NCBI GenBank assembly: GCA_947184155.2
Contig: CAMXCT020002083.1
Location: 28,501-92,500, forward strand
Reading direction: 5' to 3'
DNA length: 64,000 nt
Source: Cladocopium goreaui
Taxonomy: Eukaryota; Sar; Dinophyceae; Suessiales; Symbiodiniaceae
In this document: positions 1 to 64,000 of the stretch, piece by piece
Layout: each line of letters starts with the position of its first letter
Numbering within the stretch: the stretch's first letter is position 1
Translations under genes and position numbers: made by a program
The notes under the pieces: generated by a model
What the model was told of the DNA's origin: nothing
Databases searched by the model: none
The model's input: only the letters and a program-made list of their open reading frames with translations

Positions 1-125
1 CATATATAGTACGATATTATGTATATATGTGTGTGTAATATGTGTATATATATACACAATTATATACATATGTATGTACGTATGTGAGTGTATCTATATC
101 TATATCTATATATATATAATATTTA
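1..125. repeat. AT/TG-rich low-complexity tract
   Basis: Alternating TA, TGTG and GTAT runs make up nearly all of this stretch. It is simple-sequence DNA with no coding signal. Confidence 0.8.
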
Positions 126-1979
126 TTTTTACTTTTTTTAAAAAGCTATTGTCCTGAGCATGGAGCTCATCTGCAGTTTTTGTTGTGATGCCGAGTGTCA
201 GGTTCCGCAAGCCGAGTTTTGGTCTCATCGATTGATCAGGTGAGGCAAGATCTCGCCACTGGGCAGAGCGAAATGCCCGATTTGCGAGAACGATGTTCAA
301 GCTTGCAACGTAGAGTATACAGATGTATACAGTACACGTATATGAGGGGAATTTGGCCAAAAAGACACAAGGTCTGGGCACTTGGCATCGAGAAAGCCAA
401 TTCCACTGGAGACGTTTACAAGGTCGAAGTGGTGGTAAGAGGCGCCTTGGTTTGGATATGTTTGGACGTGGTCATTTTTTCATCAGCCGGGGCTGATAGA
501 TCATCTTAGATCATCTTAGATCCACTTTATCGATTCAGCATGATTCAGCTAGTAGGTGGCTAATAGACATGGATACCCCCCAATCACTTGCTGTGACCCA
601 CTCGAGGCGATGTGGTGATGAGTGTCTCCTGGACCGTACTGGAAGATGCCCCGCCCAAAGATAGGGAGATCTTCGGCAGCTTGTGAAGTGCGGAACCAAC
701 AGAGCCACTCTCGGAAAATGGGTCTGACCCCATTTTTGGGCAAACCCAACTGGGGAAAAACAAAAACAAATTAAATAGCACATGCAACAGACACAAACTC
801 AGCCACAAGGATGCCAGCAGGACTCGTGCACTGATAGCCATAGGGTGGAATGCTTGCGCAGCCCACACCATGGCTGCCAAGCAGCATCTTCCATTCGAAG
901 CACCCCGATCTTATTGCGACGACCGCTGTCGATGTAAAAAACGCTTTCCACAGTGCTCGGTAGTTTGGGCCAAAAGTAGAGTTTTCATGAGTTTTTGTGC
1001 TAAAGAATTATTAGCCACTCCTCCTTAACTTCAGCTTGATGTAAAATGTCATAAACATAGAAATCACGCGAAATGATAGGGAAATGGCGTGTGTGATAGG
1101 GTCGGTATACATGATCAGATTTGCTGTCCCTGGGGTGTGAGCGTTTGGTTCTGCAGCCATGCCAAAATGCGTATGGGTCAAATACGTACATGTAAGCGTC
1201 ATAAACCACAGCCAAGAGGGGTTATTATCAAGACTGGGTAGAGTCGGTAGAGTAGATTTTTATAGACCCATACCAGTCGTTGGTCATTGGGTCTATTGCA
1301 TGTTTCACTTTGGTTTTGGAAACGCATCTGTCTTTATACATCTTTATACGCGTGCATGCCTGTAAAAACTTGTACATATGATTAAATACGTATATGTTTT
1401 CACTTTGCACGTATATAGACTCAGGAAGACGGAAGCAATTCGGTTTCATGCTGTTGCCGTTCAGGGCTCAGCCAGGGGCGTTCCAGCCGTCTGCCTGGCG
1501 CACCTTGCAACATGGCAGGAGGGACACTTGAGTGGCTGCAGCAAACATTGGGAGTTAGTTCATAGAAAAGGATACAAAAGGATACAAAAGGTCACGAACA
1601 TGAGGATTTCAGAATGAGGTATGTCGAACATCTCAGACACTGTGACTCGACCAACATGAGATGATGTTTTTTGCTGTATGGGGTGTAGTGCTACCTCCTG
1701 GATTTGGCAGGTCCATTTGGACACGGTTCTTTCAGCCCCATGGCTGATTTATAAGACTTTGATAAGCAAGTTTTGCTAAGGTCTTGCGATGAAGAGATCT
1801 TTCGATGCCGCAGTCGGAGGTCTGAGGGTCTATAGGGGTTCCGGCTGCAGCCCAGAGATTTACAGGAAATGCTAGTAATTCAAAAAAGGAAACACATTTA
1901 CATTTTGTTTCTACCTTTAGGAAGCTGAGAGGTTCAAACCACCCTTGAGTTCAAATGTTTGCCATTTCTCAACTGTGGC
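126..1979. other. Stretch without a recognised gene
   Basis: No frame here gives a peptide I recognise or that looks convincingly coding. The open frames are short and of ordinary non-coding composition. Near 1563-1590 there is a short direct repeat of about ten bases (GGATACAAAA). The region may be intergenic or may hold 5' introns of the KH gene that begins to be visible at 1.99 kb. Confidence 0.4.
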
Positions 1980-1990
1980 AGGATTGGCAG

Positions 1991-2680
1991 GTGGCCCTCC
2001 AAAGGCTCCCCGAACCGTGGGGATGGCCATTAAGATGCTGGTGGACCCCAAAGAAGCCGGAACTTTGATTGGCAAAGGCCGCTCGGATTCCATTCCATGA
2101 GGTTTGGTTCACCAAGGCAGGCCGTGAGTTGATGGGTTAGTGCACACGCGCACAGTTGGCTACTCTAGATATTTGAGTGAGGTGGTGCCACGCAGAAGCA
2201 GATTGCGGAAAGTACTGGGTGCAGACTACATTTGAGCGGTTTTGGTGAGCTCTACCCTGGAACCCAGTTGCAAGAAGCCACTTGGTTGACATCAAAGTCA
2301 TCAACTCAAGATTCATTATTGACCTTACGTACGTTTACAATTTGTCAGCCATATCCAATTAATTCCTATCATATTCCATTTAATAGGTCCATGGGTCGCC
2401 TTTCCACGCCTTTCTGCAGGTGTAAAACACGTACTCTTTGGTTCTGGCGTTCCAACCTTTTCAATCCGTGTTTATCCTTTTCGAGCCTTGTCCCATCCCT
2501 TTCCAATCCTTTTCCCATGTTTTGTACCGTTTTGTTGAGGTATGCATAAAGGCGGACAGCACGGAGATGGTGTCCCACGGCGTCATGTCAGTTTTGACCA
2601 AGCTCGCGGAAGAGAGCGGCGGCAAGGTGAATGGTGGCGAATGGGAGGTTGAGGATGGAGGTGCCAGAGCAACTCGTCGA
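1991..2680 (+). CDS. KH domain 1, three exons
   Basis: Exon 1991-2085 follows an AG and reads AIKMLVDPKEAGTLIGKG, the first strand and GxxG loop of a KH fold. Exon 2232-2275 reads SGFGELYPGTQLQ, matching the strand and LYPGT turn after the loop. Exon 2540-2680 follows TTGAG and begins VCIKADSTEMVSHGVMSVL, the last strand and helix, then runs into an acidic Gly-rich linker. Introns of roughly 150-260 bases separate them. Exon ends were judged from where KH similarity stops, so donor sites are approximate. Confidence 0.72.
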
Positions 2681-5600
2681 AGACACGTCGAAGACACGAT
2701 GACGGCCGTGAAATCTGATGAAATCTGAAGCTTTTGTGAGATTTGCGGGTAAACATTAAACATTGGTAAAATGTCTAGCGACCAGCTTACAAATAGAAGG
2801 CCAAGTGAGTGAATTTTGAGCATTTAGATTTAAGCCATGAACAGACGAAGATCTATCCCTATCCTGCTGAAAACCCTGTGGATTTGCAAGGTATTTGCAG
2901 TTAGCCATGGTTCCTGGCCAAAGGTTTGGGTTCCTCACAATGACTTCACCACCCGTGATGGGTGTCAAGATGGAAAATATCAACACGCTCCGCATATTAG
3001 CTTGTGATGTCGGTTTTATTCATTGGCCGCAGAATGAGATAGATCAGACAGAGTGATATAATTGGAGAGGCAGAGAGAGGGAGAGAGAGGGAGCGAGAGA
3101 GAGCCCTTTTTCCACTCGGGGATAGGCTCCGTATGATTCTGTGAAACTTTGACATGTGCCTGCAACCTTGGACTTCGATTTTAAATGAGTTTTTCCCGAT
3201 ATCAGCGTTGGTGTGCCAAAATAATAGACAAGGATACAGACTATTGGATGAATAGACGGGCCGGGGTCAGGTACACTTCATCGTTCCAACTCAGTCAGCC
3301 CGAGCCATCATTGGGAAAGGCATCGAGCCCCGGGTGGTGAAGTAGCCAACTGAAACATGGCTGGAAGAATCCTGCAGCTGATTGCAGTTGTGTGTAATAT
3401 TGTGATATATTATGTAATGCACCTTTTGATTTTTAAAACCCTGTAATAGCTGTAAATGACCATGTTTAAATATGTTTAAATCACCGGTCGGTACATCAAT
3501 GATTTTATGATATGGAGCCCCAACAGAGGTGATGCGCTTGGAGGCAAAGGCATGCCATTATCTACCATCCATGACATAAAATCCATGACATAAAATACAG
3601 GCCATGATGCATGAATTTAACTCAAACCAGTCGGACCACCAGAGTCAGACACATGAATTATCATGCATTGCAACATTTTATTTTGGAGGGTAAAATGCCA
3701 TACATACTATAGTTGATTGTCCTGATGTGTCCTGACATCTTTGATTTTTCTAAAACCAGCCTTTGAGAGTCGGAGGTGGTGAGAATGTGAAAGCCTTGCG
3801 GGAGGCTTCGGGCATGCAGGCTCGGGGTTCCATAGCTCCACAGTTCTCATACCCAACAGCAACTACCTTGGTTGTTGCCACATTTTTCGGCGATCATGGT
3901 AGATTCACTGATGCCGTTTGGGGATGGCACCATCCAGTTATGTAATAATAGTATATAAATGTATGTAATAGTGATGTATAATTCTTTGTTTGTGGTGATA
4001 GGATGGCTTATTCTGATTAGTTCTTGGGTGTACCACATTGCTCACCATCTTTCCACATTCAACAGGTCCACGTGGAGGATATGGTCCTGGGGGAGCGGGA
4101 CACTGCGGAACAAGTGGTGTCCCTCGCGGGACCAACGTCGCAGATTCAGTTGGCCTTGCCCATGATCCTGGAGAAGGTGGAGTCGGGTGGGAGTTGAGGC
4201 GATGTTCACAGTGAAAGGTGCTTGAATACCTGAATACATCTGAATAGTTGTTTGTTAATTATATTATATTGTTTGTTATATATTAACCACACACACACAT
4301 ATATATATAATATAATTATCTATACGTAGCTTAACTGTTGGTTTTGAATTAGTCTTGCTGGCCTTGAGTTCTTCAGATCATCGAATATCTGTGAATAATG
4401 ATGATGTTGGGATGGTAATGGATTAGTTCAGACATCCTCCCACAACTCACTATACCTGGAACTGTTCCGAGTAGTTCCTTTGTGCAGTTCCTGAGTGTGA
4501 TCGTTGGAGAATGGTTGGTTGGAGCTGATTTTCCCTTGGAATGTAGTTCCAGGTTTGGGGGTTGAAGTTTTGCTTTGGTTGCATTCTCATAATTCTCATT
4601 GAATTGTCGTTCCCTGAGGAGTCTATATGAGCGTGTTGCAATTTGAAGCAGCATTTTCCACCCTGCGTACCCTGCAACATCCTGCAACCCGCTGCGCTTG
4701 TTTGCAAACCAATTTGCAGGTTGAGGAGCTTTCAGGGCAGCCATGGTTCGCGAACTGGGCCTTCAGCTGTCTAGCTGCGAAAGGTGGAGGAAAGTTCTGT
4801 GGTCAAGCGCAGGTTTTCTAAGCTGAAACTTCAATGAAGGAAGACTACCTTCGTGCTTCATCTATGATGGGATAATCACTAACAAGATTGATATAGATCT
4901 ATCATGATTGACCCAACATGATCCAACTGAAGATGGAACCAAAAACGCGCCTTGCTGATGAACATGCGCATTCACATTGAAGTCACTGCAAGTCCCGCAT
5001 GCAAGTACAGAATGAGCATATTATTCCATGGCGTAGCAGCGTAGCGGGAAAGATGTGCGCAAGAGCAAACGGACGTGAGAGCATAGCGGCATGTACGGAA
5101 GTTAGTTGGCGTGCGTAGCAGTAGAGATGTGACAGGTGAGCAGCAACGTTATACAGCGCCGCAATCGCCACAATTGCAAATTGAACGTTATTGCCCCAAC
5201 CTACCTTCCCAACCCCATCTCATCAAATGCAGCAACATATGACATCAACAGTAACAAAATCAGCGATTTGTTACGGGGGTCGTTAATCTGGATGTAGGCA
5301 TGCACACATGCACACACACACACAGCCCTTGCACCAGTAATCCTTGAGTGGGACGTGCAGTGACGTAAACGTGCATTTGCATCCGACCGGAGCGTCATCA
5401 ACAATGGGAAAGCCACCCAACCGTATACATAAATCCGTATAACACAGTGGGAGAGAATGATCAATATGTAACCCTTGTAGTTGAATGTGCGCTAGTTTGG
5501 TAACTTTCACGTGCATCATCCGACTGCAGGAAAGGGCAAAGGCGGCATGGCCAACATGGGCGGCATGGGCATGTCTCCAATGAACGGTGGGAAAGGTGAT

Positions 5601-5972
5601 GGGAAAAGCAAAGGTAAAGGTGCCATGGGGATGTCCATGGCTGGAATGGGTGGCATGGGTGGCATGGGTGGCATGGATTACGGCAAGGGTGGCAAGGGCA
5701 AGGGACAGGACGGCTACGGCGCCGCGACCCAGTCCAACATCGACATGCTGTCGAATGCTGTGTCCCAGCTGCCACCCAGCCTAGCATCCGACAGATCCCA
5801 GGCATTGCAATTCAACTGTCAGGCGGAGTTTGTGAGTGCGCTGATTGGCAAGGCCGGTCAAGGCACAAAGCAAATTGCCATCATGACGGACACCAAAATT
5901 ATGATTCGGGAGATTGAAGGGAATACCACCGAAAAGGCGGTGGTTGTGAAGGGCAATGCCATTAATGTCGCA
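1991..5972 (+). CDS. Multi-exon KH-domain RNA-binding protein
   Basis: Scattered exons on one strand together encode three K-homology domains, the single-stranded-RNA-binding fold found in poly(C)-binding, Nova and Vigilin-type proteins. Visible exons are about 1991-2085, 2232-2275 and 2540-2680 (KH1); 3271-3326, 3768-3824 and 4066-4190 (KH2); and 5530-5972 (Gly/Met/Lys-rich linker plus KH3). Each KH1 and KH2 core is split across three exons, and each shows the GxxG-type loop region (LIGKG, IIGKG). Neither the initiating ATG nor a terminal exon with stop could be identified, so the gene may extend on both sides. The domain order resembles three-KH regulators of mRNA fate, but the exact orthologue is not clear. 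A nuclear or cytoplasmic RNA-binding role is inferred from the family only. Confidence 0.75.
3066..3104. repeat. GA-rich simple repeat
   Basis: A purine tract of GAGAGAGG-like units lies in the intron between the KH1 and KH2 exons. Confidence 0.8.
3271..4190 (+). CDS. KH domain 2, three exons
   Basis: Exon 3271-3326 follows GTCAG and reads VHFIVPTQSARAIIGKG, a textbook KH start. Exon 3768-3824 supplies GGGENVKALREASGM, the helix after the GxxG loop. Exon 4066-4190 follows AACAG and begins VHVEDMVLGERDTAEQVV, then a helix ending in MILEKVESG. Joined in order they give a complete KH core. The second glycine of the loop falls near the exon 3271-3326 / 3768-3824 joint, so the exact splice point needs transcript data. 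Confidence 0.74.
4320..5500. other. Long intron or spacer before the KH3 exon
   Basis: About 1.3 kb separates the KH2 and KH3 exons. A stretch near 4640-4800 has an open frame with Cys- and Trp-containing sequence that could be a small exon, but I see no recognisable motif. CA-rich simple sequence occurs at about 4290-4320 and 5300-5325. Confidence 0.35.
5530..5972 (+). CDS. Gly/Met/Lys-rich linker plus KH domain 3 exon
   Basis: The exon starts after CTGCAG at 5529 and is the longest exon of the KH gene. Its first half is a low-complexity linker of GKGKGG, GGMGGM and KGDGKSKGKG units, resembling disordered RNA-binding or condensate-forming segments. Its second half reads LQFNCQAEFVSALIGKAGQG and continues TKQIAIMTDTKIMIREIE, a clear KH core with GKAGQG as the loop. 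The KH frame becomes implausible after about 5972 (NAINVAS), which suggests a splice donor there. The next exon was not found. Confidence 0.75.
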
Positions 5973-6071
5973 TCGGTTCCTTGGATTGAAGATTCAGGAA
6001 GATTCTGTAGATTCAGCCGGATGCCTGTCAGAGCAAATTACCCAGAGGCCGACATAATTAGTGAGATATAG

Positions 6072-8280
6072 TGAGATGTTCACCAAAAAAAAGGCAACAC
6101 ATCCAGCCAACCCAATATGGCGGGCACCCCGGCAATAATGTGTCAATAGATTAGTGATGATTAGTGTATATACAATTAATACATATTAATACAGTGTGTT
6201 TGCATTATTATACAGTGCAGGACATGAATGTGGGCTAGAAGCACTTAAGTGGTTTAGTGTCGCACGCGTGCTTCCCAGCTCGGATTGATTCCACTGTTCG
6301 TTCAAGTTCAGGCACAGTTTTTGCTTGTTTTATCTAGCCTCGAGCGTTTTCACACTGCCTTGTCAACCAAGCAGATCATCATCCAAAAAAGACAATCAAA
6401 TAAACTGATTATAAATTATAAGTAATGCATGATATTAATGATTTCAAGCTGAGTTACACAACATGACATGATATGCAGGATTATGCCTCCCTAGTCTGCA
6501 AAGAAAATACACGCGGCAGATTCCACTCATGTCATGCCGGAGTCCCCGAAAAGTTTGGCCAAGTTGAGAGCAGTTTGAAGTGATCTTTTCCTGAGGCTTA
6601 CTTACATCTCGCTAGCCGCCTGTCACAAATCATGGCAACCGCGACTCCCGATGCCGGAGCCCCTTCATTGGCAATGGCATATTCTTGAGATGGAGAGCTG
6701 CTTTAAGGCGGGACAAGGATCATTAGGTGTCAAGGCAAAACCATGCAAAACCCAGAGCTACTGGCTGATGGTTTCAATATCATGTGTCATATCAATCATG
6801 TTTTTCCGTAATGCTTGGGATGGTGAATGGGGGGCCACTGGAATCATCTGGAATCTGGTGCAATGGGTCCAACATGACCCAACCATTGGACCAGAGGAAG
6901 TTTGGATGGCACATGCCTCGTGATTTTTAACTGAAAATTAGATCATATTTAGATCATATCAAATGAGCCGTTTCCATTTGGGTGGTTTATAACGTCGACC
7001 CATTCCGAACTCACTTCACTTTGACTTCTCTCTTTTCCCGCAGGTCCGGGCAGGTTACGTTTAGCTATGGTCCTGGCTGTCGGAACGTTGGCATAAGAAG
7101 TGCCAAGCGCATTGTAAGACTACAGTGCAAGCTGCCAATGTGGCAAACCGCAGAGGCGGAGAATTTCACAGGACATTGCCAGTTTGCAATGAAGCCAGCC
7201 ATGATGGGATCATGTCACATTCATGTAGTAAGCCTTGGTTTGGTAGGTTCATGTTAACCTTCAGGCCGAAGCGAATCCAAATGGAGGAAGATAACGCCCT
7301 ACCCAGAACTGGCATGTTTTGCAGGGTATCTGGGGTCAGCCAAGTGATGCCAAGTGCGCAGCCGAAAAAATGAAGCGGTTCATTCTTGACAAGGCAATGG
7401 CTTCGGAGCATAATTTTGAGCATTAGCTCTGGCAGCCACTGCGTGAATGCAGAATGGCGTTGCGCAGTTGTCGTGTGTCCGCAATTGCGCACCGACACCG
7501 TGCGAAGGCCGCACGGATAATGATAATGATTCTGGAGAACTCCTATATAGCTATAGCAAAAAGATGTGGAAAAAAGCCGGAATCTGAAATCCGACGGAAT
7601 CCGTGAATGTTTCACATGGTTACCATGGTTGCTGCTAACAGCTGACGATCAGTTGATGCGTATGTGACCACAAAGCATGTCCACGGTGATTTGCGTTCAG
7701 CAGTTCAGTGACATTCACAAAGGATTGTAAATCTCAAAGCAGGCACGAAACCGTGGCAGTATTTGGTGCTTGCAAGCCACATAGTGTTTAAGCCACATAG
7801 TGTTTGAAATGGTGTTTAATGTGGTTGTAATAAGTAGCTAAGTACCCTACAGGGCCTACACATGCATCAACAGATGCATTAACCGATTGATGTATATATC
7901 AGAATGTATCAGATGCATCAGGAGATGTAACTATAGTTTCCACTACGTCACTACTTTCCACCATTGACACCATACATTCCCTGAGCCATGGAGTAGCGAC
8001 CCCCGAGCCACTGGTGGAAGCCATAGCAGTGAGGCGCACAGCGAATGAATTCCTTTGCTCTTGAGATGCCAGTTGACATCCTGCGTTCCTGATTGATACG
8101 ATATCCATCGATATCCTCTCTCTCTCTCTTCTTCTCTTCCCCTGTTTGCTCTATCCATCTCTCCTCTCTGCTGCATGTAGAGGATCCGATAGATGGAAGA
8201 ATGACGAATAATGATGGAATACGTTGAATATGTTCTTATATACAATATCTTATAATCATAAAGCTTAGTTTTTTGATATG
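6072..8280. other. Stretch without a confident gene
   Basis: Short open segments on the + strand near 7045-7110 and on the - strand near 7170-7600 have no recognisable domain. Long introns of the KH gene may occupy part of this stretch. A CT-rich tract sits at about 8118-8170, just before the microsatellite. Confidence 0.35.
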
Positions 8281-8284
8281 CACA

Positions 8285-8690
8285 ATATATAAATATACAT
8301 ACATATTCACACACATATTCACATACATACACACATATATATATATATTTACACATATGCAGCTGCATGTACATATACAAATTTATATACACATACACAC
8401 ATACACACATACACACATACACACATACACACATACACACATACATACATACATACATACATACATACATACATACATACATACATACATACATACATAC
8501 ATACATACATACATACACACACACAGACATACATACATACATACATACATACATACAACATACATACATACATACATACATACATACATACATACATACA
8601 TACATACATACATACATACATACATACATACATACATACATACATACATACATACATACATACATACATACATACATACACATATGCATG
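8285..8690. repeat. ACAT/ACAC microsatellite
   Basis: More than 250 bases are nearly pure (ACAT)n, preceded by ACAC-rich variants. All frames are open across it only because the repeat lacks stop codons, giving artefactual Tyr/Ile/His/Thr or Cys/Met/Tyr/Val peptides. Confidence 0.95.
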
Positions 8691-8760
8691 CATACATGCA
8701 TCCATGCATCCATGCATCCATGCATCCATGCATCCATCCATCCATGCATGCATGCATACA
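8690..8760. repeat. CATGCATC microsatellite
   Basis: Units of ATCC and ATGC (CATGCATC repeated) directly continue the ACAT tract. This is probably a mutated block of the same simple-repeat locus. Confidence 0.9.
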
Positions 8761-8879
8761 TACATATATATATATACATACACACATACATATATAGACT
8801 AATAGACGCACATATACACATACATATGCATATATAGTCATCCTAAAGTAGATCCCAAAAGCGGTCCCAAGATAGAATC

Positions 8880-10720
8880 CCAAAATGGTGCAAAAATCCG
8901 GGTCGATGATTCAAAAAAAACAGACCATCTAGAATGATCACAAGAACAGTCATTTAGCTTGTGATTTGGTTCCGGGTTGCATGTTTGGGCCTTTGGAATG
9001 CCCACAAAAAGCGATTATTATGCTGGTGTATTTGGTTCTGGCATGCCCAGTTTCCAAAAATCTTCAAAGTAAAAGTAACCCACAATGACTTGGAGGTTTT
9101 GAAAAGGAAACTTTGAAGGCCAAAGGCAAAGGCAAAGTCATGTTCAATGAAAAGGCCTGCATCCAGAATGTCCAAGTCAGAGGAGTTCAGCTATGAGGAA
9201 GCAGGAGTCCAAAATCTTGCCATCCAAAGTTCATTTGCGCAAGTGCTGTGCCAGGACAGGTTTGCAAAACTATAGATAGAATATTTTCTGGGGAAATGAA
9301 CAAACCTTTTTTTTTTTTGTTTTGTCTCAAGACATCTTGGAAAAAGTATGTATTTTTGGTGCCCTGCCACCCTGTCCACATCTACCCATCCAAGGTTCAT
9401 GCTTAGTGCTTTTTGAAAGGAAACTTTGAAAGGAAAAGGGTACCGGAGAAGCAAGAATCCAAGATCTGCCATCCAAAGTTCATTCTTGAAGGTTTCGAAG
9501 AGGAAACTTTGACAGGACACGTGTTTTTTAAATTCAGGAACCCAAGATCTACCATCCAAATATCAGTCTCGCGAGCGCTGTGCCAGGACAGGTACGCAGG
9601 ACTGTAGATAGAATATGTCCTAGAGCAATGCAAACATTGAAATTTTAAACGGGTGCTGACAAGTAAGTGTGTATTTATGGTGCTCCCTGCCCCTTCCTCC
9701 ACGACATTTGCCCATCCAAAGTTTATGCTTTGTGCTTTTCGACAAGGAAACTTTGGAAGCAACCTGATGAGAAAAAGCAAGAATCCAAGATCTAAACTCT
9801 AAAATTCATTTCTGGACGCTTCAGGAAAGGAAACTTTGAAAGGACAGAGGGATAAGGACAGCATAAATCCAAGATCTACCATTCAAAGTTTATTCTTGGA
9901 GATTTTTGACAGGGGCACTTTGAAAGGAAAATGGGATGAGAAAATCAGGAATCCAAAATATTGCCGTCCAAAATCATTCAAGATCTACCATCGAAAGTTC
10001 ATTTGCACAAGTGCTGTGCCAGCAGAGGTGCGCAAGAAGGAAACTTTGAAAGGAAAATGGGATGAGAAAAGAAGGAGCCCGCGATCTTACCATCCAAAGT
10101 TCATAATTGCAAGTTTTTGAGTAGAAAACTGTGAAAGCAAAAGGATGTTAGAAAAGTAGAAATCCACGATCTACCAGCCAAAGATCATTCCCACCAGTGC
10201 CATGCCAGGACAGCTGCGCAAAACTATAGAATATGCTCTAGAGCTATGAAAAGATTGAAATTTCAATAGGATGCTTGGAACTAAGCGTGTGTGTGTGGTG
10301 AACTCTTCTTTTCTCCCCACATCTGCCCATCCAAAGTGCGTTTTGCAGGTTTTGGCAAAAAATCTTTGAGAGGAAAATGGGATGAGAAAAGTTGGAATCC
10401 ACGATCTTACCATCCAAAGTTCATTCTTGCACCCGTTTGAAAAGGAAACTTTGAGTGGAACATGGGGTGAGAAAAGGAGGAATCCGCGATCTTCCCGTCC
10501 AAAGATTAGTTTCACCAGTGCTGTGCCAGGACAGCTGTGCAAAACTATGGATAGAATATGCTCTAGAGCCATGAAAAGATTGACATGTTGAAAGGATTCT
10601 CGGAATTACACATGTGTTTGTGGTGCGCCCTGTCCCTTCCTCCACATCACCACTAAAGTTTCTAATTGCAGGTTTTTGAGTAGAAAGCTGTGAAAGGAAA
10701 AGGAAATGAACTATCCAATT
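8880..10720. repeat. Decayed composite repeat field
   Basis: Two word sets recur many times with substitutions: one around GGAAACTTTGAAAGGAAAA plus CCATCCAAAGTTCATT, and one around GTGCTGTGCCAGGACAG plus CTATAGATAGAATAT. The second set recurs near 9245, 9578, 10190 and 10515, so a higher-order unit of roughly 325-340 bp is likely. No frame is coding. It looks like an old amplified element or satellite. Confidence 0.8.
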
Positions 10721-10814
10721 TTTTTTGGAGAAGTCAGTTTCGAAGGGGACAAATACTTTGAGGCAAAGGTAGAATTAGAAGGGATTGAAGAAGAAAGGAA
10801 AAAATCATGTTCAG

Positions 10815-10945
10815 CATCCTGGAGTAGATTTGGACATATTCTACCTAGGGGGTCCGAAGACATAGTTTAGTATTGGGGTCAAAAACTTTGTTTTTTCAAA
10901 ATAAAAAAAAAACCTACGAAGCCGGATTCTATCTACTCCAGGATG
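10815..10945. mobile_element. 131-bp MITE-like inverted-repeat element
   Basis: The left end CATCCTGGAGTAGAT (10815-10829) has an exact reverse complement at 10931-10945. The interior is A-rich and non-coding. Perfect 15-base terminal inverted repeats around about 100 bases fit a small non-autonomous DNA transposon. I see no clear target-site duplication, and the right flank is simple sequence that could hide it. Confidence 0.55.
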
Positions 10946-11057
10946 AATATATATACACACACATATATATATATGCATATACATACACATACACATATAC
11001 ATAATATACATATACACAATATACATATACACATACATACGCATTTAGTTATACATT

Positions 11058-11089
<32 letters not shown>

Positions 11090-11250
11090 CGTATACTTAT
11101 ACATATACATATGCACGTACATATACATATACATATACATATACATAATTATACATATACATATACATATACTTATACATATACATATACATATACATAC
11201 ACATACATACATACACATATATATATACACATACATATACATATTGCGGT
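10946..11250. repeat. CATATA/ACATAT microsatellite
   Basis: Alternating CATATA and ACACAT units cover about 300 bases. It is non-coding despite open frames. Confidence 0.93.
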
Positions 11251-11540
11251 GGCATATGACATTATGATCATGTTTCTGCATATAAACACACACTACTATA
11301 ATCATTAATAATCATTATTATCCGGCCGCGCATGAGGCTTCCAGACCGCCAGGGCAGCCATTTGGCCGCCGCTTGGAATCTTCCGCAACGGCGCGCCGCT
11401 CGACATGTGGAGGTGGCGTGACTGCAAGCAGTGCTGAGGAAGGGCGGTTGTGTTGTGAATTTTATGGCGCATACGATTTTTTTTGTTACTGTTAGTTACT
11501 GTTAGTTCATCAAAAATATAGGGACAGAGTTTCCCTTCGG

Positions 11541-11718
11541 TTGGATTGTTATCGAATTAGCAACATATAGAGCCATATGATGTGATCCTGTGATCCTGCA
11601 CGCGCGCAAATTTCGTATCCTCTTCCCAGTTGGATTGTTATCGAATTAGCAACATATAGAGCCATATGATGTGATCCTGTGATCCTGCACGCGCGCAAAT
11701 TTCGTATCCTAATATCTT
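11541..11718. repeat. 89-bp tandem duplication
   Basis: The stretch starting TTGGATTGTTATCG at 11541 recurs almost identically starting at 11630. It includes the GATCCTGTGATCCTGC doublet and a GCGCGC core. Near identity implies a recent local duplication. Confidence 0.9.
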
Positions 11719-11879
11719 CCCAGTATCCATCTATCCATCAGTTGTCCTTCCATCTTGTTGTTTATTATCCCCCCATCTCTTCGTCTGTGTCATTGTGCAA
11801 CATGAACCCACATGCCAACATGACGTCCGATGCATACCTTGGACATCCTGGGATCGGTTTGTGGACCTTTCAACATCTT

Positions 11880-12225
11880 TCAACTCGGGAATGTCCCAGG
11901 TGCGAGCAACACACCTGCCGGCTCTGTGAGGGACCATGTCCTGAAGGCATTCCATTGGGCAGTGAATGTTGTAGGTAGTGTAGGCCCTCAGTGCTACCGG
12001 TCAGAACAGGTTGCAGTTGCGCTTAGGCGTTGCAAGGGGGTCATAGGCCCATGGGAGCCACTGCCAATTAGCAGGATGATGGTTGTTGCAAATGTCGCCA
12101 AGTGAGTCGCTGTCAACAATACTCCGACGCATCAGGAGCTTCGGTGCAATCCAAATGCCGATGTGAAGGCGTTGGCAAAGTCCTTGAACAAGCTGGGTCA
12201 GGCTGGTATCATGTTTGGTCCTCGG
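11880..12225 (+). CDS. Candidate exons of unassigned protein
   Basis: Two segments look coding. About 11902-11970 reads ASNTPAGSVRDHVLKAFHW in one frame. About 12137-12222 reads NADVKALAKSLNKLGQAGI followed by MFGPR. The second has a balanced residue mix with helical periodicity. I do not recognise the family. They lie just before the first PPR exon and could be its upstream exons, but nothing in them matches the PPR core. Confidence 0.35.
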
Positions 12226-12509
12226 TCACCTCTGGGATGATGTTTGACGATGAGATTGTTTTTCTTTACAAAGATGTGGTCTTAACATGTCTTAATAGAG
12301 TTGAACACCCCTACCCTACCAAGATTGAGCAGACGAAGATTTAAAACAAGAAAAACCAAACAACTCACAACATTTCAGCATCACAAACCCTCATGAACTG
12401 TTCCTCGGTATTCCAGCTTGAAACCATCTTTGTTTTTGGTCAAGCCATTTGCAACCATATTGTTCATATATTGTTCATAAGCGCATCGGAGCGTCCTGCA
12501 GCCTGCAGT

Positions 12510-12632
12510 CGCCCGCAGTTGACCCGTGGGGCCGACTTCACAGCCCTCATCGCGGCCTGTCGGCGCCAAAGCAGCTGGAGACAGGCCATTGGTTTCCTGC
12601 AGCAGATCTTCGACAGCAGCTTAGGCTGTGAA
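12510..12632 (+). CDS. PPR exon
   Basis: This reads [18 protein letters not shown] and continues into [12 protein letters not shown], a full PPR helix pair with the conserved Trp. The frame runs into a GGAT microsatellite soon after, so the donor is probably near 12632-12650. Confidence 0.65.
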
Positions 12633-15600
12633 GGATGGGGTCTGCCCATGGGAATGCGGATGGATGGATGGATGGATGGATGGATGGATGGATGGATGGA
12701 TGGATGGATGGATGGATGGATGGAGAGATCAGAATATATATATATATATTATACATATATGTGTGCTGTCGAATTGCGCTTGTTCTAGGATGTTTACATC
12801 TTGAACAAATGGAGAAACAATGCAAACAAAAATGGATTTGGAACATGCAAATCTGAAAGAGGCACACATGACAATTGCAGAAAAAATGGGAAAGCAAAAT
12901 GCAAGTTGAAAAGAGGCAAACATTGCAAATGGAGGAAAAATAGAAAGAGCAAATGCAACTTGAAAAGGGGCACATTTGACAAATGAAGAACACATGGAAG
13001 GAACCAATGCAAGTTGCAAGGAGGCAACATGATATGTGGAGAATATAGACAGATGAAATGCAGCCAGGGACAAGGGAAAATGCCAAATGCAGCACACATG
13101 GAAACAACAAATTAACCAGGACAAGGTAGTAAAACCTGCGCAGAAGACAAAAGGAAACATTCAACTTGAAAAGTGAGGTCCGAGGCGAACCCGTGAAGCC
13201 GAAGAAGAACGTGCAATGTTGAGGCTCACGCCTGACAGGTGGCCAGCCGAAAGGGTTGGTCCCCGATCCGAATTGGGACTTCCAAAACTGGATACTTTTT
13301 GAAAGAAATCGCAAAAAAATGAGGTAAAAAACAAAAAAACACAAAATAAAAGAAAAAAAACAAAAACAACAACAAAAAAAAAGCAAAGAAAAAACAAAAC
13401 AAATGGGCCCTCGGGAGGGTCATCCCCAGGGAAATGGGACCCCACTTTCCCAAAAAGCAGCGTTTGGGACTTGGGCTGGGGGGCTGTGCCAACCACCGAC
13501 CCTTTCCTGAAAATCTATGTGCCCATTCAAGTGTTGATACGGGGACAGAAACCCAAACCGAACTGAAACTCATTCTTGCACATATTGCATGTGAGGCGAA
13601 TTCAAGAACCGGAATGAATGAAAACCAGGCAACCGAGACTGCATATCCTGCACACTCCCTAAATGTGAATCAAGCGGGTGTCCAAAAACATTTTCGGCAT
13701 TTGCGTTTTTGAACTTATAGTCTAGTTGTACTTTTTTGAATTGTATTTGTTTTACATTGCGTTTTTGCATTTGCATTTTTTGTGCATTTGTGATTTCCTT
13801 TTTGTTGATTGTTCTTTCTGCAGTTGCTTTTTATTTGCATTTTTTAGATCCATTTTTTTGCATTACATGCTGCATTTTTTCAAGATTCCAATTTTCTAAG
13901 ATAAGCCCACAAGGCGCCGACACACACACACATATATACTTACTTCTTATTATATTATATCATCATATATGCCGCGGCTATGGCTATAACCAATGAATAT
14001 GCGCATATATTTACATAGAACCTATAGACTACATCAACCAACTATCATCAATCAACTACAGTATGTAGCTATGTAGGTGTGCACGCCCGTGATTTTAAAT
14101 TATGTTTTTGAGTTTCACCAGCCCGCTAGTAGAAAAGGATGAATCTTGGCCCATCTCCAGGGACAGATGGTACCCCAACTGTTGCCAACCGGCTAGGGAT
14201 GGCATCCTTGTTACTGGTGATGCCTAGACTCACTTTTTTTTCGTTAACTGGAACCTTTTGCCTTGTGCCTGGGATTCAAGAAGCCAAGGTCGGATCAGCG
14301 CTGGAGTGCAAACGCACAGTGCTGTCATCAGCGCGTGTGAGCATGCATCGCAATGGCAACAGGCCTTGATGCATTTTGAGAAGCTGGAGAGGAGCTTTTG
14401 GGTGAGGATTTGAGATGATATCTACGTGCGGGCTGAGTTGTTTTTACCCCGGTCGCTGTATGGAGGACCGGTGAGTGTGAGCTGGATGTGATCATTTTCA
14501 GTGCTGCAATCTCAGCGTGTGAAAAATCCGGAAGATGGCTATTTGCTGTTCGCTTACTCCGGTCCATGCAGCAGAGACGAGTATCGCCGAACGAGGCAAA
14601 GTTCTCGGATGACACAGCTGTGGTTCTTTCACCATTGTGTTCGGCATTCATGAGACACATGCCAGAACAATTCATATAGATGGGTCCTATCCAAGTGCAG
14701 GTTTGGCCACCTGGTGGTATATTTGAAAAACATACGGGCCATAGCTTCAATCAGTGCATAGGGCATGTCTTACTAATCTCACTGGTGTCATTTGTAGTGG
14801 CTTCGCAACTTCTTGAGGTGACCGTGGGTGCTACAGTGGCAGCATGCGAGAAAGCCGGGGAGTGGAAAGCTGCAGTGTATCTGGTGGCTGCGGCTCGAGA
14901 ATCAGGTCTTAGAACCAGTATCTTGACTCATCTTGACTCCTTATGCTTCAGATGGTGATTCAACCTGCAAAGCTAAGGTCGTCAGCCAACAAGGGGGGTG
15001 GTGTTCACCACAGGTGTGCGTTTTACCAACAACATGGGCAACATCGCCAATGAAAGACCATTTGCAGCCCCTGGAATCATAGGGTCGAATCATTTCAGTT
15101 AAAGCTGCTCTTCTCAAAAAGATGTCAAATGCCAGTTCGGCCAGGAAACAATCCCCTGTCCCTCTATGCTGGTTGATTAGTAGATGTTAATGGGTGTCCC
15201 CAACAATGAATCACAGTCCCGACATGAAACTATACTTATATATCCCCATATTATCAGGCATTCTATCTGACTTCTGTCAATCATTCAAATACCATCCTCA
15301 AAATCGTGGTTTGATATTGGATTCACATGGATTGACAATGATCCATTCATTTTAGGTCCCCCAAAATTGGGGCTATTTGATGGATGATAGGGGATATGGT
15401 GGCAAGGCCTGTTGACCTTCAGCTCGTGCCTGAGCGCTTGCGAGAAAACCACTGTCTGGCGAGCTGCCGCCTTCTTGGCTGCCAGCTTATGGCGCGCGGG
15501 CATGCGCTTGGACGCCTGGGGATGGGGCATGGATGGGATGGAAGGAATTGATATGTGATTTTTATCTATTTATATATATATAAATGCATACAGCATGCGT

Positions 15601-18600
15601 GCGTGTATGTCATTATGTATACAGATGTGTATATAAACAATTGCGATAATATGTGGTCCTATCTGACAATATCAACTGATACTGTCACATGGCCAATTTA
15701 GCAACCTGCGAAATCTATATTCAGAGAATATACGCTCACGGGTGATTGCTTCGGTTGAGACGCAGAAAGAAGTCTAAAGTGTTAACAATTTGGGGTGTGC
15801 CAACAAGCACGGGATAAGGATGCATCATACGTAACAGACGCAAGAACATATGAACTATATATATATAACTCATACGTACAGGGGAGACTTGATTCACAAT
15901 TAACCGTATCCATAAGGCAAAACGTGACTTACCAGACCAGTTGTTACTGGGATGAACAGCCAGGTCAGTTGTTGGTGCATCGATGACTCTATAGATTATG
16001 CAACATGTTGGAAACAAATGTTTTGTTGATGCCATGTTGATTTTCAAACGTAACGGCATATGATGCAGTTGCTACTCGTATGCCATGATCCCAATTTGTG
16101 AGGTTGACAATGGCAGACATGTAATAATGCACTCAGGTTGGCCAACTCAGGTTGCATCGGTTGCATGTTGTCCGGCTTTACTCCACTGAGGATGTTGTTG
16201 CTTTCAGTGCAGAGCTTTCATGCAACGAAAAAGCCAATCGATGGCAGCACGCTTTCAACATCCTTTACAGGACCGGCTGCGCAAGTCGACTAGCACATAC
16301 CCTCAAGAAGACATGAATATGTTGATTTGCATTGACTCCTCGGTTCACCCAAAATTGGCAGTTTACAGTACGTTTTGAAAGCATCTGGCCAACCAGTAGC
16401 TGCAAATGAGATTCGAGCTCTTGCAAAAGATCTATTCTGCTGAAATCTGGGCTTGCAACATCATGCAACCCCACTCAAGAGTGGCAAAATATACATTAAT
16501 AGAATTCAATAGACATTATAACCAGGTCACACAAGTAGATGTGTCCGGTCACACAAGTAGATGTGTTGGTGCTATCAGGCTATCTGGCTGTTTTTTGTCC
16601 GATTTGGCGGCTCAAAGGATGTCAGGCAGCGGGGTATCTCCAAGCATCATCAGCTTCAACGCAGCTGTGAGCAGCTGCGAGTCCACAGGGCAATGGCAAC
16701 ATGCCGTTGGGATTTTGGGCACCAGGCTGGGCCATGCACTTGCGGGACATGTCCATTCATCTCATTGGATTTTGAAGATCGAAGCAATGGTTGGAGATGT
16801 AAGGATCTAAGGATCCTGATGATGATCCTGATGATGATCCTGATGATGATCCTGATGATGATCCTGATGATGATCCTGATGATGATCCTGCCTGATTTTG
16901 GCCGGAACAGCTATCTTGAAACGAGGTGCCTCCATACCGCCAGAGATGTGGTATCCTTCACCGCTGCAGTTAGCAGTAGTGGCGCCAGTGGAAAGTGGGC
17001 GACAGCCTTGGGGCTTTATGGGGACATGTGCGTTGCCGCTGTGCTGGCCAATGTGATCATGTGCAACTCCCTGATGTCGGTGGCTCGTTTCTGAAATCGT
17101 GGAATCCATTTGGGTGGAAGATGGTGCTACTACTAGCCCTAGGTTTAAGTCCTATCTCAACGTGAAAAGTCGTATTGGGAGGTAGCGCGCCTGGAAAAAG
17201 GGTAACATTTGGTATTACCACGACTTTCAGTTATCATTGTTTTAAGGGGGAGCACTGCAAGATACTGCAAGAAAGCTTTAGGCCGTACAATACCAATGGG
17301 ATTTGGTTTCGCAATAGATTAACATAGCCATGGCAGTGGGATTTGCTGCCAAGTATCCATTGTATGGTATTTAATAATTTAGTCCTTCAAAATCATCGCA
17401 GTACGCAGTGCTTGGGCCACGTTTTATACCTAACATTCCAGCGCGAACATGCAGTGCTAAGCAATTGACAGAAAGCCGATAAGCGTTGTAACATATGTTG
17501 TAACACAACATCAATGAGATTCCTTGCCTTTCAACCTGCACATGAGAAGCCGAGTTCAGGGGATTGACCATGTCGCTATATCTAATTCCTTCTGGAAGCA
17601 CCATACTTAAACATCTTAAATTCACATCCCCCGTGGCGCAGCGTCAACATTTCCCTTGCTATGTGAGTTTGGCCCATCGAAGGTCAGAATCCGGGGCACG
17701 CCCCAAGAGGAACACTTTCTTACGTCCAGCTCAATTGCGTGCGAGATTTAAATATAGGTTTGGAAAACGAACAAGCACACACAGATACATGAATGAAATG
17801 AAATGGAATGGAATGGAACGGAATGAATGAACGAATGAATGAATGAAGAAACGAATGAATGACTGCAATGAATAAATGACTTGTATATTAGTGTTTTATT
17901 TCTTCTTCTGGTTATTGTGAGTAATTAGTATTGATTAGTTTATTTACTAGTTTATGCTAGCGGGTGGAAAACCGCGCGTGTAGACGTGCTACGTTTTGAA
18001 TATGTGGGTTGGGTGGGGTGGGGTGGGATATTAACGTTCAAGTACCTTGCGTACATACGTGGATGCTACGCTGCTGCTACGTCACTGGTCAGGGGTTGGG
18101 TGGGGTGGGGTGGGATATTAACGTTCATGTACCTTGCGTACATACGTGGATGCTACGCTGCTGCTACGTCACTGGTCAGGGGTTGGGTGGGGTGGGGTGG
18201 GATATTAACGTTCATGTACCTTGCGTACATACGTGGATGCTACGCTGCTGCTACGTCACTGGTCAGGGGTTGGGTGGGGTGGGGTGGGATATTAACGTTC
18301 ATGTACCTTGCGTACATACGTGGATGCTACGCTGCTGCTACGTCACTGGTCAGGGGTGGGGTGGGATATTAACGTTCATGTACTTGCGTACATACGTGGA
18401 TGCTACGCTGCTGCTACGTCACTGGTCAGGGGTTGGGTGGGGTGGGGTGGGATATTAACGTTCATGTACCTTGCGTACATACGTGGATGCTACGCTGCTG
18501 CTACGTCACTGGTCAGGGGTTGGGTGGGGTGGGGTGGGATATTAACGTTCATGTACCTTGCGTACATACGTGGATGCTACGCTGCTGCTACGTCACTGGT

Positions 18601-20570
18601 CAGGGGTTGGGGGGGTGGGGTGGGATATTAACGTTCATGTACCTTGCGTACATACGTGGATGCTACGCTGCTGCTACGTCACTGGTCAGGGGTTGGGTGG
18701 GGTGGGGTGGGATATTAACGTTCATGTACCTTGCGTACATACGTGGATGCTACGCTGCTGCTACGTCACTGGTCAGGGGGTGGGTGGGGTGGGGTGGGAT
18801 ATTAACGTTCATGTACCTTGCGTACATACGTGGATGCTGCGCTGCTGCTACCCTAAACTGACCTCTGAACACAATCTGCTTCATGAAACTTGCAATCATA
18901 GTAAGGGCATTTTCTGCATCACCAAGAAAAAGGAATGGGGAAACTTGCTAGTGCACACCGGTGGCATCGATGGAATGTGGAAAATTTCCAGAGGTGCAGT
19001 ATCATCCTCTTGGAGCACACGTAAAGATGGTGCTGTGAACCCTCAATTGCTTCAAGGAATAAGGATTTGGCAATGGCGATGGCACCATGGAAATTCCACT
19101 GACTTCCTCAGTCTCACCGGCCGCGCTCTGAGCAAACGCTTGGAGAAGTGACACGCCAGCGAAGAACAAGGAAAAGGCTTCCAGGCCGCCACAACCACAA
19201 AACCCTGTAAATACCACGACATTCCTTCAAAGTCATTCAATTTTCCCTGGGAAAATTTAAGCTAATGTTCATCATAAAATGTGTACGGCGCCACAGCGCC
19301 AGAAGAGTTTCTTTTCAAAAAGTGTTCAACTGCTAGCGCGGTTTCCCACCCGCCGGGTAGTTTATGTTTGCTTTTTGCATACATGCGAACATACACTGAT
19401 ACAAAGTTTGCTCGTGAGGCCTGCGAAGAATCTGGGCATTGGGAGACTGCCCTGGAAGTCTTCAACTTCAGCCCATTCCCATCCACCGTCATCAGCATCA
19501 ACGCTGGAATTGCAGCAGGTGGTCGAGGAGTCATCCCATCACGATGGCATGTTTGTCGCCCACTCGAAACATCACCTTTTGTATTTTTTGGGTCCCCCTT
19601 AGGACGGGCAATGTTTGCAAAGGGAAGTATCAGGAACTGCATGTTGACCATGATTTTGGTTGTATTTTTTGACCAATGACCAATGATGATTGGTGTTGTT
19701 TTTATTTTTTTTAACCAACGGCTCCTGCAGGAAACCGCTGGCAGTTCGCAGCACATTTGCTGGAATCCTTGGTTGGGCCCAGCCACACAGAGCAAGCGAC
19801 GGTGGTCAGTAACTGGGACGCATCCGGCCAGGTGTATGAAAAAAACGTGAACCATTGACGAGATTGGCCACCTAACGGACAAACGAAATAATTAACTAGG
19901 AATTGTGATGTGCGACCTTTTCTTTTAAAGATTTTTTAAGTGGGTTGGCGTTTCACATGTGCGAGGTTTGAACATTGTTTCGACCATGGCATGTTTTAAA
20001 GTGCAGACAAATGCTAACAATCTGTTCTATGCCGCAAGCCTCTAGGGACGTTTTGTTTATATTGAACTTAATGATTCAGTTGGTGGTTATGTGCCCTTAC
20101 CACTGTCGTCCTTACCACCGCTACCACTGTTGTAACGACATTGCGATGAAAGTAACAACAGCACCATCGCCGACAGTGCGACCATAACATCCGCGGGCCA
20201 TTGGAAGAAGTATTGCCACTCAGCCTTGCCTGCTAAGGTTTCAACTCAGCCTTGAGCGCCTGTGCAAGCTGCAAGCAATGGCGAGAAGTTCTGGGCATTG
20301 CCAATAACTTTGCCAGGTTCCATTTGCATCAGCATTTTGAGAACAAGAAACAGTGGAAGTCTGCAGATTTGAGGATGCTATACCCACTGATATCCACTAC
20401 TTTGATAGACTTGTCACATGTATTGACTGTTTTGAGAAGTAATTAGATCATTGCTGTGTTATTTTGCAACCAAACCTGTCCGCACGAGGTGTGACTTGCG
20501 GCCGGATGCTATTTCCCTCAATTCTGTTGCTGGTGCGCTTGAACGACAAGGGCATTGGGCGTGAAACCCA
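12510..20570 (+). CDS. Multi-exon PPR-repeat protein (one or two genes)
   Basis: At least eleven short exon segments spread over 8 kb encode the dinoflagellate-style degenerate pentatricopeptide repeat, with the core pattern of an I/V-S-A-C-E-K-like stretch, then W, two residues and a helical A-L. PPR proteins bind organellar RNA through arrays of about 35-residue helical hairpins and act in plastid or mitochondrial RNA editing, cleavage or stability; that role is family knowledge. Repeats, in order, lie near 12531, 14306, 14490, 14830, 16191, 16660, 16945, 19407, 19731, 20236 and 20490. Often one exon carries about one repeat, so intron spacing follows the repeat unit. No start codon, transit peptide or stop could be fixed. 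An 87-bp minisatellite occupies the intron at 18.0-18.85 kb, and two adjacent genes cannot be excluded. Confidence 0.68.
12656..12723. repeat. GGAT microsatellite
   Basis: About seventeen GGAT units sit immediately after the first PPR exon. Confidence 0.95.
12840..13120. repeat. Degenerate tandem repeat of about 55-60 bp
   Basis: About five diverged copies of a unit built on ATGCAAGTTGAAAAGAGGCA followed by an A-rich spacer. The unit is too diverged to define exact borders. A T-rich stretch at 13730-13870 uses the complementary words (TTTTGCATTTGC), so the two could form a loose inverted pair. Confidence 0.65.
13290..13410. repeat. A-rich low-complexity tract
   Basis: Runs of AAAAAACAAAAAC-type sequence cover about 100 bases. 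The minus-strand open frame through it is a Phe/Cys-rich artefact. Confidence 0.8.
14298..14913 (+). CDS. Three PPR exons
   Basis: Segment 14298-14398 reads [18 protein letters not shown] and on to MHFEKLERS. Segment 14485-14608 reads [18 protein letters not shown], then [18 protein letters not shown]. Segment 14799-14913 reads [17 protein letters not shown], then [12 protein letters not shown]. The three are in different frames, consistent with separate exons. Introns are about 90-190 bases. These are the clearest PPR copies in the window. Confidence 0.75.
16191..17085 (+). CDS. Three PPR exons
   Basis: Segment 16191-16270 follows CTGAG and reads [19 protein letters not shown]. Segment about 16600-16722 reads [18 protein letters not shown]. 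Segment about 16928-17085 reads [20 protein letters not shown] and then [12 protein letters not shown]. All keep the S-x-C/S then W-x-x-A pattern. A 12-bp microsatellite fills the intron between the last two. Confidence 0.72.
16807..16892. repeat. 12-bp repeat CCTGATGATGAT, about 7 copies
   Basis: Perfect or near-perfect direct repeats of CCTGATGATGAT lie in an intron of the PPR gene. Confidence 0.93.
17785..17880. repeat. GAATGAAT/GGAATG simple repeat
   Basis: Short A/G/T units (GAATG, GAAT, ATGAATGA) repeat imperfectly for about 90 bases. Confidence 0.85.
18004..18850. repeat. 87-bp minisatellite, about 10 copies
   Basis: The unit runs from GGGTTGGGTGGGGTGGGG through ATATTAACGTTCATGTACC to CGTCACTGGTCAGG. 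Measured between successive copies, the period is 87 bases. One copy near 18355 is shortened and the last drifts in its 3' part. Since 87 is a multiple of three and the unit has no stops in some frames, long artefactual peptides (29-residue repeats) appear. Copies are nearly identical, so the array is young or homogenised. Confidence 0.95.
19407..20570 (+). CDS. Four to five PPR exons
   Basis: Segment 19407-19530 reads [16 protein letters not shown], then [14 protein letters not shown]. Segment 19731-19831 reads [13 protein letters not shown]. Segment 20170-20305 contains [18 protein letters not shown] in one frame and [18 protein letters not shown] in another. Segment 20490-20570 reads [18 protein letters not shown]. 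All fit the PPR core with decreasing quality. No stop codon for the gene could be fixed. Confidence 0.62.
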
Positions 20571-20575
20571 GTGAG

Positions 20576-21650
20576 CGTTGGCAGCCAAGAACAAATCCAG
20601 GTTGATTGTGAACATAACTGTTTGGTTTTAGACATTTTCAGACCCGCTCCTGTTCCATTCCAGCTTGAGATGAATCCCCAGACCCGACGAAAACATTATA
20701 TGGTGTATTATATACTGTAATATATATATATTTGTTATTCGCCTGTAAAGTTATTTAGTTGTTGTAGTCAGTGTGCCTCATTGAAGACTGCATGGCATTG
20801 CTATTCTTTTGCCCTACCCTCCCTATCATATCATATCATACCATGTCATATCATATCCCCACTAGTCATCATTATCATTTGGGATGGGTGATTCAACGTG
20901 CTCAGGCTGGTGCCTCAAGATTTCTCTACGAAGCCCAGCAATGCGGGGAACGGCTCCTGGGACCGGAGGCTCGATGGGCTTCCAACGAGACGAGCCGAAT
21001 GTCGACCAAACATTGGGGACATAAGATGTCAGTGCATTGTGATTATATGTGATTATTATGGTGTACAGTACCAATTAATGCTAAGAGTATCTAATAGTAA
21101 TAGTAAGAATAAACATGATAATGATGTTTTTTGATGTTTTTTGGAATTATCTACGTTAAGTATGTACAGCACGAGCAGTTGTGGAATCCTCCTGGCGAGG
21201 GTTCTGCAAGCACTGCTATTGCGTTGCTTGGTTTCGGCGTGTGACTATACGACTTCTCCGCATGGAAAACATGTGGCTTTACCAGAGAGTTGATGTGAGT
21301 AAACCTTCGAACTGTACGTAAACAGATAGACCAATAGATAAGCATATAATCATACATATACGTACAGGCATACATAATCATACATATACATTTTCACATT
21401 TTACATGGCATTACATGACATTACATGACTATAGAACCAACAAAATCTGCTGGTACCCCACCCGGCAGGCCACCACCGTCGGCGCTGCCGTTGACTCATT
21501 TGAGAGGCGCACCTCCCCATCCTCCCCGTATTGGGTGGCTTAAACATCAATTGAAATGGCTATGAAACAGCAGGTATATGCGCTTATATGCACTGAAGGG
21601 AGTAATAACATGTAATATTATGATATATTATGTACTTATGGAGGACACAT
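20576..21650. other. Spacer with weak coding signals
   Basis: Segments near 20895-21000 (LVPQDFSTKPSNAG in one frame) and 21430-21545 (a Pro-rich stretch, PTKSAGTPPGRPPPSALPL) might be exons. I recognise neither. The rest is AT-rich. Confidence 0.3.
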
Positions 21651-21711
21651 TAGGAATAATGTCACTCAGCAAAGCTCTGGTTGCATCTCAGACCTCTTGC
21701 TGCGTCGGCAG

Positions 21712-23470
21712 GTTTGGTGGTCCTGTCGCCCGCGCGGCTGGACTCCTACGAGACATTCAAAGGGATGTGCCACGGAACTTGCAGCGAACAGCGGAAATTG
21801 GCAGCGGCAATTTCGGAACAGATTGTGATGATTGTGCAAACATGGCGCCTATACCCATGTTGATCATGTTGGCCAGTTCCAGTTTTACTGCGGTCAAACT
21901 TAATTTGGAAAGGCTACATCTCAAGCAAAAGTCACCAAGCTTTGCTGCTCTCCATGTTCAATTCCAGAGCTACACAGCTACACAGTCAATTGTCCAACAA
22001 CTCCACTTCTTCGCAACTGCCAACGTGGCTCCAAGTGCTTAAGAAAGGCATGGGAGCCATATGCTATTTCTGCAATGCAGGCAGCAGCTGCTACAGGATC
22101 TAGCCCAGTGCGACTGGTCCGTACCGTTATTTTGACCTGAATGCTGCGCAGGCCAACCAACCACTTTTCAGGAATTGCAGGCTAGAAAGCACCTATGCCG
22201 CATTATATAATGCCTCTAATGTTAAGCTAGGAAGATTGGGACCTGCTATCACGCTGTCAAGACAATTCGATTCGGTCACAGTCTGGGTCAAAAATCAGAA
22301 TCCAAAGACACGCAGCTGCCAGTTTTTTGCCAGTGAAATTGTATCTACTGCAATATGAATGAAATTGATTCTTTCTAGGGAGGTCGATGCGTAGAAAAAT
22401 GGCACCCTGTGGCCATGAAGTGGTACCTGGGATGTGCCAGCCTGCTGTGTGCAGCGTCCCGCAACCTCCCAGACAAGAATGAGTTGGCCAATGCGCGCCT
22501 TGACAGCCCGGGGCACCCCAGAATTGGGAAGTTGGGGTGAACTCCGGCTGCTACAGTGACCATTGGATTGTACCTTGGATGTCATTGACCAATGTCTTGG
22601 GCATTTTAGGCCTGTTTGGAAGGCCTAGAAAATTGACCTCTGACCATTCTGACCATTCTGACCTCCAGGTGCTACTTCACCTACAAGGTTGGATATGTTA
22701 TTTGCGATACCAGTTTGGGCCCTGAAGCTGCCCAGAGGGAGATGGAGGTGGGAGTCGCATGAGTCGCCTTTCACACGGAAATCTGTGGAATTTGCAACGG
22801 GGAAGGCCTCAATTTCGCGCGTTTGATACCGTATGTCAGGCCATGTCAGGCCTCAATTCATGATTGTTCCAGGCTGGGCGGTGCAATCAGGATTTCCGAT
22901 TGACTGGTTCGGACTTCCAACGACTGGTGCTGAAGCACTACGTGGAAGGACAGCTGTTTGTGGATTTGTTCCAGGCTGTTTACAAATACTGGGTGCAGTG
23001 CTGCAAGAGATGGAGAAAGTTGGGTTCATCCACGATGCACAGATGAATTTGGCAAATCAAAACGCAGCTAATCAATCATAGAAGTTGTGAACTGTAATTA
23101 TAGAGCGCGCAGAGAAATGATAGGAAGGGTCATGTGGCGGTTGAATTGTTGACGCCCTGTGCGGGTGTATATTGAAACATTCTGAAATATTAGCTATGCA
23201 GGCTATCGTGTGGTTATGGGGGGGCTAAAGAGCCACGGGTACCTATATTCCCCATTGAATGGGGAGCCAAGGAGCTACTAAGATTGCCCCAACCACATGA
23301 TACCTGTGGTTGGAGGTACTTGGTATATGTTGTCTGCGCGCTACCAGCATTGCCACTGTCGACCAGGAGGCCGTCCGCCCCTGGAAGAAGCGATGTGGCT
23401 CCTATCATCGTCTGAGAACTTCCAGTCACGTACGCTTTCAGAATGCCCACCCATGCAAATTCTGGCGGCT
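21712..23470 (+). CDS. Candidate exons of unassigned protein
   Basis: Four + strand segments following AG have coding-like composition. 21712-21850: LVVLSPARLDSYETFKGM. 22378-22540: RCVEKWHPVAMKWYLGCA. 22668-22747: CYFTYKVGYVICDTSLGP. 22872-23030: RCNQDFRLTGSDFQRLVL, continuing to YWVQCCKRWRKL. A fifth, weaker one at 23365-23470 reads EAVRPWKKRCGSYHRLRT. They may be upstream exons of the DUF3431-like gene that ends at 25279, or a separate gene. No domain was recognised. Confidence 0.4.
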
Positions 23471-23924
23471 TGGAATTGTATTCGTGACTTTTTATGTTGT
23501 TTCAAGTGGGGTCAAAGAGTTGGTTGAAGTAGAAACCATTCAAGAACAATGGTAATTAGTACGGGTGTGAATTCGAAAAAATTGGCATCAAGATCGCAAG
23601 GCAAGCAGGCAATTATGTCCTGGCTCTGAATGATGACATTTTCGCTTGCTGCTCCCTTTCGACCTGCAGCCAAGTCCTTGATGAAATAAACTGAATGAGA
23701 TTGCTACGTAGTTGTGACAAGTTTTATGGTGTGTAATGACGTGTATCCATGCGTCAGCATCCTGGTCCGTGTTTTCATGAACCACGTCTAATTTTTATGC
23801 AAATTATCTAGCGATTCCCACTACAAAGCGTCATGAATCACCAAACATTAGCGGTCTTCAGGGCCTTTAATTTTGGACCTCCCACCTTCCCATTCTTCGT
23901 CTATTAAATCCCATTGGATCCAAG

Positions 23925-25279
23925 GCCAACGTCCTCTACGCAGAGGCTCTGCTGTTCCTGGATGGCGCGTCCAGGACGGGGGAGTCGGCGCTGCTGATGG
24001 CGCAAGCGCTGGAGCAAACGCGGCAGGTGCAGATGGAGGTCCTGAACGCCTTGACTAAAACCTGGCCCTTGGAGCTGGCATCGCAACGCTTTCAGGAGAA
24101 AAAATGATAGGGTTGGATCATGTTGGATCATTCTGGATATGTCAGATATATCACAGGGCTGAGGTGGAAGTGGTGTTCACACTTGGGCCAAGATAGGAAC
24201 ATGTCCTAAAACTGGCTGCGTGTTTTGAATTGTTTTGACATCGCTCGTTGCACTAGATGGGTGGGAAATACTCGCCCCGAGTTTGGAACGCCAGGTTTTA
24301 GGCTTTACTCTAGACAGAACATACTTGTATCACTAATCGAGTTTGACTTCAACAGTGTGACATATCATGCTCTTTAGCATGGCTTCGAGAGTGGAAGTTA
24401 AAACATGGATGTTCCGGCATGTTTTCTGTTTGATGGTCACAGGAAACCTTCCTGACACTGGACGCAGTGGCGAAAGCGACGCCCTCGTCCGAAATTCACG
24501 TTGCCCTGTGCCGATGTTCTGAGAGCTTGGAGTGGTTGGTTCCTTTTGTTGAAGAGATGGATCCACAGCAAGGCATCGAGGCAGTCCTTTATTTATATGA
24601 GACTTGTGGACGAGAAGAGGGCCTAAGGGAGTTCGAAGATGCGCTATTTGGCAAGGTGCAGTGGAAGGCACTTGAAGGCGTCCCAGGGCGACCAAAATCA
24701 AACTCCGACTGTCAAGCGCAGACTGTGCTAAGCCACTTGCTGGGCTACGGTGATGGCAGTCTGGCTGTGCCGAAGTTTTTGCTGTTTCTGCCTGCAGCTC
24801 CCCCAGAAGCGGAACAACAGTTCTACAGCTTGGTGTTCAAAAGCCTAGCCAGCAAAACGTTGTCCGTTGATTTCATGGCCTTGGGATCCACAAGATCTCC
24901 ACCCATCGCCTTGAATGAATGTCAGAAAAGCCTCATCCAAGCACAAGTGCTGAAGATTCACAATTATCCACTTGGATATGAGGGGCCTCGCTTTCTGATC
25001 AGTTCTGCAAGGTTGCTGGAGTCACTGGAGCGGGTCCAATCACTGATCCAGGCTTTTGAACAGCCATCGCCTAGTTGTGCCTCTCACTTGGAAACTGCAG
25101 TAGCGAACTGGTGGCACATGGTGTTTGGAGAAGGAGAACAGCTGCCGATAAGGGCAGATGACGATCGCTTGCCTGTGTTTGCACGCATGGCCGACGGTCC
25201 ATCTGGATTCTCGAGGACAAGGATGCCCAAATCCTCAGACTATTTGAGTTGGGCTGCGATTGGACTCGATGGCTCGTGA
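23925..25279 (+). CDS. DUF3431-like protein, last two exons
   Basis: Exon 23925-24092 (ANVLYAEALLFLDGASRT, ending LELASQRFQ) joins in phase to exon 24443-25279, giving RFQ-ETFLTLDAVAKA and then 270 more codons to a TGA. The long exon contains LCRCSESLEWLVPF, then AVLYLYETCGR, and later VLSHLLGY with VPKFLLFLP. This order (a charged strand with a W-L pair, a Y-x-x-C-G turn, then a leucine-rich strand before a run of hydrophobics) resembles DUF3431 proteins, which are thought to be glycosyltransferase-like; that assignment is by eye and moderate. The intron 24093-24442 starts GAGAAA and ends ACAG, so its donor would be GA. The 3' end is well defined; the 5' exons are uncertain. Confidence 0.6.
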
Positions 25280-25289
25280 CTCTCAATGA

Positions 25290-25430
25290 ACAATTTACCT
25301 GGAATCTCAAAAAATAATTTATCCATATTTATCCTACCAAAATATTTATTAAATTATATATATATATATTTCAAATACATCAAAATAATAAAATTATATA
25401 TATATATACTAGACGACGGATGGCCCGAGA
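25290..25430. repeat. AT-rich tract after the gene
   Basis: Long runs of TATATA and AAATTATA follow the stop codon at 25279. This is probably 3' flank. Confidence 0.7.
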
Positions 25431-25574
25431 GCGTAGAGGAGCAGAGTCTTCTGTTGTTAGTATGGAGACACTATATTACAAGATAATATATTAAAGATGT
25501 ATTATAGGCAGACGAGAAGAGTAGTATCAAGACAATATATGACTAGTACAAGACAATAGTTTGCATCGTATTTT

Positions 25575-26818
25575 TGTAAAGTTTTTCATACACAGAACTT
25601 TTTACAGACAAACGCTTTTGCACACAGAGACTTTTACACACAGAGACTTTTACACACAGAGACTTTTACACACAGACGCTTTTACACACAGACGCTTTTA
25701 CACACAGAGGCTTTTACACACAGAGACTTTTACACACAACCACTTTTACACACAGACGCTTTTACACACAGACGCTTTTACACACAGACGCTTTGACACA
25801 CAGACGCTTTTACACACAGACGCTTTTGCACACAGTCTTTTACACACAGACGCTTTTACACACAGACGCTTTTACACACAGACGCTTTTACACACAGACG
25901 CTTTTACACATAGGTTCTTTTACACACAGACGCTTTTACACACAGACGCTTTTACACACAGACGCTTTTACACACAGACGCTTTTACACACAGACACGTT
26001 TACACACAAACGCTTTTACACGCAGAAGCTTTTACACACAGAAGCTTTTACACACAGACGCTTTTACACACAGACGCTTTTACAGACAGAGACTTTTACA
26101 CACAAACGCTTTTTACACATAGGCTCTTTTACACACAGACGCTTTTACACACAGAGCCTTTTACACACAGACGCTTTTACACACAGACGCTTTTACACAC
26201 AGACGCTTTTACACACAGACACTTTTACACACAAACGCTTTTGCATTTTACACACAGAGCTTTTACACACAGACGCTTTTACACACAGACGCTTTTACAC
26301 ACAGACGCTTTTACACACAGACACTTTTACACACAAACGCTTTTGCACACAGACGCTTTTACACACAGACGCTTTTACACACAGAGGCTTTTACACACAG
26401 CTTTTACACACAAACACTTTTACACACACAGACGCTTTTACACACAGAAGCTTTTACACACAGAAGCTTTTACACACAGACGCTTTTACACACAGACGCT
26501 TTTACACACAGACGCTTTTACACACAAACGCTTTTTACACAAAGGCTCTTTTACACACAGACGCTTTTACACACAGACGCTTTTACACACAGACGCTTTT
26601 TACACACAGAGGCTTTTACACACAGAAGCTTTTACACACAGACGCTTTTACACACAGACCCTTTTACACACAGACGCTTTTACACACAGACGCTTTTACA
26701 CACAGACGCTTTGACACACAGACGCTTTTGCACACAGACGCTTTTGCACACAGTCTTTTACACACAGACGCTTTTACACACAGACGCTTTTACACACAGA
26801 CGCTTTGACACACAGACG
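25575..26818. repeat. 16-bp satellite CTTTTACACACAGACG
   Basis: About 75 copies of a 16-bp unit, with variants CAGAGG, CAGAAG, CAAACG and a few lost or added bases, form a 1.2-kb array. Because the unit contains no stop codon in any + frame, it gives a 415-residue artefactual open frame with a 16-residue period. There is no evidence of a protein. Confidence 0.96.
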
Positions 26819-27436
26819 CTTTTTGACGATCGACCTTCATTTCGTGCGAAAGGGTTGCTCCAGGACAAGTAAACTCGCAATTTTTCCTCAGTTTTTGACG
26901 ATCGACCCTCATTTCGTGCGAAAGGGTTGCTCGGGGACAAGTAAACTCGTAATTTTTCCTCAGTTTTTGACGATCGACCCTCATTTCGTGCGAAAGGGTT
27001 GCTCCAGGACAAGTAAACTCGCAATTTTTCGTCAGTTTTTGACGATCGACCCTCATTTCGTGCGAAAGGGTTGCTCCAGGACAAGTAAACTCGCAATTTT
27101 TCCTCAGTTTTTGACGATCGACCCTCATTTCGTGCGAAAGGGTTGCTCCAGGACAAGTAAAATCGCAATTTTTCCTCAGTTTTTGACGATCGACCCTCAT
27201 TTCGTGCGAAAGGGTTGTTTTAGCACAAGTCAAATCGCAATTTTTCCTCAGTTTTTGACGATCGACCCTCATTTCGTGCGAAAGGGTTGCTCCGGCACAA
27301 GTAAAATCGCAATTTTTCCACAGTTTTTGACGATCGACCCTCATTTCGTGCGAAAGGGTTGCTCCAGGACAAGTCAAATCGCAATTTTTCCTCAGTTTTT
27401 GCCGATCGACCCTCATTTCGTGCGAAAGGGTTGACG
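26819..27436. repeat. 72-bp minisatellite, 9 copies
   Basis: The unit begins TTTTGACGATCGACCCTCAT, continues TTCGTGCGAAAGGGTTGCTC, and closes with CAATTTTTCCTCAG. Spacing measured between the GACGATCG cores is 72 bases. Both strands stay open for most of the array because 72 is divisible by three. It abuts the 16-bp satellite without a gap; the last satellite unit fuses into the first 72-bp unit at CGCTTTTTGACG. Confidence 0.96.
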
Positions 27437-27850
27437 TTTCGTGACTCACCGCCGGCACCACCCTCGGCCTTAAGAGAGAAAGATAAAAAGAAGGCGTGAG
27501 AGAGAAAAAGGAGAGAGAAAGGAGAGAAGATGTGAAGGTGAGAAGATGTGAGAGAAGGTGTGAAAAGTTTGAGGCAAGAATGTGAAAAGAGGAAAGAGAT
27601 GTGAAAGTGAAAGCAGAAATGTGAAAGAAGAAGTGTGAAAGATGAGAGAAGATGTGAAGATGAGCAGATGTGAAGATGAGCAGATGTGAGAGAAGATGTG
27701 AAGATGAGCAGATGAGAGAAGATGTGAGAGAATGAGCAGATGTGAAGATGAGCAGATGTGAGAGAAGATGTGAGAGAAGATGTGAAGATGAGCAGATGTG
27801 AAGATGAGCAGATGTGAAGATGAGCAGATGTGAAGATGAGCAGATCTTCT
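27437..27850. repeat. Purine-rich tract with GATGTGAAGATGAGCA repeats
   Basis: The first part is GA-rich (GAGAGAAAGGAGAG). From about 27640 it becomes units of GATGTGAAGATGAGCA with deletions. This is the immediate 5' flank of the spliced-leader relicts and probably the target DNA of the retroelement insertion. Confidence 0.88.
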
Positions 27851-27933
27851 CCATTTTGGCTCAAGCCATTTTGGCTCAAGCCATTTTGGCTCAAGCCATT
27901 TTGGCTCAGGCCATTCTCGCTCAGGGGCTCAAG
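27851..27933 (+). repeat. Tandem relicts of the dinoflagellate spliced leader
   Basis: Three perfect copies of CCATTTTGGCTCAAG (27851-27865, 27866-27880, 27881-27895) are followed by one with a single change (27896-27910, ending CAGG), one with several (27911-27925, CCATTCTCGCTCAGG) and a stub GGCTCAAG (27926-27933). The 15-mer is exactly the dinoflagellate spliced leader after its internal CCGTAG. Re-splicing at that internal AG leaves 15-base relicts, so a stack is the trace of repeated trans-splicing and reinsertion. The innermost (oldest) copies are the most mutated. It sits directly upstream of the retroelement leader. Confidence 0.93.
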
Positions 27934-27935
27934 CC

Positions 27936-28345
27936 AACCCCTCCCCTGCCCCCTTCACCCACAACCCCCTGCGGTGACCCCCCCCCGGCTCGCGGCCCCG
28001 AGTGCGCCATCACTTTCAAGGCTGCCTCGGGCCCCAATCCCAAGCGAGGCGCGCCGCCCCCTTTTAAAGGCGCGCCCGCCCCGTACCCTTTTCGTTGTTC
28101 CCCCGAAGCTCCCATTTACCCCAACCCGGCTTTGAAAACCTTTTCACCTTCCCAACCCCTCCCCTGCCCCCTTCACCCACAACCCCCTGCGGTGACCCCC
28201 CCCCGGCTCGCGGCCCCGAGTGCGCCATCACTTTCAAGGCTGCCTCGGGCCCCAATCCCAAGCGAGGCGCGCCGCCCCCTTTAAAGGCGCGCCCGCCCCG
28301 TACCCTTTCGTCGCCCCTCGGAAGCCCCATTCCCACCTGCCCCCT
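27936..28345 (+). repeat. 218-bp duplicated leader units of the retroelement
   Basis: AACCCCTCCCCTGCCCCCTT begins at 27936 and again at 28154. Both copies run through CGGCTCGCGGCCCCGAG and AAGCGAGGCGCGCCGCC to the CCGCCCCGTACCC segment, with few differences until their 3' ends diverge. The duplicated region contains no ATG, which fits an untranslated leader or promoter monomer. Monomeric 5' repeats are known as promoters in some vertebrate L1 elements; a promoter role here is inference. Confidence 0.9.
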
Positions 28346-28401
28346 TGGCGGCTGACACCCTTTACCACCCCCCCCAACAGCCCCCCACCGGGGGACCGCA
28401 C

Positions 28402-28944
28402 ATGGCGCCACTGCAGCACCTTCCGCGCCCCCATCCCAACCGCAGTTGTTTCACCCGTTCCTTTTGCTACGCGGCCGCTGCAGTCACCCTGCTGTGTGCA
28501 GGCCACCCTTTCTGGGCACCCGCTTTAACCCCAGAGCGGTCCCCCGCGACTTCGGCCAGTGAGGTTCCTCGTCCCCTCAACCGTCACGCGCGCCGCGCGC
28601 TCACCTCCATCCTCAATGACGTCTGGGCACCCAGTCCCTCCCCCCGACCCCGCACCCGGCACCAAGCCCGCTGCCCCCGCCGCCACTGCCGACCCCACCG
28701 CCACGGCCACCGCCCCCCCCAACTTCCCGCCAGCTCCCAGGCAGCAACTGCGCCAGCCCACGATGGTCCGGGTGGCCGCTTCGCGCACACCGGGTCGGCG
28801 AAGCTGCCAACCCCGGCCCCCCTTCCCCACCACCCCCTGCCCCCGAACCCCACCCCACCCAACACACGTTCGCAGACACCATCCTGCTTAGCGATTCCGA
28901 CGAGGCCCCCGCACCTCCCCCAGGCCCCTGCGCAGTTTGCTTAG
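28402..28944 (+). CDS. First ATG frame of the retroelement (ORF1 N-terminal part)
   Basis: ATG 28402 is the first ATG I find after the spliced-leader site and sits in a GCACATGGCG context. The frame runs to a TAG at 28942-28944. Up to about 28640 it looks like real protein (MAPLQHLPRPHPNRSCF near the start and LNRHARRALTSILNDVW later). Beyond that it turns into Pro/Arg/His low complexity, while another frame takes over with conserved motifs. The likely explanation is that the true ORF1 starts here and shifts frame between about 28640 and 28740, where C-runs such as that at 28713-28720 invite indels. Function unknown. Confidence 0.5.
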   Translation: MAPLQHLPRPHPNRSCFTRSFCYAAAAVTLLCAGHPFWAPALTPERSPATSASEVPRPLNRHARRALTSILNDVWAPSPSPRPRTRHQARCPRRHCRPHRHGHRPPQLPASSQAATAPAHDGPGGRFAHTGSAKLPTPAPLPHHPLPPNPTPPNTRSQTPSCLAIPTRPPHLPQAPAQFA

Positions 28945-29792
28945 AGCCCTTTGCCCCTGCTTGCCCCCGACGCCGGCGACCCATCGCCTGGCCCACCTGC
29001 GGCCACTGCTACCATTTCTCATGCTTAGCAAGGCTCAGAGCACAAGTACAGCCCCCCCGCTGTGCTCAATGCAGGTCCCCGTGGCCTGAGGGCCCGGAAC
29101 ATGACGACACACTGTCACGCTTGTGCGGCACTGTTGGTGTGAACCCGTTCCGCGACTCCGAAGCGGAGACCCCCGGCCCCACCCCACCACCCACCCGCCC
29201 CGCTTGGCGCGACCGCGCGCCACCCACCGCGCCAATCACCGCCAGCACAAACTCCTGGCTCTACGTCCCCCTCCTCTGGGCCGCGGCCGGCCTCCAAACC
29301 CAAGCTGCCGCACAAGCCTGGCAAACCCAGTGCGGCGAGTGGTGGACCCTAGCCCGTGACACCCTCGCCGACGCCCCCCCAGTCGATTTGGAAGCTTTCC
29401 GCACGGCACTCAACCTTACCCCGTCCGCCGGAGCCGCCGAACAACTTGCCCGGCTCACCGCCGCCGGACCCTTTCCCGCCGGAGCCCATGCTTACCTGCG
29501 GTGGCTTCTCCAAATCCTGGCGGACGCGGACGGGTACATCCCGGCGGCTTCCCAAGAAACCTGCTTGCAACTTTATGGCGGGCTACCCTTCGCCGCTGCA
29601 CTCGACCGCCAAGCCAACCTCTTCCGCGCGCCGCCCACCCCCGACCCCGCACCCGCACCCGCCTTCACCACCGCCATCCCCTCACCTTCCATCCCCCCCA
29701 CCCCCACCGACCTGCCGAAGCACCCGCGGCCGCGGACGCGGCCGTGGCAATCGCCCTGCTTCCCCCCCACCCCTCCCCATGACCGATACTGA
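28620..29792 (+). CDS. Retroelement ORF1 with RING-H2 finger
   Basis: This frame is open from just after a TGA at 28617-28619 to the TGA at 29790-29792. It begins with a Pro-rich stretch, then HRVGEAANPGPP (NPGP codons 28809-28820), then LLSDSDEAPAPPPGP, then a RING finger. Zinc ligands by codon position are Cys 28929, Cys 28938, Cys 28998, His 29004, His 29013, Cys 29022, Cys 29061 and Cys 29070, matching the C-x2-C, C-x-H, H-x2-C, C-x2-C pattern of RING-H2 E3 ubiquitin ligases. About 220 residues of Ala-rich helical sequence follow (SWLYVPLLWAAAGLQTQAAA onward). No ATG precedes the RING in this frame, so it probably depends on the ATG at 28402 plus a frameshift, or on a sequencing error. 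The RING may recruit host factors or bind nucleic acid; ligase activity is inferred only from the fold. Confidence 0.78.
   Translation, partial: RLGTQSLPPTPHPAPSPLPPPPLPTPPPRPPPPPTSRQLPGSNCASPRWSGWPLRAHRVGEAANPGPPSPPPPAPEPHPTQHTFADTILLSDSDEAPAPPPGPCAVCLEPFAPACPRRRRPIAWPTCGHCYHFSCLARLRAQVQPPRCAQCRSPWPEGPEHDDTLSRLCGTVGVNPFRDSEAETPGPTPPPTRPAWRDRAPPTAPITASTNSWLYVPLLWAAAGLQTQAAAQAWQTQCGEWWTLARDTLADAPPVDLEAFRTALNLTPSAGAAEQLARLTAAGPFPAGAHAYLRWLLQILADADGYIPAASQETCLQLYGGLPFAAALDRQANLFRAPPTPDPAPAPAFTTAIPSPSIPPTPTDLPKHPRPRTRPWQSPCFPPTPPHDRY
28929..29072 (+). other. RING-H2 zinc-finger motif in ORF1
   Basis: The frame reads CAVCLEPF, a 13-residue Arg/Pro-rich loop, then CGHCYHFSCL, then RCAQCRSPWP. All eight ligands of a C3H2C3 RING are present, and the Pro after the last Cys pair is typical. 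It directly follows an acidic SDSDE patch. Confidence 0.85.
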
Positions 29793-32700
29793 GATCGACG
29801 CACCTACCCAGGCCCCCAGACCTGCACCACCCACAGGCCTATCTTGTCTTGACGCTGTTGATCTGTGCGCCACGCTCCGCATCCGCACCCCCACCTTCCA
29901 ATCAGTCCCCCGGCGGCTCCTGCCAACTTATAAACACGCCCTTCGCATGGCGCTTGACGCCATCAACTCCCCCACATCCAACCCTGTCGACACCGAACGC
30001 GGGTGGAAACTGTTCCTACTCGCTCCACGCCTCCTCCTGCACCGCCCCACCCACCAAACCCTTGCCACCCCTGAGGAACTTGACCGGCGGGCGGCCCTCT
30101 TCCGAACCGGCGAGTGGCTCCAACTCCTCCACGAGTCCTCACCCGCCCCACGCCGCACACACCCGACCCCCTCCCCCAACTCACCCACGGACAGCGCGCG
30201 AGCCCAACGGGCCATGACCCTGGTCCAACAAGGCGAGCTGTCTGCCGCCAGTGCCGCCCTCACCGCGTCCCCGCTGGCTCCCCTCACGCCAGCCACCCTG
30301 GCCGAACTTCGCCACCCCGACCGCCGCCCCCAACAACCCCAAGTCCCCATCGACCCCTACTTGCGAATGGGCTCGCCCTCGGATCCCCTGCACCTTGACA
30401 CTGCTCGCCTCCTCGCCAACTTGCGCACAGGCCGCCGCGGCGCTGCACCAGGCCCCTCCGGGATGACCACCGAACACTTGCGAGTGGTTCTAGACTCGGA
30501 CGAAACCACCCTCAAACTTACCGCTGCAGCCACCCGCCTTGCCACAGCGGCCCTCCCACCCAACATCCTCCTCGCCCTCCGCCTCGGACGCATGGTCGCC
30601 CTCCAAAAACCCAATGGCCGGGTCCGCGGGCTCGTCATGGGAGATGTGTTCCGCCGCCTTGTCGCCCGAACGCTCGCACAACAGTTCAGCCCCCAGTTCC
30701 AAACCGCTACTGCCCCCCACCAGTATGCGCTTGCCACACGGGCTGGAGGCGAAGCACTTGCACGGTCCGTGCGGGTTGCCACAGAGTTGCAACCAAACCT
30801 CACCGTCCTGTCCGTCGATGGCGTCGGCGCGTATGACCATATTGCGCGCCAGGCCATCCTTCAAGGCATCCACGGTGACCCGGGCCTCCGCCCCCTACTC
30901 CCATTTGTGAGGCAATTCTACGCGTCCCCTTCCGAGTACCTCTGGTATGATGCGGCTGGCACATGTCACCCCATCCACCAGCACGAAGGTGGCGAACAGG
31001 GGGACCCCCTCATGCCAGGCTTGTATGCGGTCGCAGTGGCGCCGGCCCTACAGGAAACCCACCGCGCACTCCTCCCCGGGGAAGCGCTCCTGGCATACCT
31101 GGACGATACTTACATCCTCTGCGCCCCTGAGCGCACGCGGGTCCTCTACGAACATCTGGAACAGGCACTCCGGCGCCACGCCAACGTCACGTTACACCAA
31201 GGCAAAACCCGCATGTGGAACGCTAGTGGTGCCTCCCCCACTGCCTGGCCACCCGCACCCCCTGACGCGCCGCCGCTCTGGGTTGGCGGTCCCGACACCC
31301 CGCCTGCAGAACAAGGCGTCACAGTGCTAGGTACCCCCATCGGAAGCCACGAGTACATCCTCGCCCATCTCCGTGCCACGCGCGCAAAACATGATGCACT
31401 CCTTACAGCCATCCCCACCCTCCCTTCCCTCCAAGCCAGTTTCCTGCTTCTGCTCTATTGTGCCAACCCCCGCCCAAACTACCTCTTACGCACCGTGCCA
31501 CCAGAGCAAACCCTTGAATACGCAGCCGCCCATGACGCTGCGATGGCCCGGTGCCTCGCAACATTGCTGGACCGGCCAGATGGCCTCCCCGCCACCAACC
31601 ATGCCCGCGCCCGCCTCAGCCTTGCCCATGGCGGCCTGGGCCTTCGGTCGGCCACCCACCATCGCCATGCGGCCTATTGGGCCAGCTGGGCTGACACCTT
31701 ACCCGCGGTACACGCACGATGGCCAGCAGTTGCCGATCAACTCGGCCAACTGCTAACAGGGGAGTCCCGAGCTCGCCCCCCGAGCGTCCAAGCTGCAGTT
31801 TCCGCCGCAGCTGAACTCCAACGTGCCGGCTTTACCCCCCCTCCCTGGGGCTTGCTCATCACCGGCAGCCCCCCGCCCCCAACCCCCCCGAACCCCTCAC
31901 GCGGCGACCCGCTGCGTGGATGGCAACGTGCCTCCGGGGCCGCGATCGACCAAGAAGATTTTGCAGCGCTTTTTACCACCCTGCCCGACCCCGAGCGCGC
32001 ACTTCTCCTGTCGCAAGCGGGCCCGCACGCCGCCACCACTTTCACCACCATCCCCACTTGCCCCGAGTTCCATTTCGACAACCCCCACTATCGCACCCTA
32101 CTCCTCCGACGGCTCCGCCTGCCGTTGGGGTTTGCCCCCGCTCGCTGTCGCTGCGGCCGCCCCTTAGACGCGTTCGGCGACCACCGCGCCGCATGCGCAA
32201 CTAGCGGGGCCTTGCGCACCCGAGCCGTGCCAATTGAAAGAACCTTGGCCCGCATCCTCCGCGAGGCCGGGGCTCGCGTGCACATGCACGTCCCCCTAGC
32301 CCACATGAACCTTGACCCGCCCCCCGCGGATGGACGCGCCATCGAAATCCTGGCACAAGGCCTCCCCCTTTGGCACGGCGCACAACTTGCGGTTGACGCA
32401 ACCCTTGTTAGCCCCGTTGGCCGGGATGGCGCGGCACACCCCCATGCTGCCACCACCCCCGCAACCGCCATCACCCAGGCTACGCGGCGCAAACGCATCT
32501 CGGTCTACCCTGAGTTTGCATCCCAACGCCGCTGCCGTCTTGTCGTTGTGGGGCTGGAAATCGGCGGGCGCTGGGGCATTGAGGCCCAGTCCCTTGTCCA
32601 CAGCCTCGCCGCGGCCAAGGCGCGAGCCACCCCCCCTGGCCTCCAAGCGGCCGCGGTTGGCGCTTACACACGCCGCTGGGCAGCTCTTTTGAGCTGCACA

Positions 32701-32841
32701 GCCCAGCGGGCCTTCAGCGCGAGCCTGCTGGAGCTACCCTTGGGCGCCACCGACCACACCGACGGCGACCCTCCCCCTTTTTTCGATCTCCTCGCCGAAG
32801 CGCGAGGAGACGACCCCCCCACCCCAGCCGCCTCCCTCTAA
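29779..32841 (+). CDS. Retroelement ORF2: reverse transcriptase and restriction-like endonuclease
   Basis: I chose ATG 29779 (MTDTEIDAP) because the same frame upstream is Pro/Ser noise, while ORF1 is coding there in another frame; it overlaps the ORF1 stop by 14 bases. The product is 1020 residues. RT motifs in order: GAAPGPSGM; KPNGRVRGLVMGDVFRRLV; motif A LSVDGVGAYDHI (Asp347, Asp353); motif B GGEQGDPLMPGLYA (Gln407); motif C AYLDDTYI (Asp442, Asp443); GKTRMWN; then VLGTPIGS. A zinc knuckle Cys790-x-Cys792-x9-His802-x3-Cys806 follows, then RAIEILAQG with Glu856 and LAVDATLVSP with Asp873, the PD-(D/E)xK pattern of restriction-like endonucleases. The end (KRISVYPEF, VGLEIGGRWGIE) is like the C-terminus of many protist RTs of this class. 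It nicks target DNA and reverse transcribes the element RNA in situ (family knowledge). No internal stops. Confidence 0.9.
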   Translation: MTDTEIDAPTQAPRPAPPTGLSCLDAVDLCATLRIRTPTFQSVPRRLLPTYKHALRMALDAINSPTSNPVDTERGWKLFLLAPRLLLHRPTHQTLATPEELDRRAALFRTGEWLQLLHESSPAPRRTHPTPSPNSPTDSARAQRAMTLVQQGELSAASAALTASPLAPLTPATLAELRHPDRRPQQPQVPIDPYLRMGSPSDPLHLDTARLLANLRTGRRGAAPGPSGMTTEHLRVVLDSDETTLKLTAAATRLATAALPPNILLALRLGRMVALQKPNGRVRGLVMGDVFRRLVARTLAQQFSPQFQTATAPHQYALATRAGGEALARSVRVATELQPNLTVLSVDGVGAYDHIARQAILQGIHGDPGLRPLLPFVRQFYASPSEYLWYDAAGTCHPIHQHEGGEQGDPLMPGLYAVAVAPALQETHRALLPGEALLAYLDDTYILCAPERTRVLYEHLEQALRRHANVTLHQGKTRMWNASGASPTAWPPAPPDAPPLWVGGPDTPPAEQGVTVLGTPIGSHEYILAHLRATRAKHDALLTAIPTLPSLQASFLLLLYCANPRPNYLLRTVPPEQTLEYAAAHDAAMARCLATLLDRPDGLPATNHARARLSLAHGGLGLRSATHHRHAAYWASWADTLPAVHARWPAVADQLGQLLTGESRARPPSVQAAVSAAAELQRAGFTPPPWGLLITGSPPPPTPPNPSRGDPLRGWQRASGAAIDQEDFAALFTTLPDPERALLLSQAGPHAATTFTTIPTCPEFHFDNPHYRTLLLRRLRLPLGFAPARCRCGRPLDAFGDHRAACATSGALRTRAVPIERTLARILREAGARVHMHVPLAHMNLDPPPADGRAIEILAQGLPLWHGAQLAVDATLVSPVGRDGAAHPHAATTPATAITQATRRKRISVYPEFASQRRCRLVVVGLEIGGRWGIEAQSLVHSLAAAKARATPPGLQAAAVGAYTRRWAALLSCTAQRAFSASLLELPLGATDHTDGDPPPFFDLLAEARGDDPPTPAASL

Positions 32842-32903
32842 GACAGGGGATCTGACCATGTGACCAATGGCGGTGAAAAAGGTGTCGCAGAAAGAAAAAA
32901 AAA
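32842..32903 (+). other. 3' tail of the retroelement with A-run
   Basis: After the TAA at 32839-32841 about 50 non-coding bases lead to AGAAAG and nine A residues (32895-32903). The strong GC bias ends here, marking the 3' border. An A-run fits a reverse-transcribed polyadenylated or A-rich 3' end. Confidence 0.55.
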
Positions 32904-32935
32904 GGTGCATAAGAAAATGTTGTTTTTATTTACAA

Positions 32936-33455
32936 TCAAGATGCTGAAGATACCTCCTGCCTGCGCACCTTCGTTTTCAAAAAGGTTAAGAGCTTCCTAA
33001 TCTTCCAAGACGCTGCCACCACATCCGGAACACTTTCTGTGTTACCACCCCGTTTGTTCTTGATGTAAATTGCTTCCACCTCATCTCGAAGGGGTTCTAC
33101 AATTGGAAGTGGTTTCGTTTGAGTCAAACTCATCCTGGTGATCAAGGGCTGTAGCACCGAAGAGTTAGACAGAATGGCTGGAATTGACTCCCCCTTGGTT
33201 GGAATCAAAAGATCACCACCATCCCGGATTCGGTCTCTAATCTCCTCAATGGAGTCCCATTCAACATGAAGATTTTTCAAGTCGATGGATTCGGTGATAG
33301 TCTGCTTGGGACGACCACCAGGCTTTTTGTTGATTGACCCCGTCATCAAAAATGACCTGGGGAGTGAACCACCATCAACTGCTTTAAGCCAAACGGCTAT
33401 AGTGGTACATGCAGACTTGTGGCACTGGAATGCCGCACGTGGTATAGCTTGTTAC
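32936..33455 (-). CDS. Minus-strand coding segment, unknown protein
   Basis: Read on the minus strand, a frame opens at about 33455 (after an in-frame TAA) and runs about 170 codons to a TGA at 32936-32938. It has CHKSACTTIAVWLKAVDGG, then LPRSFLMTGSINKKPGGRPK (an AT-hook-like PGGRPK), then VEWDSIEEIRDRIRDGG and a basic C-terminus (RKLLTFLKTKVRR). Composition and absence of repeats argue for real or recently real protein. An internal ATG lies at 33346. AATAAA occurs just after the stop on the minus strand (in GTAAATAAAAAC). Family not recognised. It faces the retroelement tail to tail and is the only convincing minus-strand coding region in the window. Confidence 0.5.
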
Positions 33456-33684
33456 AACCCACATGTTTTTGATATCAATGGACGGTGTCGATAGAAATAT
33501 CAAGTTCCTTTGAGGCTATAGATATACCCATGCATAAAAAACAAATCGTTTCAAGATGTTTCAAACTGCATCCTCGGCAGGACTGAGTGACCCCGCTGGC
33601 CAAATTGCGACGTACTCTTTGCCATGGAAAAGCTGGCAGCGCATGGCTGGTTGGGCTATGTTGAGGTATCTTTCCACACATCAT
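33456..33684 (-). pseudogene. Minus-strand remnant with helix-turn-helix-like segment
   Basis: Upstream of the previous segment, and separated from it by stops, the minus strand reads SLKHLETICFLCMGISIASK, then ELDISIDTVH and a stop. The SKELDISIDTV part resembles the recognition region of a helix-turn-helix, as in DNA-transposase N-termini. Downstream residues YQKHVGCNKLYHVRH occur in another frame after the stop, which suggests decay. It may be the broken 5' part of the same element as 32936-33455; this is speculative. Confidence 0.3.
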
Positions 33685-33699
33685 CTCCTATATGTCACG

Positions 33700-34920
33700 C
33701 TTGGTTTCCATATGGTTGTTTTTTTTATCTGGTATAGTCAGATATGATGTTGATAATGATTCCAAGTGAATACATCACTTTATTGTCACCCGCTTGGAGT
33801 TACAATTATATGGGTTATGAATGTTTAAATTTTATTTAAACCCGTTCAAATCTATGTGGAATCCCTGCAGCACCCCAACGCTGCTTGATCCCAACGTTCT
33901 CTTGCGCCTGGGCTCGCTGCCGAGGGGTTGAAGGATGTGAAATTCATTGGAAATTACCATGTTGACCAAAACCCGATGTTTTTGTCACTGACCCGTTATT
34001 TTAAAAGGGTTGGATGTAAAACCCGAGGTATTGCTATAAACCCGTTATTTTTAAAGGGTTTAGAGGGTAAAGGTAGATATATATATAATATATAATTAAT
34101 ATATATATATGTGTGTGTGTGTGCGTGCGTGTGTGTTTGATTTAAATAAATTGCTTGACCAAAGGTCCTGTCTTTTTTCTACAACATTCTGCAGTACACT
34201 GTGGCCGGGTGCTGAGGGAAATGCCGTGAGCATGATAATACAAGCCACACTTTAGTCAGCACATGTCAGCACTGTGGAATCATTTGGTCATATTAGTGAT
34301 ATTCAATGATATTCATATGGATTCGAATGATATTGTTTCAAAATGTTGCACATATTTATAATATGTATGTGCGTGTGCGTGTTTCCTTCTATGAGGACCC
34401 ATGTCATAATACTGTCATATTCTTGCAGATGATTCCAACTACTTCCACAGATGGTCAATGACATCAGGTCCACAAGCTCTCTCCCACACATTGCACCCTT
34501 GCCGGCAACTTCAACAAGGTTCGGATGGACATTAAGTTTTTTGACTCCTCCAGTGGTTGAACGGACATCAGGTTAAGATGGTTTTGGAGAAAGGGCATCT
34601 CACTGTAGTTTGTATCGTGGAAATATATAGGTATATGTATAGGGTATAGGTTATTAACCCCCATGGACCCCTTATTAATTGGAGCGCCTAATTAGTGTTG
34701 GGGCTACCATTGGGGATCATTGGGGGCACCTTTAAACTTACACCATCGTTCCCACTGTTCGACAGGCTGCCACCATTGCATTGTCTCTGACCATGGGCCT
34801 GGAGGTGTCGGATATGGCTTGAGCAGCTTCGTTGATCTTCCAATCAGAAGGCTATAAATGAGCATAAGATATAGCTCTTACATGTTAAAACAAAAAAAAA
34901 GAAAATTATGGATTTGACAA
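33700..34920. other. Stretch without a recognised gene
   Basis: AT-rich sequence with short hairpin-forming repeats: ACCCGTTATTTTAAAAGGGT near 33992-34013 and a close copy near 34039-34061. A TA/TG simple repeat occupies 34076-34138. No coding segment stands out. Confidence 0.5.
34076..34138. repeat. TA/TG microsatellite
   Basis: ATATATAT runs into GTGTGTGTGCGTGCGTGTG. Confidence 0.9.
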
Positions 34921-34987
34921 ATTCAAATGGGACACGGGTCACAATGGATGAAGCTTTTAAATGCTTTTAATGCCCTTTTGATCTTCA

Positions 34988-35125
34988 GAGTTGACCCATG
35001 CCCTGATCCGATAGATCTGGGTCCCTGTGCAGTGCACCTCGCACCGCAGACGGTACCTGCTGGCTTCTATGGGCAAGTGTTTGTTCTTGCAGTTCGGATC
35101 TTAGACTTGACTCAGCAATTGGACC
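34988..35125 (+). CDS. Candidate exon, unassigned
   Basis: After an AG at about 34988 one frame reads RVDPCPDPIDLGPCAVHLAP and continues QTVPAGFYGQ. Cys/Pro spacing and lack of repeats suggest an exon, possibly of a secreted or Cys-containing protein. No neighbouring exon is identified. Confidence 0.3.
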
Positions 35126-35131
35126 AAACAT

Positions 35132-35204
35132 CAGATATCATCAGGTATCATCAGATATCATCCGGTATCATCAGGTATCATCAGATATCATCAGATACAG
35201 ATAA
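35132..35204. repeat. 10-bp repeat of ATCATCAGGT type
   Basis: About seven copies of a 10-base unit alternating ATCATCAGAT and ATCATCAGGT. Confidence 0.9.
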
Positions 35205-35344
35205 TTAATGTTATATAGGATGTTATATATATATATACATATTGCATATATATTATATATATTTATTTATTTATGATGTTTGTTTATCACATGAGCTGCG
35301 CTATAAACTCTTTATGTATTGGTGAGTAAGGGGACGGTCATAAG

Positions 35345-36415
35345 GTGGCTTCGCGTAAGCCAAAACTGCAGTGGCGTAAGAGCTGCGCAAGGTTTTTGGC
35401 TTTGAATGTTGTGCGTAAGCCTGCGTAAGGCATGCTTGAAAAGCACCTTTTGGCTAAAGAATGAAAGAAACATGAGGGTCAATATGCTTGGTCACGTTGA
35501 TGATAGTCAAATGGAAGGGAAACCGAGCTCCAGATATTGCAGACTAGGCAAAACCAGTGTGGCCACGGTTCGGTTCAGTTTTACAGGAAGTCGGTTCGGT
35601 TCCTAAACGGTTCGGTTCCAATAAGCAATATGTCCCGGCCCAACATGTGCCATTATGTGCCATACCTGCATGAGTTTTCGATTTGGTTTTTTGTTTTCAC
35701 CTGGGTGCAGTGCAGCCGAAATGTACACGCCACGGACAGTATTTCAAATGTTTGCCGCTATTGCTCCACAAGCTTGCATAGCACAACAGCACCTGAAGTG
35801 AAACCTGCTGTAAAAAAGAAACAACTGGAATTGCACACACAAGCTTACAACAGATAATTAATGTACAGATATATACAGATATATGATATATGCATGTTTT
35901 TCCATGTGCCTTAATTGGGGGCTCCCAATTTTGAAACAAAAATGTGTTTTTTCGCGTAAGGAACGCGTAAGGTATGCGTAAGGAACGCGTAAGGTATGCG
36001 TAAGGAACGCGTAAGGCCCACCTGCTTTATCTGAACAGTTGCCCCATGGCCCCGAAACGCCGCCCTTTTTCGCAATTGCAATGGAAAGAAAAACTATCAG
36101 CCAAGGCCCGAACTCTCAGCAAGCAGGCTCGAAAGCGTCGACGGCAACAGGCAACATTGAAAGCTGACGGTTCAGGCTCGTCCTCAACATCCTCTTCTTC
36201 AACATCTTCATCTTCGGATTCGACAAATGATGAACGACGCACTGAAATACTCTGTTGCAAAAAAGGCCGCGTAAGGAACGTTTCACGAAAAAAAATGATT
36301 TTGTGGTGACTTACTTTCGCGTAAGCCTTGCATAAGCCCATAGAAAGCCCAGATCCCCGCGTAAGAGAAACCCCCAATAGCGTAAGGATGCGCAAGCATG
36401 TGCGTAAGCATGTTC
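35345..36415. repeat. Block studded with GCGTAAG motifs
   Basis: GCGTAAG or GCGTAAGG occurs about sixteen times in 1.07 kb, in three groups: 35354-35425, a tight cluster at 35952-36017 with AACGCGTAAGGTAT spacing, and 36268-36405. All are in the same orientation. Outside this block I do not see the motif clustering. The groups flank the small ORF at 36046. Confidence 0.75.
36046..36309 (+). CDS. Small basic/serine-rich protein, hypothetical
   Basis: ATG 36046 lies in GCCCCATGGCC, a good start context, and gives 87 residues to a TGA. The N-terminal half is strongly basic and helical (MAPKRRPFSQLQWKEKLSAK, SKQARKRRRQQ), a probable nuclear or nucleic-acid-binding segment. The middle is a serine run (SSSTSSSSTSSSSD), and the end holds CCKKGRVRNVSRKK. 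It sits directly after the densest GCGTAAG cluster and contains one GCGTAAG itself. It could be a first exon or part of a mobile element. No family recognised. Confidence 0.4.
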   Translation: MAPKRRPFSQLQWKEKLSAKARTLSKQARKRRRQQATLKADGSGSSSTSSSSTSSSSDSTNDERRTEILCCKKGRVRNVSRKKMILW

Positions 36416-36499
36416 TTACGACCTAAGAATCTATCAAGGTTTCCAGCATGGCTCACATGTTCACGTTTGCAAGACTGAAACAGAACGCAACGACGGCAA

Positions 36500-36600
36500 A
36501 AAGTCTCCATTCCCTTCGTTCGGCCTGAGATCCTGGGCAACATCGGTGCCTTCACGATGTTCAGCATGTCCAAGGTGCCCATCCCTGGGTGTATTGGATC
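36500..36600 (+). CDS. Candidate exon, unassigned
   Basis: One frame reads IPFVRPEILGNIGAFTMFSM, then SKVPIPG. It looks coding but short, and I do not recognise it. A hairpin repeat follows at 36636. Confidence 0.3.
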
Positions 36601-36635
36601 TTTAAAGATTGGGTATGGATCAATACCTATGAAAA

Positions 36636-36690
36636 TGGCCATTTATAGTGAGTTTTCCCATTAAAAATGGTGATTTTCCATAGTTAATAT
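36636..36690. repeat. Intronic hairpin repeat family A, copy 1
   Basis: AAAATGGCCATTTATAG followed by CCCATTAAAAATGGTGATTT and CCATAGTTAAT. Related copies lie near 51697, 56430 and 57511. The left GGGTATGGATCAATA word recurs at 36690-36705. Confidence 0.6.
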
Positions 36691-36989
36691 GGGTATGGAT
36701 CAATAGCTATGAAAATACCATTTTTAGGGGAATGAAATGGAATGAACATGCATTTTAACCCAGTTATTTTTTGATGTGAACAGAAGGGGTACTATTGGTT
36801 TTGACACATGTTTAAAGATGAAAAAACAACAACTCTGTTGAAGGTCTATGAAGGTGTTTTTTATGGGTCTTGCTGGAAATTATTAGAGTCTCAATTTATG
36901 AACATATCAATATGAAAATGACATCATGAATCATGACATATCATGACCCTTTAAGAACGTTGTAGATTCGGGGTATAGCTTGATGACGT

Positions 36990-37085
36990 GATGCACAAGC
37001 CTCCGTGGAGATCAAGTTGCTTGGCAAATCGCCAGGGCAAGTGATTGGCGAAGGTAACCGTCGAGGTACAGCTGCGCAGCTCGTT
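36990..37085 (+). CDS. Candidate exon, unassigned
   Basis: One frame reads VEIKLLGKSPGQVIGEGNRR, then GTAAQL. It has a glycine-rich turn pattern but no recognised family. Flanks are AT-rich. Confidence 0.28.
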
Positions 37086-37149
37086 TGTTGTGTTTTCATT
37101 TGCTGATGTAGTTTTGTGGTATATGTGATAATATATCATACTATGTTAG

Positions 37150-38130
37150 TAATAGTATGTTATATTTATATGCAGATATTAATGGTTCATCTTGATCTAA
37201 GATTGATCAGCGCAGCAATGGACAGCACCATACCTCTCCAAAAGAATCTCCCCTGAAATTTCGCTGGGCGAATGTCGGTGCTGGCGGTGCTGGCGCTTCG
37301 AAGCCCAGGCTCCAGTGGCTCCAGTGGCTCCAGACCTTTTGATGTTCTGAGCGCTTTCATGGTCTCAATGCTTGGGCCCTCCTGGTGACATCTGGTGACT
37401 GCCAACAGCCAACATTTGCCAACCAGAAATAACAAGACTCCAAGATCTGAAATCGGAAAAGGTGGGAAAAGAATTGAAAGGAACGTACTGAAGTTGTGAA
37501 GGTTCCAGATACACCAACTGGGGTCAGGCCGCACCGTAGGATGTTGGAGAAGGAATGGCAGTGCTTAGTGATCTGTGCCCAGACTAAAGCTAGAACATGT
37601 TCTGTGGCGAGCGCAGCACAGGCTGAGGAAAATTTCTATAGAAACACGTAGAGACTACATATCTATACATTACATATCTAGCATAGCGATCCCCAATGGC
37701 CAGCCACACGGACTCGGATTCTATCCTGACGTGATTCTTAGGCACTGCCAGATACAGCGCGGCCACACCTCCTAGTTGATGTTCCAAAAGTTTGCGGAGC
37801 GCTTTTTTGTCATCATTGCAGGATTATTTAGGGACATGCAAAGATCATGAAAGCCCCATGTTGCCACATGTTTCCACATGCTACCACCGATTGATTTGAG
37901 CCGTGACCAGGCTCAAGCATGGTGGAAGGGACAGGATCATACAGGATCCCTAGAAGAGCCACATGTGGTTCCCACAGAGTGCCTCTAGAAGAAAGTCCAT
38001 TTTTGGCCAAATAAGAGTAGATACTCTGCAGAGACCATGCCAAAACATGGCACCAGGTCATACTTTTTCTCGGCATTCCAAGGTCCAAGCTTAGCCAAAT
38101 GCCATAAACGATCTTCCAGTTGCTTGATGA
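37150..38130. other. Stretch without a confident gene
   Basis: A short GGCTCCAGT triplication lies at about 37312-37335. Open frames on the minus strand at 37190-37530 have no recognised motif. Confidence 0.35.
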
Positions 38131-38142
38131 TTCTCGCAGATT

Positions 38143-39660
38143 AGTCGGAGTGAACCGGAATCCCCGTGTGGGCTACATCTTCAAAGGCTTTGAGGCTTAC
38201 TCTCCAGTGATCCAGTATTCTCTAGCAAGTGACACTGGAGAATCTTTCCGAGAAAATGGCATGCCCTGCAATGACACGCATGTGTTCAATTGATTATATA
38301 AAACATAATATAAAACATATTTTGGACCAAAATAAACTAAAAGCTCCCACGTCAGCTAACTCCGACCCCTCCCAACGATTTGGCATTTGGACAGGCCATG
38401 AGTGTCGAAGGATCAGAACGCTTGAAATGCAGCAACCCGCAGTGCGAATATTTGGTCGCAACGAACTCAGAGAAGATCCTGGGTCGCAGCGGTCGCTGAG
38501 CGGCCGCAGGTGGGTGAATCTGTTGGAGCCCTTTCGGAGCATATCGTGGCGAGGGTGTGATCAGTCGTGGCATTCACATTGGACTGGAAGATGAAGGGTT
38601 CGATATTGCCAAAGTTTAAGAGTTTAAGATTGAATTTGTTTTAATATCCACCTTCAAATTTCAGCTACGAAATGGGGAGGACTTGGGCTACAGTACAGAT
38701 TGCCAGCCAGGATTTTTTTGTACAAACAGGAGGGGTTTTGCCCCCCATTTTGTATTTGGAATCATTTTGTAGTTGATTCCTTTCAAATCATTATTTTCAT
38801 TTTGTAGTTGTATATGTTGAGTTAGTTGAAGCATCCAACATAAAATATCATTAGCATTTTGTAGTTGTACAAGTTGAATAGTTGAAGCATCCAACATAAA
38901 ATCTCAGTTGCATTTTGCATTTGAGGAGGTGAGAAGAGGTGGAAACAAGGAAACAGTGCGTGACATGTACATGGACACAAACAGATCATGAAGCTACAGA
39001 ATGCCATCTAACAAACTGCACGGGGTCAACACTTGATCCAACTAAATTCAATCATTGACAACTGCAAAATGTTCTCCGAATTTATGTTGGTCGGAACTTT
39101 GGATGGCAAAGACCCAACTACAAAATGTCATTGGGAAAAATAATGTTAGCAATTCCGACGTTCAGCTATTCTTTAACTTCAGATGCATTGGATTTTGTAA
39201 TATTTTGTAGTACTGGTTTTGAATTATCTTCCGAGCCAGTTATGTTCTTCATTTTGTAGCTGCAAAAAAAGCAACATGCACTGCATTTTGTAGTTGTGCA
39301 CCCTATGCATTCCGCTTTGTATCTACCAAAACCATTTGCACAACTCCTCCCCCCTTATCTGAACCCTGATGTTTGAATTGTATACTGTATACATACAACA
39401 TACCCTCCGGAACGTAGCTATCGAAAATCGCCATGCTGAATAGGTAAATCATGATGGACCATGTTTCACAGCTATGTTAAAAAACAAGATGGTATGTACA
39501 GTAATTATCAACTTTTGCAGCTATGTTTCTTTCCTCCTCACCTCAGGATGGGAAGTTTCTGCTGCAAGAAATGCCACATGCACTTCCGAAACTCAGCTGC
39601 GCTTGGTGGCTTTTTCAACCTGAACAAGTGGCCTGGCATTGTGGATTTCCCATCAAAGGG
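38143..39660 (+). CDS. Exons with dinoflagellate CCKKCH cysteine motif
   Basis: Three segments look coding and belong together. 38143-38299 reads LVGVNRNPRVGYIFKGFEAY and continues to an in-frame stop after DTHVFN, so it presumably splices before that. 38394-38508 reads MSVEGSERLKCSNPQCEYLV, then ATNSEKILGR. 39546-39660 reads MGSFCCKKCHMHFRNSA. The order C-x4-C, about 15-20 residues, C-C-x2-C-H matches a small cysteine motif I associate with many dinoflagellate proteins, presumably zinc-binding. The intron between the last two holds ATTTTGTAGTTG repeats. Start, stop and enzymatic identity are not known. Confidence 0.45.
38745..39340. repeat. Dispersed ATTTTGTAGTTG repeats
   Basis: ATTTTGTAGTTG or close variants recur at least seven times (38767, 38798, 38855, 38912 region, 39237, 39279 and others). 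A longer copy pair, TTGAAGCATCCAACATAAAA, lies at 38828 and 38882. All are in an apparent intron. Confidence 0.7.
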
Positions 39661-39970
39661 CTCAAAGTTTAACTGTTGAATGGGACAAAGTTGGCCAATG
39701 CCATGGAAGTACTTTGAAGATTTTGAAGTACAGCGTGAGCGTTATATAAGAATGTTGGTTGCCGATGGCCAGGGTCCCTCAATTTCTTATCGGAAAGGCC
39801 CCATGTATGTCAGTATATATTTACAATTATTCGGTCGAGGGTCCCTTAGCAATTTCTTAATGAAGATGTAAGAGCGGGGTTGCCTCTGCGCAGCTCCTTT
39901 CGTGAGTTTGACTCTGCCATCCTTGCTCCGCTTCCCAATGGCTCCTGGGCACAAAGGAACAGTTACATTG

Positions 39971-40240
39971 AGGGGCTGAATTTCTTAGTTATGTATTGAG
40001 TTGAACCCTTACCCGGTGACGTCTCCTCTACAAGGCTCTTTTAAACCATTATATACATGGTTAAGAAATTGAGGGGCTAGATTTCTTAGTTATGTATTGA
40101 ATTGAACCCTTACTCGGCGACGTTTCCTCTACACAAGGCTTTTGTAAACCCTTACATGGTTAAGAAATTGAGGGGCTAGATTTCTTAGTTATATGTATTG
40201 AATTGAACCCTTACCCGGCGAAGATCTCCGCTACACAAGG
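39971..40240. repeat. Tandem repeat of about 99 bp, three copies
   Basis: Each copy starts GAGGGGCTAGATTTCTTAGT, passes through GAACCCTTACCCGGCGA and ends GGTTAAGAAATT. Starts lie at about 39971, 40070 and 40169. The end word occurs inverted near 40540 (CCTCAATTTCTTAAC) and 39774, hinting at a larger element. Confidence 0.85.
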
Positions 40241-40265
40241 GAAGGCAAGGCAAGGCAAGCCAAGG
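40233..40265. repeat. GGCAA pentamer repeat
   Basis: AAGGCAAGGCAAGGCAAGCC and following variants. Confidence 0.85.
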
Positions 40266-40704
40266 CAACACGAGCCAAGGGTACAGATGACCTACAGTGA
40301 GTCTGGCTAGTGTCTAGCTGACGCTGTTGCCGGTAATCTTGGTGACCGTGTGGTGGCTCGAATCTAAGTTGGTCCTGCCCCCTTGCTTGTCATGCCCAAC
40401 CGTGCCACGGTTGTGCAAAGTTCATTTTGGCGGGTTTGGCTGCAAGGGAGGCTGGCTCCATTTCCCGCTCCAAATAGAATCTCTATAACTTATCTCATGG
40501 TTAAGAAAATTGAGCAGGGGCACACAGGGGCTCCAGGGTCCCTCAATTTCTTAACTTCCATTTGCATATATATATAATATATATATGTATATGTATATAT
40601 ATTTTCCACAAAACATATACGCGACGCGGCAAAAAAATCCAACCCGTCATTTTCTTATACAAGGAATTCTTTTACAGTGCTTGGACTGTACTTCCAATTT
40701 TGGG

Positions 40705-40870
40705 GACTTTTCGTCCCAGGAGGCGAATGTCGAAAGCTGAAGCACGGCGGCCTCTGCGAAAAGGCCGAAGCCCCCGCAGAGCTGCCGAGAGCCCCGGTGG
40801 TGGATCCCAAAGAGCCCTTGACCCAGGTGGGGATGGGAGACCGAAAATGCTGGCCATTGTTGGGGTATGT
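40705..40870 (+). CDS. Candidate exon, unassigned
   Basis: Two + frames are open with coding-like composition. One reads LKHGGLCEKAEAPAELPRAP and then VVDPKEPLTQVGMGD; another is Arg-rich (MSKAEARRPLRKGRSPRRAA). I cannot decide between them or name a family. A repeat-derived origin is possible. Confidence 0.28.
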
Positions 40871-41055
40871 TGGGGTTGAAACACCCCAAAAACAATTATT
40901 TTTTTTGATGTTATTTGTGATTTTGGTGGTGGAAAAAATGCATATACCCGCATACTTTCCAAATGACATTCTTATTTTTTGTTGGGAAAATGATAAACCA
41001 TTGGATATTGGGGCACCATGTTTTCAAACGTCCCAAAACTTGAGCAACGCAAATC

Positions 41056-41255
41056 AGTACACGCACACAGACACACACACACACACGCAAACACATGCTG
41101 CACGCGCACATGCACACACACACACACTTATTGCTTTTAATCGTACACAAGGAGGCAAAATGCATAGTATACAAAATGCACGCGCATGACATGACATGTA
41201 AACACACACCCACACACACAGCCCAAAATAAACAACACACACACACACTGTCGCA
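41056..41255. repeat. CA microsatellite blocks
   Basis: Several ACACAC runs at 41058-41090, 41103-41129, 41200-41220 and 41233-41250. Confidence 0.9.
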
Positions 41256-41261
41256 CCCTGC

Positions 41262-42045
41262 AGGGCCAAGAGCTGCCACCGAAGAAAAACGGCAAGAGTG
41301 GGAAGAAGAGAAACAGGCCCCGTCCACTGCAGGAGGACCTCAATGGCCCAAAAAAGGGGTGAAAATTGTCATGAATTGTCCATTAGGTGATAACAAGTGA
41401 TTAACTGGATTTGTCCGAAAATGTATTGTACGTGTACCCTCTTGTACCCCATCCATTGGTCAATCATCAATATCTCTATTTAAATGGTTATTTGGGGACA
41501 TATCCCATCTTCAGACAACTCCAACTTATTTTTCGGGCAACCTGTTTTGGAACCTGGGATTTTATGATTGTCAAATTTGCGTCTCATTTATCACATCCCT
41601 CCGTTCAACTCCGTTATGTAATTTATTGTAATTTTATACGATGGTACCTCAAAGATCCTCAGTAGAGCCACCTTTTTAGCACTGTTTTTTGAGGGCCAGT
41701 CTTAGGGTATCTTAGGGTGAAGCGATGTGGTTTTGCAGGACATGACAGGAGTTTCTTTAGCATGTTCATTCCCATGTTGCTGCCTAGGTCTGAGGGATGG
41801 GAGTGGAACGAACCTGTGGCAGAAGAGCCAGCGGGTATCTGGACAGTGGGCTGGCAGCCTGGGATCCCCTGTTTTTTGCCTTGAAGGTTTCTCTTGAAAA
41901 CCAGTGGCAGCCACGCAAAACAAGTTGAGTCGCAGGAGCGGCATGTCTCAAGCCGAACAGCAAAATATGCTCATTCGTGCGTGGGGTGCTCAGACTGAAA
42001 AGTTGCACTACCTCTTGGCACGGGCATGTGCTTCTAGTATAGTCC
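41262..42045 (+). CDS. Candidate three-exon stretch, unassigned protein
   Basis: 41262-41345 reads GPRAATEEKRQEWEEEKQAP, a charged helix. 41786-41872 reads SEGWEWNEPVAEEPAGIWTV, then GWQPGIP. 41936-42038 reads SGMSQAEQQNMLIRAWGAQ, then TEKLHYLLARACASS. All three have natural residue use and follow AG. They probably belong to one gene. No domain is recognised. A TA-flanked element begins 30 bases after the last one. Confidence 0.42.
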
Positions 42046-42073
42046 CAAAAAGCAGAAACAATAATGTTGGCTA

Positions 42074-42796
42074 TTGATTAGTGTGGCCCCCCCCTCAACA
42101 ATTTGCGGGTTCTCAATAAATCACCATTTTAGACGACCCCCCTCAACATTTTTTTAGGACAGATAGTCAACTTAAGTAAGGATTTCAATTGACATCAATC
42201 TACTCTCCATTGATGTTCCTTTTAAACCTTAAACACATATTGATAAGAAAGGATTTCAATTGAAATCAATTTACTTTCAATTCCTTTGAATCTACTTTCA
42301 ATTGATTTTCCGTTTAAACCTCAAAGAAATCTATATTGATAAGACAGGATTTTAATTGAAACCAAATTACTTTCAATTCATTTGAATCTACTTTCCATTG
42401 GTTTTCCTGTTTAATCCAAAACAAATCACCCAACAAGTTTTTGTGCACAATAGGGTAGCAGCATCGAAACAATTTCATTATTGAGGATTTGGGTCACTCA
42501 TGGGGTACCCCCTTGAAAAATTGTTTGGGAGCAGTTTTTAAATAAGGGTTTAATAAAGCATCTAATTATGTGAGAAACCTTGCATGTTCAAGGCTTTAAC
42601 ATGGATATGGTTTTCTAAAGTAAATGGACCAGCTTTACCAAAAGAAAGGTGGATAAGTTGGTGGATTTTTAGCTCCTGAAAAAATTGGATCTGAGGAACA
42701 ACTTCCACAATTTTTAGCCCCACCCCCACCATCCACAGGATATTGAATTATGATGGAAAAGAAAAATCCACAATAGTGGTCCATCACACTAATCGA
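42074..42796. mobile_element. TA-flanked TIR element, 723 bp
   Basis: The left end TTGATTAGTGTG (42074) pairs with the right end CACACTAATCGA (to 42796): 11 of 12 positions match as inverted repeats. Both are flanked by TA (42072-42073 and 42797-42798), the duplication made by Tc1/mariner-type transposases. The interior is non-coding, with internal repeats of ATTTCAATTGAAATCAAT and CTACTTTCAATTC type at 42180-42410. It is probably a non-autonomous element; short TIRs make this moderate. Confidence 0.5.
42160..42430. repeat. Diverged tandem repeat inside the 42-kb element
   Basis: Three copies of a unit with GATTTCAATTGAAATCAA, TACTTTCAATT and a TTTAAACCT-type word, spaced about 65-115 bases. 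Confidence 0.65.
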
Positions 42797-42830
42797 TACC
42801 AAACATTTTTCAGACAAGTCAAATCCCGAT

Positions 42831-43419
42831 CTCTTATGATCCCTACCGGCTTAGCCTAGGCTTTTGGGGGGGGACCTGGCAAAATGTAACTTACAATTTT
42901 CGGGTGGTTTTGGAGGCGGGGGTTAATTGTAAGTTAAAAGCTGTCAAGTAGCAAAAGTCAACGATTAAAAATGTAAGTTGCGACCCCCCTAAGCATTCCT
43001 TGGTCAAATAATTTCAGGTATTCGCCAGGAATATGTCAGGCATGTTGTGACCATTGAAATGGAGAGGGCCAACAACTAGCTAACTAGCTTACATTGTTTC
43101 TGCCTTCCACTATCTTCCACTTTTTGGTTCCTGCGTGTTCCTGCCACATTTGGCTGGATGAACCCATGCTTTGGAGGCTCGCTCAGAATCAACTTACATG
43201 AGGAAAAGACCCCCGCTCACAGAAATGGCACCTTCAAAACCCAAAAGAACATGTAACTTTCATTTGGGACGGTTTTACCTACTCAAAATGTAAGTTAATT
43301 ACATGTTTGAAGGTAGCAAATTTAAGGGTTTTTGAGAACATGTAAGTTACTGTACAATTTTGAAGGTTTTACCTACTGGGAAAGTCCCCGCCCCCCTGAA
43401 TCGGTAGGGATCTCTTATG
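42831..43419. mobile_element. hAT-like MITE with 8-bp target duplication
   Basis: CTCTTATG occurs at 42831-42838 and again at 43412-43419. Between them lies a 573-bp element (42839-43411) starting ATCCCTACCG and ending in its exact reverse complement CGGTAGGGAT. Inside each end the order repeats: a G-run with GGAC, then GTAACTTACA, reading inward. TGTAAGTTA words recur in the subterminal parts (about 42932, 42972, 43288, 43341). An 8-bp duplication plus subterminal repeats is the hAT pattern. No coding frame remains. Confidence 0.75.
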
Positions 43420-43436
43420 GGATATGAATGGATATG

Positions 43437-43522
43437 ATATATTATATTATATTATATTATATTATATATTATATATTATATTATATTATATTTTATTATA
43501 TTGTATTATATATATATATATG
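43437..43522. repeat. ATATT microsatellite
   Basis: TATTATAT units repeated for about 85 bases directly after the MITE flank. Confidence 0.9.
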
Positions 43523-43523
43523 C

Positions 43524-43640
43524 ATAGCACACGTTAAGGAGAAGGCGCATGAAGAAGATGCTGCCTACAGGCCACTATACAAGAAGGACTGCTTTCTTGT
43601 GAGTCAGGGTCTATGGAACATCGAACCTGAGAGTCGAGAG
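43524..43640 (+). CDS. Candidate exon, unassigned
   Basis: One frame reads HVKEKAHEEDAAYRPLYKKD, then CFLVSQGLWNIEPESRED. Charged and non-repetitive; probably an exon. It could precede the transporter gene or belong to another gene. Confidence 0.33.
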
Positions 43641-44454
43641 GACCCTTTTTTATGTCCAACGAATTTGTTGGTGTGGTTCACTTCACAAATTCAAATGATT
43701 GGGATATATTGGGATGCTGCGATCAACAGACACCCTTTGTCAAAGCTCTGCGCAGCACACCAAGTTGTAATTGGTACACAGATCTTTTACATTCACATTA
43801 ATTAGGTCAGATACAAAAATCTCGCGTCGATCCAACATGCAACGGTTATAACGGTTAAACATAATAGTTTATATTCACCCATTAAAGTAAATCAAAAGTG
43901 AGTTAGTGTCGTGGTGCATGTCTGAGGCAAAGCTCAACGGTCCCCAGGATTCGCGATGCTTCTCCAGTCACCGATGCGGAGTCCTCATTGACCTCCGTGC
44001 GGAAAGATGGAAACGAAAGGCCATGGGCCCATTTTACAATGTGGGTGTTTTAAAACTTTTAAACACCTTCCAAAAAATGGGAAACCGTCTTCATAACCAG
44101 TTAACTAGTTGATCAAACATATTCCAAAGGTGTTGATGTTTAACTCAAATAATTGCGACCAATATTAATTTGTGTTTTTGGTTTGTCACGTATTGCAACT
44201 CTTTGCCCATTGTCTCGCTCACTTCAGATGCTGTGTGTACTGTTTTGCACGGGGTTTACACATTGAGAACGGGATCGATGGTGTCTACACAAAGCATTAT
44301 TGAACTGATTCGAATCTCAAATCCGGCATCCGCATAGCAAGAATAATTAATTAGTGGGGGGTATGACTATATGTGATACCGTCGGCGTTTCTTCACGCCC
44401 ATAGAAAATCAGGCAAATGTCGTAACTTTTAAGATCTTTCAAGAACATCTATAT

Positions 44455-44560
44455 AGGTTTAAGCATGTTTAAAATTGTTTAAACATGTTAAACAGTTTAA
44501 ACATGTTTAAACAATTTAAACATGTTTAAACAGTTTAAACAGTTTAAACTTAAACATATA
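44455..44560. repeat. Palindromic GTTTAAAC array
   Basis: GTTTAAAC occurs about six times in 100 bases within alternating ACATGTTTAAACAGTTT-type units. Each unit is self-complementary, so the strand can fold into many alternative hairpins. Confidence 0.85.
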
Positions 44561-44639
44561 TAGTTGAACATGAGAACATGGTCTTGTCTTGTCCCTTAAA
44601 GGCAGTCCCCCCACACTCCACCAGGGTGGCCGGACACCG

Positions 44640-44705
44640 CAGCCGAAGTCGTCGAAGTGGGCGAAGTCGTCGAAGTGCGGAGCATGGAAGGCGCAGCCGG
44701 CGCAG
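44640..44705. repeat. CGAAGTCGTCGAAGTG direct repeat
   Basis: CGAAGTCGTCGAAGTG occurs twice in tandem (about 44646 and 44664), followed by GGCGCAGCC doublets. Short and GC-rich. Confidence 0.7.
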
Positions 44706-44872
44706 CCCTGTTGATCGGCTGTTGGCTGTTGGTTCTATGGGGTGATTTGATGTTAATATGTTTTGATATGTCTTGTGGTGAAAGATGAGACTATGTGAGA
44801 TCCGTTGTGTTTTATCATGTTTTGTTTGGTGATTTAATCGATGTTACTTGTGGTTATGTGCGTTTTGATGAG

Positions 44873-44945
44873 GTTTGACTACCCGGATCTCCTTTTTGAT
44901 TTGTTTGCGAATAATCCTGAAGTGCTGCAAATATTCACAATAGCG
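44873..44945 (+). CDS. Candidate exon, unassigned
   Basis: Following GATGAG, one frame reads FDYPDLLFDLFANNPEVLQI and FTIAKNEPTV. It looks like a helix-rich exon. No family recognised. Confidence 0.33.
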
Positions 44946-45792
44946 AAGAATGAACCGACCGTACCTTCGGTGCAAAGGAACTCATATTGCGACTGGTCTT
45001 GAAATAGGGAACCCTTTCGGCGTACAGTCGTACAGCATCGTACAGCTGTATTTTCCTAGTGGCAATGATTGGGGTCATCACAGTCATCACAAGCATTCTG
45101 AATTCTGTGTTCTGGCACTTGCTGGCTGCTGGTTTCATTTGCTGCCTTTGTTCCATCCTTATTTGCCATGGGTGACCGGGTGACTCCAATGGTCAATGAA
45201 CCCATTGATTTTTCATGGCCATGCTATCCAAATCGGTGAAACATCCCAGTGAAATCGCACCATATGGATGCCAGTCATGATCCAAACATCAAGACACCTC
45301 CTGAAAAGCTACTTGACCCCCACAGATGCCCCAAAAAAATGTTTTTTTTTTTGAGAAACTACTATCAATAAAGACGATATAGAGTCTCCGATAGAGTATG
45401 ATTTGGGTTCATTGGTGTCTGACGTCCAGGGCCGGCCATGGTGGGCATACAGATCTGAGAGACGCGGAAGGGCACATTGCGATGTGGCTCGTCACAAGAT
45501 CTCGACGAAAGATTAGAGTCACATTGCACTTTTGCTGATGTATATATATATATATATAACTATATATACTGTATATATAGTTTGCGCATATTCTTTGTTT
45601 CGCATCTGACCAATTCTCAATCCTCAACAAAAAGCACGTTTCCTCCCCGCAAGGGTGAACTAAACTTGCTGCATGGCTTCATGGCTTCATGGCTCCCAGA
45701 GGTTTCGCTCAAGGGTCCCTGGCCTTGGACACCAGCTTAGTGTAGATCATTGTACATCCCATATCCCGATCCCCATTCCCATGGTGCACCCA

Positions 45793-46836
45793 GTGATCAC
45801 TGGCATCGCCACCGGCATCGGCTTGCTGACGGACAAGTACATGTTGGGTGCCACCAACTTTGTGGAACATTATGCGGTCGAGTTCCATGCCACAGATGCG
45901 CAGAAGGATTTCGTGAAGTCGGCCATGTATGGGGGTGCAATCCTAGGAATGAGCCTTGAATCGGCTTGGAGCAGTGTATCTATGATATTCTATGATTATT
46001 ATATTCTTATATATTATGAATAAATGTGTATACATAATACAACATATAGTACAACACATGTTGATTTTATTTGAATATAAATTGTGAGTTGATAATAAAA
46101 ATATAATACTAAATAATTATTATAATAATAGTAATAATAACGATATAGTAATGATAATACAGTAACAAAGATATAATAAATTATATCATGTGATGATTAA
46201 TATATAAATACATGTAGTATGAACTATGAATGATTTCATCTATGACCTTTGTTTTTTCAACAGCTTCGGACTTCGGGCCAACTAAGGATCGTCATGGGAC
46301 CACTTTCAGACATTGTTGGAAGACGGGTAGGGCTGATTCTGTGCTCCATCATAACTTTGGTTGGTGCTTTGTTGAGCACTTTTGCTTGGGGTGAGAACGC
46401 TTTGATCGCCGCAAGGAGTGTTTTGAAATTTTAAGTGAACGAAAACGACCTGGGATGTTTCAAGTTTTGACCCACCTCCACTTGCAGGGCTATGGGGATT
46501 TTGGAACATCATGGGTATAAACATGGTTGAAGATGCTCATGCATTTCCATGCATTTCCATTGGTTTCTGTTCAGTTCCCACCAAAAACATTGCCAGGATC
46601 ATCACAGGTGTGGGGATGGGCGGTGAATATCCTTTAGCCTCTTCCCACAGCGCGGAATCTTCCGAAGACGCGGGAGATGGAGCTCGTAACGTGGCCCTGT
46701 TATACCTCTTTGGCTCGGGGGGTGGCCAAGCATTGTGCCCCTTGGTGACCTACTTGATGGATGTCAGTGGTGTGCCCGAGCATCTTCTGTGGCGATGGAT
46801 CTTTGCTGTGGGATCCATCCTGCCAGTCGGGTAGCA
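45793..46836 (+). CDS. Transporter exons 1-3: N-terminal MFS half
   Basis: Exon 1 reads GIATGIGLLTDKYMLGATNF, corresponding to helix 1 of the phosphate symporters (with TDKY where the family has TDAY). Exon 2 starts after AAG-type AG at 46286 and carries the DxxGRR loop signature between helices 2 and 3. Exon 3 follows CCAG and covers GVGMGGEYPLASSHSAES, an Asp/Glu-bearing helix 4 segment important for proton coupling in the family, then LLYLFGSGGGQALCPLVTYL. Frame is maintained through each exon, with no stops. Confidence 0.75.
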
Positions 46837-49800
46837 TATAGCAGCACTGTGGTTCACATTTGCCACTTTTGTGGTAGGAAAATGTGGGAAACTGTGAACT
46901 GTGGATGTTGTGTGACTAGATGGGGGTTGCTATATATATATATATGCACATATGCCTGCACCTCTTGGATTCTGTTTATCGTCCATCTTGCTAAAAGGAT
47001 ACTTTTCAATTTTGATCACTTTTAACGGGGCTGCTCCAAGCTTCATAGCCAATATGATGATCACATAGGGGGTTTCTGGAAATTAGATATGAAGTCAAGT
47101 AGAGGCGTACTTAAGTAGAGGCGTACTTAAGATGCCTTGAGTCCTGCCCACAGAAAAATGACATGTCACTAAGTACGGCGTACTTAAGGTGCCTTGAGCC
47201 CCTCCCACAGAAAAATGACATGTCACTAAGTACGGCGTACTTAAGGTGCCTTGAGCCCCTCCCACAGAAAAAATGGTGCTTTGAGCCCCTCCCACAGAAA
47301 AATGACATGTCACTAAGTACGGCGTACTTAAGGTGCCTTGAGCCCCTCCCACAGAAAAATGACATGTCACTAAGTACGGCGTACTTAAGGTGCTTTGAGC
47401 CCCTCCCACGGAAAAATGACATGTCACTAAGTACGGCGTACTTAAGGTGCCTTGAGCCCCTCCCACAGAAAAATGACATGTCACTAAGTACGGCGTACTT
47501 AAGGTGCTTTGAGCCCCTCCCACGGAAAAATGACATGTCACTAAGTACGGCGTACTTAAGGTGCCTTGAGCCCCTCCCACATCCAAATGGAGTCCGAAAC
47601 TGTTCTTTCTCTTAGAAAAAATCAATCAGAAACAAAGCTCTCGGACTGGATACTCATGAGGGGGAGGGTCTAACCGCCTTAAGTACGCCGCCCTTAAGAC
47701 ATGGCGGTCCAAGATGGTCCAAGTATAAACATGGAACACATGTACGAAACCATGAGTGAAAGCAGAAAAAGACGCGGAAGCAGACATCTCATGTGGCCAT
47801 CAAAAAAAATCATTCACATGCACTCACGTCTCAAATTCTGACGGCGACTGTTGATGGTTTTCCTTTGTGCTCAATATCCATATATATATATATGTACATT
47901 ATTCATGCTGCATAGATGTCTCTGACCATATATATATATATTAATATTAATATATATATATATTAATACTAATATGAATATTAATATTATAGATTACAAC
48001 GGTATCTCTATATGAACCATGTGTTCCAAAACCAAATCTTGGAAAACTCACTACGTGACTAGGGGTCTGGGAGCACCTCTGTTTAACGTCTATGAACGGG
48101 TGTTTACGTTCCTTTGAACGGATATTTACGGCCATGCACGGTTATTTATGTCCATGCCTTTAACCCCAAAACTACCTTCAACAAAAACTTATTCCATGTT
48201 TTTCAGGGCTTACTAGACACGTGCAAAATCAACAAAAGAACCTTTCAGGGAATAAACAATTCCATCATCCAAGAGACTAAGCAAGAGAGGGGGGAGACCT
48301 AAATGTCTGGACACCCCCTTCGAAATTGCTATGTATAGCTGAACACACCAGAAAATAGGATGTGTGTGATCCATAATAATATCAATTCCCCATCAAAAAT
48401 GTTGAAAAACGGGTTCCAAAATAGAAACAACACAAGAAAAAACCTTCCAATGTTGAAAAACCAGGTCGGGCTTTGGTCTTTTGCTCCGTATATTGACGAC
48501 GAAAGACAGTCAGAAGTTCAAAGAGGGCAAGAAGGCGGAGATCGAGCACAAGGATCCATGGAAACCACGTGGATCGGTGCAAATAAGGGTTAATATTCTG
48601 ATATATTCTGATATGATATTGATATGATTAGTAAGATATAGAAGCGTAGCAGAGCCAAACAGTATCAAACAGTGAGGTGTCTCCCGACAAACGTGGCCCG
48701 AAACTCGGCTGTAGAACTGGGACCCCAGAATGCAATGAAGAATTATTTTGCCATATTTTGCCTGGATAGGTAGCGGGAGGCCAGAGATTTCAAACTAATG
48801 CAGATGTTGATCCATGAACGATGTTGCACTTTCTTGTGTTTCCTTCCAAAAGAGTGAGCCAAGGTCTAGTTGATTGTTGGTTGCATAACTTGGTGGGATC
48901 CCAGTAGCACCCTATGACGGTCACTATCACATTATATAAATGAATCATTAGCTATCCTAACAACCACGGGTGGAAGGAGACGACAGTTTCATTGCTTCTT
49001 CCCTATTGGAGACCTTTGTTGGGAACTGCTGGCTGCTGGTTCCTTTACGACATCGTTGAGTATGGCCTCAAGCAGAACGATGCGGCCATCTTTGAAGCAG
49101 GCACCGACGCAGCATACAGCCAGTGCCTGAGCGTGCACTAGTCACTAGCACCACACCAAGCAGCACTACCATCATCCACATCATCCACTTGAGGCTTCAC
49201 AAGTTGTCTATCGAGAGGTAGCTGCATCTCAAAAGGCGAAAAGGTCCTTAAAGAAAAAATAACGTCAGCTAAAAACAGTTCGCTGCACGCTAAGGAGTGT
49301 CTTAGACGTATTCTTCACCCGCCTCTTGGTGATCCCTTCCTTGATCGTGGCACCATGGCTCCTCAGTAAAACATCCAGCAAGCGCGTTCAGTTCATTGGT
49401 TTCGCCGGCTGTGCTGTTGCCAACTTCATCCTGGCCGTGGCCTATGGACCTTTGAAAGAGATCTCCGCCCTTTTCTTTACACTGCAGCTTGGTCAGAATG
49501 AATTCACTTACGACCTCACCAGAAAAACGATGCTTCGTCACCGAAACCGAAGGAAACATATTCGCAACTTGATACTTGTATCGGCTAGCACCCATTCCCG
49601 GTCCAGGCTAACCAGTGGTATACCAGTGGTAGCAGTCGTTTTTGCACCGCACAACAGTTCCTTTCGAGGTACATTGTACAGCTGTCCTTCCAAAGCTTAC
49701 CGGGCGTAACCACCATGGCCATCTCAGCAGAGATCTATCCAAGCATGGTACGTGGCACTGGTGCCGGGATCAGTGCAGCCTGCGGCAAGGTGGGTGCCAC

Positions 49801-50690
49801 ACTGGGTTCCTATGTTTTTTCTGAGTTGAAGCTGCTTGGCTGCCATGCGAAGTCTAGGAATCGGATGGAAGTTGGCAGAAGTTGGACAGTGTGAAAGCGA
49901 AAGCGACATAGGCAACTGGCATATGCTTTGCTTTAAAGATCCTTTTTCAGATCTTCAAGGAGTTCAGGTACTGGTCCCTTCATGAAACACGACCCATCAT
50001 TTCCTTCGTGGTCCTTAGTGGATCTTAGTGGATCGCCCCCAGTCATAGAATTGGATGATGGGAAAATTTACAGGAAAGCCCTATATTTGATGGTAAAAAC
50101 CATGGGTTTCCTGTAGATTTTCCCAAGAAAACCAATCCATTGACCCAGGAATCAGGGGCACATTGGCGCGATTTTTGTGACTGTGACCGCGACCTCGGTC
50201 GCTGCATTGGGCCTGACCTTGGTGACAATCCCCTTTTACAATGGCCACACACTGGATGCCGCGGACATGCTTGCCAGAGACTAAGCTGAAATATACTTCA
50301 ATATAATATATATATATATTATATCATTGTCTCAAAATTGGATGAAGATGGATGATTTAAAGGAAACCTATATGGAGACCTCTGTATTTGTGGGTGGAAA
50401 TCATGGTTTCCGTAATTTTTCCCTTAAAGTCAAACTAAACCATTGATACTGTGCATAACTAAATTAGAAGTATATCGATTTGGATTTGCCATATTGGCCT
50501 TCCTTTTAATCCACTTTTGGATCTTTGTTTCGAGGGTCATTTTGCCTCAGGAGATGGGAAACCCCGAGAAGCCGTCAGAGTTCTCTTCAGTGGGCCCTTG
50601 AACGGAGATGGCTCCAAGTCTTTGGCCTATGACTCAGATGAGATCTCAACAGATGACGAGACTTTGCCTGATGCATCTGATGATGCCTGA
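45793..50690 (+). CDS. Major-facilitator transporter, phosphate:H+ symporter-like
   Basis: About ten exons on the + strand encode a 12-helix MFS protein. Exons: 45793-45950 (helix 1, VITGIATGIGLLTDKYML), 46287-46430 (motif A, MGPLSDIVGRRVGLILCS), 46598-46836 (GVGMGGEYPLASSHSAES and helices 4-5), 48495-48590 (cytoplasmic loop, KKAEIEHKDPWKPRG), 49010-49115 (GCWFLYDIVEYGLKQND), 49300-49500 (helices 8-9), 49660-49850 (LPGVTTMAISAEIYPSMV), 49954-49975, 50150-50285 and 50556-50690 (acidic tail). The GGEYPL, FLYDI and PAEI-type motifs in this order are those of the fungal/plant Pho84 and PHT1 family, which import phosphate with protons across the plasma membrane. The substrate is inferred. The first methionine and some introns are unsure; a 57-bp satellite lies in the long intron. 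Confidence 0.75.
46020..46235. repeat. AT-rich intron sequence
   Basis: AATAATTATTATAATAATAG-type sequence in the intron between transporter exons 1 and 2. No gene. Confidence 0.7.
47095..47590. repeat. 57-bp minisatellite with palindromic core
   Basis: Eight or so copies of a unit running AAAAATGACATGTCACTAAG, TACGGCGTACTTAAGGTGCC, TTGAGCCCCTCCCACAG. Period measured as 57 bases. The core AAGTACGGCGTACTT is an almost perfect palindrome. One copy near 47270 is truncated. A stray copy of the core occurs at 47670-47700 in the other orientation (CTTAAGTACGCCGCCCTTAAG). Confidence 0.95.
47925..47995. repeat. TATA/TTAATA simple repeat
   Basis: ATATATATTAATATTAATAT sequence inside the transporter intron. 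Confidence 0.85.
48495..50690 (+). CDS. Transporter exons 4-10: C-terminal MFS half
   Basis: The loop exon (DSQKFKEGKKAEIEHKDPWK) is followed by GCWFLYDIVEYGLKQND for helix 7, VFFTRLLVIPSLIVAPWLLS and FAGCAVANFILAVAYG for helices 8-9, then LPGVTTMAISAEIYPSMV and VRGTGAGISAACGKVGA for helices 10-11, and GHIGAIFVTVTATSVAALGL for helix 12. The last exon (from about 50556) encodes SDEISTDDETLPDASDDA and a TGA at 50688-50690. A TAA follows LDAADMLARD at 50282, so either the protein ends there or the last exon is joined before it; both are possible. Confidence 0.7.
50058..50150. repeat. Intronic hairpin repeat family B, copy 1
   Basis: TTACAGGAAAGCCC and GGGTTTCCTGTAG form inverted arms around about 25 bases, followed by CCCAAGAAAACCAATCCATT. 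It lies in a transporter intron and ends near the acceptor before 50150. Related copies lie at 50338 and 56217. Confidence 0.62.
50338..50448. repeat. Intronic hairpin repeat family B, copy 2
   Basis: AAAGGAAACC and GGTTTCC arms with the shared words TATATGGAGACC, GGGTGGAAATCATGGTTTCC and CTAAACCATTGAT. It occupies the next intron of the transporter. Confidence 0.6.
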
Positions 50691-50699
50691 AGCGGATTA

Positions 50700-51690
50700 A
50701 GCTTTTGGAAGCTCAAGAAGCTCAACTTTGTCCATTTGTACAATGACTTACAGGAGCCAGAAATTTATCTTGGAACTCGAAAAATTAGATCACCAGCAAA
50801 TCCATATGTTGAAACCATGTTTTTATCATATTTTGGTCATCTCAAGTATCTCAGGCTCCAGTCTGCACGGCATGTATCGTAAGATGGGCAGAAAGATATG
50901 CCCCGCCCCGCGATGCCATGCTCCAAAAATCACTGCAAGTCTGTTGAGACCTAAGAAACATGGCAAACCGGATCAAACCGGACAGCGTCAGTCTTGCAAT
51001 CTTCAGCTCAATAAAGTAAAGACTAAGAGATGTCATGAAACATCAACATACGGTAACCCCGCAGAGGTAGTTAAAAAATATACATTTTGCTATTACTTTA
51101 ACATACACTTTCATATGTGTGATCTTTTTTGGGGCTGCCATCGGGTGAATGGCGGCAACTCGATCTCGCGACAGAATCGCTTCGCCAGCGACTCTGGCTT
51201 AGTATTGAGCCTCATGGATCGTCGGAGACCGGAAGCGCATCTATATGGGCAAATCACATGCAATGATTTCTGTTAGACTCATGGTGGTCAGTTTAATAAT
51301 GAGAAAACAAAATGAATTCATAATAAGTAGAATTTGCCCAGATGGGTGCGCATCGTTTACCTCGTAGCCGAAACCATTTCCTCTTCGCCGCTTCGCCACA
51401 TCTCTAGCTTGCGAGGGAACCATGGTGGCCAGAAGCAACCCGCATCCGGCCGATCTTTGGCAAAAAATGCTATGCTGCCCTACAATGCTGACATATGCTG
51501 ACCATTGCACTTCTACAAACTTAGTGAGGTTCATAAGATTTCATAAGTTCATAAGTGTCGTAACTGGCTTACCCATGGTTATCCCATCACAAATAGGTGA
51601 CAAGTATGATCAATCACTAGCATTGAGATACGTGATCCACTCAGCCTCACAGAATCCAGCTTTTCAATATGTTTCATTTTTTTCAGGATA
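50700..51690. other. Stretch with weak coding signals
   Basis: A segment near 51150-51270 (NSISRQNRFASDSGLVLSLM in one frame) looks mildly coding. The rest is not recognisable. Confidence 0.3.
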
Positions 51691-51696
51691 GTATTG

Positions 51697-51757
51697 AACA
51701 TGGCCATTGATATTTGGATTTACCCATCAAACATGGTGATTTTCCATAGTTAAGATC
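51697..51757. repeat. Intronic hairpin repeat family A, copy 2
   Basis: GAACATGGCCATTGATATTT, then TTTACCCATCAAACATGGTG and ATTTTCCATAGTTAAG, matching the copies at 36636, 56430 and 57511. Confidence 0.6.
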
Positions 51758-51989
51758 TAGAAGATCCCATAGGGCCATGCTTCACGTCAGGCCGAACCCA
51801 GTGATCCCAGTGATTTCTGATGGTGCCCATGGTGTCCAGCGAAACTCGGATGGCCCTGGTAGCCACAGATGCAGTCACTGTTTTGGTGTCTAATCTTATT
51901 GACAAATTCACTGGTTATATTATGAAATCCAGGATGGTTTTTCAGATGCTGTCCAACCAACAATTATTGACAAAATTATATTGTGGAAA

Positions 51990-53030
51990 AATCACTGGTT
52001 GGTTGGTTTGTGACACTTTGTGGGACTTTATTTGTTCATCCTGCGTTCATCACTTCCTTTGTTTGTCCGTTGGTCATCTTCCTTGTCGCCAGAATCGCAG
52101 CACGTGTAATATCATGCAGTAAACGATTTAGATATCACAGAAACAAACATATCAATCACATGAAAAACAATAGATTGTAAACACGATGAATCAACATATA
52201 AACATCATTAAATGTCAGCATCAGTGAATGGCCTTCACCGTTACAATCACCATCACCACCATCACCACCATCACCACCATCACCACCATCACCACCATCA
52301 CCATCACCAGTACTATCATCATCATCATCATCATCATCACCATCACCATCACCATCACTATCATACTGCTTCTAATAAATGATAATTGATTTGAAACAAC
52401 CACCACCACCACCACCACCACCCACCACCACCACCACCATCACCACCACCACCACCATCACCACCATCACCAGCATCATCATCATCATCATCATCATCAT
52501 CCTCATCGTAGTCGTCGTCGTCGTCATCATTTCGATCATTGCTGCTACATGTTCTGTGTGTGTGTTATCATGTTCGCATATCCTGGATATTTCATGATTG
52601 TAGGCATTTACATCATCATCTCCAGCTCCTGAACGCGTTTCTTGATATGGCTAAACGAAAAAAAAAAAAACAACTCATTGGGCTCCAGTTATGATCAGGT
52701 AGGGGTTCCACTTACATCTGAACCATGATATGTGTATAGAATAGGTACAGTGCCATCCTTATAGCAATCCTTAGTAGGCAAATGTTTTTTTAACATTGCG
52801 AAATCCAGCCGGAGCCCTGGGCTGATGTTTGGTTTGGAGAATCGCATTTTTTGCTTTGCTGCCCAGCTGCAAAACAAATCGTAAATAGCGGTGCGTTGAA
52901 GTTGATGCTCTCGGTTGCATTTGTTTTGTCGATTTTTGGCTGGTCTTGCTGCTTGCTGTTAATATATGTATATATCATAGGATATGAATTATTTGCAGCC
53001 TTTGGGTTTGTTTGCAAGGTAGCTACGTAT
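51990..53030 (+). CDS. Candidate exons of a membrane protein
   Basis: 51995-52113 reads VTLCGTLFVHPAFITSFVCP, then LVIFLVARIAARV. 52895-53022 reads LMLSVAFVLSIFGWSCCLLL, then IYVYIIGYELFAAFGF. Both are strongly hydrophobic, long enough for one or two membrane helices each. They lie on either side of a trinucleotide repeat. I cannot name a family, and hydrophobic frames can arise by chance in T-rich DNA. Confidence 0.3.
52235..52525. repeat. CAC/CAT trinucleotide microsatellite
   Basis: (CACCAT)n and (CAT)n, then (CAC)n and (CAT)n again, in two blocks split by about 40 bases. Confidence 0.95.
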
Positions 53031-53049
53031 GGAAACTTACAAGGTAAAC

Positions 53050-53950
53050 GTCGGACCTTGCAGTGTTTTTGAAGGCAGATTTATCTCACTTTGAATGGCG
53101 GTCCTTTGACGCTCTGAGCGACCTCATAGGGGAAGTTTTGCGCCTCGAAAATTCTGCTTAGATGTTCTGCATCTAAGCATCACTGTTTATGACGTCATTT
53201 GGGATGGCGTTGTTTTTCTCTGATTTGTCTGAGTTCTGTATGGTTTTGATATATTTTGATTGAAGAAAATGCATGAGGTGATTCTGAGGGATAGAAACGC
53301 ATCTTCGCTTCGAATGGTGTTCGTAGAAGATACAGCACAGCATCGCTGTAGCTCGGGCGGGCCCGGGCTGGCTCTTGTCCACTCATTCTCAGGTATGTAC
53401 CGATTTCTGCACTGTTTAGCAATGATATTAATGTATTCAATTATTCAATTGTTTATTTGTTGAAATATATATCTATATATAAATAATTATATATAATATA
53501 TTAATATATATATATCTCTATATTCATTTAGTTGTTTATTTAGTTTATTCATTTTTATGTTTATTTGTTGATGGATTCACGTAACTATGTGTATGATTAA
53601 GCCATGAAATATGCACAGAATGATAGACCCCGGGAACATCTCCTGATGGGCCATGCCTAGGAACATGTCCTCCACGTCCCCGTGGATCTCTAGGGGCGTC
53701 AATGGCGGCCAGCCACAGGGTGCGCTGCGGTGGGCGAAGGTGATCGATAAAGCCATAGCCCAGAGCAATAGAAGGTATATGCAGGTACCATAGTAGCAAT
53801 ATGTAGCAATCTATAGCAGCTATGGCTATAGCACAAATACGCAGAATTCGCTTCTAATTCACATGAATTCACTTTGACTGGGCCCAGGATTCTCCCGTCT
53901 TCTCCCAGTTGTAGATCATCTTGAAATTGTATCAGCTCAATCATAGGGAT
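53050..53950. other. Stretch without a recognised gene
   Basis: Contains an AT-rich tract at 53460-53530. Minus-strand open frames near 53570-53770 (MAHQEMFPGSIIL-like) have no recognised domain. Confidence 0.4.
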
Positions 53951-54081
53951 CATCCCAATGAAACATGGTGCTTATTGTTGCAAATGATCCTAACAGATTC
54001 AGGGGGCATGAGCCATTTAAGAACTATTTCAGCGCCCTTGTATCCAACATCAAGGCCCACCCGTAATGGGCATCGGCTGCA

Positions 54082-54420
54082 GGATGCTGTGTCCCATGAT
54101 GAGAAGCGCTGCTTGGCCCGCCGGAACCGAACGAAAAGTAGCAGGGACAGGAGCCATCCCCGCGAAGGCGGAAGAGAATTGGTGGTGAAAAAGGAGCAGA
54201 TTGAGAGTCCACGACGTCGAGAGGATTCTGACCGCGAATGGTCGAGGACTCGACATGGCGCAGCTTCGAATGGGCTTCGCCGCCTGGCCCCAGGCCAAGT
54301 CTTCGACGCCTTTCGGGAGCGGTCGCCCTGGTCTCCCCCGCTGCTGCGCAGAAGACGCGCACGAGCTGATTCTGACTCAGAGACTTGGCAGAAATGGAGC
54401 AGGAACATGAAAGTCATGCA
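54082..54420 (+). CDS. Exon of an RS-like charged protein
   Basis: After CTGCAG the frame reads DAVSHDEKRCLARRNRTKSS, RDRSHPREGGRE, IESPRRREDSDREWSRTRHG, and later ERSPWSPPLLRRRRARADSD. SR, RS, RD and RE dipeptides dominate, as in splicing-related or other nuclear RNA-processing proteins. It ends near VMQVV, where the frame becomes non-coding. A nuclear role is inferred from composition only. Three other frames are also open through this GC-rich exon, but only this one has biased, charged, disorder-like composition. Confidence 0.5.
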
Positions 54421-54581
54421 AGTTGTTCGGATCATGGTTAATCCATGTTGGTTCCCATCTAATTATGTTGATATGTGGTTGATATTTGGTAGATAGGTTC
54501 ATGGATCATTGATTCATTGTATTAATATTTATTTACATTATAATTTATATATATATATATACAAATTTTATGTTATATGTA

Positions 54582-55153
54582 ATGCCAACACCGGATTAAT
54601 AAACCCCCCCCGCCAGAAGGTAGGATGTACCTAGAAAATCACCCCTTAATAATAAGCAACTCTGAACCATAAAACTTTGGATATGGCTTACGTCAATTAG
54701 ATCTTAATAGAATTCCATTGGATTTGTTAAAATTTCATGGATCAGAAAGGTGGTTGATTAATCAGGGGCAAACCATGGTTATTATTACTGGGGGACATGG
54801 GCTCATGGGGGGTACCCTTTGGGAGCTATCCAAACTGATGTTTTTTATAAATATTTTAATTAGAAATCGATCATTTGGGGAATAGTTGTTTTTTGAAATT
54901 TTCAATGATCAACTTAAACCTGAAGTATAACAATGATGATTAAAAAAAAGGTAAAAAACAATTGGAAATAAATAGAATTGGAAATAAGAAATGTTGGATA
55001 AAAAAATGGATTTCCGAAGTGGTGGTTGATTAATCGGGGGTAGGCCCACCGGTTTATTAATCTGTGGGGACCACCTGTTTTTAAATTACAATTTTTTTTT
55101 TGGGCAATGGTGGTTGATTAATCCGGGGGGGATTATTAATCCTCACTTGGCAT
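54582..55153. mobile_element. TA-flanked TIR element, 572 bp (mariner-like MITE)
   Basis: The left end ATGCCAACACCGGATTAATA, then A and eight C, is matched inverted at the right end (reverse complement ATGCCAAGTGAGGATTAATA, then ATCCCCCCC). About 23 of 29 positions pair. TA flanks both ends (54580-54581 and 55154-55155). The interior has recurring GGTGGTTGATTAATC words at 54750, 55020 and 55108 and no coding frame. This fits a non-autonomous Tc1/mariner-type element. Confidence 0.62.
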
Positions 55154-55244
55154 TATAAATTATAATATGTAATGGTAGTGTATCCGATCCCACGCAATTT
55201 GCCCATCATGATAATGGTGCTTGCATGTTTGGTGTATTTGCCCA

Positions 55245-55400
55245 GGAATACACCATCGACTCAGAAGAGTCAATTGTGACTTCATACACTGTCTACAAAG
55301 AGGAGGCCGACTGGGAGATCATAATGGTGGATACAACCACCGGCTTATGCTGGGTTGAATTTAGAGGATCATTCCACGGAACCCTCAGCTTTTTGGGAGC
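55245..55400 (+). CDS. Candidate exon, unassigned
   Basis: After CCCAG the frame reads EYTIDSEESIVTSYTVYKEE, ADWEIIMVDTTTGLCWVEFR and GSFHG. Beta-rich and non-repetitive, so likely an exon. Not recognised. A smaller one at 55489-55545 (GAKVPPANSLDLTGFQR) may follow. Confidence 0.4.
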
Positions 55401-55859
55401 ACTTGTTCTATTTAAATCCATGGTTCTTTTTATATATTTGTTATTATTTGTTTTGAGCAACAATTCTTGAACCGAAGAATGGAATCACTTGGGAGCCAAG
55501 GTGCCACCTGCAAATTCTTTGGATCTTACCGGATTTCAAAGGAGCTTTTGAACTATGGTATGCAAAAACAGCAGCTAGATAATATGACTTGCTGCGGTTG
55601 CAATATATTTTGCGTGGCCTTTCCATTTTGCTCACCTTTAGTTAGTACTCTTCGCTTTGGACGCATATCTCAGCCACATGCAGCTGATTTGAACAGGCTC
55701 CTGCACCGCCCAGCACGAGCCGAGCATGTGGAGTTGAAGGGCAACCAGAGGTAACTTGTCATTTCCGTGCCGTGGGAGAAATCTGCGAGTGTAGTACAGT
55801 ATAGAGCTGACAGATAGCCAGCATGCCAGCGTATACGGCATGATATTCAGAGAGGAAGA

Positions 55860-55985
55860 GAGAAATAGAGAGGGACACGCACACACACACATATATATAT
55901 ATATTATATTATGTAATTTAATATTTTTACATATATATATATATAATATAATATATATATATTGTAATATTACTATTTATTTCTC
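55860..55985. repeat. CA/TA simple repeat
   Basis: CACACACACACATATATATA runs into TATTATATT and TAATATAATATATATA. Confidence 0.9.
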
Positions 55986-56216
55986 TCGGCGCTGGGCTGA
56001 AAACATGATTGCACATATTACACATGATTATACCAATATGTGTGCGCTATATTATAACGCTATGTGTAGCAACATGTAGCAATGCTCTGGGAATTTAATG
56101 CTGTCTTATGAAGTGACAGCTAAAACGCACATTCTAAGCTGACCCTTTATGCTGCAGGTTATGCTTGACACACACACACAGATTCCGCGATTATTTAAAT
56201 GTGCATGGCACTGTTG

Positions 56217-56300
56217 CAATAATATCTGAAACCCCCTTTTTTCATGCTAAAAACCCAGGGTTTCCTGTAATTAGATTGTCCCTTAAACCCAATGATGTAT
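56217..56300. repeat. Intronic hairpin repeat family B, copy 3
   Basis: Shares GGGTTTCCTGTAATTAGATT, CCCTTAAACCCAATGATG with the copies at 50058 and 50338. It ends shortly before the acceptor of the exon at 56331. Confidence 0.55.
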
Positions 56301-56330
56301 ATCTGAGGCATCATCCTTTTTTTTTTTCAG

Positions 56331-58560
56331 GATCTGCCACCTGGGAAGTTGGAGGCCATGTGGCAAGGCAGCCCCGAGGCGCGATGGATCAACTGAGGGG
56401 ATCCCAATGGTTTAACGTAGCCATGGAAAATGGATGAAAATGGCCCATAGAAATAGATGGTTTACCTATTAAAAATGGGTGGATTTTCCATGGCTAGGTT
56501 AAATAACCGGATGCTACATTAACTTGGTCAACTATGGTCAAGTATCACTCAAGTATCCAATTTCTGGATTTTTGAAAAAAACGATTTCCACATGGAAGTT
56601 GGTTATGTCGGACATGCCTATTTAAGCGGTTAGAGTTGGATGGTACTTAAATTATGTACAATTTCATCGCAAATTGCCATGGTTACCCATGGTTCCATGA
56701 TGTTCCATGCAGTGCACATCAGGTGCACCGTGGCCGTACATCGTTGCACAGGTGCACGATTCGAAAGCATCTGGAGCCAGTTCAGCCCAGGCGGGGCAGG
56801 GGCCGGGGCTGAGGGATGGTCAACCATTGGACATTCGACCCACAATGACCCACAGAAATTGATAGAAACAGTCACTTAGTGAGGGATGTAGGAACCTTTT
56901 TGGCACATGTTGTTTTTTAGAAATTGATAGAATCAGTAACTTAGTAACCCTGTTTCATGAATTGTCTTTTATTTTTGGGCACATGGCTTGTCAAAAGAGA
57001 ACCGTACACAAGAGACTTGTCACAAGACATCATAAGAAATCATAAGACATTCACTTGGTAAATGTATTGCAATTCTTTGGCGTAAAGTGACAGTGGTTTT
57101 GCTGGTCAGTCAACCGAGCTGGGCCCTCCTGCAAATGCTTGTTACGTTGACCAAAGGATATGACCGTGTTCTATTTTATGGAGGACCCGATCCACAGCAG
57201 ATCATTGCAGATCCATAGCTATTTGATGCTATTGGGGTAAATTCGATTTGCTATGAGCAGTTCATTGATGTTCATTGAATATCATTGAATCATATATCTC
57301 AATCCATCTCTAGGTTTTCCAGCCATCAAACCTTCCATGGTCCTGCAGGCTGCAGCCCCTAGCCCTAGCAAAGAACGTCGCAAACCTGGCCGTGGCAGAG
57401 GATGGTCATGAGATGTCACGAGTCTTGTGTACGATCAGTGGATGTAGATGATATATACCTCTTAAGTTATAATATATTTAACATCATATATACTGTATCC
57501 TGTAGCTATTGAACGTGGCCATTTAGTTCATTGATTTACCTATTAAACATGCCGATTTCCCAACACTATCCCGTAAATATCCCATGAACAGCTATACAGT
57601 GGGTTGAATTGGCACCTGCGGTCGACTGGAGGAACCGTTCGTGCGGCTGACGCAAGCCGAGTTCCTGCGCGCCAGAGATGCTTGGCCGAACGGGGAACCA
57701 TGGGCACCTGAAAAAAGGACATGCTGATGGGGATATTCATGGATGCTCATGGATATTTGTGTGTATACAACTATGTTAATTGCATTTGATTGCAGTAATT
57801 TTCGATATTTATTTATTCACCAGAGAGTTTCGATGATTTGTTGATGACGTGAATGATTTGCTGATCCAATTGATATATTTGTTGGGACTTTGGGATTCAC
57901 ATTTGGATTTCACTGACACAGTGTTGTAATGTGTTGTAGCTCTGCCATTCTTGTCATTTCTTGTCAGGTGACAGACGCCCAGCACCGAACAAGAAACGAA
58001 AGGTGCGAATCCGTGAGTTTTTGCTGAGATTATGGAAAGAACATGTTCATGAAAATATGAAATATGCGTAAGTACGTTAAAGTATCCATCCAGCCATCTA
58101 TCTACATCCATCCATCCATCCAGACATACATGTCGACAGACAGTCAGACGTATGACTTACATATGCAGATATTTGGATGTTTGTGATTGTTTGTATATAT
58201 ATGCAGGCATAATCAGGCATATGTATTTGTACAAAGGCTGTGCATGGGTAGAGAGACGGAGATTTATTTATACTTATGATGCGTCCCCAACCAGACAATA
58301 TGCAAACGTAAACAAAAGGGAGTTTAACATAAGCTACCAAAGGTTGTGCATCTTCAAATTTCCCATGGCTTTTGTACATTTTCCGCTTGACACTACGTAG
58401 ATGTGAACGTGATTGGCTACTCGCCATTTCTATTGGGGCACCTCGGAAGGCCAGTGTGGAATCGAGTGGGAGCTATGGCTCTGACTACAGCTACTACTCT
58501 GACTCTGACAGTGCACATGCGAAGGACGCTCCGAAGGACAGGCGATCAAAAAAATCAGAT
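56331..58560 (+). CDS. Exons of an unassigned nuclear-type protein
   Basis: Four to five short exons follow AG acceptors. 56331-56393: DLPPGKLEAMWQGSPEARWI. 57350-57410: LQPLALAKNVANLAVAEDGH. 57616-57725: RLEEPFVRLTQAEFLRARDA, then WPNGEPWAPEKR. 57968-58016: DRRPAPNKKRKVRIRE, containing a classical basic nuclear-localisation-like KKRKV. 58436-58560: Ser/Tyr/Asp-rich SSGSYGSDYSYYSDSDSA and a basic tail. They may form one gene with the RS-like exon at 54.1 kb. No catalytic domain is visible. Confidence 0.42.
56411..56503. repeat. Intronic hairpin repeat family A, copy 3, with long arms
   Basis: TTTAACGTAGCCATGGAAAA (56411-56430) is nearly the exact reverse complement of the arm at 56483-56503 (ending CCATGGCTAGGTTAAA). 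It starts within 20 bases of the exon end at 56393, so it makes up the 5' part of the following intron. The loop holds the family A words TTTACCTATTAAAAATGG. Confidence 0.68.
57508..57560. repeat. Intronic hairpin repeat family A, copy 4
   Basis: GAACGTGGCCATTTAGTTCA, then TTTACCTATTAAACATGCCG and ATTTCCC. It lies between the exons at 57350 and 57616. Confidence 0.55.
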
Positions 58561-58804
58561 GTTACAGTAGACTTGCTGTACATGGTGTAACTTACGTTGT
58601 TTAGTGGGGAACTTTGTCTTGGATTTAGAAAGCAACAGAAATAAGAAACTGATTTTTCTGAGGCTTCGCCTTCATGTGGCTGCCAGGACAAACGTGCATC
58701 AAAGTGATGAAAGACTGAGCCAGGCCCCAGGCCGATTTAATTTTTTTCATAGTGACTGCAGTTCAAGTTGCTCTGCGCGACTGTCTTTGCCGTCAGCTAG
58801 AAGA

Positions 58805-58890
58805 AAGATATATACAATATATATATATATATATTTATTTATTTATATTCATATTATATGTATGCTGTATACATGTTATATATATAACAA
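58805..58890. repeat. TA-rich simple repeat
   Basis: ATATATATAT and TTATTTATTTATAT runs. Confidence 0.85.
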
Positions 58891-58899
58891 GATATAGCA

Positions 58900-60680
58900 A
58901 GGGAATTTCCAGGTCGAGAAAAACTATAGAAGTCCATATTTGAAGCTAGACTCTGTTGTGATCACTGTTTCGCGGGTCCAGTGGCACCGAATATCAGTTA
59001 AAAACTTGAGCATCCCTTTAGTGGGATTGCAACCATATGGTGGGGGTCAAGCACCTTCAACATAGGTTGAATGCTGCTGGGCTTCGCAAATGGACGGAGT
59101 CACATTTCTTTGGCAAAGCCAGTGGAATCTGAAATGGACCAAATGTGGTCTTCTTCAGGCTACCAACAGCATCGTGGCGGCCTGGCCCACCCCCCCTTCA
59201 TATTTAGGGGCTCCAAATGCAGCTGAGCCGGGGGGCAATCGGAGGGGAATGCGCTGAATCTCTCAGAGACGTTTGGAATTGGAGTCGGCTCACAAGTTGT
59301 TGCAGAAACGTGTTGCGACTTTAACCCTAGATCCAAAGCACATTCTCAGCACCCTTTTATACAAGCGGCGTGCTGCACGCCTTCAACAAGTGTAAAAAAT
59401 GATGGAACAAAGGGCATGGCTTGGAGCAAGGTAGAGCGTGTAGACATGTGTAGACTGTCGACGTAGTACACGGGCCATTTTGGTGAATTCTGGATTTTGC
59501 ATTGGATTTTTGTTTCAGCTCCGGCTACCAACATGCTTGGAATATCTTCGAATCATCGAATGACATGAAACCGCTTCAATGGATGGCAGCGGTTGGAGGC
59601 ACGGGGAGCCGCATCCCCTTTTGGCTCGGAGAAAGGTGGAAGGGCTGGCATTTTCACGGCCAGTTGAGGCACTACCAGCTACCAATGGAGGCAAGAACTC
59701 CAGGAAAAAGTGCAGCAAATTAGCAGAAGTCACCACCAATGGGATCAAAAACACTGTGATTTACTGTAGTTTGACCTGCGCCCTGCTACAGATTCACACA
59801 GCCCGAAAATTGGCGGCCCATATGGGGTCTGAACCTGAGCAGCTGTTTTCTCTACTTGCGAACAAGCCAGCAGGTCCCATCCATTGCGAATGTTCGCTGC
59901 CAGGTTTTCCCAAGCGTCAGCTCCGGACATTTGAAAGTCAGGTCAGGACACCAACAGATGGTGGAATGCCAAAATAAACAATCCACATGCCGCAGATTCC
60001 ACAAGCCCACTGGAAGTACTTGTAGATTTTGTAGACTAAAATTCCAGTTACCAGTCATACCTTGTCAATATTGATGTTATCACATATTGTAGTTTTGCAT
60101 AGTGACTGCATAACTTGGGAATAACTTGGGATATTTGAACAGATTGGAACATGTTAAAGCTATGCTACTTGTACTACCTATCTGCAGCTGCAACGATGGG
60201 CCACTGGGATCCATTGGGTACAGGATGTCCTGGAACGAGGACGAGGCCACTGGAACTGGTTCCTTCACAGTTGGAATGGGATCTGCGCCTGTTGGAGGTA
60301 TCTTGTGGGGGTGGTCCAATCAGATTCTTGTCACGAGGGGAGACGCGAACTGTTTGGTTGACCTGGAAGCTCCTCTTTGGGGCTCAAGGACATGGAAACT
60401 AAATCGCCCGGGAAGAATCACATGAATCACTAGAGTCACGTGCGGGATGCTCCTTCTGACTGACTAGAGAGGGATATTCATCAAGGGGGCCTTCGCAGCG
60501 TGGGTGCCATTTTGTGACGCAAAAATCATAACCTTGGAGGACCGGCATAGAACCCATCAAACTGTAGTTTATTTGGGTGCCCTTTTCCGATCTTTTGTCA
60601 TCAATCTGGGCCACAGCCCATCACTGCTTTTGCCCGGTCAGTGTTGAAGCGCTTGGTTCACGACCCATGGGCCTTCCGAA
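58900..60680. other. Spacer with weak coding signals
   Basis: Segments near 59790-59930 (ARKLAAHMGSEPEQLFSLLA, NKPAGPIHCECSLPG) and 60190-60400 (NDGPLGSIGYRMSWNEDEAT) have partly coding-like composition. They may be exons of the gene before the phosphoesterase or chance frames. No domain recognised. Confidence 0.3.
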
Positions 60681-60689
60681 CGTCGATCG

Positions 60690-63600
60690 ATGCTGGACTT
60701 TGATGAGCTGGAGGAGATTGAGAGTCAACTCCGCCAAGTGCCGGATGTCACTTGCGATGAGGCACCCAATGGTAAGGGACGGGCCGATACCTGGAAAACC
60801 TTTGCGAGAGATGTAGTAAATGTAGTATGTATCACGAGCTATTACTATATCCATCTATATCCCATATGCTCCATGTATGGTATATTCACGTATATTATCT
60901 ATATTTGGGTCATTTATGGGGTAAATGTTGGTACATATTCCAGCACCATGGTTCGCATATGCCATAGTGCCATAGATGATCAAGGCATCCCAAGGCAGAT
61001 TGAGCCTGGGAGGCTCAAGATGGCTCAAGTCAAAGCAGATGTGCATTTTTTAATTTGCAAGATACCAACTGGGTTTTTTAGATGTTTGTCTAAAAATCAA
61101 TGGGTTATAGTTTCAAGATACAACATTCTACAACATTCTACTGGGTTTTTTGACTGTAGAATATTGTAGATGATCACTGTAGATGTTTGATTTTCCATGA
61201 TTTTCCCAGAACTGAGTACAAAATAGTACAAAGATCCATCAGCCCTCAGCTGCATTCTTTCTTGAAAGGTCCCATCCCAGCCTTGTGGAGGTCACAGATG
61301 TGAAAGTGCCACTGGGTCATCAGCTGCGAATTTTCCTCATCTCAGATTTGCACGTGGATTACAAGCAGAACAAAGAATGGATGAACCGAAGCTCGGTTGC
61401 TGTGAAACATGTTTCATCATTTTTCCACACTTTGTGTGGGTTGTTATGTGTCATGATGTTGAGATATGTTGAGCATGTTTTTGGGTAATAAGATGATATG
61501 ATGTACACACTGTACAGTACATAGTAGAGGAAAAAGGCCCAAGGTATTGCGAAAAGAAGCTGCCAAACACAGGATGCCTGCAGAGCCTCTCGCACGACGT
61601 CGATGGAAATAAGTTCTTTGATTGCCTTCTTTTGCCTGGTGATTTGTGCACCTCTGAAGACTTATTTGAAGAGGCGACTCTTTTTGTAAACATTGGCCCC
61701 CCTTTCGAGGTGAACATTTCAACATGATGAAACTGGGTTGTTTCACCAGCCTAAAATACATATCTATGATCATCAATCTTGGGTTTTGGGGTTTTGGCAT
61801 GTTTCGGCCCTATGTTCAGGTGATGACCACCCTGACTACTGCTTTCCACAAGGTCTTCTTTTGCTTCGGCAATCATGAAGCCTGGACGCGGGGAGAGAAG
61901 AAAGGTACCAGTCCAGCGAAGGATTCCTTGGAAAAGCTGGAGCGGATCCACGAGATTTGCAGGAACCTTGGCGTCTACACCACCCCAGTGCGCATTCTGG
62001 CAGGCTTGCTGGGCTTGCTCGGCTTGCTGAGGGGACATATGATCAGGCGATATACCTGACGTCTGAACTGAAAAAGTGGAGACATGTATGTGACTTGCAC
62101 CAGCTCTTCTGTTCAAATTACCATTGCAGTCAGGATTCAACATCTTAATTGTGTTCAATTGACAATTTTATTGCTGCATTGTTGAGTTGTTGGTTCTTCT
62201 GTGTTCTTCAGGTAAGAAGAACGGGACCATTTTCTTGCTGCCTCTGTGGTCATGGTACCATTCAAGCTGGGAAACTTGTCCAAAAACACATGCTTCGACT
62301 GAGGGGCTGGACCTTGCTGGTTGCATCGTTGCATCCTGTGGTCCTCATCATTTTGGATCATGTCTTCCAATGAGTCTAACAGTCTAATCAGTCTAATCCC
62401 ACGACTTCCAGCCTTTTGAATAAGAATCAGAACATGACTGGGATAGGCTGAGATCATTTGATGATCCTGAGGATACCGAGCCGGATCTGCCCGCAGATCT
62501 TCAACCACCAATGGATCCACAGCAGCGGGTCAGCGATTTCCGGATGTGCTGCTGGACGCCTTTGGAAAGCTCCGACTTCGTCTTTGGACGAGGTCCCGAG
62601 GTCCTGAATGAGATCTCAGGGTTTTTCACCATCTTTCACCTGCCAATGGTAAGATCAGTCATGGTGTTGCGACCTTTGATGCTTTGATGATTTGTCCATG
62701 GCACACTGCCGTTTACAGAGGTCAACCCCTGTGAAATATCGTTTTTCTCCCTCCCCCAACATCAGAAACTGTGGCGTCCCATCAGGTGGCGCTACATCCC
62801 TTCACTTGGCGCAGTACTTTGCTCAACGCAACCCTGGCATGCAGTATGGGTATGGTTTTCCCTTGTGCTTTTGCTTGTTGAGATATGTTGAGATGCATGC
62901 CCCACCCCAAGTGCATCCTGAGTTTTTACTTAGAAACTCGAGCTTCTCTGATACTCCATGGTCTCGTTGCGGTGCAGCGAGATTTGATCCATATTCCAAG
63001 GGTTTTCCCATGGTTTTCCCATCCCGCACTGGGGAAGCCATGGGAAGCCAGCTCTGTAGGTAATGAAGCCTGGATCCAAAAGGTCTTGGAACTTCAAGCC
63101 TTGGAAGGTGGCGAGATTCTGAGCCCTTCAGCAAAAGATGGGCTGCCGGAGCAGCTTCAAACTTGGGGCTTCAATCAACTTCAATCCTGGGCATTTCTTG
63201 GTATAGATATGAAATTCGATGCTGCATGCTATACTATGATATACTATTGAAAATACAATATAATCAATATGATTACTGCTCTAAACGCGTTGCATGTCAC
63301 ATTCAACGCCAGTAGGCAGAAGTGGAGTGTTCATGAGTGTTGACAAACCATCCCCTGCACCACAACATGGTATACCGATGAACACGTTGAACCTCAAAAT
63401 ACCAAAGTCATTATTTCATACCATGTATTTAACATGATTTGGCTTGGCGTTGTTCAGCAATGTATATGTTGACCTCTGAGGTTATTCACACTTCTGCCCC
63501 AGACAAGAGCTGATCCTGGAGAAACGCTTCACCTATGATCAGCACGTGCCCAAGATCAGTGGATCTCAACTGCTGGAGGAGCAAATCCGCCGGCTGCATC

Positions 63601-64000
63601 CCACCTGCCACGTTTTTGGACACACCCACGTGGGCTGGGATACCTCGTTGGCACCAGGGCACAAGAGCAGATGTTTTCTTCACCCAATGCCATATCTATT
63701 ACATGGAGGAACCATGGAGCGGGTATTTCTCCGGTTCATCAATGCATACCAGTAGTACCGCACAAGGCGGTGGCGGAAGTTTCAAAAATAGGAAGCCTAT
63801 AGGAGAGGTTGGTTGTTGTGAATCACGGATGGCAGAGCGAATCCACTGATGGACCGAAAGGTGGTTGAGGTCTCCTCTCTTGCTCTCTCTTTCTTTCTCT
63901 GACTATCAACCTACCTACCTACCGATCTTTCTATGTATCTATCTATATCTATATATATATATATCAATATCTATCTATCTATCTATCTATCTATGTATCT
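60690..64000 (+). CDS. Calcineurin-like metallophosphoesterase, 3' partial
   Basis: The five signature motifs of the binuclear metallophosphatase fold occur in order on separate exons. 60690-60771: MLDFDELEEIESQLRQVPDV, probable start, GTAAGG donor. 61269-61380: FLISDLHVDY (D-x-H). About 61597-61690: LLLPGDLCTSEDLF (G-D). 61820-62003: FFCFGNHEAW (G-N-H-E). 62212-62275: LLPLWSWYHSSW. About 62442-62630: SFDDPEDTEPD, then DFRMCCWTP. 62786-62850: GATSLHLAQYFAQRNPGMQ. 63061-63200: uncertain. 63504-63650: RQELILEKR and VFGHTHVGWD (G-H-x-H). These residues bind two metals and hydrolyse phosphomonoesters or diesters in the family. The S-W-Y-H and E-P-D motifs point to the eukaryotic subfamily found in plants and protists, substrate unknown. 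The frame after GWDTSL drifts, so a donor is near 63650 and the last exon lies outside the window. Confidence 0.82.
61269..62003 (+). CDS. Phosphoesterase exons 2-4: metal-binding motifs I-III
   Basis: Exon 2 carries the D-x-H pair in SDLHVD. Exon 3 carries the bridging Asp in PGDLCT. Exon 4 starts at 61820 after CAG, carries GNHEAW (Asn and catalytic His), then a charged helix (SLEKLERIHEICRNLGVYTT) and ends at LAG. Phase is consistent across the exon 4 / exon 5 joint. Confidence 0.82.
62004..62211 (+). other. Phosphoesterase intron with GC donor
   Basis: Joining CTGGCAG (to 62003) with GTAAGAAG (from 62212) keeps the frame (RILAG-KKNGTIFLLPL). The intron then begins GCTTGC and ends TTCAG, a GC-AG intron of 208 bases. 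Both borders carry CAGG, as expected if the intron arose with a small duplicated site. Confidence 0.65.
63504..63760 (+). CDS. Phosphoesterase exon with GHTH motif
   Basis: After CCCCAG the frame reads RQELILEKRFTYDQHVPKIS, then LEEQIRRLHPTCHVFGHTHV and GWD. GHTH supplies the last two metal ligands. The frame continues to a stop at 63755, but after about 63650 the sequence no longer resembles the family, so a non-GT donor near GATACCTCGTTGG is likely. Confidence 0.72.
63880..64000. repeat. CT-rich and CTAT simple repeats
   Basis: CTCTCTTTCTTTCTCT is followed by CTACCTACC and then (CTAT)n to the window end. Confidence 0.92.

What the first reader, a model, noticed from the sequence alone, without database searches (positions are those of the whole stretch)
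27851..27933. Stacked spliced-leader relicts at the 5' end of a retroelement, graded by age
Seen: three perfect 15-mers CCATTTTGGCTCAAG, then a 1-change copy, a multi-change copy and an 8-base stub, all head to tail and ending exactly where the GC-rich element begins. Established: the dinoflagellate spliced leader is CCGTAG followed by this 15-mer, and genes that went through mRNA-to-cDNA recycling carry 15-base relicts because re-splicing uses the AG inside the leader. Inference: the transcript of this retroelement has been trans-spliced and re-inserted at least five times. The decay gradient, worst at the inside, is what serial insertion predicts and what replication slippage does not. It suggests that an autonomous element uses host trans-splicing as part of its life cycle, and perhaps that this class of element powers the known recycling of host mRNAs.
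Basis: partly seen in the sequence, partly recalled or inferred. Interest (0 to 1): 0.92.

Follow-up and report, generated by a model that had tools for sequence, protein, structure and literature searches.

The report
Spliced-leader growth rings on jumping genes
A self-copying genetic element in a dinoflagellate carries, at its front end, several stacked remnants of the tag that the cell adds to its messages, which suggests that the element was copied from tagged messages again and again and keeps a rough record of its past jumps.

Summary
Confirmed to the base: 27851-27933 holds three perfect 15-mers, a 1-change copy, a 3-change copy and an 8-base stub, ending where an R2-like non-LTR retrotransposon (LINE) begins (27934-32903, A-rich tail). 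A 5'-end search of the window's 1.17-Gb genome found 9 loci of this family (a lower bound). The 8 that keep the 5' end (7 distinct insertions) all carry leader units; the ninth is 5'-truncated. The stacks share a decayed inner core but differ outside, beside unrelated flanks, and two hold non-leader DNA between units. Three copies differing at 10-16 of about 4745 body sites have three different stacks. Other LINE families agree: complete leaders sit outermost on two more R2-like copies and, exactly, at four insertions of an OTU-endonuclease-RT family. Of 27 loci with two perfect remnants in a row, 18 are LINEs, all in sense. This fits serial trans-splicing, reverse transcription and re-insertion, not a microsatellite or insertion into leader genes. 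Not shown: the number of cycles here (two units share a change; local duplication occurs elsewhere), any transcript, or that these elements drive host mRNA recycling. The mechanism is known for host mRNAs; I saw no report of it on LINEs in the capped open-access listings.

The parts
27646..27850 (+). Left flank: minisatellite (unit about GAGCAGATGTGAAGAT) ending GATCTTCT, host DNA of the insertion site; no CCGTAG before the stack
   Evidence: same left flank at the duplicate copy on C2011
27851..27865 (+). Leader unit 1 (outermost), perfect 15-mer
27866..27880 (+). Leader unit 2, perfect 15-mer
27881..27895 (+). Leader unit 3, perfect 15-mer (copy C on C209 also has one perfect unit here; copy B on C1112 has a 12-base truncated unit here)
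27896..27910 (+). Leader unit 4, CCATTTTGGCTCAGG; within this family seen in A (and its duplicate A2), B and C only
27911..27925 (+). Leader unit 5, CCATTCTCGCTCAGG (same in B and C); a less changed form CCATTCTGGCTCA(A/G)G is in copies D, E and G: inherited core
27926..27933 (+). Innermost 8-base stub GGCTCAAG, present in all 8 family loci with the 5' boundary
27934..28370 (+). 5' region of the LINE with a direct repeat of about 218 bp (27934- and 28152-)
   Evidence: extra or shifted units in copies D and E
28930..29792 (+). N-terminal coding part with a RING-like Cys/His stretch, in another frame than the RT frame in this copy; limits approximate
   Evidence: RING-like Pfam matches (below cut-off) in the relative L020; reading in the window by eye
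29356..32841 (+). Main open frame of 1161 codons (RT and C-terminal domains)
   Evidence: homologues
30604..31332 (+). Reverse transcriptase RVT_1, E 8.7e-10; family profile's best solved-structure match is the R2 retrotransposon protein, E 3.5e-14
32146..32403 (+). Zinc-knuckle-like CxC..DH..C followed by a restriction-like-endonuclease-like D-x-R ... D pattern
   Evidence: by eye; no library match
32890..32903 (+). 3' end of the element: A-rich tail after GGTGTCGCA

Best explanation
The 83 bases are the growing 5' end of an R2-like LINE that passes through the host's spliced-leader trans-splicing in each jump. Cycle: (1) the copy is transcribed from outside; (2) the spliceosome joins the 22-nt leader to an AG at or near the element's 5' end, often the AG of the older leader copy's CCGTAG; (3) the element's RT copies this mRNA into a new site, from the A tail to a stop somewhere in the leader; (4) the new copy thus carries a complete or 5'-truncated leader. 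If CCGTAG was kept, the next splice removes 7 nt and adds 22, a net gain of one 15-mer. If it was lost, the next splice uses an upstream AG in the flank and captures a little host DNA, or uses a downstream AG and drops the outer units. Older units lie inside and tend to decay. Shown: stacks, differing outer parts with a shared inner core, variable truncation, non-leader bases between units, complete leaders at several junctions, A tails. Inferred: the RNA steps and their order, and the origin of the bases between units.
For: Window family: 7 distinct insertions with the 5' boundary, all with leader units; 180-base left flanks unrelated except A and its duplicate A2; outermost leader piece 15, 12, 12, 16, 16, 14 and 11 nt in A-G (the 16s include one base that may match by chance); shared core ...CCATTCT(G/C)GCTCA(A/G)G + GGCTCAAG + CCAACC, less clear in F; E has GCGGCAGCTAAAA and F has 5-8 non-leader bases (ATACA to ATACAAAA) between units. 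A, B and C differ at 10 of 4749, 16 of 4742 and 16 of 4744 body sites yet have three stacks (first 218-bp unit left out). 3' ends are A-rich at 6 of 6 loci. Other RLE copies: C1180 = flank + complete CCGTAGCCATTTTGGCTCAAG + CCATTTGGCTCAGG + further decayed unit; C338 = flank + complete leader + ATGTTTTGGCTCAAG; RLE-2, 3 of 4 distinct insertions with a recovered 5' end. OTU-EN-RT LINE: 16 of 18 five-prime ends (14 of 16 distinct insertions) carry leader sequence; four distinct insertions have the exact complete leader outermost; two alternative AG acceptors 8 nt apart. 18 of 27 double-relict loci are LINEs, all in sense. The 15-mer boundary at the leader's internal AG matches passages seen in PMC3229502.
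Against: No RNA evidence. Units 4 and 5 share A14G, and unit 4's form is private to A, B and C, so duplication or conversion between units may have played a part. L011 has GTGATTGGCTCAAG twice in tandem, which serial splicing does not give, and L073 has 7-base GCTCAAG three times. In L071 the outermost complete leader has a change while the next unit is perfect, against a strict gradient. The three perfect outer units of the window copy could include a slippage duplicate. L046/L051 (one insertion) and the truncated copies H and L072 lack leader; L075 is ambiguous. With the first 218-bp unit included, A, B and C differ more (A-B 29 of 4962, A-C 37 of 4954, B-C 24 of 4970), and the duplicate A2 differs from A at 67 of 4733 sites, nearly all in the first two elevenths of the alignment. 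A and A2 have different right flanks: a rearrangement or assembly fault in one. No target-site duplication was recognised by eye. Two more near-identical copies by protein (C4357, C5860:405487; 98%) start inside the protein and their 5' ends were not examined. A search for the CTCAGG variant, which could have tested a variant leader gene, did not complete.
Confidence: 0.9

Rival explanations
1. The stack is a 15-bp tandem repeat made by replication slippage or unequal exchange from one leader relict.
For: Tandem Repeats Finder calls it a 15-bp array; units 4 and 5 share a change; L011 shows a duplicated 14-mer and L073 a repeated 7-mer; L071 breaks the gradient.
Against: Copies at unrelated sites share the inner core but not the outer units; outermost units are cut at different leader positions exactly at the flank; non-leader DNA lies between units in E and F; complete CCGTAG + 15-mer sits outermost in other LINEs. 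The arrays stay short: three perfect units in a row occur only at the window and its duplicate among 27 double-relict loci.
Confidence: 0.06
2. The LINE inserts site-specifically into spliced-leader genes or relicts, as CRE, SLACS and NeSL elements do, so the leader is target DNA rather than part of the copied RNA.
For: The element resembles the restriction-like-endonuclease group in which leader-exon targeting is known (recalled; related papers seen in the listing).
Against: A mutated three-unit core is identical at three loci with unrelated flanks (A, B, C), so it travels with the element; no leader or SL-gene sequence is seen in the 3' flanks printed; truncated leaders abut unrelated flanks.
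Confidence: 0.03
3. The leader pieces come from template switching: at the 5' end of the element RNA the RT jumps to another leader-tagged mRNA or to SL RNA.
For: Chimaeras with other RNAs are reported for LINE-1 (PMC13174262, start of abstract in the listing); short foreign segments occur in E and F.
Against: The appended pieces are leader 3' ends joined at the leader's natural 3' end, without SL intron or body sequence of another mRNA, and the 15-mer step equals the distance between the two AG sites.
Confidence: 0.04

Closest known systems
Dinoflagellate mRNA recycling with relict spliced leaders (Slamovits and Keeling 2008, not seen; described in passages of PMC3229502, PMC7245778 and PMC12014239)
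   Same: Same 15-mer, same AG boundary, tandem relicts decaying inward, same proposed cycle of trans-splicing, reverse transcription and re-insertion.
   Different: Described there for genes in general, mostly from transcripts (5% of retrogenes with two or more relicts in PMC12014239). Here the relicts sit on autonomous LINEs, at many insertion sites of one family, so stacks can be compared between near-identical copies.
R2-like / restriction-like-endonuclease LINEs
   Same: RT closest to R2 among solved structures; CxC..DH..C and D..D patterns after the RT (by eye); A-rich 3' end.
   Different: Copies lie at unrelated sites; 5' ends are leader stacks; RING-like N-terminus; 218-bp repeat in the 5' region.
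CRE/SLACS/CZAR and NeSL, LINEs tied to spliced-leader genes (recalled)
   Same: RLE-type LINE, leader sequence at the 5' boundary, tandem repeats in the 5' region (as recalled for SLACS).
   Different: There the leader exon is the target; here it belongs to the copied RNA and travels with the element.
SymbioDIRS and SymbioLINE elements (PMC5890265, passages)
   Same: Dinoflagellate LINE and DIRS-like retrotransposons.
   Different: A find in that paper's main text gave 0 for 'spliced leader', 'splice leader' and 'DinoSL'.

Membership tests
Relict spliced leader (mRNA recycling) | Repeat unit equals leader nt 8-22 (15-mer ending AAG) | tested here: met
   leader sequence from PMC2606063 (abstract start in the listing) and PMC7245778 (passage)
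Relict spliced leader (mRNA recycling) | Complete CCGTAG + 15-mer outermost in some insertions | tested here: met
   Met in C1180, C338 and four distinct OTU-LINE insertions; not met in the window copy (15 nt) nor in any of the 7 window-family insertions
Relict spliced leader (mRNA recycling) | Inner units more decayed than outer ones | tested here: met
   Window 0,0,0,1,3 changes; same direction in C1180 and C338; exception L071; copies share inner units, so they are not independent tests
Relict spliced leader (mRNA recycling) | Transcript begins with a new leader joined to the relict | not testable with these tools
   no RNA data
R2-like RLE LINE | Reverse transcriptase of the R2 type | tested here: met
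   RVT_1 E 8.7e-10; R2 chains are the best 3 of 7 PDB matches, E 3.5e-14
R2-like RLE LINE | C-terminal zinc knuckle and restriction-like endonuclease | tested here: inconclusive
   Conserved CxC..DH..C and D-x-R..D seen by eye in 17 aligned proteins; no library match; structure prediction not run
R2-like RLE LINE | No LTRs, 3' A tail, 5' truncation | tested here: met
   A-rich 3' ends at 6 of 6 loci whose 3' end was recovered, two of them (window and C2011) copies of one insertion; one 5'-truncated copy
CRE/SLACS/NeSL (leader-gene-targeting LINEs) | Insertion into a spliced-leader exon | tested here: not met
   Leader core shared at unrelated flanks; no leader or SL gene in the 3' flanks printed
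15-bp minisatellite | Units independent of transcripts, arrays of many units | tested here: not met
   At most three perfect units; 18 of 27 double-unit loci lie in sense at LINE 5' ends

The most novel reading that the evidence does not exclude
In this dinoflagellate the spliced leader has become a general 5'-end device of retroelements. By carrying a leader copy with its AG, a LINE brings a ready trans-splice acceptor to any transcribed site and regenerates its complete 5' end without an internal promoter. LINEs of at least two endonuclease types (R2-like RLE, several families; APE-type, including an OTU-EN-RT family) do this, and tyrosine-recombinase-like elements hold the same 15-mer inside their direct repeats. 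The stack is then a generation counter with resets, and the same enzymes supply the activity behind host mRNA recycling.
Probability: 0.4. Interest if true: 0.87.

Novelty: new variant of a known kind. Interest (0 to 1): 0.7.

Why it matters
Which enzyme copies dinoflagellate mRNAs back into the genome is open; one review (PMC6050394, parts 1-2 of 3 seen) calls it unknown and leans to Ty1/copia. Leader-tagged LINEs are strong evidence that LINE machinery integrates trans-spliced mRNA in such a genome, and the share of LINEs among multi-relict loci makes the question testable. The stacks also give a heritable record of how often an element lineage has jumped, and suggest how a LINE can keep its 5' end without its own promoter. 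Counts of 'retrogenes' from relicts may need correction for retroelements.

Tried and rejected
Rejected: microsatellite slippage as the main cause, leader-gene targeting, and template switching (see rivals). A target-site duplication was looked for by eye at the printed junctions and not recognised. Rfam found nothing in the window at gathering thresholds. Viral contigs held neither the double relict nor a relative of the protein by the patterns used. Pfam and PDB searches of the paired-repeat element's proteins gave nothing useful, nor did a 16-member profile of one of them against PDB. RLE-2 windows L049 and L050 missed the element's 5' end and were dropped from the RLE-2 count; C4978 and C5890, also 54-55%, were not fetched. 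L052 missed the C1180 5' end, and L090 was fetched for it. In one search my anchor failed for L016 and L075; L016 was read, L075 stayed ambiguous. E's pairwise figures are inflated by sequence beyond its truncation and were not used. Paper searches were checked for LINEs with leader relicts by titles and abstract starts of the papers listed; several lists were capped (20 of 158, 25 of 34, 20 of 11,271, 10 of 179), and one search found no paper. Song 2017 is not held; Slamovits and Keeling 2008 is known here only through other papers.

Full report
What is there. The array at 27851-27933 is exactly as described: three perfect copies of leader bases 8-22, a copy with one change, a copy with three, and GGCTCAAG, directly before a GC-rich block. 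The block is a non-LTR retrotransposon: 1161-codon frame with RVT_1, 231 homologues at E <= 0.001 among the 8000 candidates scored (120 listed), R2 retrotransposon proteins as the best solved-structure match of a 17-sequence profile (E 3.5e-14), a conserved CxC..DH..C and D..D pattern behind the RT (by eye), and an A-rich 3' end at 32890-32903. The N-terminal part lies in another frame in this copy. The host is a dinoflagellate by its leader (inference); the assembly is unnamed (1.166 Gb, 6202 contigs).

Other copies of the family. A search with 567 bases of the 5' end gave 12 matches at 9 loci, a lower bound. One (C879:370510, H) begins 44 bases in and has no leader. The other 8 carry leader units at the 5' boundary; at C113 the search match itself starts at query base 222 and the boundary was read. 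The window (A) and C2011 (A2) share the left flank and most of the body and are counted as one insertion: they differ at 67 of 4733 sites, 65 of 68 in the first two elevenths of the fuller alignment, and in the right flank. That leaves 7, with unrelated 180-base left flanks. From the flank inward: A = 15, 15, 15, CAGG unit, 3-change unit, stub. B = 12-nt piece, CAGG unit, 3-change unit, stub. C = 12-nt piece, 15, CAGG unit, 3-change unit, stub. D = 15, CCATTCTGGCTCAAG, stub. E = 15, 15, 13 bases of other DNA, GGCTCAAG, CCATTCTGGCTCAGG, stub. F = 14, 5-8 bases of other DNA, (AAA)TTCTGGCTCAAG, GCTCAAG, stub. G = 11, 15, CCATTTGGCTCAAG, CCATTCTGGCTCAGG, stub. The inner core is shared, the outer part is private. 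A, B and C differ at 10 of 4749 (A-B), 16 of 4742 (A-C) and 16 of 4744 (B-C) sites without the first 218-bp unit, and at 29 of 4962, 37 of 4954 and 24 of 4970 with it.

Why this means serial insertion. Slippage in place cannot put the same mutated core next to unrelated flanks with different outer units, cut each outermost unit at a different leader position at the flank, or place foreign bases between units. A cycle of trans-splicing, reverse transcription with a variable 5' stop, and re-insertion does all three; captured bases would arise when a truncated leader has lost its AG and the next splice uses an AG in the flank (inference). Insertion into leader genes is excluded for this family by the travelling core. 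Limits: units 4 and 5 share A14G; a duplicated captured 14-mer in L011 and a repeated 7-mer in L073 show that other processes also act; L071 has a changed unit outside a perfect one; so the number of cycles of the window copy is only roughly known. The stub may come from splicing inside the leader rather than decay: PMC12014239 (passage) reports truncated CTCAAG relicts and suggests a non-canonical acceptor.

Other families. The RT protein search scored 44 of 1214 candidates (46 matches). Two of its loci coincide with complete leaders among the first 100 listed of 172 in the genome (control 0). C1180 (81% identical protein) has flank, complete leader, CCATTTGGCTCAGG, then a further decayed unit; C338 (41%) has flank, complete leader, ATGTTTTGGCTCAAG. 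In the RLE-2 family (about 55%), of 7 windows held (L020, L046-L051) 5 contain the 5' end, from 4 distinct insertions; 3 of these 4 have leader (outermost pieces of 16, 10 and 17 nt; two units in L020), and L046/L051 has none. An OTU-endonuclease-RT LINE (OTU and endonuclease at L011; RT downstream of L023) has 18 five-prime ends: 16 carry leader sequence, L072 is truncated, L075 ambiguous. Left flanks are identical in L009/L017 and in L018/L023, so 14 of 16 distinct insertions carry leader. Four have the exact complete leader outermost (L008, L009/L017, L011, L026) and L071 has it with one change. Two states of its 5' end...AAG|CCGCCCAG|GTTTG and ...AAG|GTTTG, look like use of two AG acceptors (inference).

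Genome-wide view. Two perfect units in a row occur at 29 places in 27 loci, 23 if near-identical duplicates are merged. 18 loci (15 of 23) are LINEs, in sense: 6 RLE, 2 with other LINE-like RT (L015, L021), 10 OTU-EN-RT, by protein match or by DNA identity of about 98% or more to such a copy. The other 9 (L001, L003, L005, L007, L012, L013, L014, L024, L025) are unassigned; L003/L012 share 30 residues at 60% identity with the RLE element of L020. For L001-L008 only 1.5 kb downstream was held. Single 15-mers look different: of the first 100 of 1191 listed, 44 form 22 same-strand pairs 6-10 kb apart, and 7 of 7 pairs examined lie in direct repeats of another kind of element. Of 12 unpaired ones sampled, 2 lie upstream of LINE protein matches (L081, L087), 4 resemble the paired-element repeats by eye (L078, L083, L084, L085) and 6 are unassigned. 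So LINEs are the main carriers of perfect double relicts, not of all 15-mers.

Comparison with what is known. The relict mechanism, its AG boundary and its inward decay are described (passages of PMC3229502; PMC7245778; PMC12014239). The 2018 review (PMC6050394, parts 1-2 of 3) says the responsible retroelement is unknown and favours Ty1/copia; it also reports that genes of 'RNA-dependent DNA replication' stood out in both retroposition episodes of Song 2017, which might already reflect leader-tagged RT genes (that paper is not held). PMC10235124 (passages) ties relicts near viral insertions to LINEs. None of the passages seen describes relicts on LINEs themselves, nor does any title or abstract start in the listings (one search found no paper); the library is open-access PMC and several listings were capped, so prior mention is not excluded. 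I rate this a new variant of a known kind.

Confidence. That LINEs of this genome were copied from leader-tagged mRNA: very high. That this copy's stack is mainly serial: about 0.9. That it records five or more jumps: moderate. That these LINEs power host mRNA recycling: open.

Noticed in passing
L053-L068 (G000 C2, C25, C37, C55, C184, C254, C278): Of the first 100 listed 15-mers, 44 form 22 adjacent same-strand pairs 6-10 kb apart. In 7 of 7 pairs examined (6 repeat families) both members sit inside 100-125 bp direct repeats that are 100% identical. The C184 element has an H-x-x-R..Y protein that looks like a tyrosine recombinase and an RT/RNase-H-like frame, by eye only (no Pfam or PDB support). 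The leader lies where an R region would be expected; in several repeats it lies in or beside a predicted hairpin.
   Followed up: partly
L004, L008, L011, L016, L070, L076: Several OTU-EN-RT LINE copies appear to be inserted at nearly the same place in related coding sequences (flanks such as ...CTGCCCCTGCTG), which suggests target preference (by eye).
   Followed up: no
window 27701-27850 and 32903 onward; L010: Window copy and C2011 copy share left flank and most of the body but have different right flanks (satellite at C2011, other DNA in the window): a rearrangement or assembly fault in one of them.
   Followed up: partly
window 27934-28370: The LINE's 5' region holds a direct repeat of about 218 bp, with extra or shifted units in other copies.
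   Followed up: no
window 28930-29800: The RING-like N-terminal coding part and the RT frame are in different frames in this copy, while relatives such as L020/P0003 have one long frame; whether by damage or recoding is open.
   Followed up: no
distinct LINE insertions: Of 26 distinct insertions with leader, 7 have an outermost piece of 15-16 nt (A, D, E, L020, L016, L022, L074), i.e. cDNA often seems to stop at about the CCGTAG boundary; a modified leader base could cause this.
   Followed up: no
G000 C191:445133-449931: Seven 15-mers 629-1263 bases apart on one strand, possibly a spliced-leader RNA gene array.
   Followed up: no
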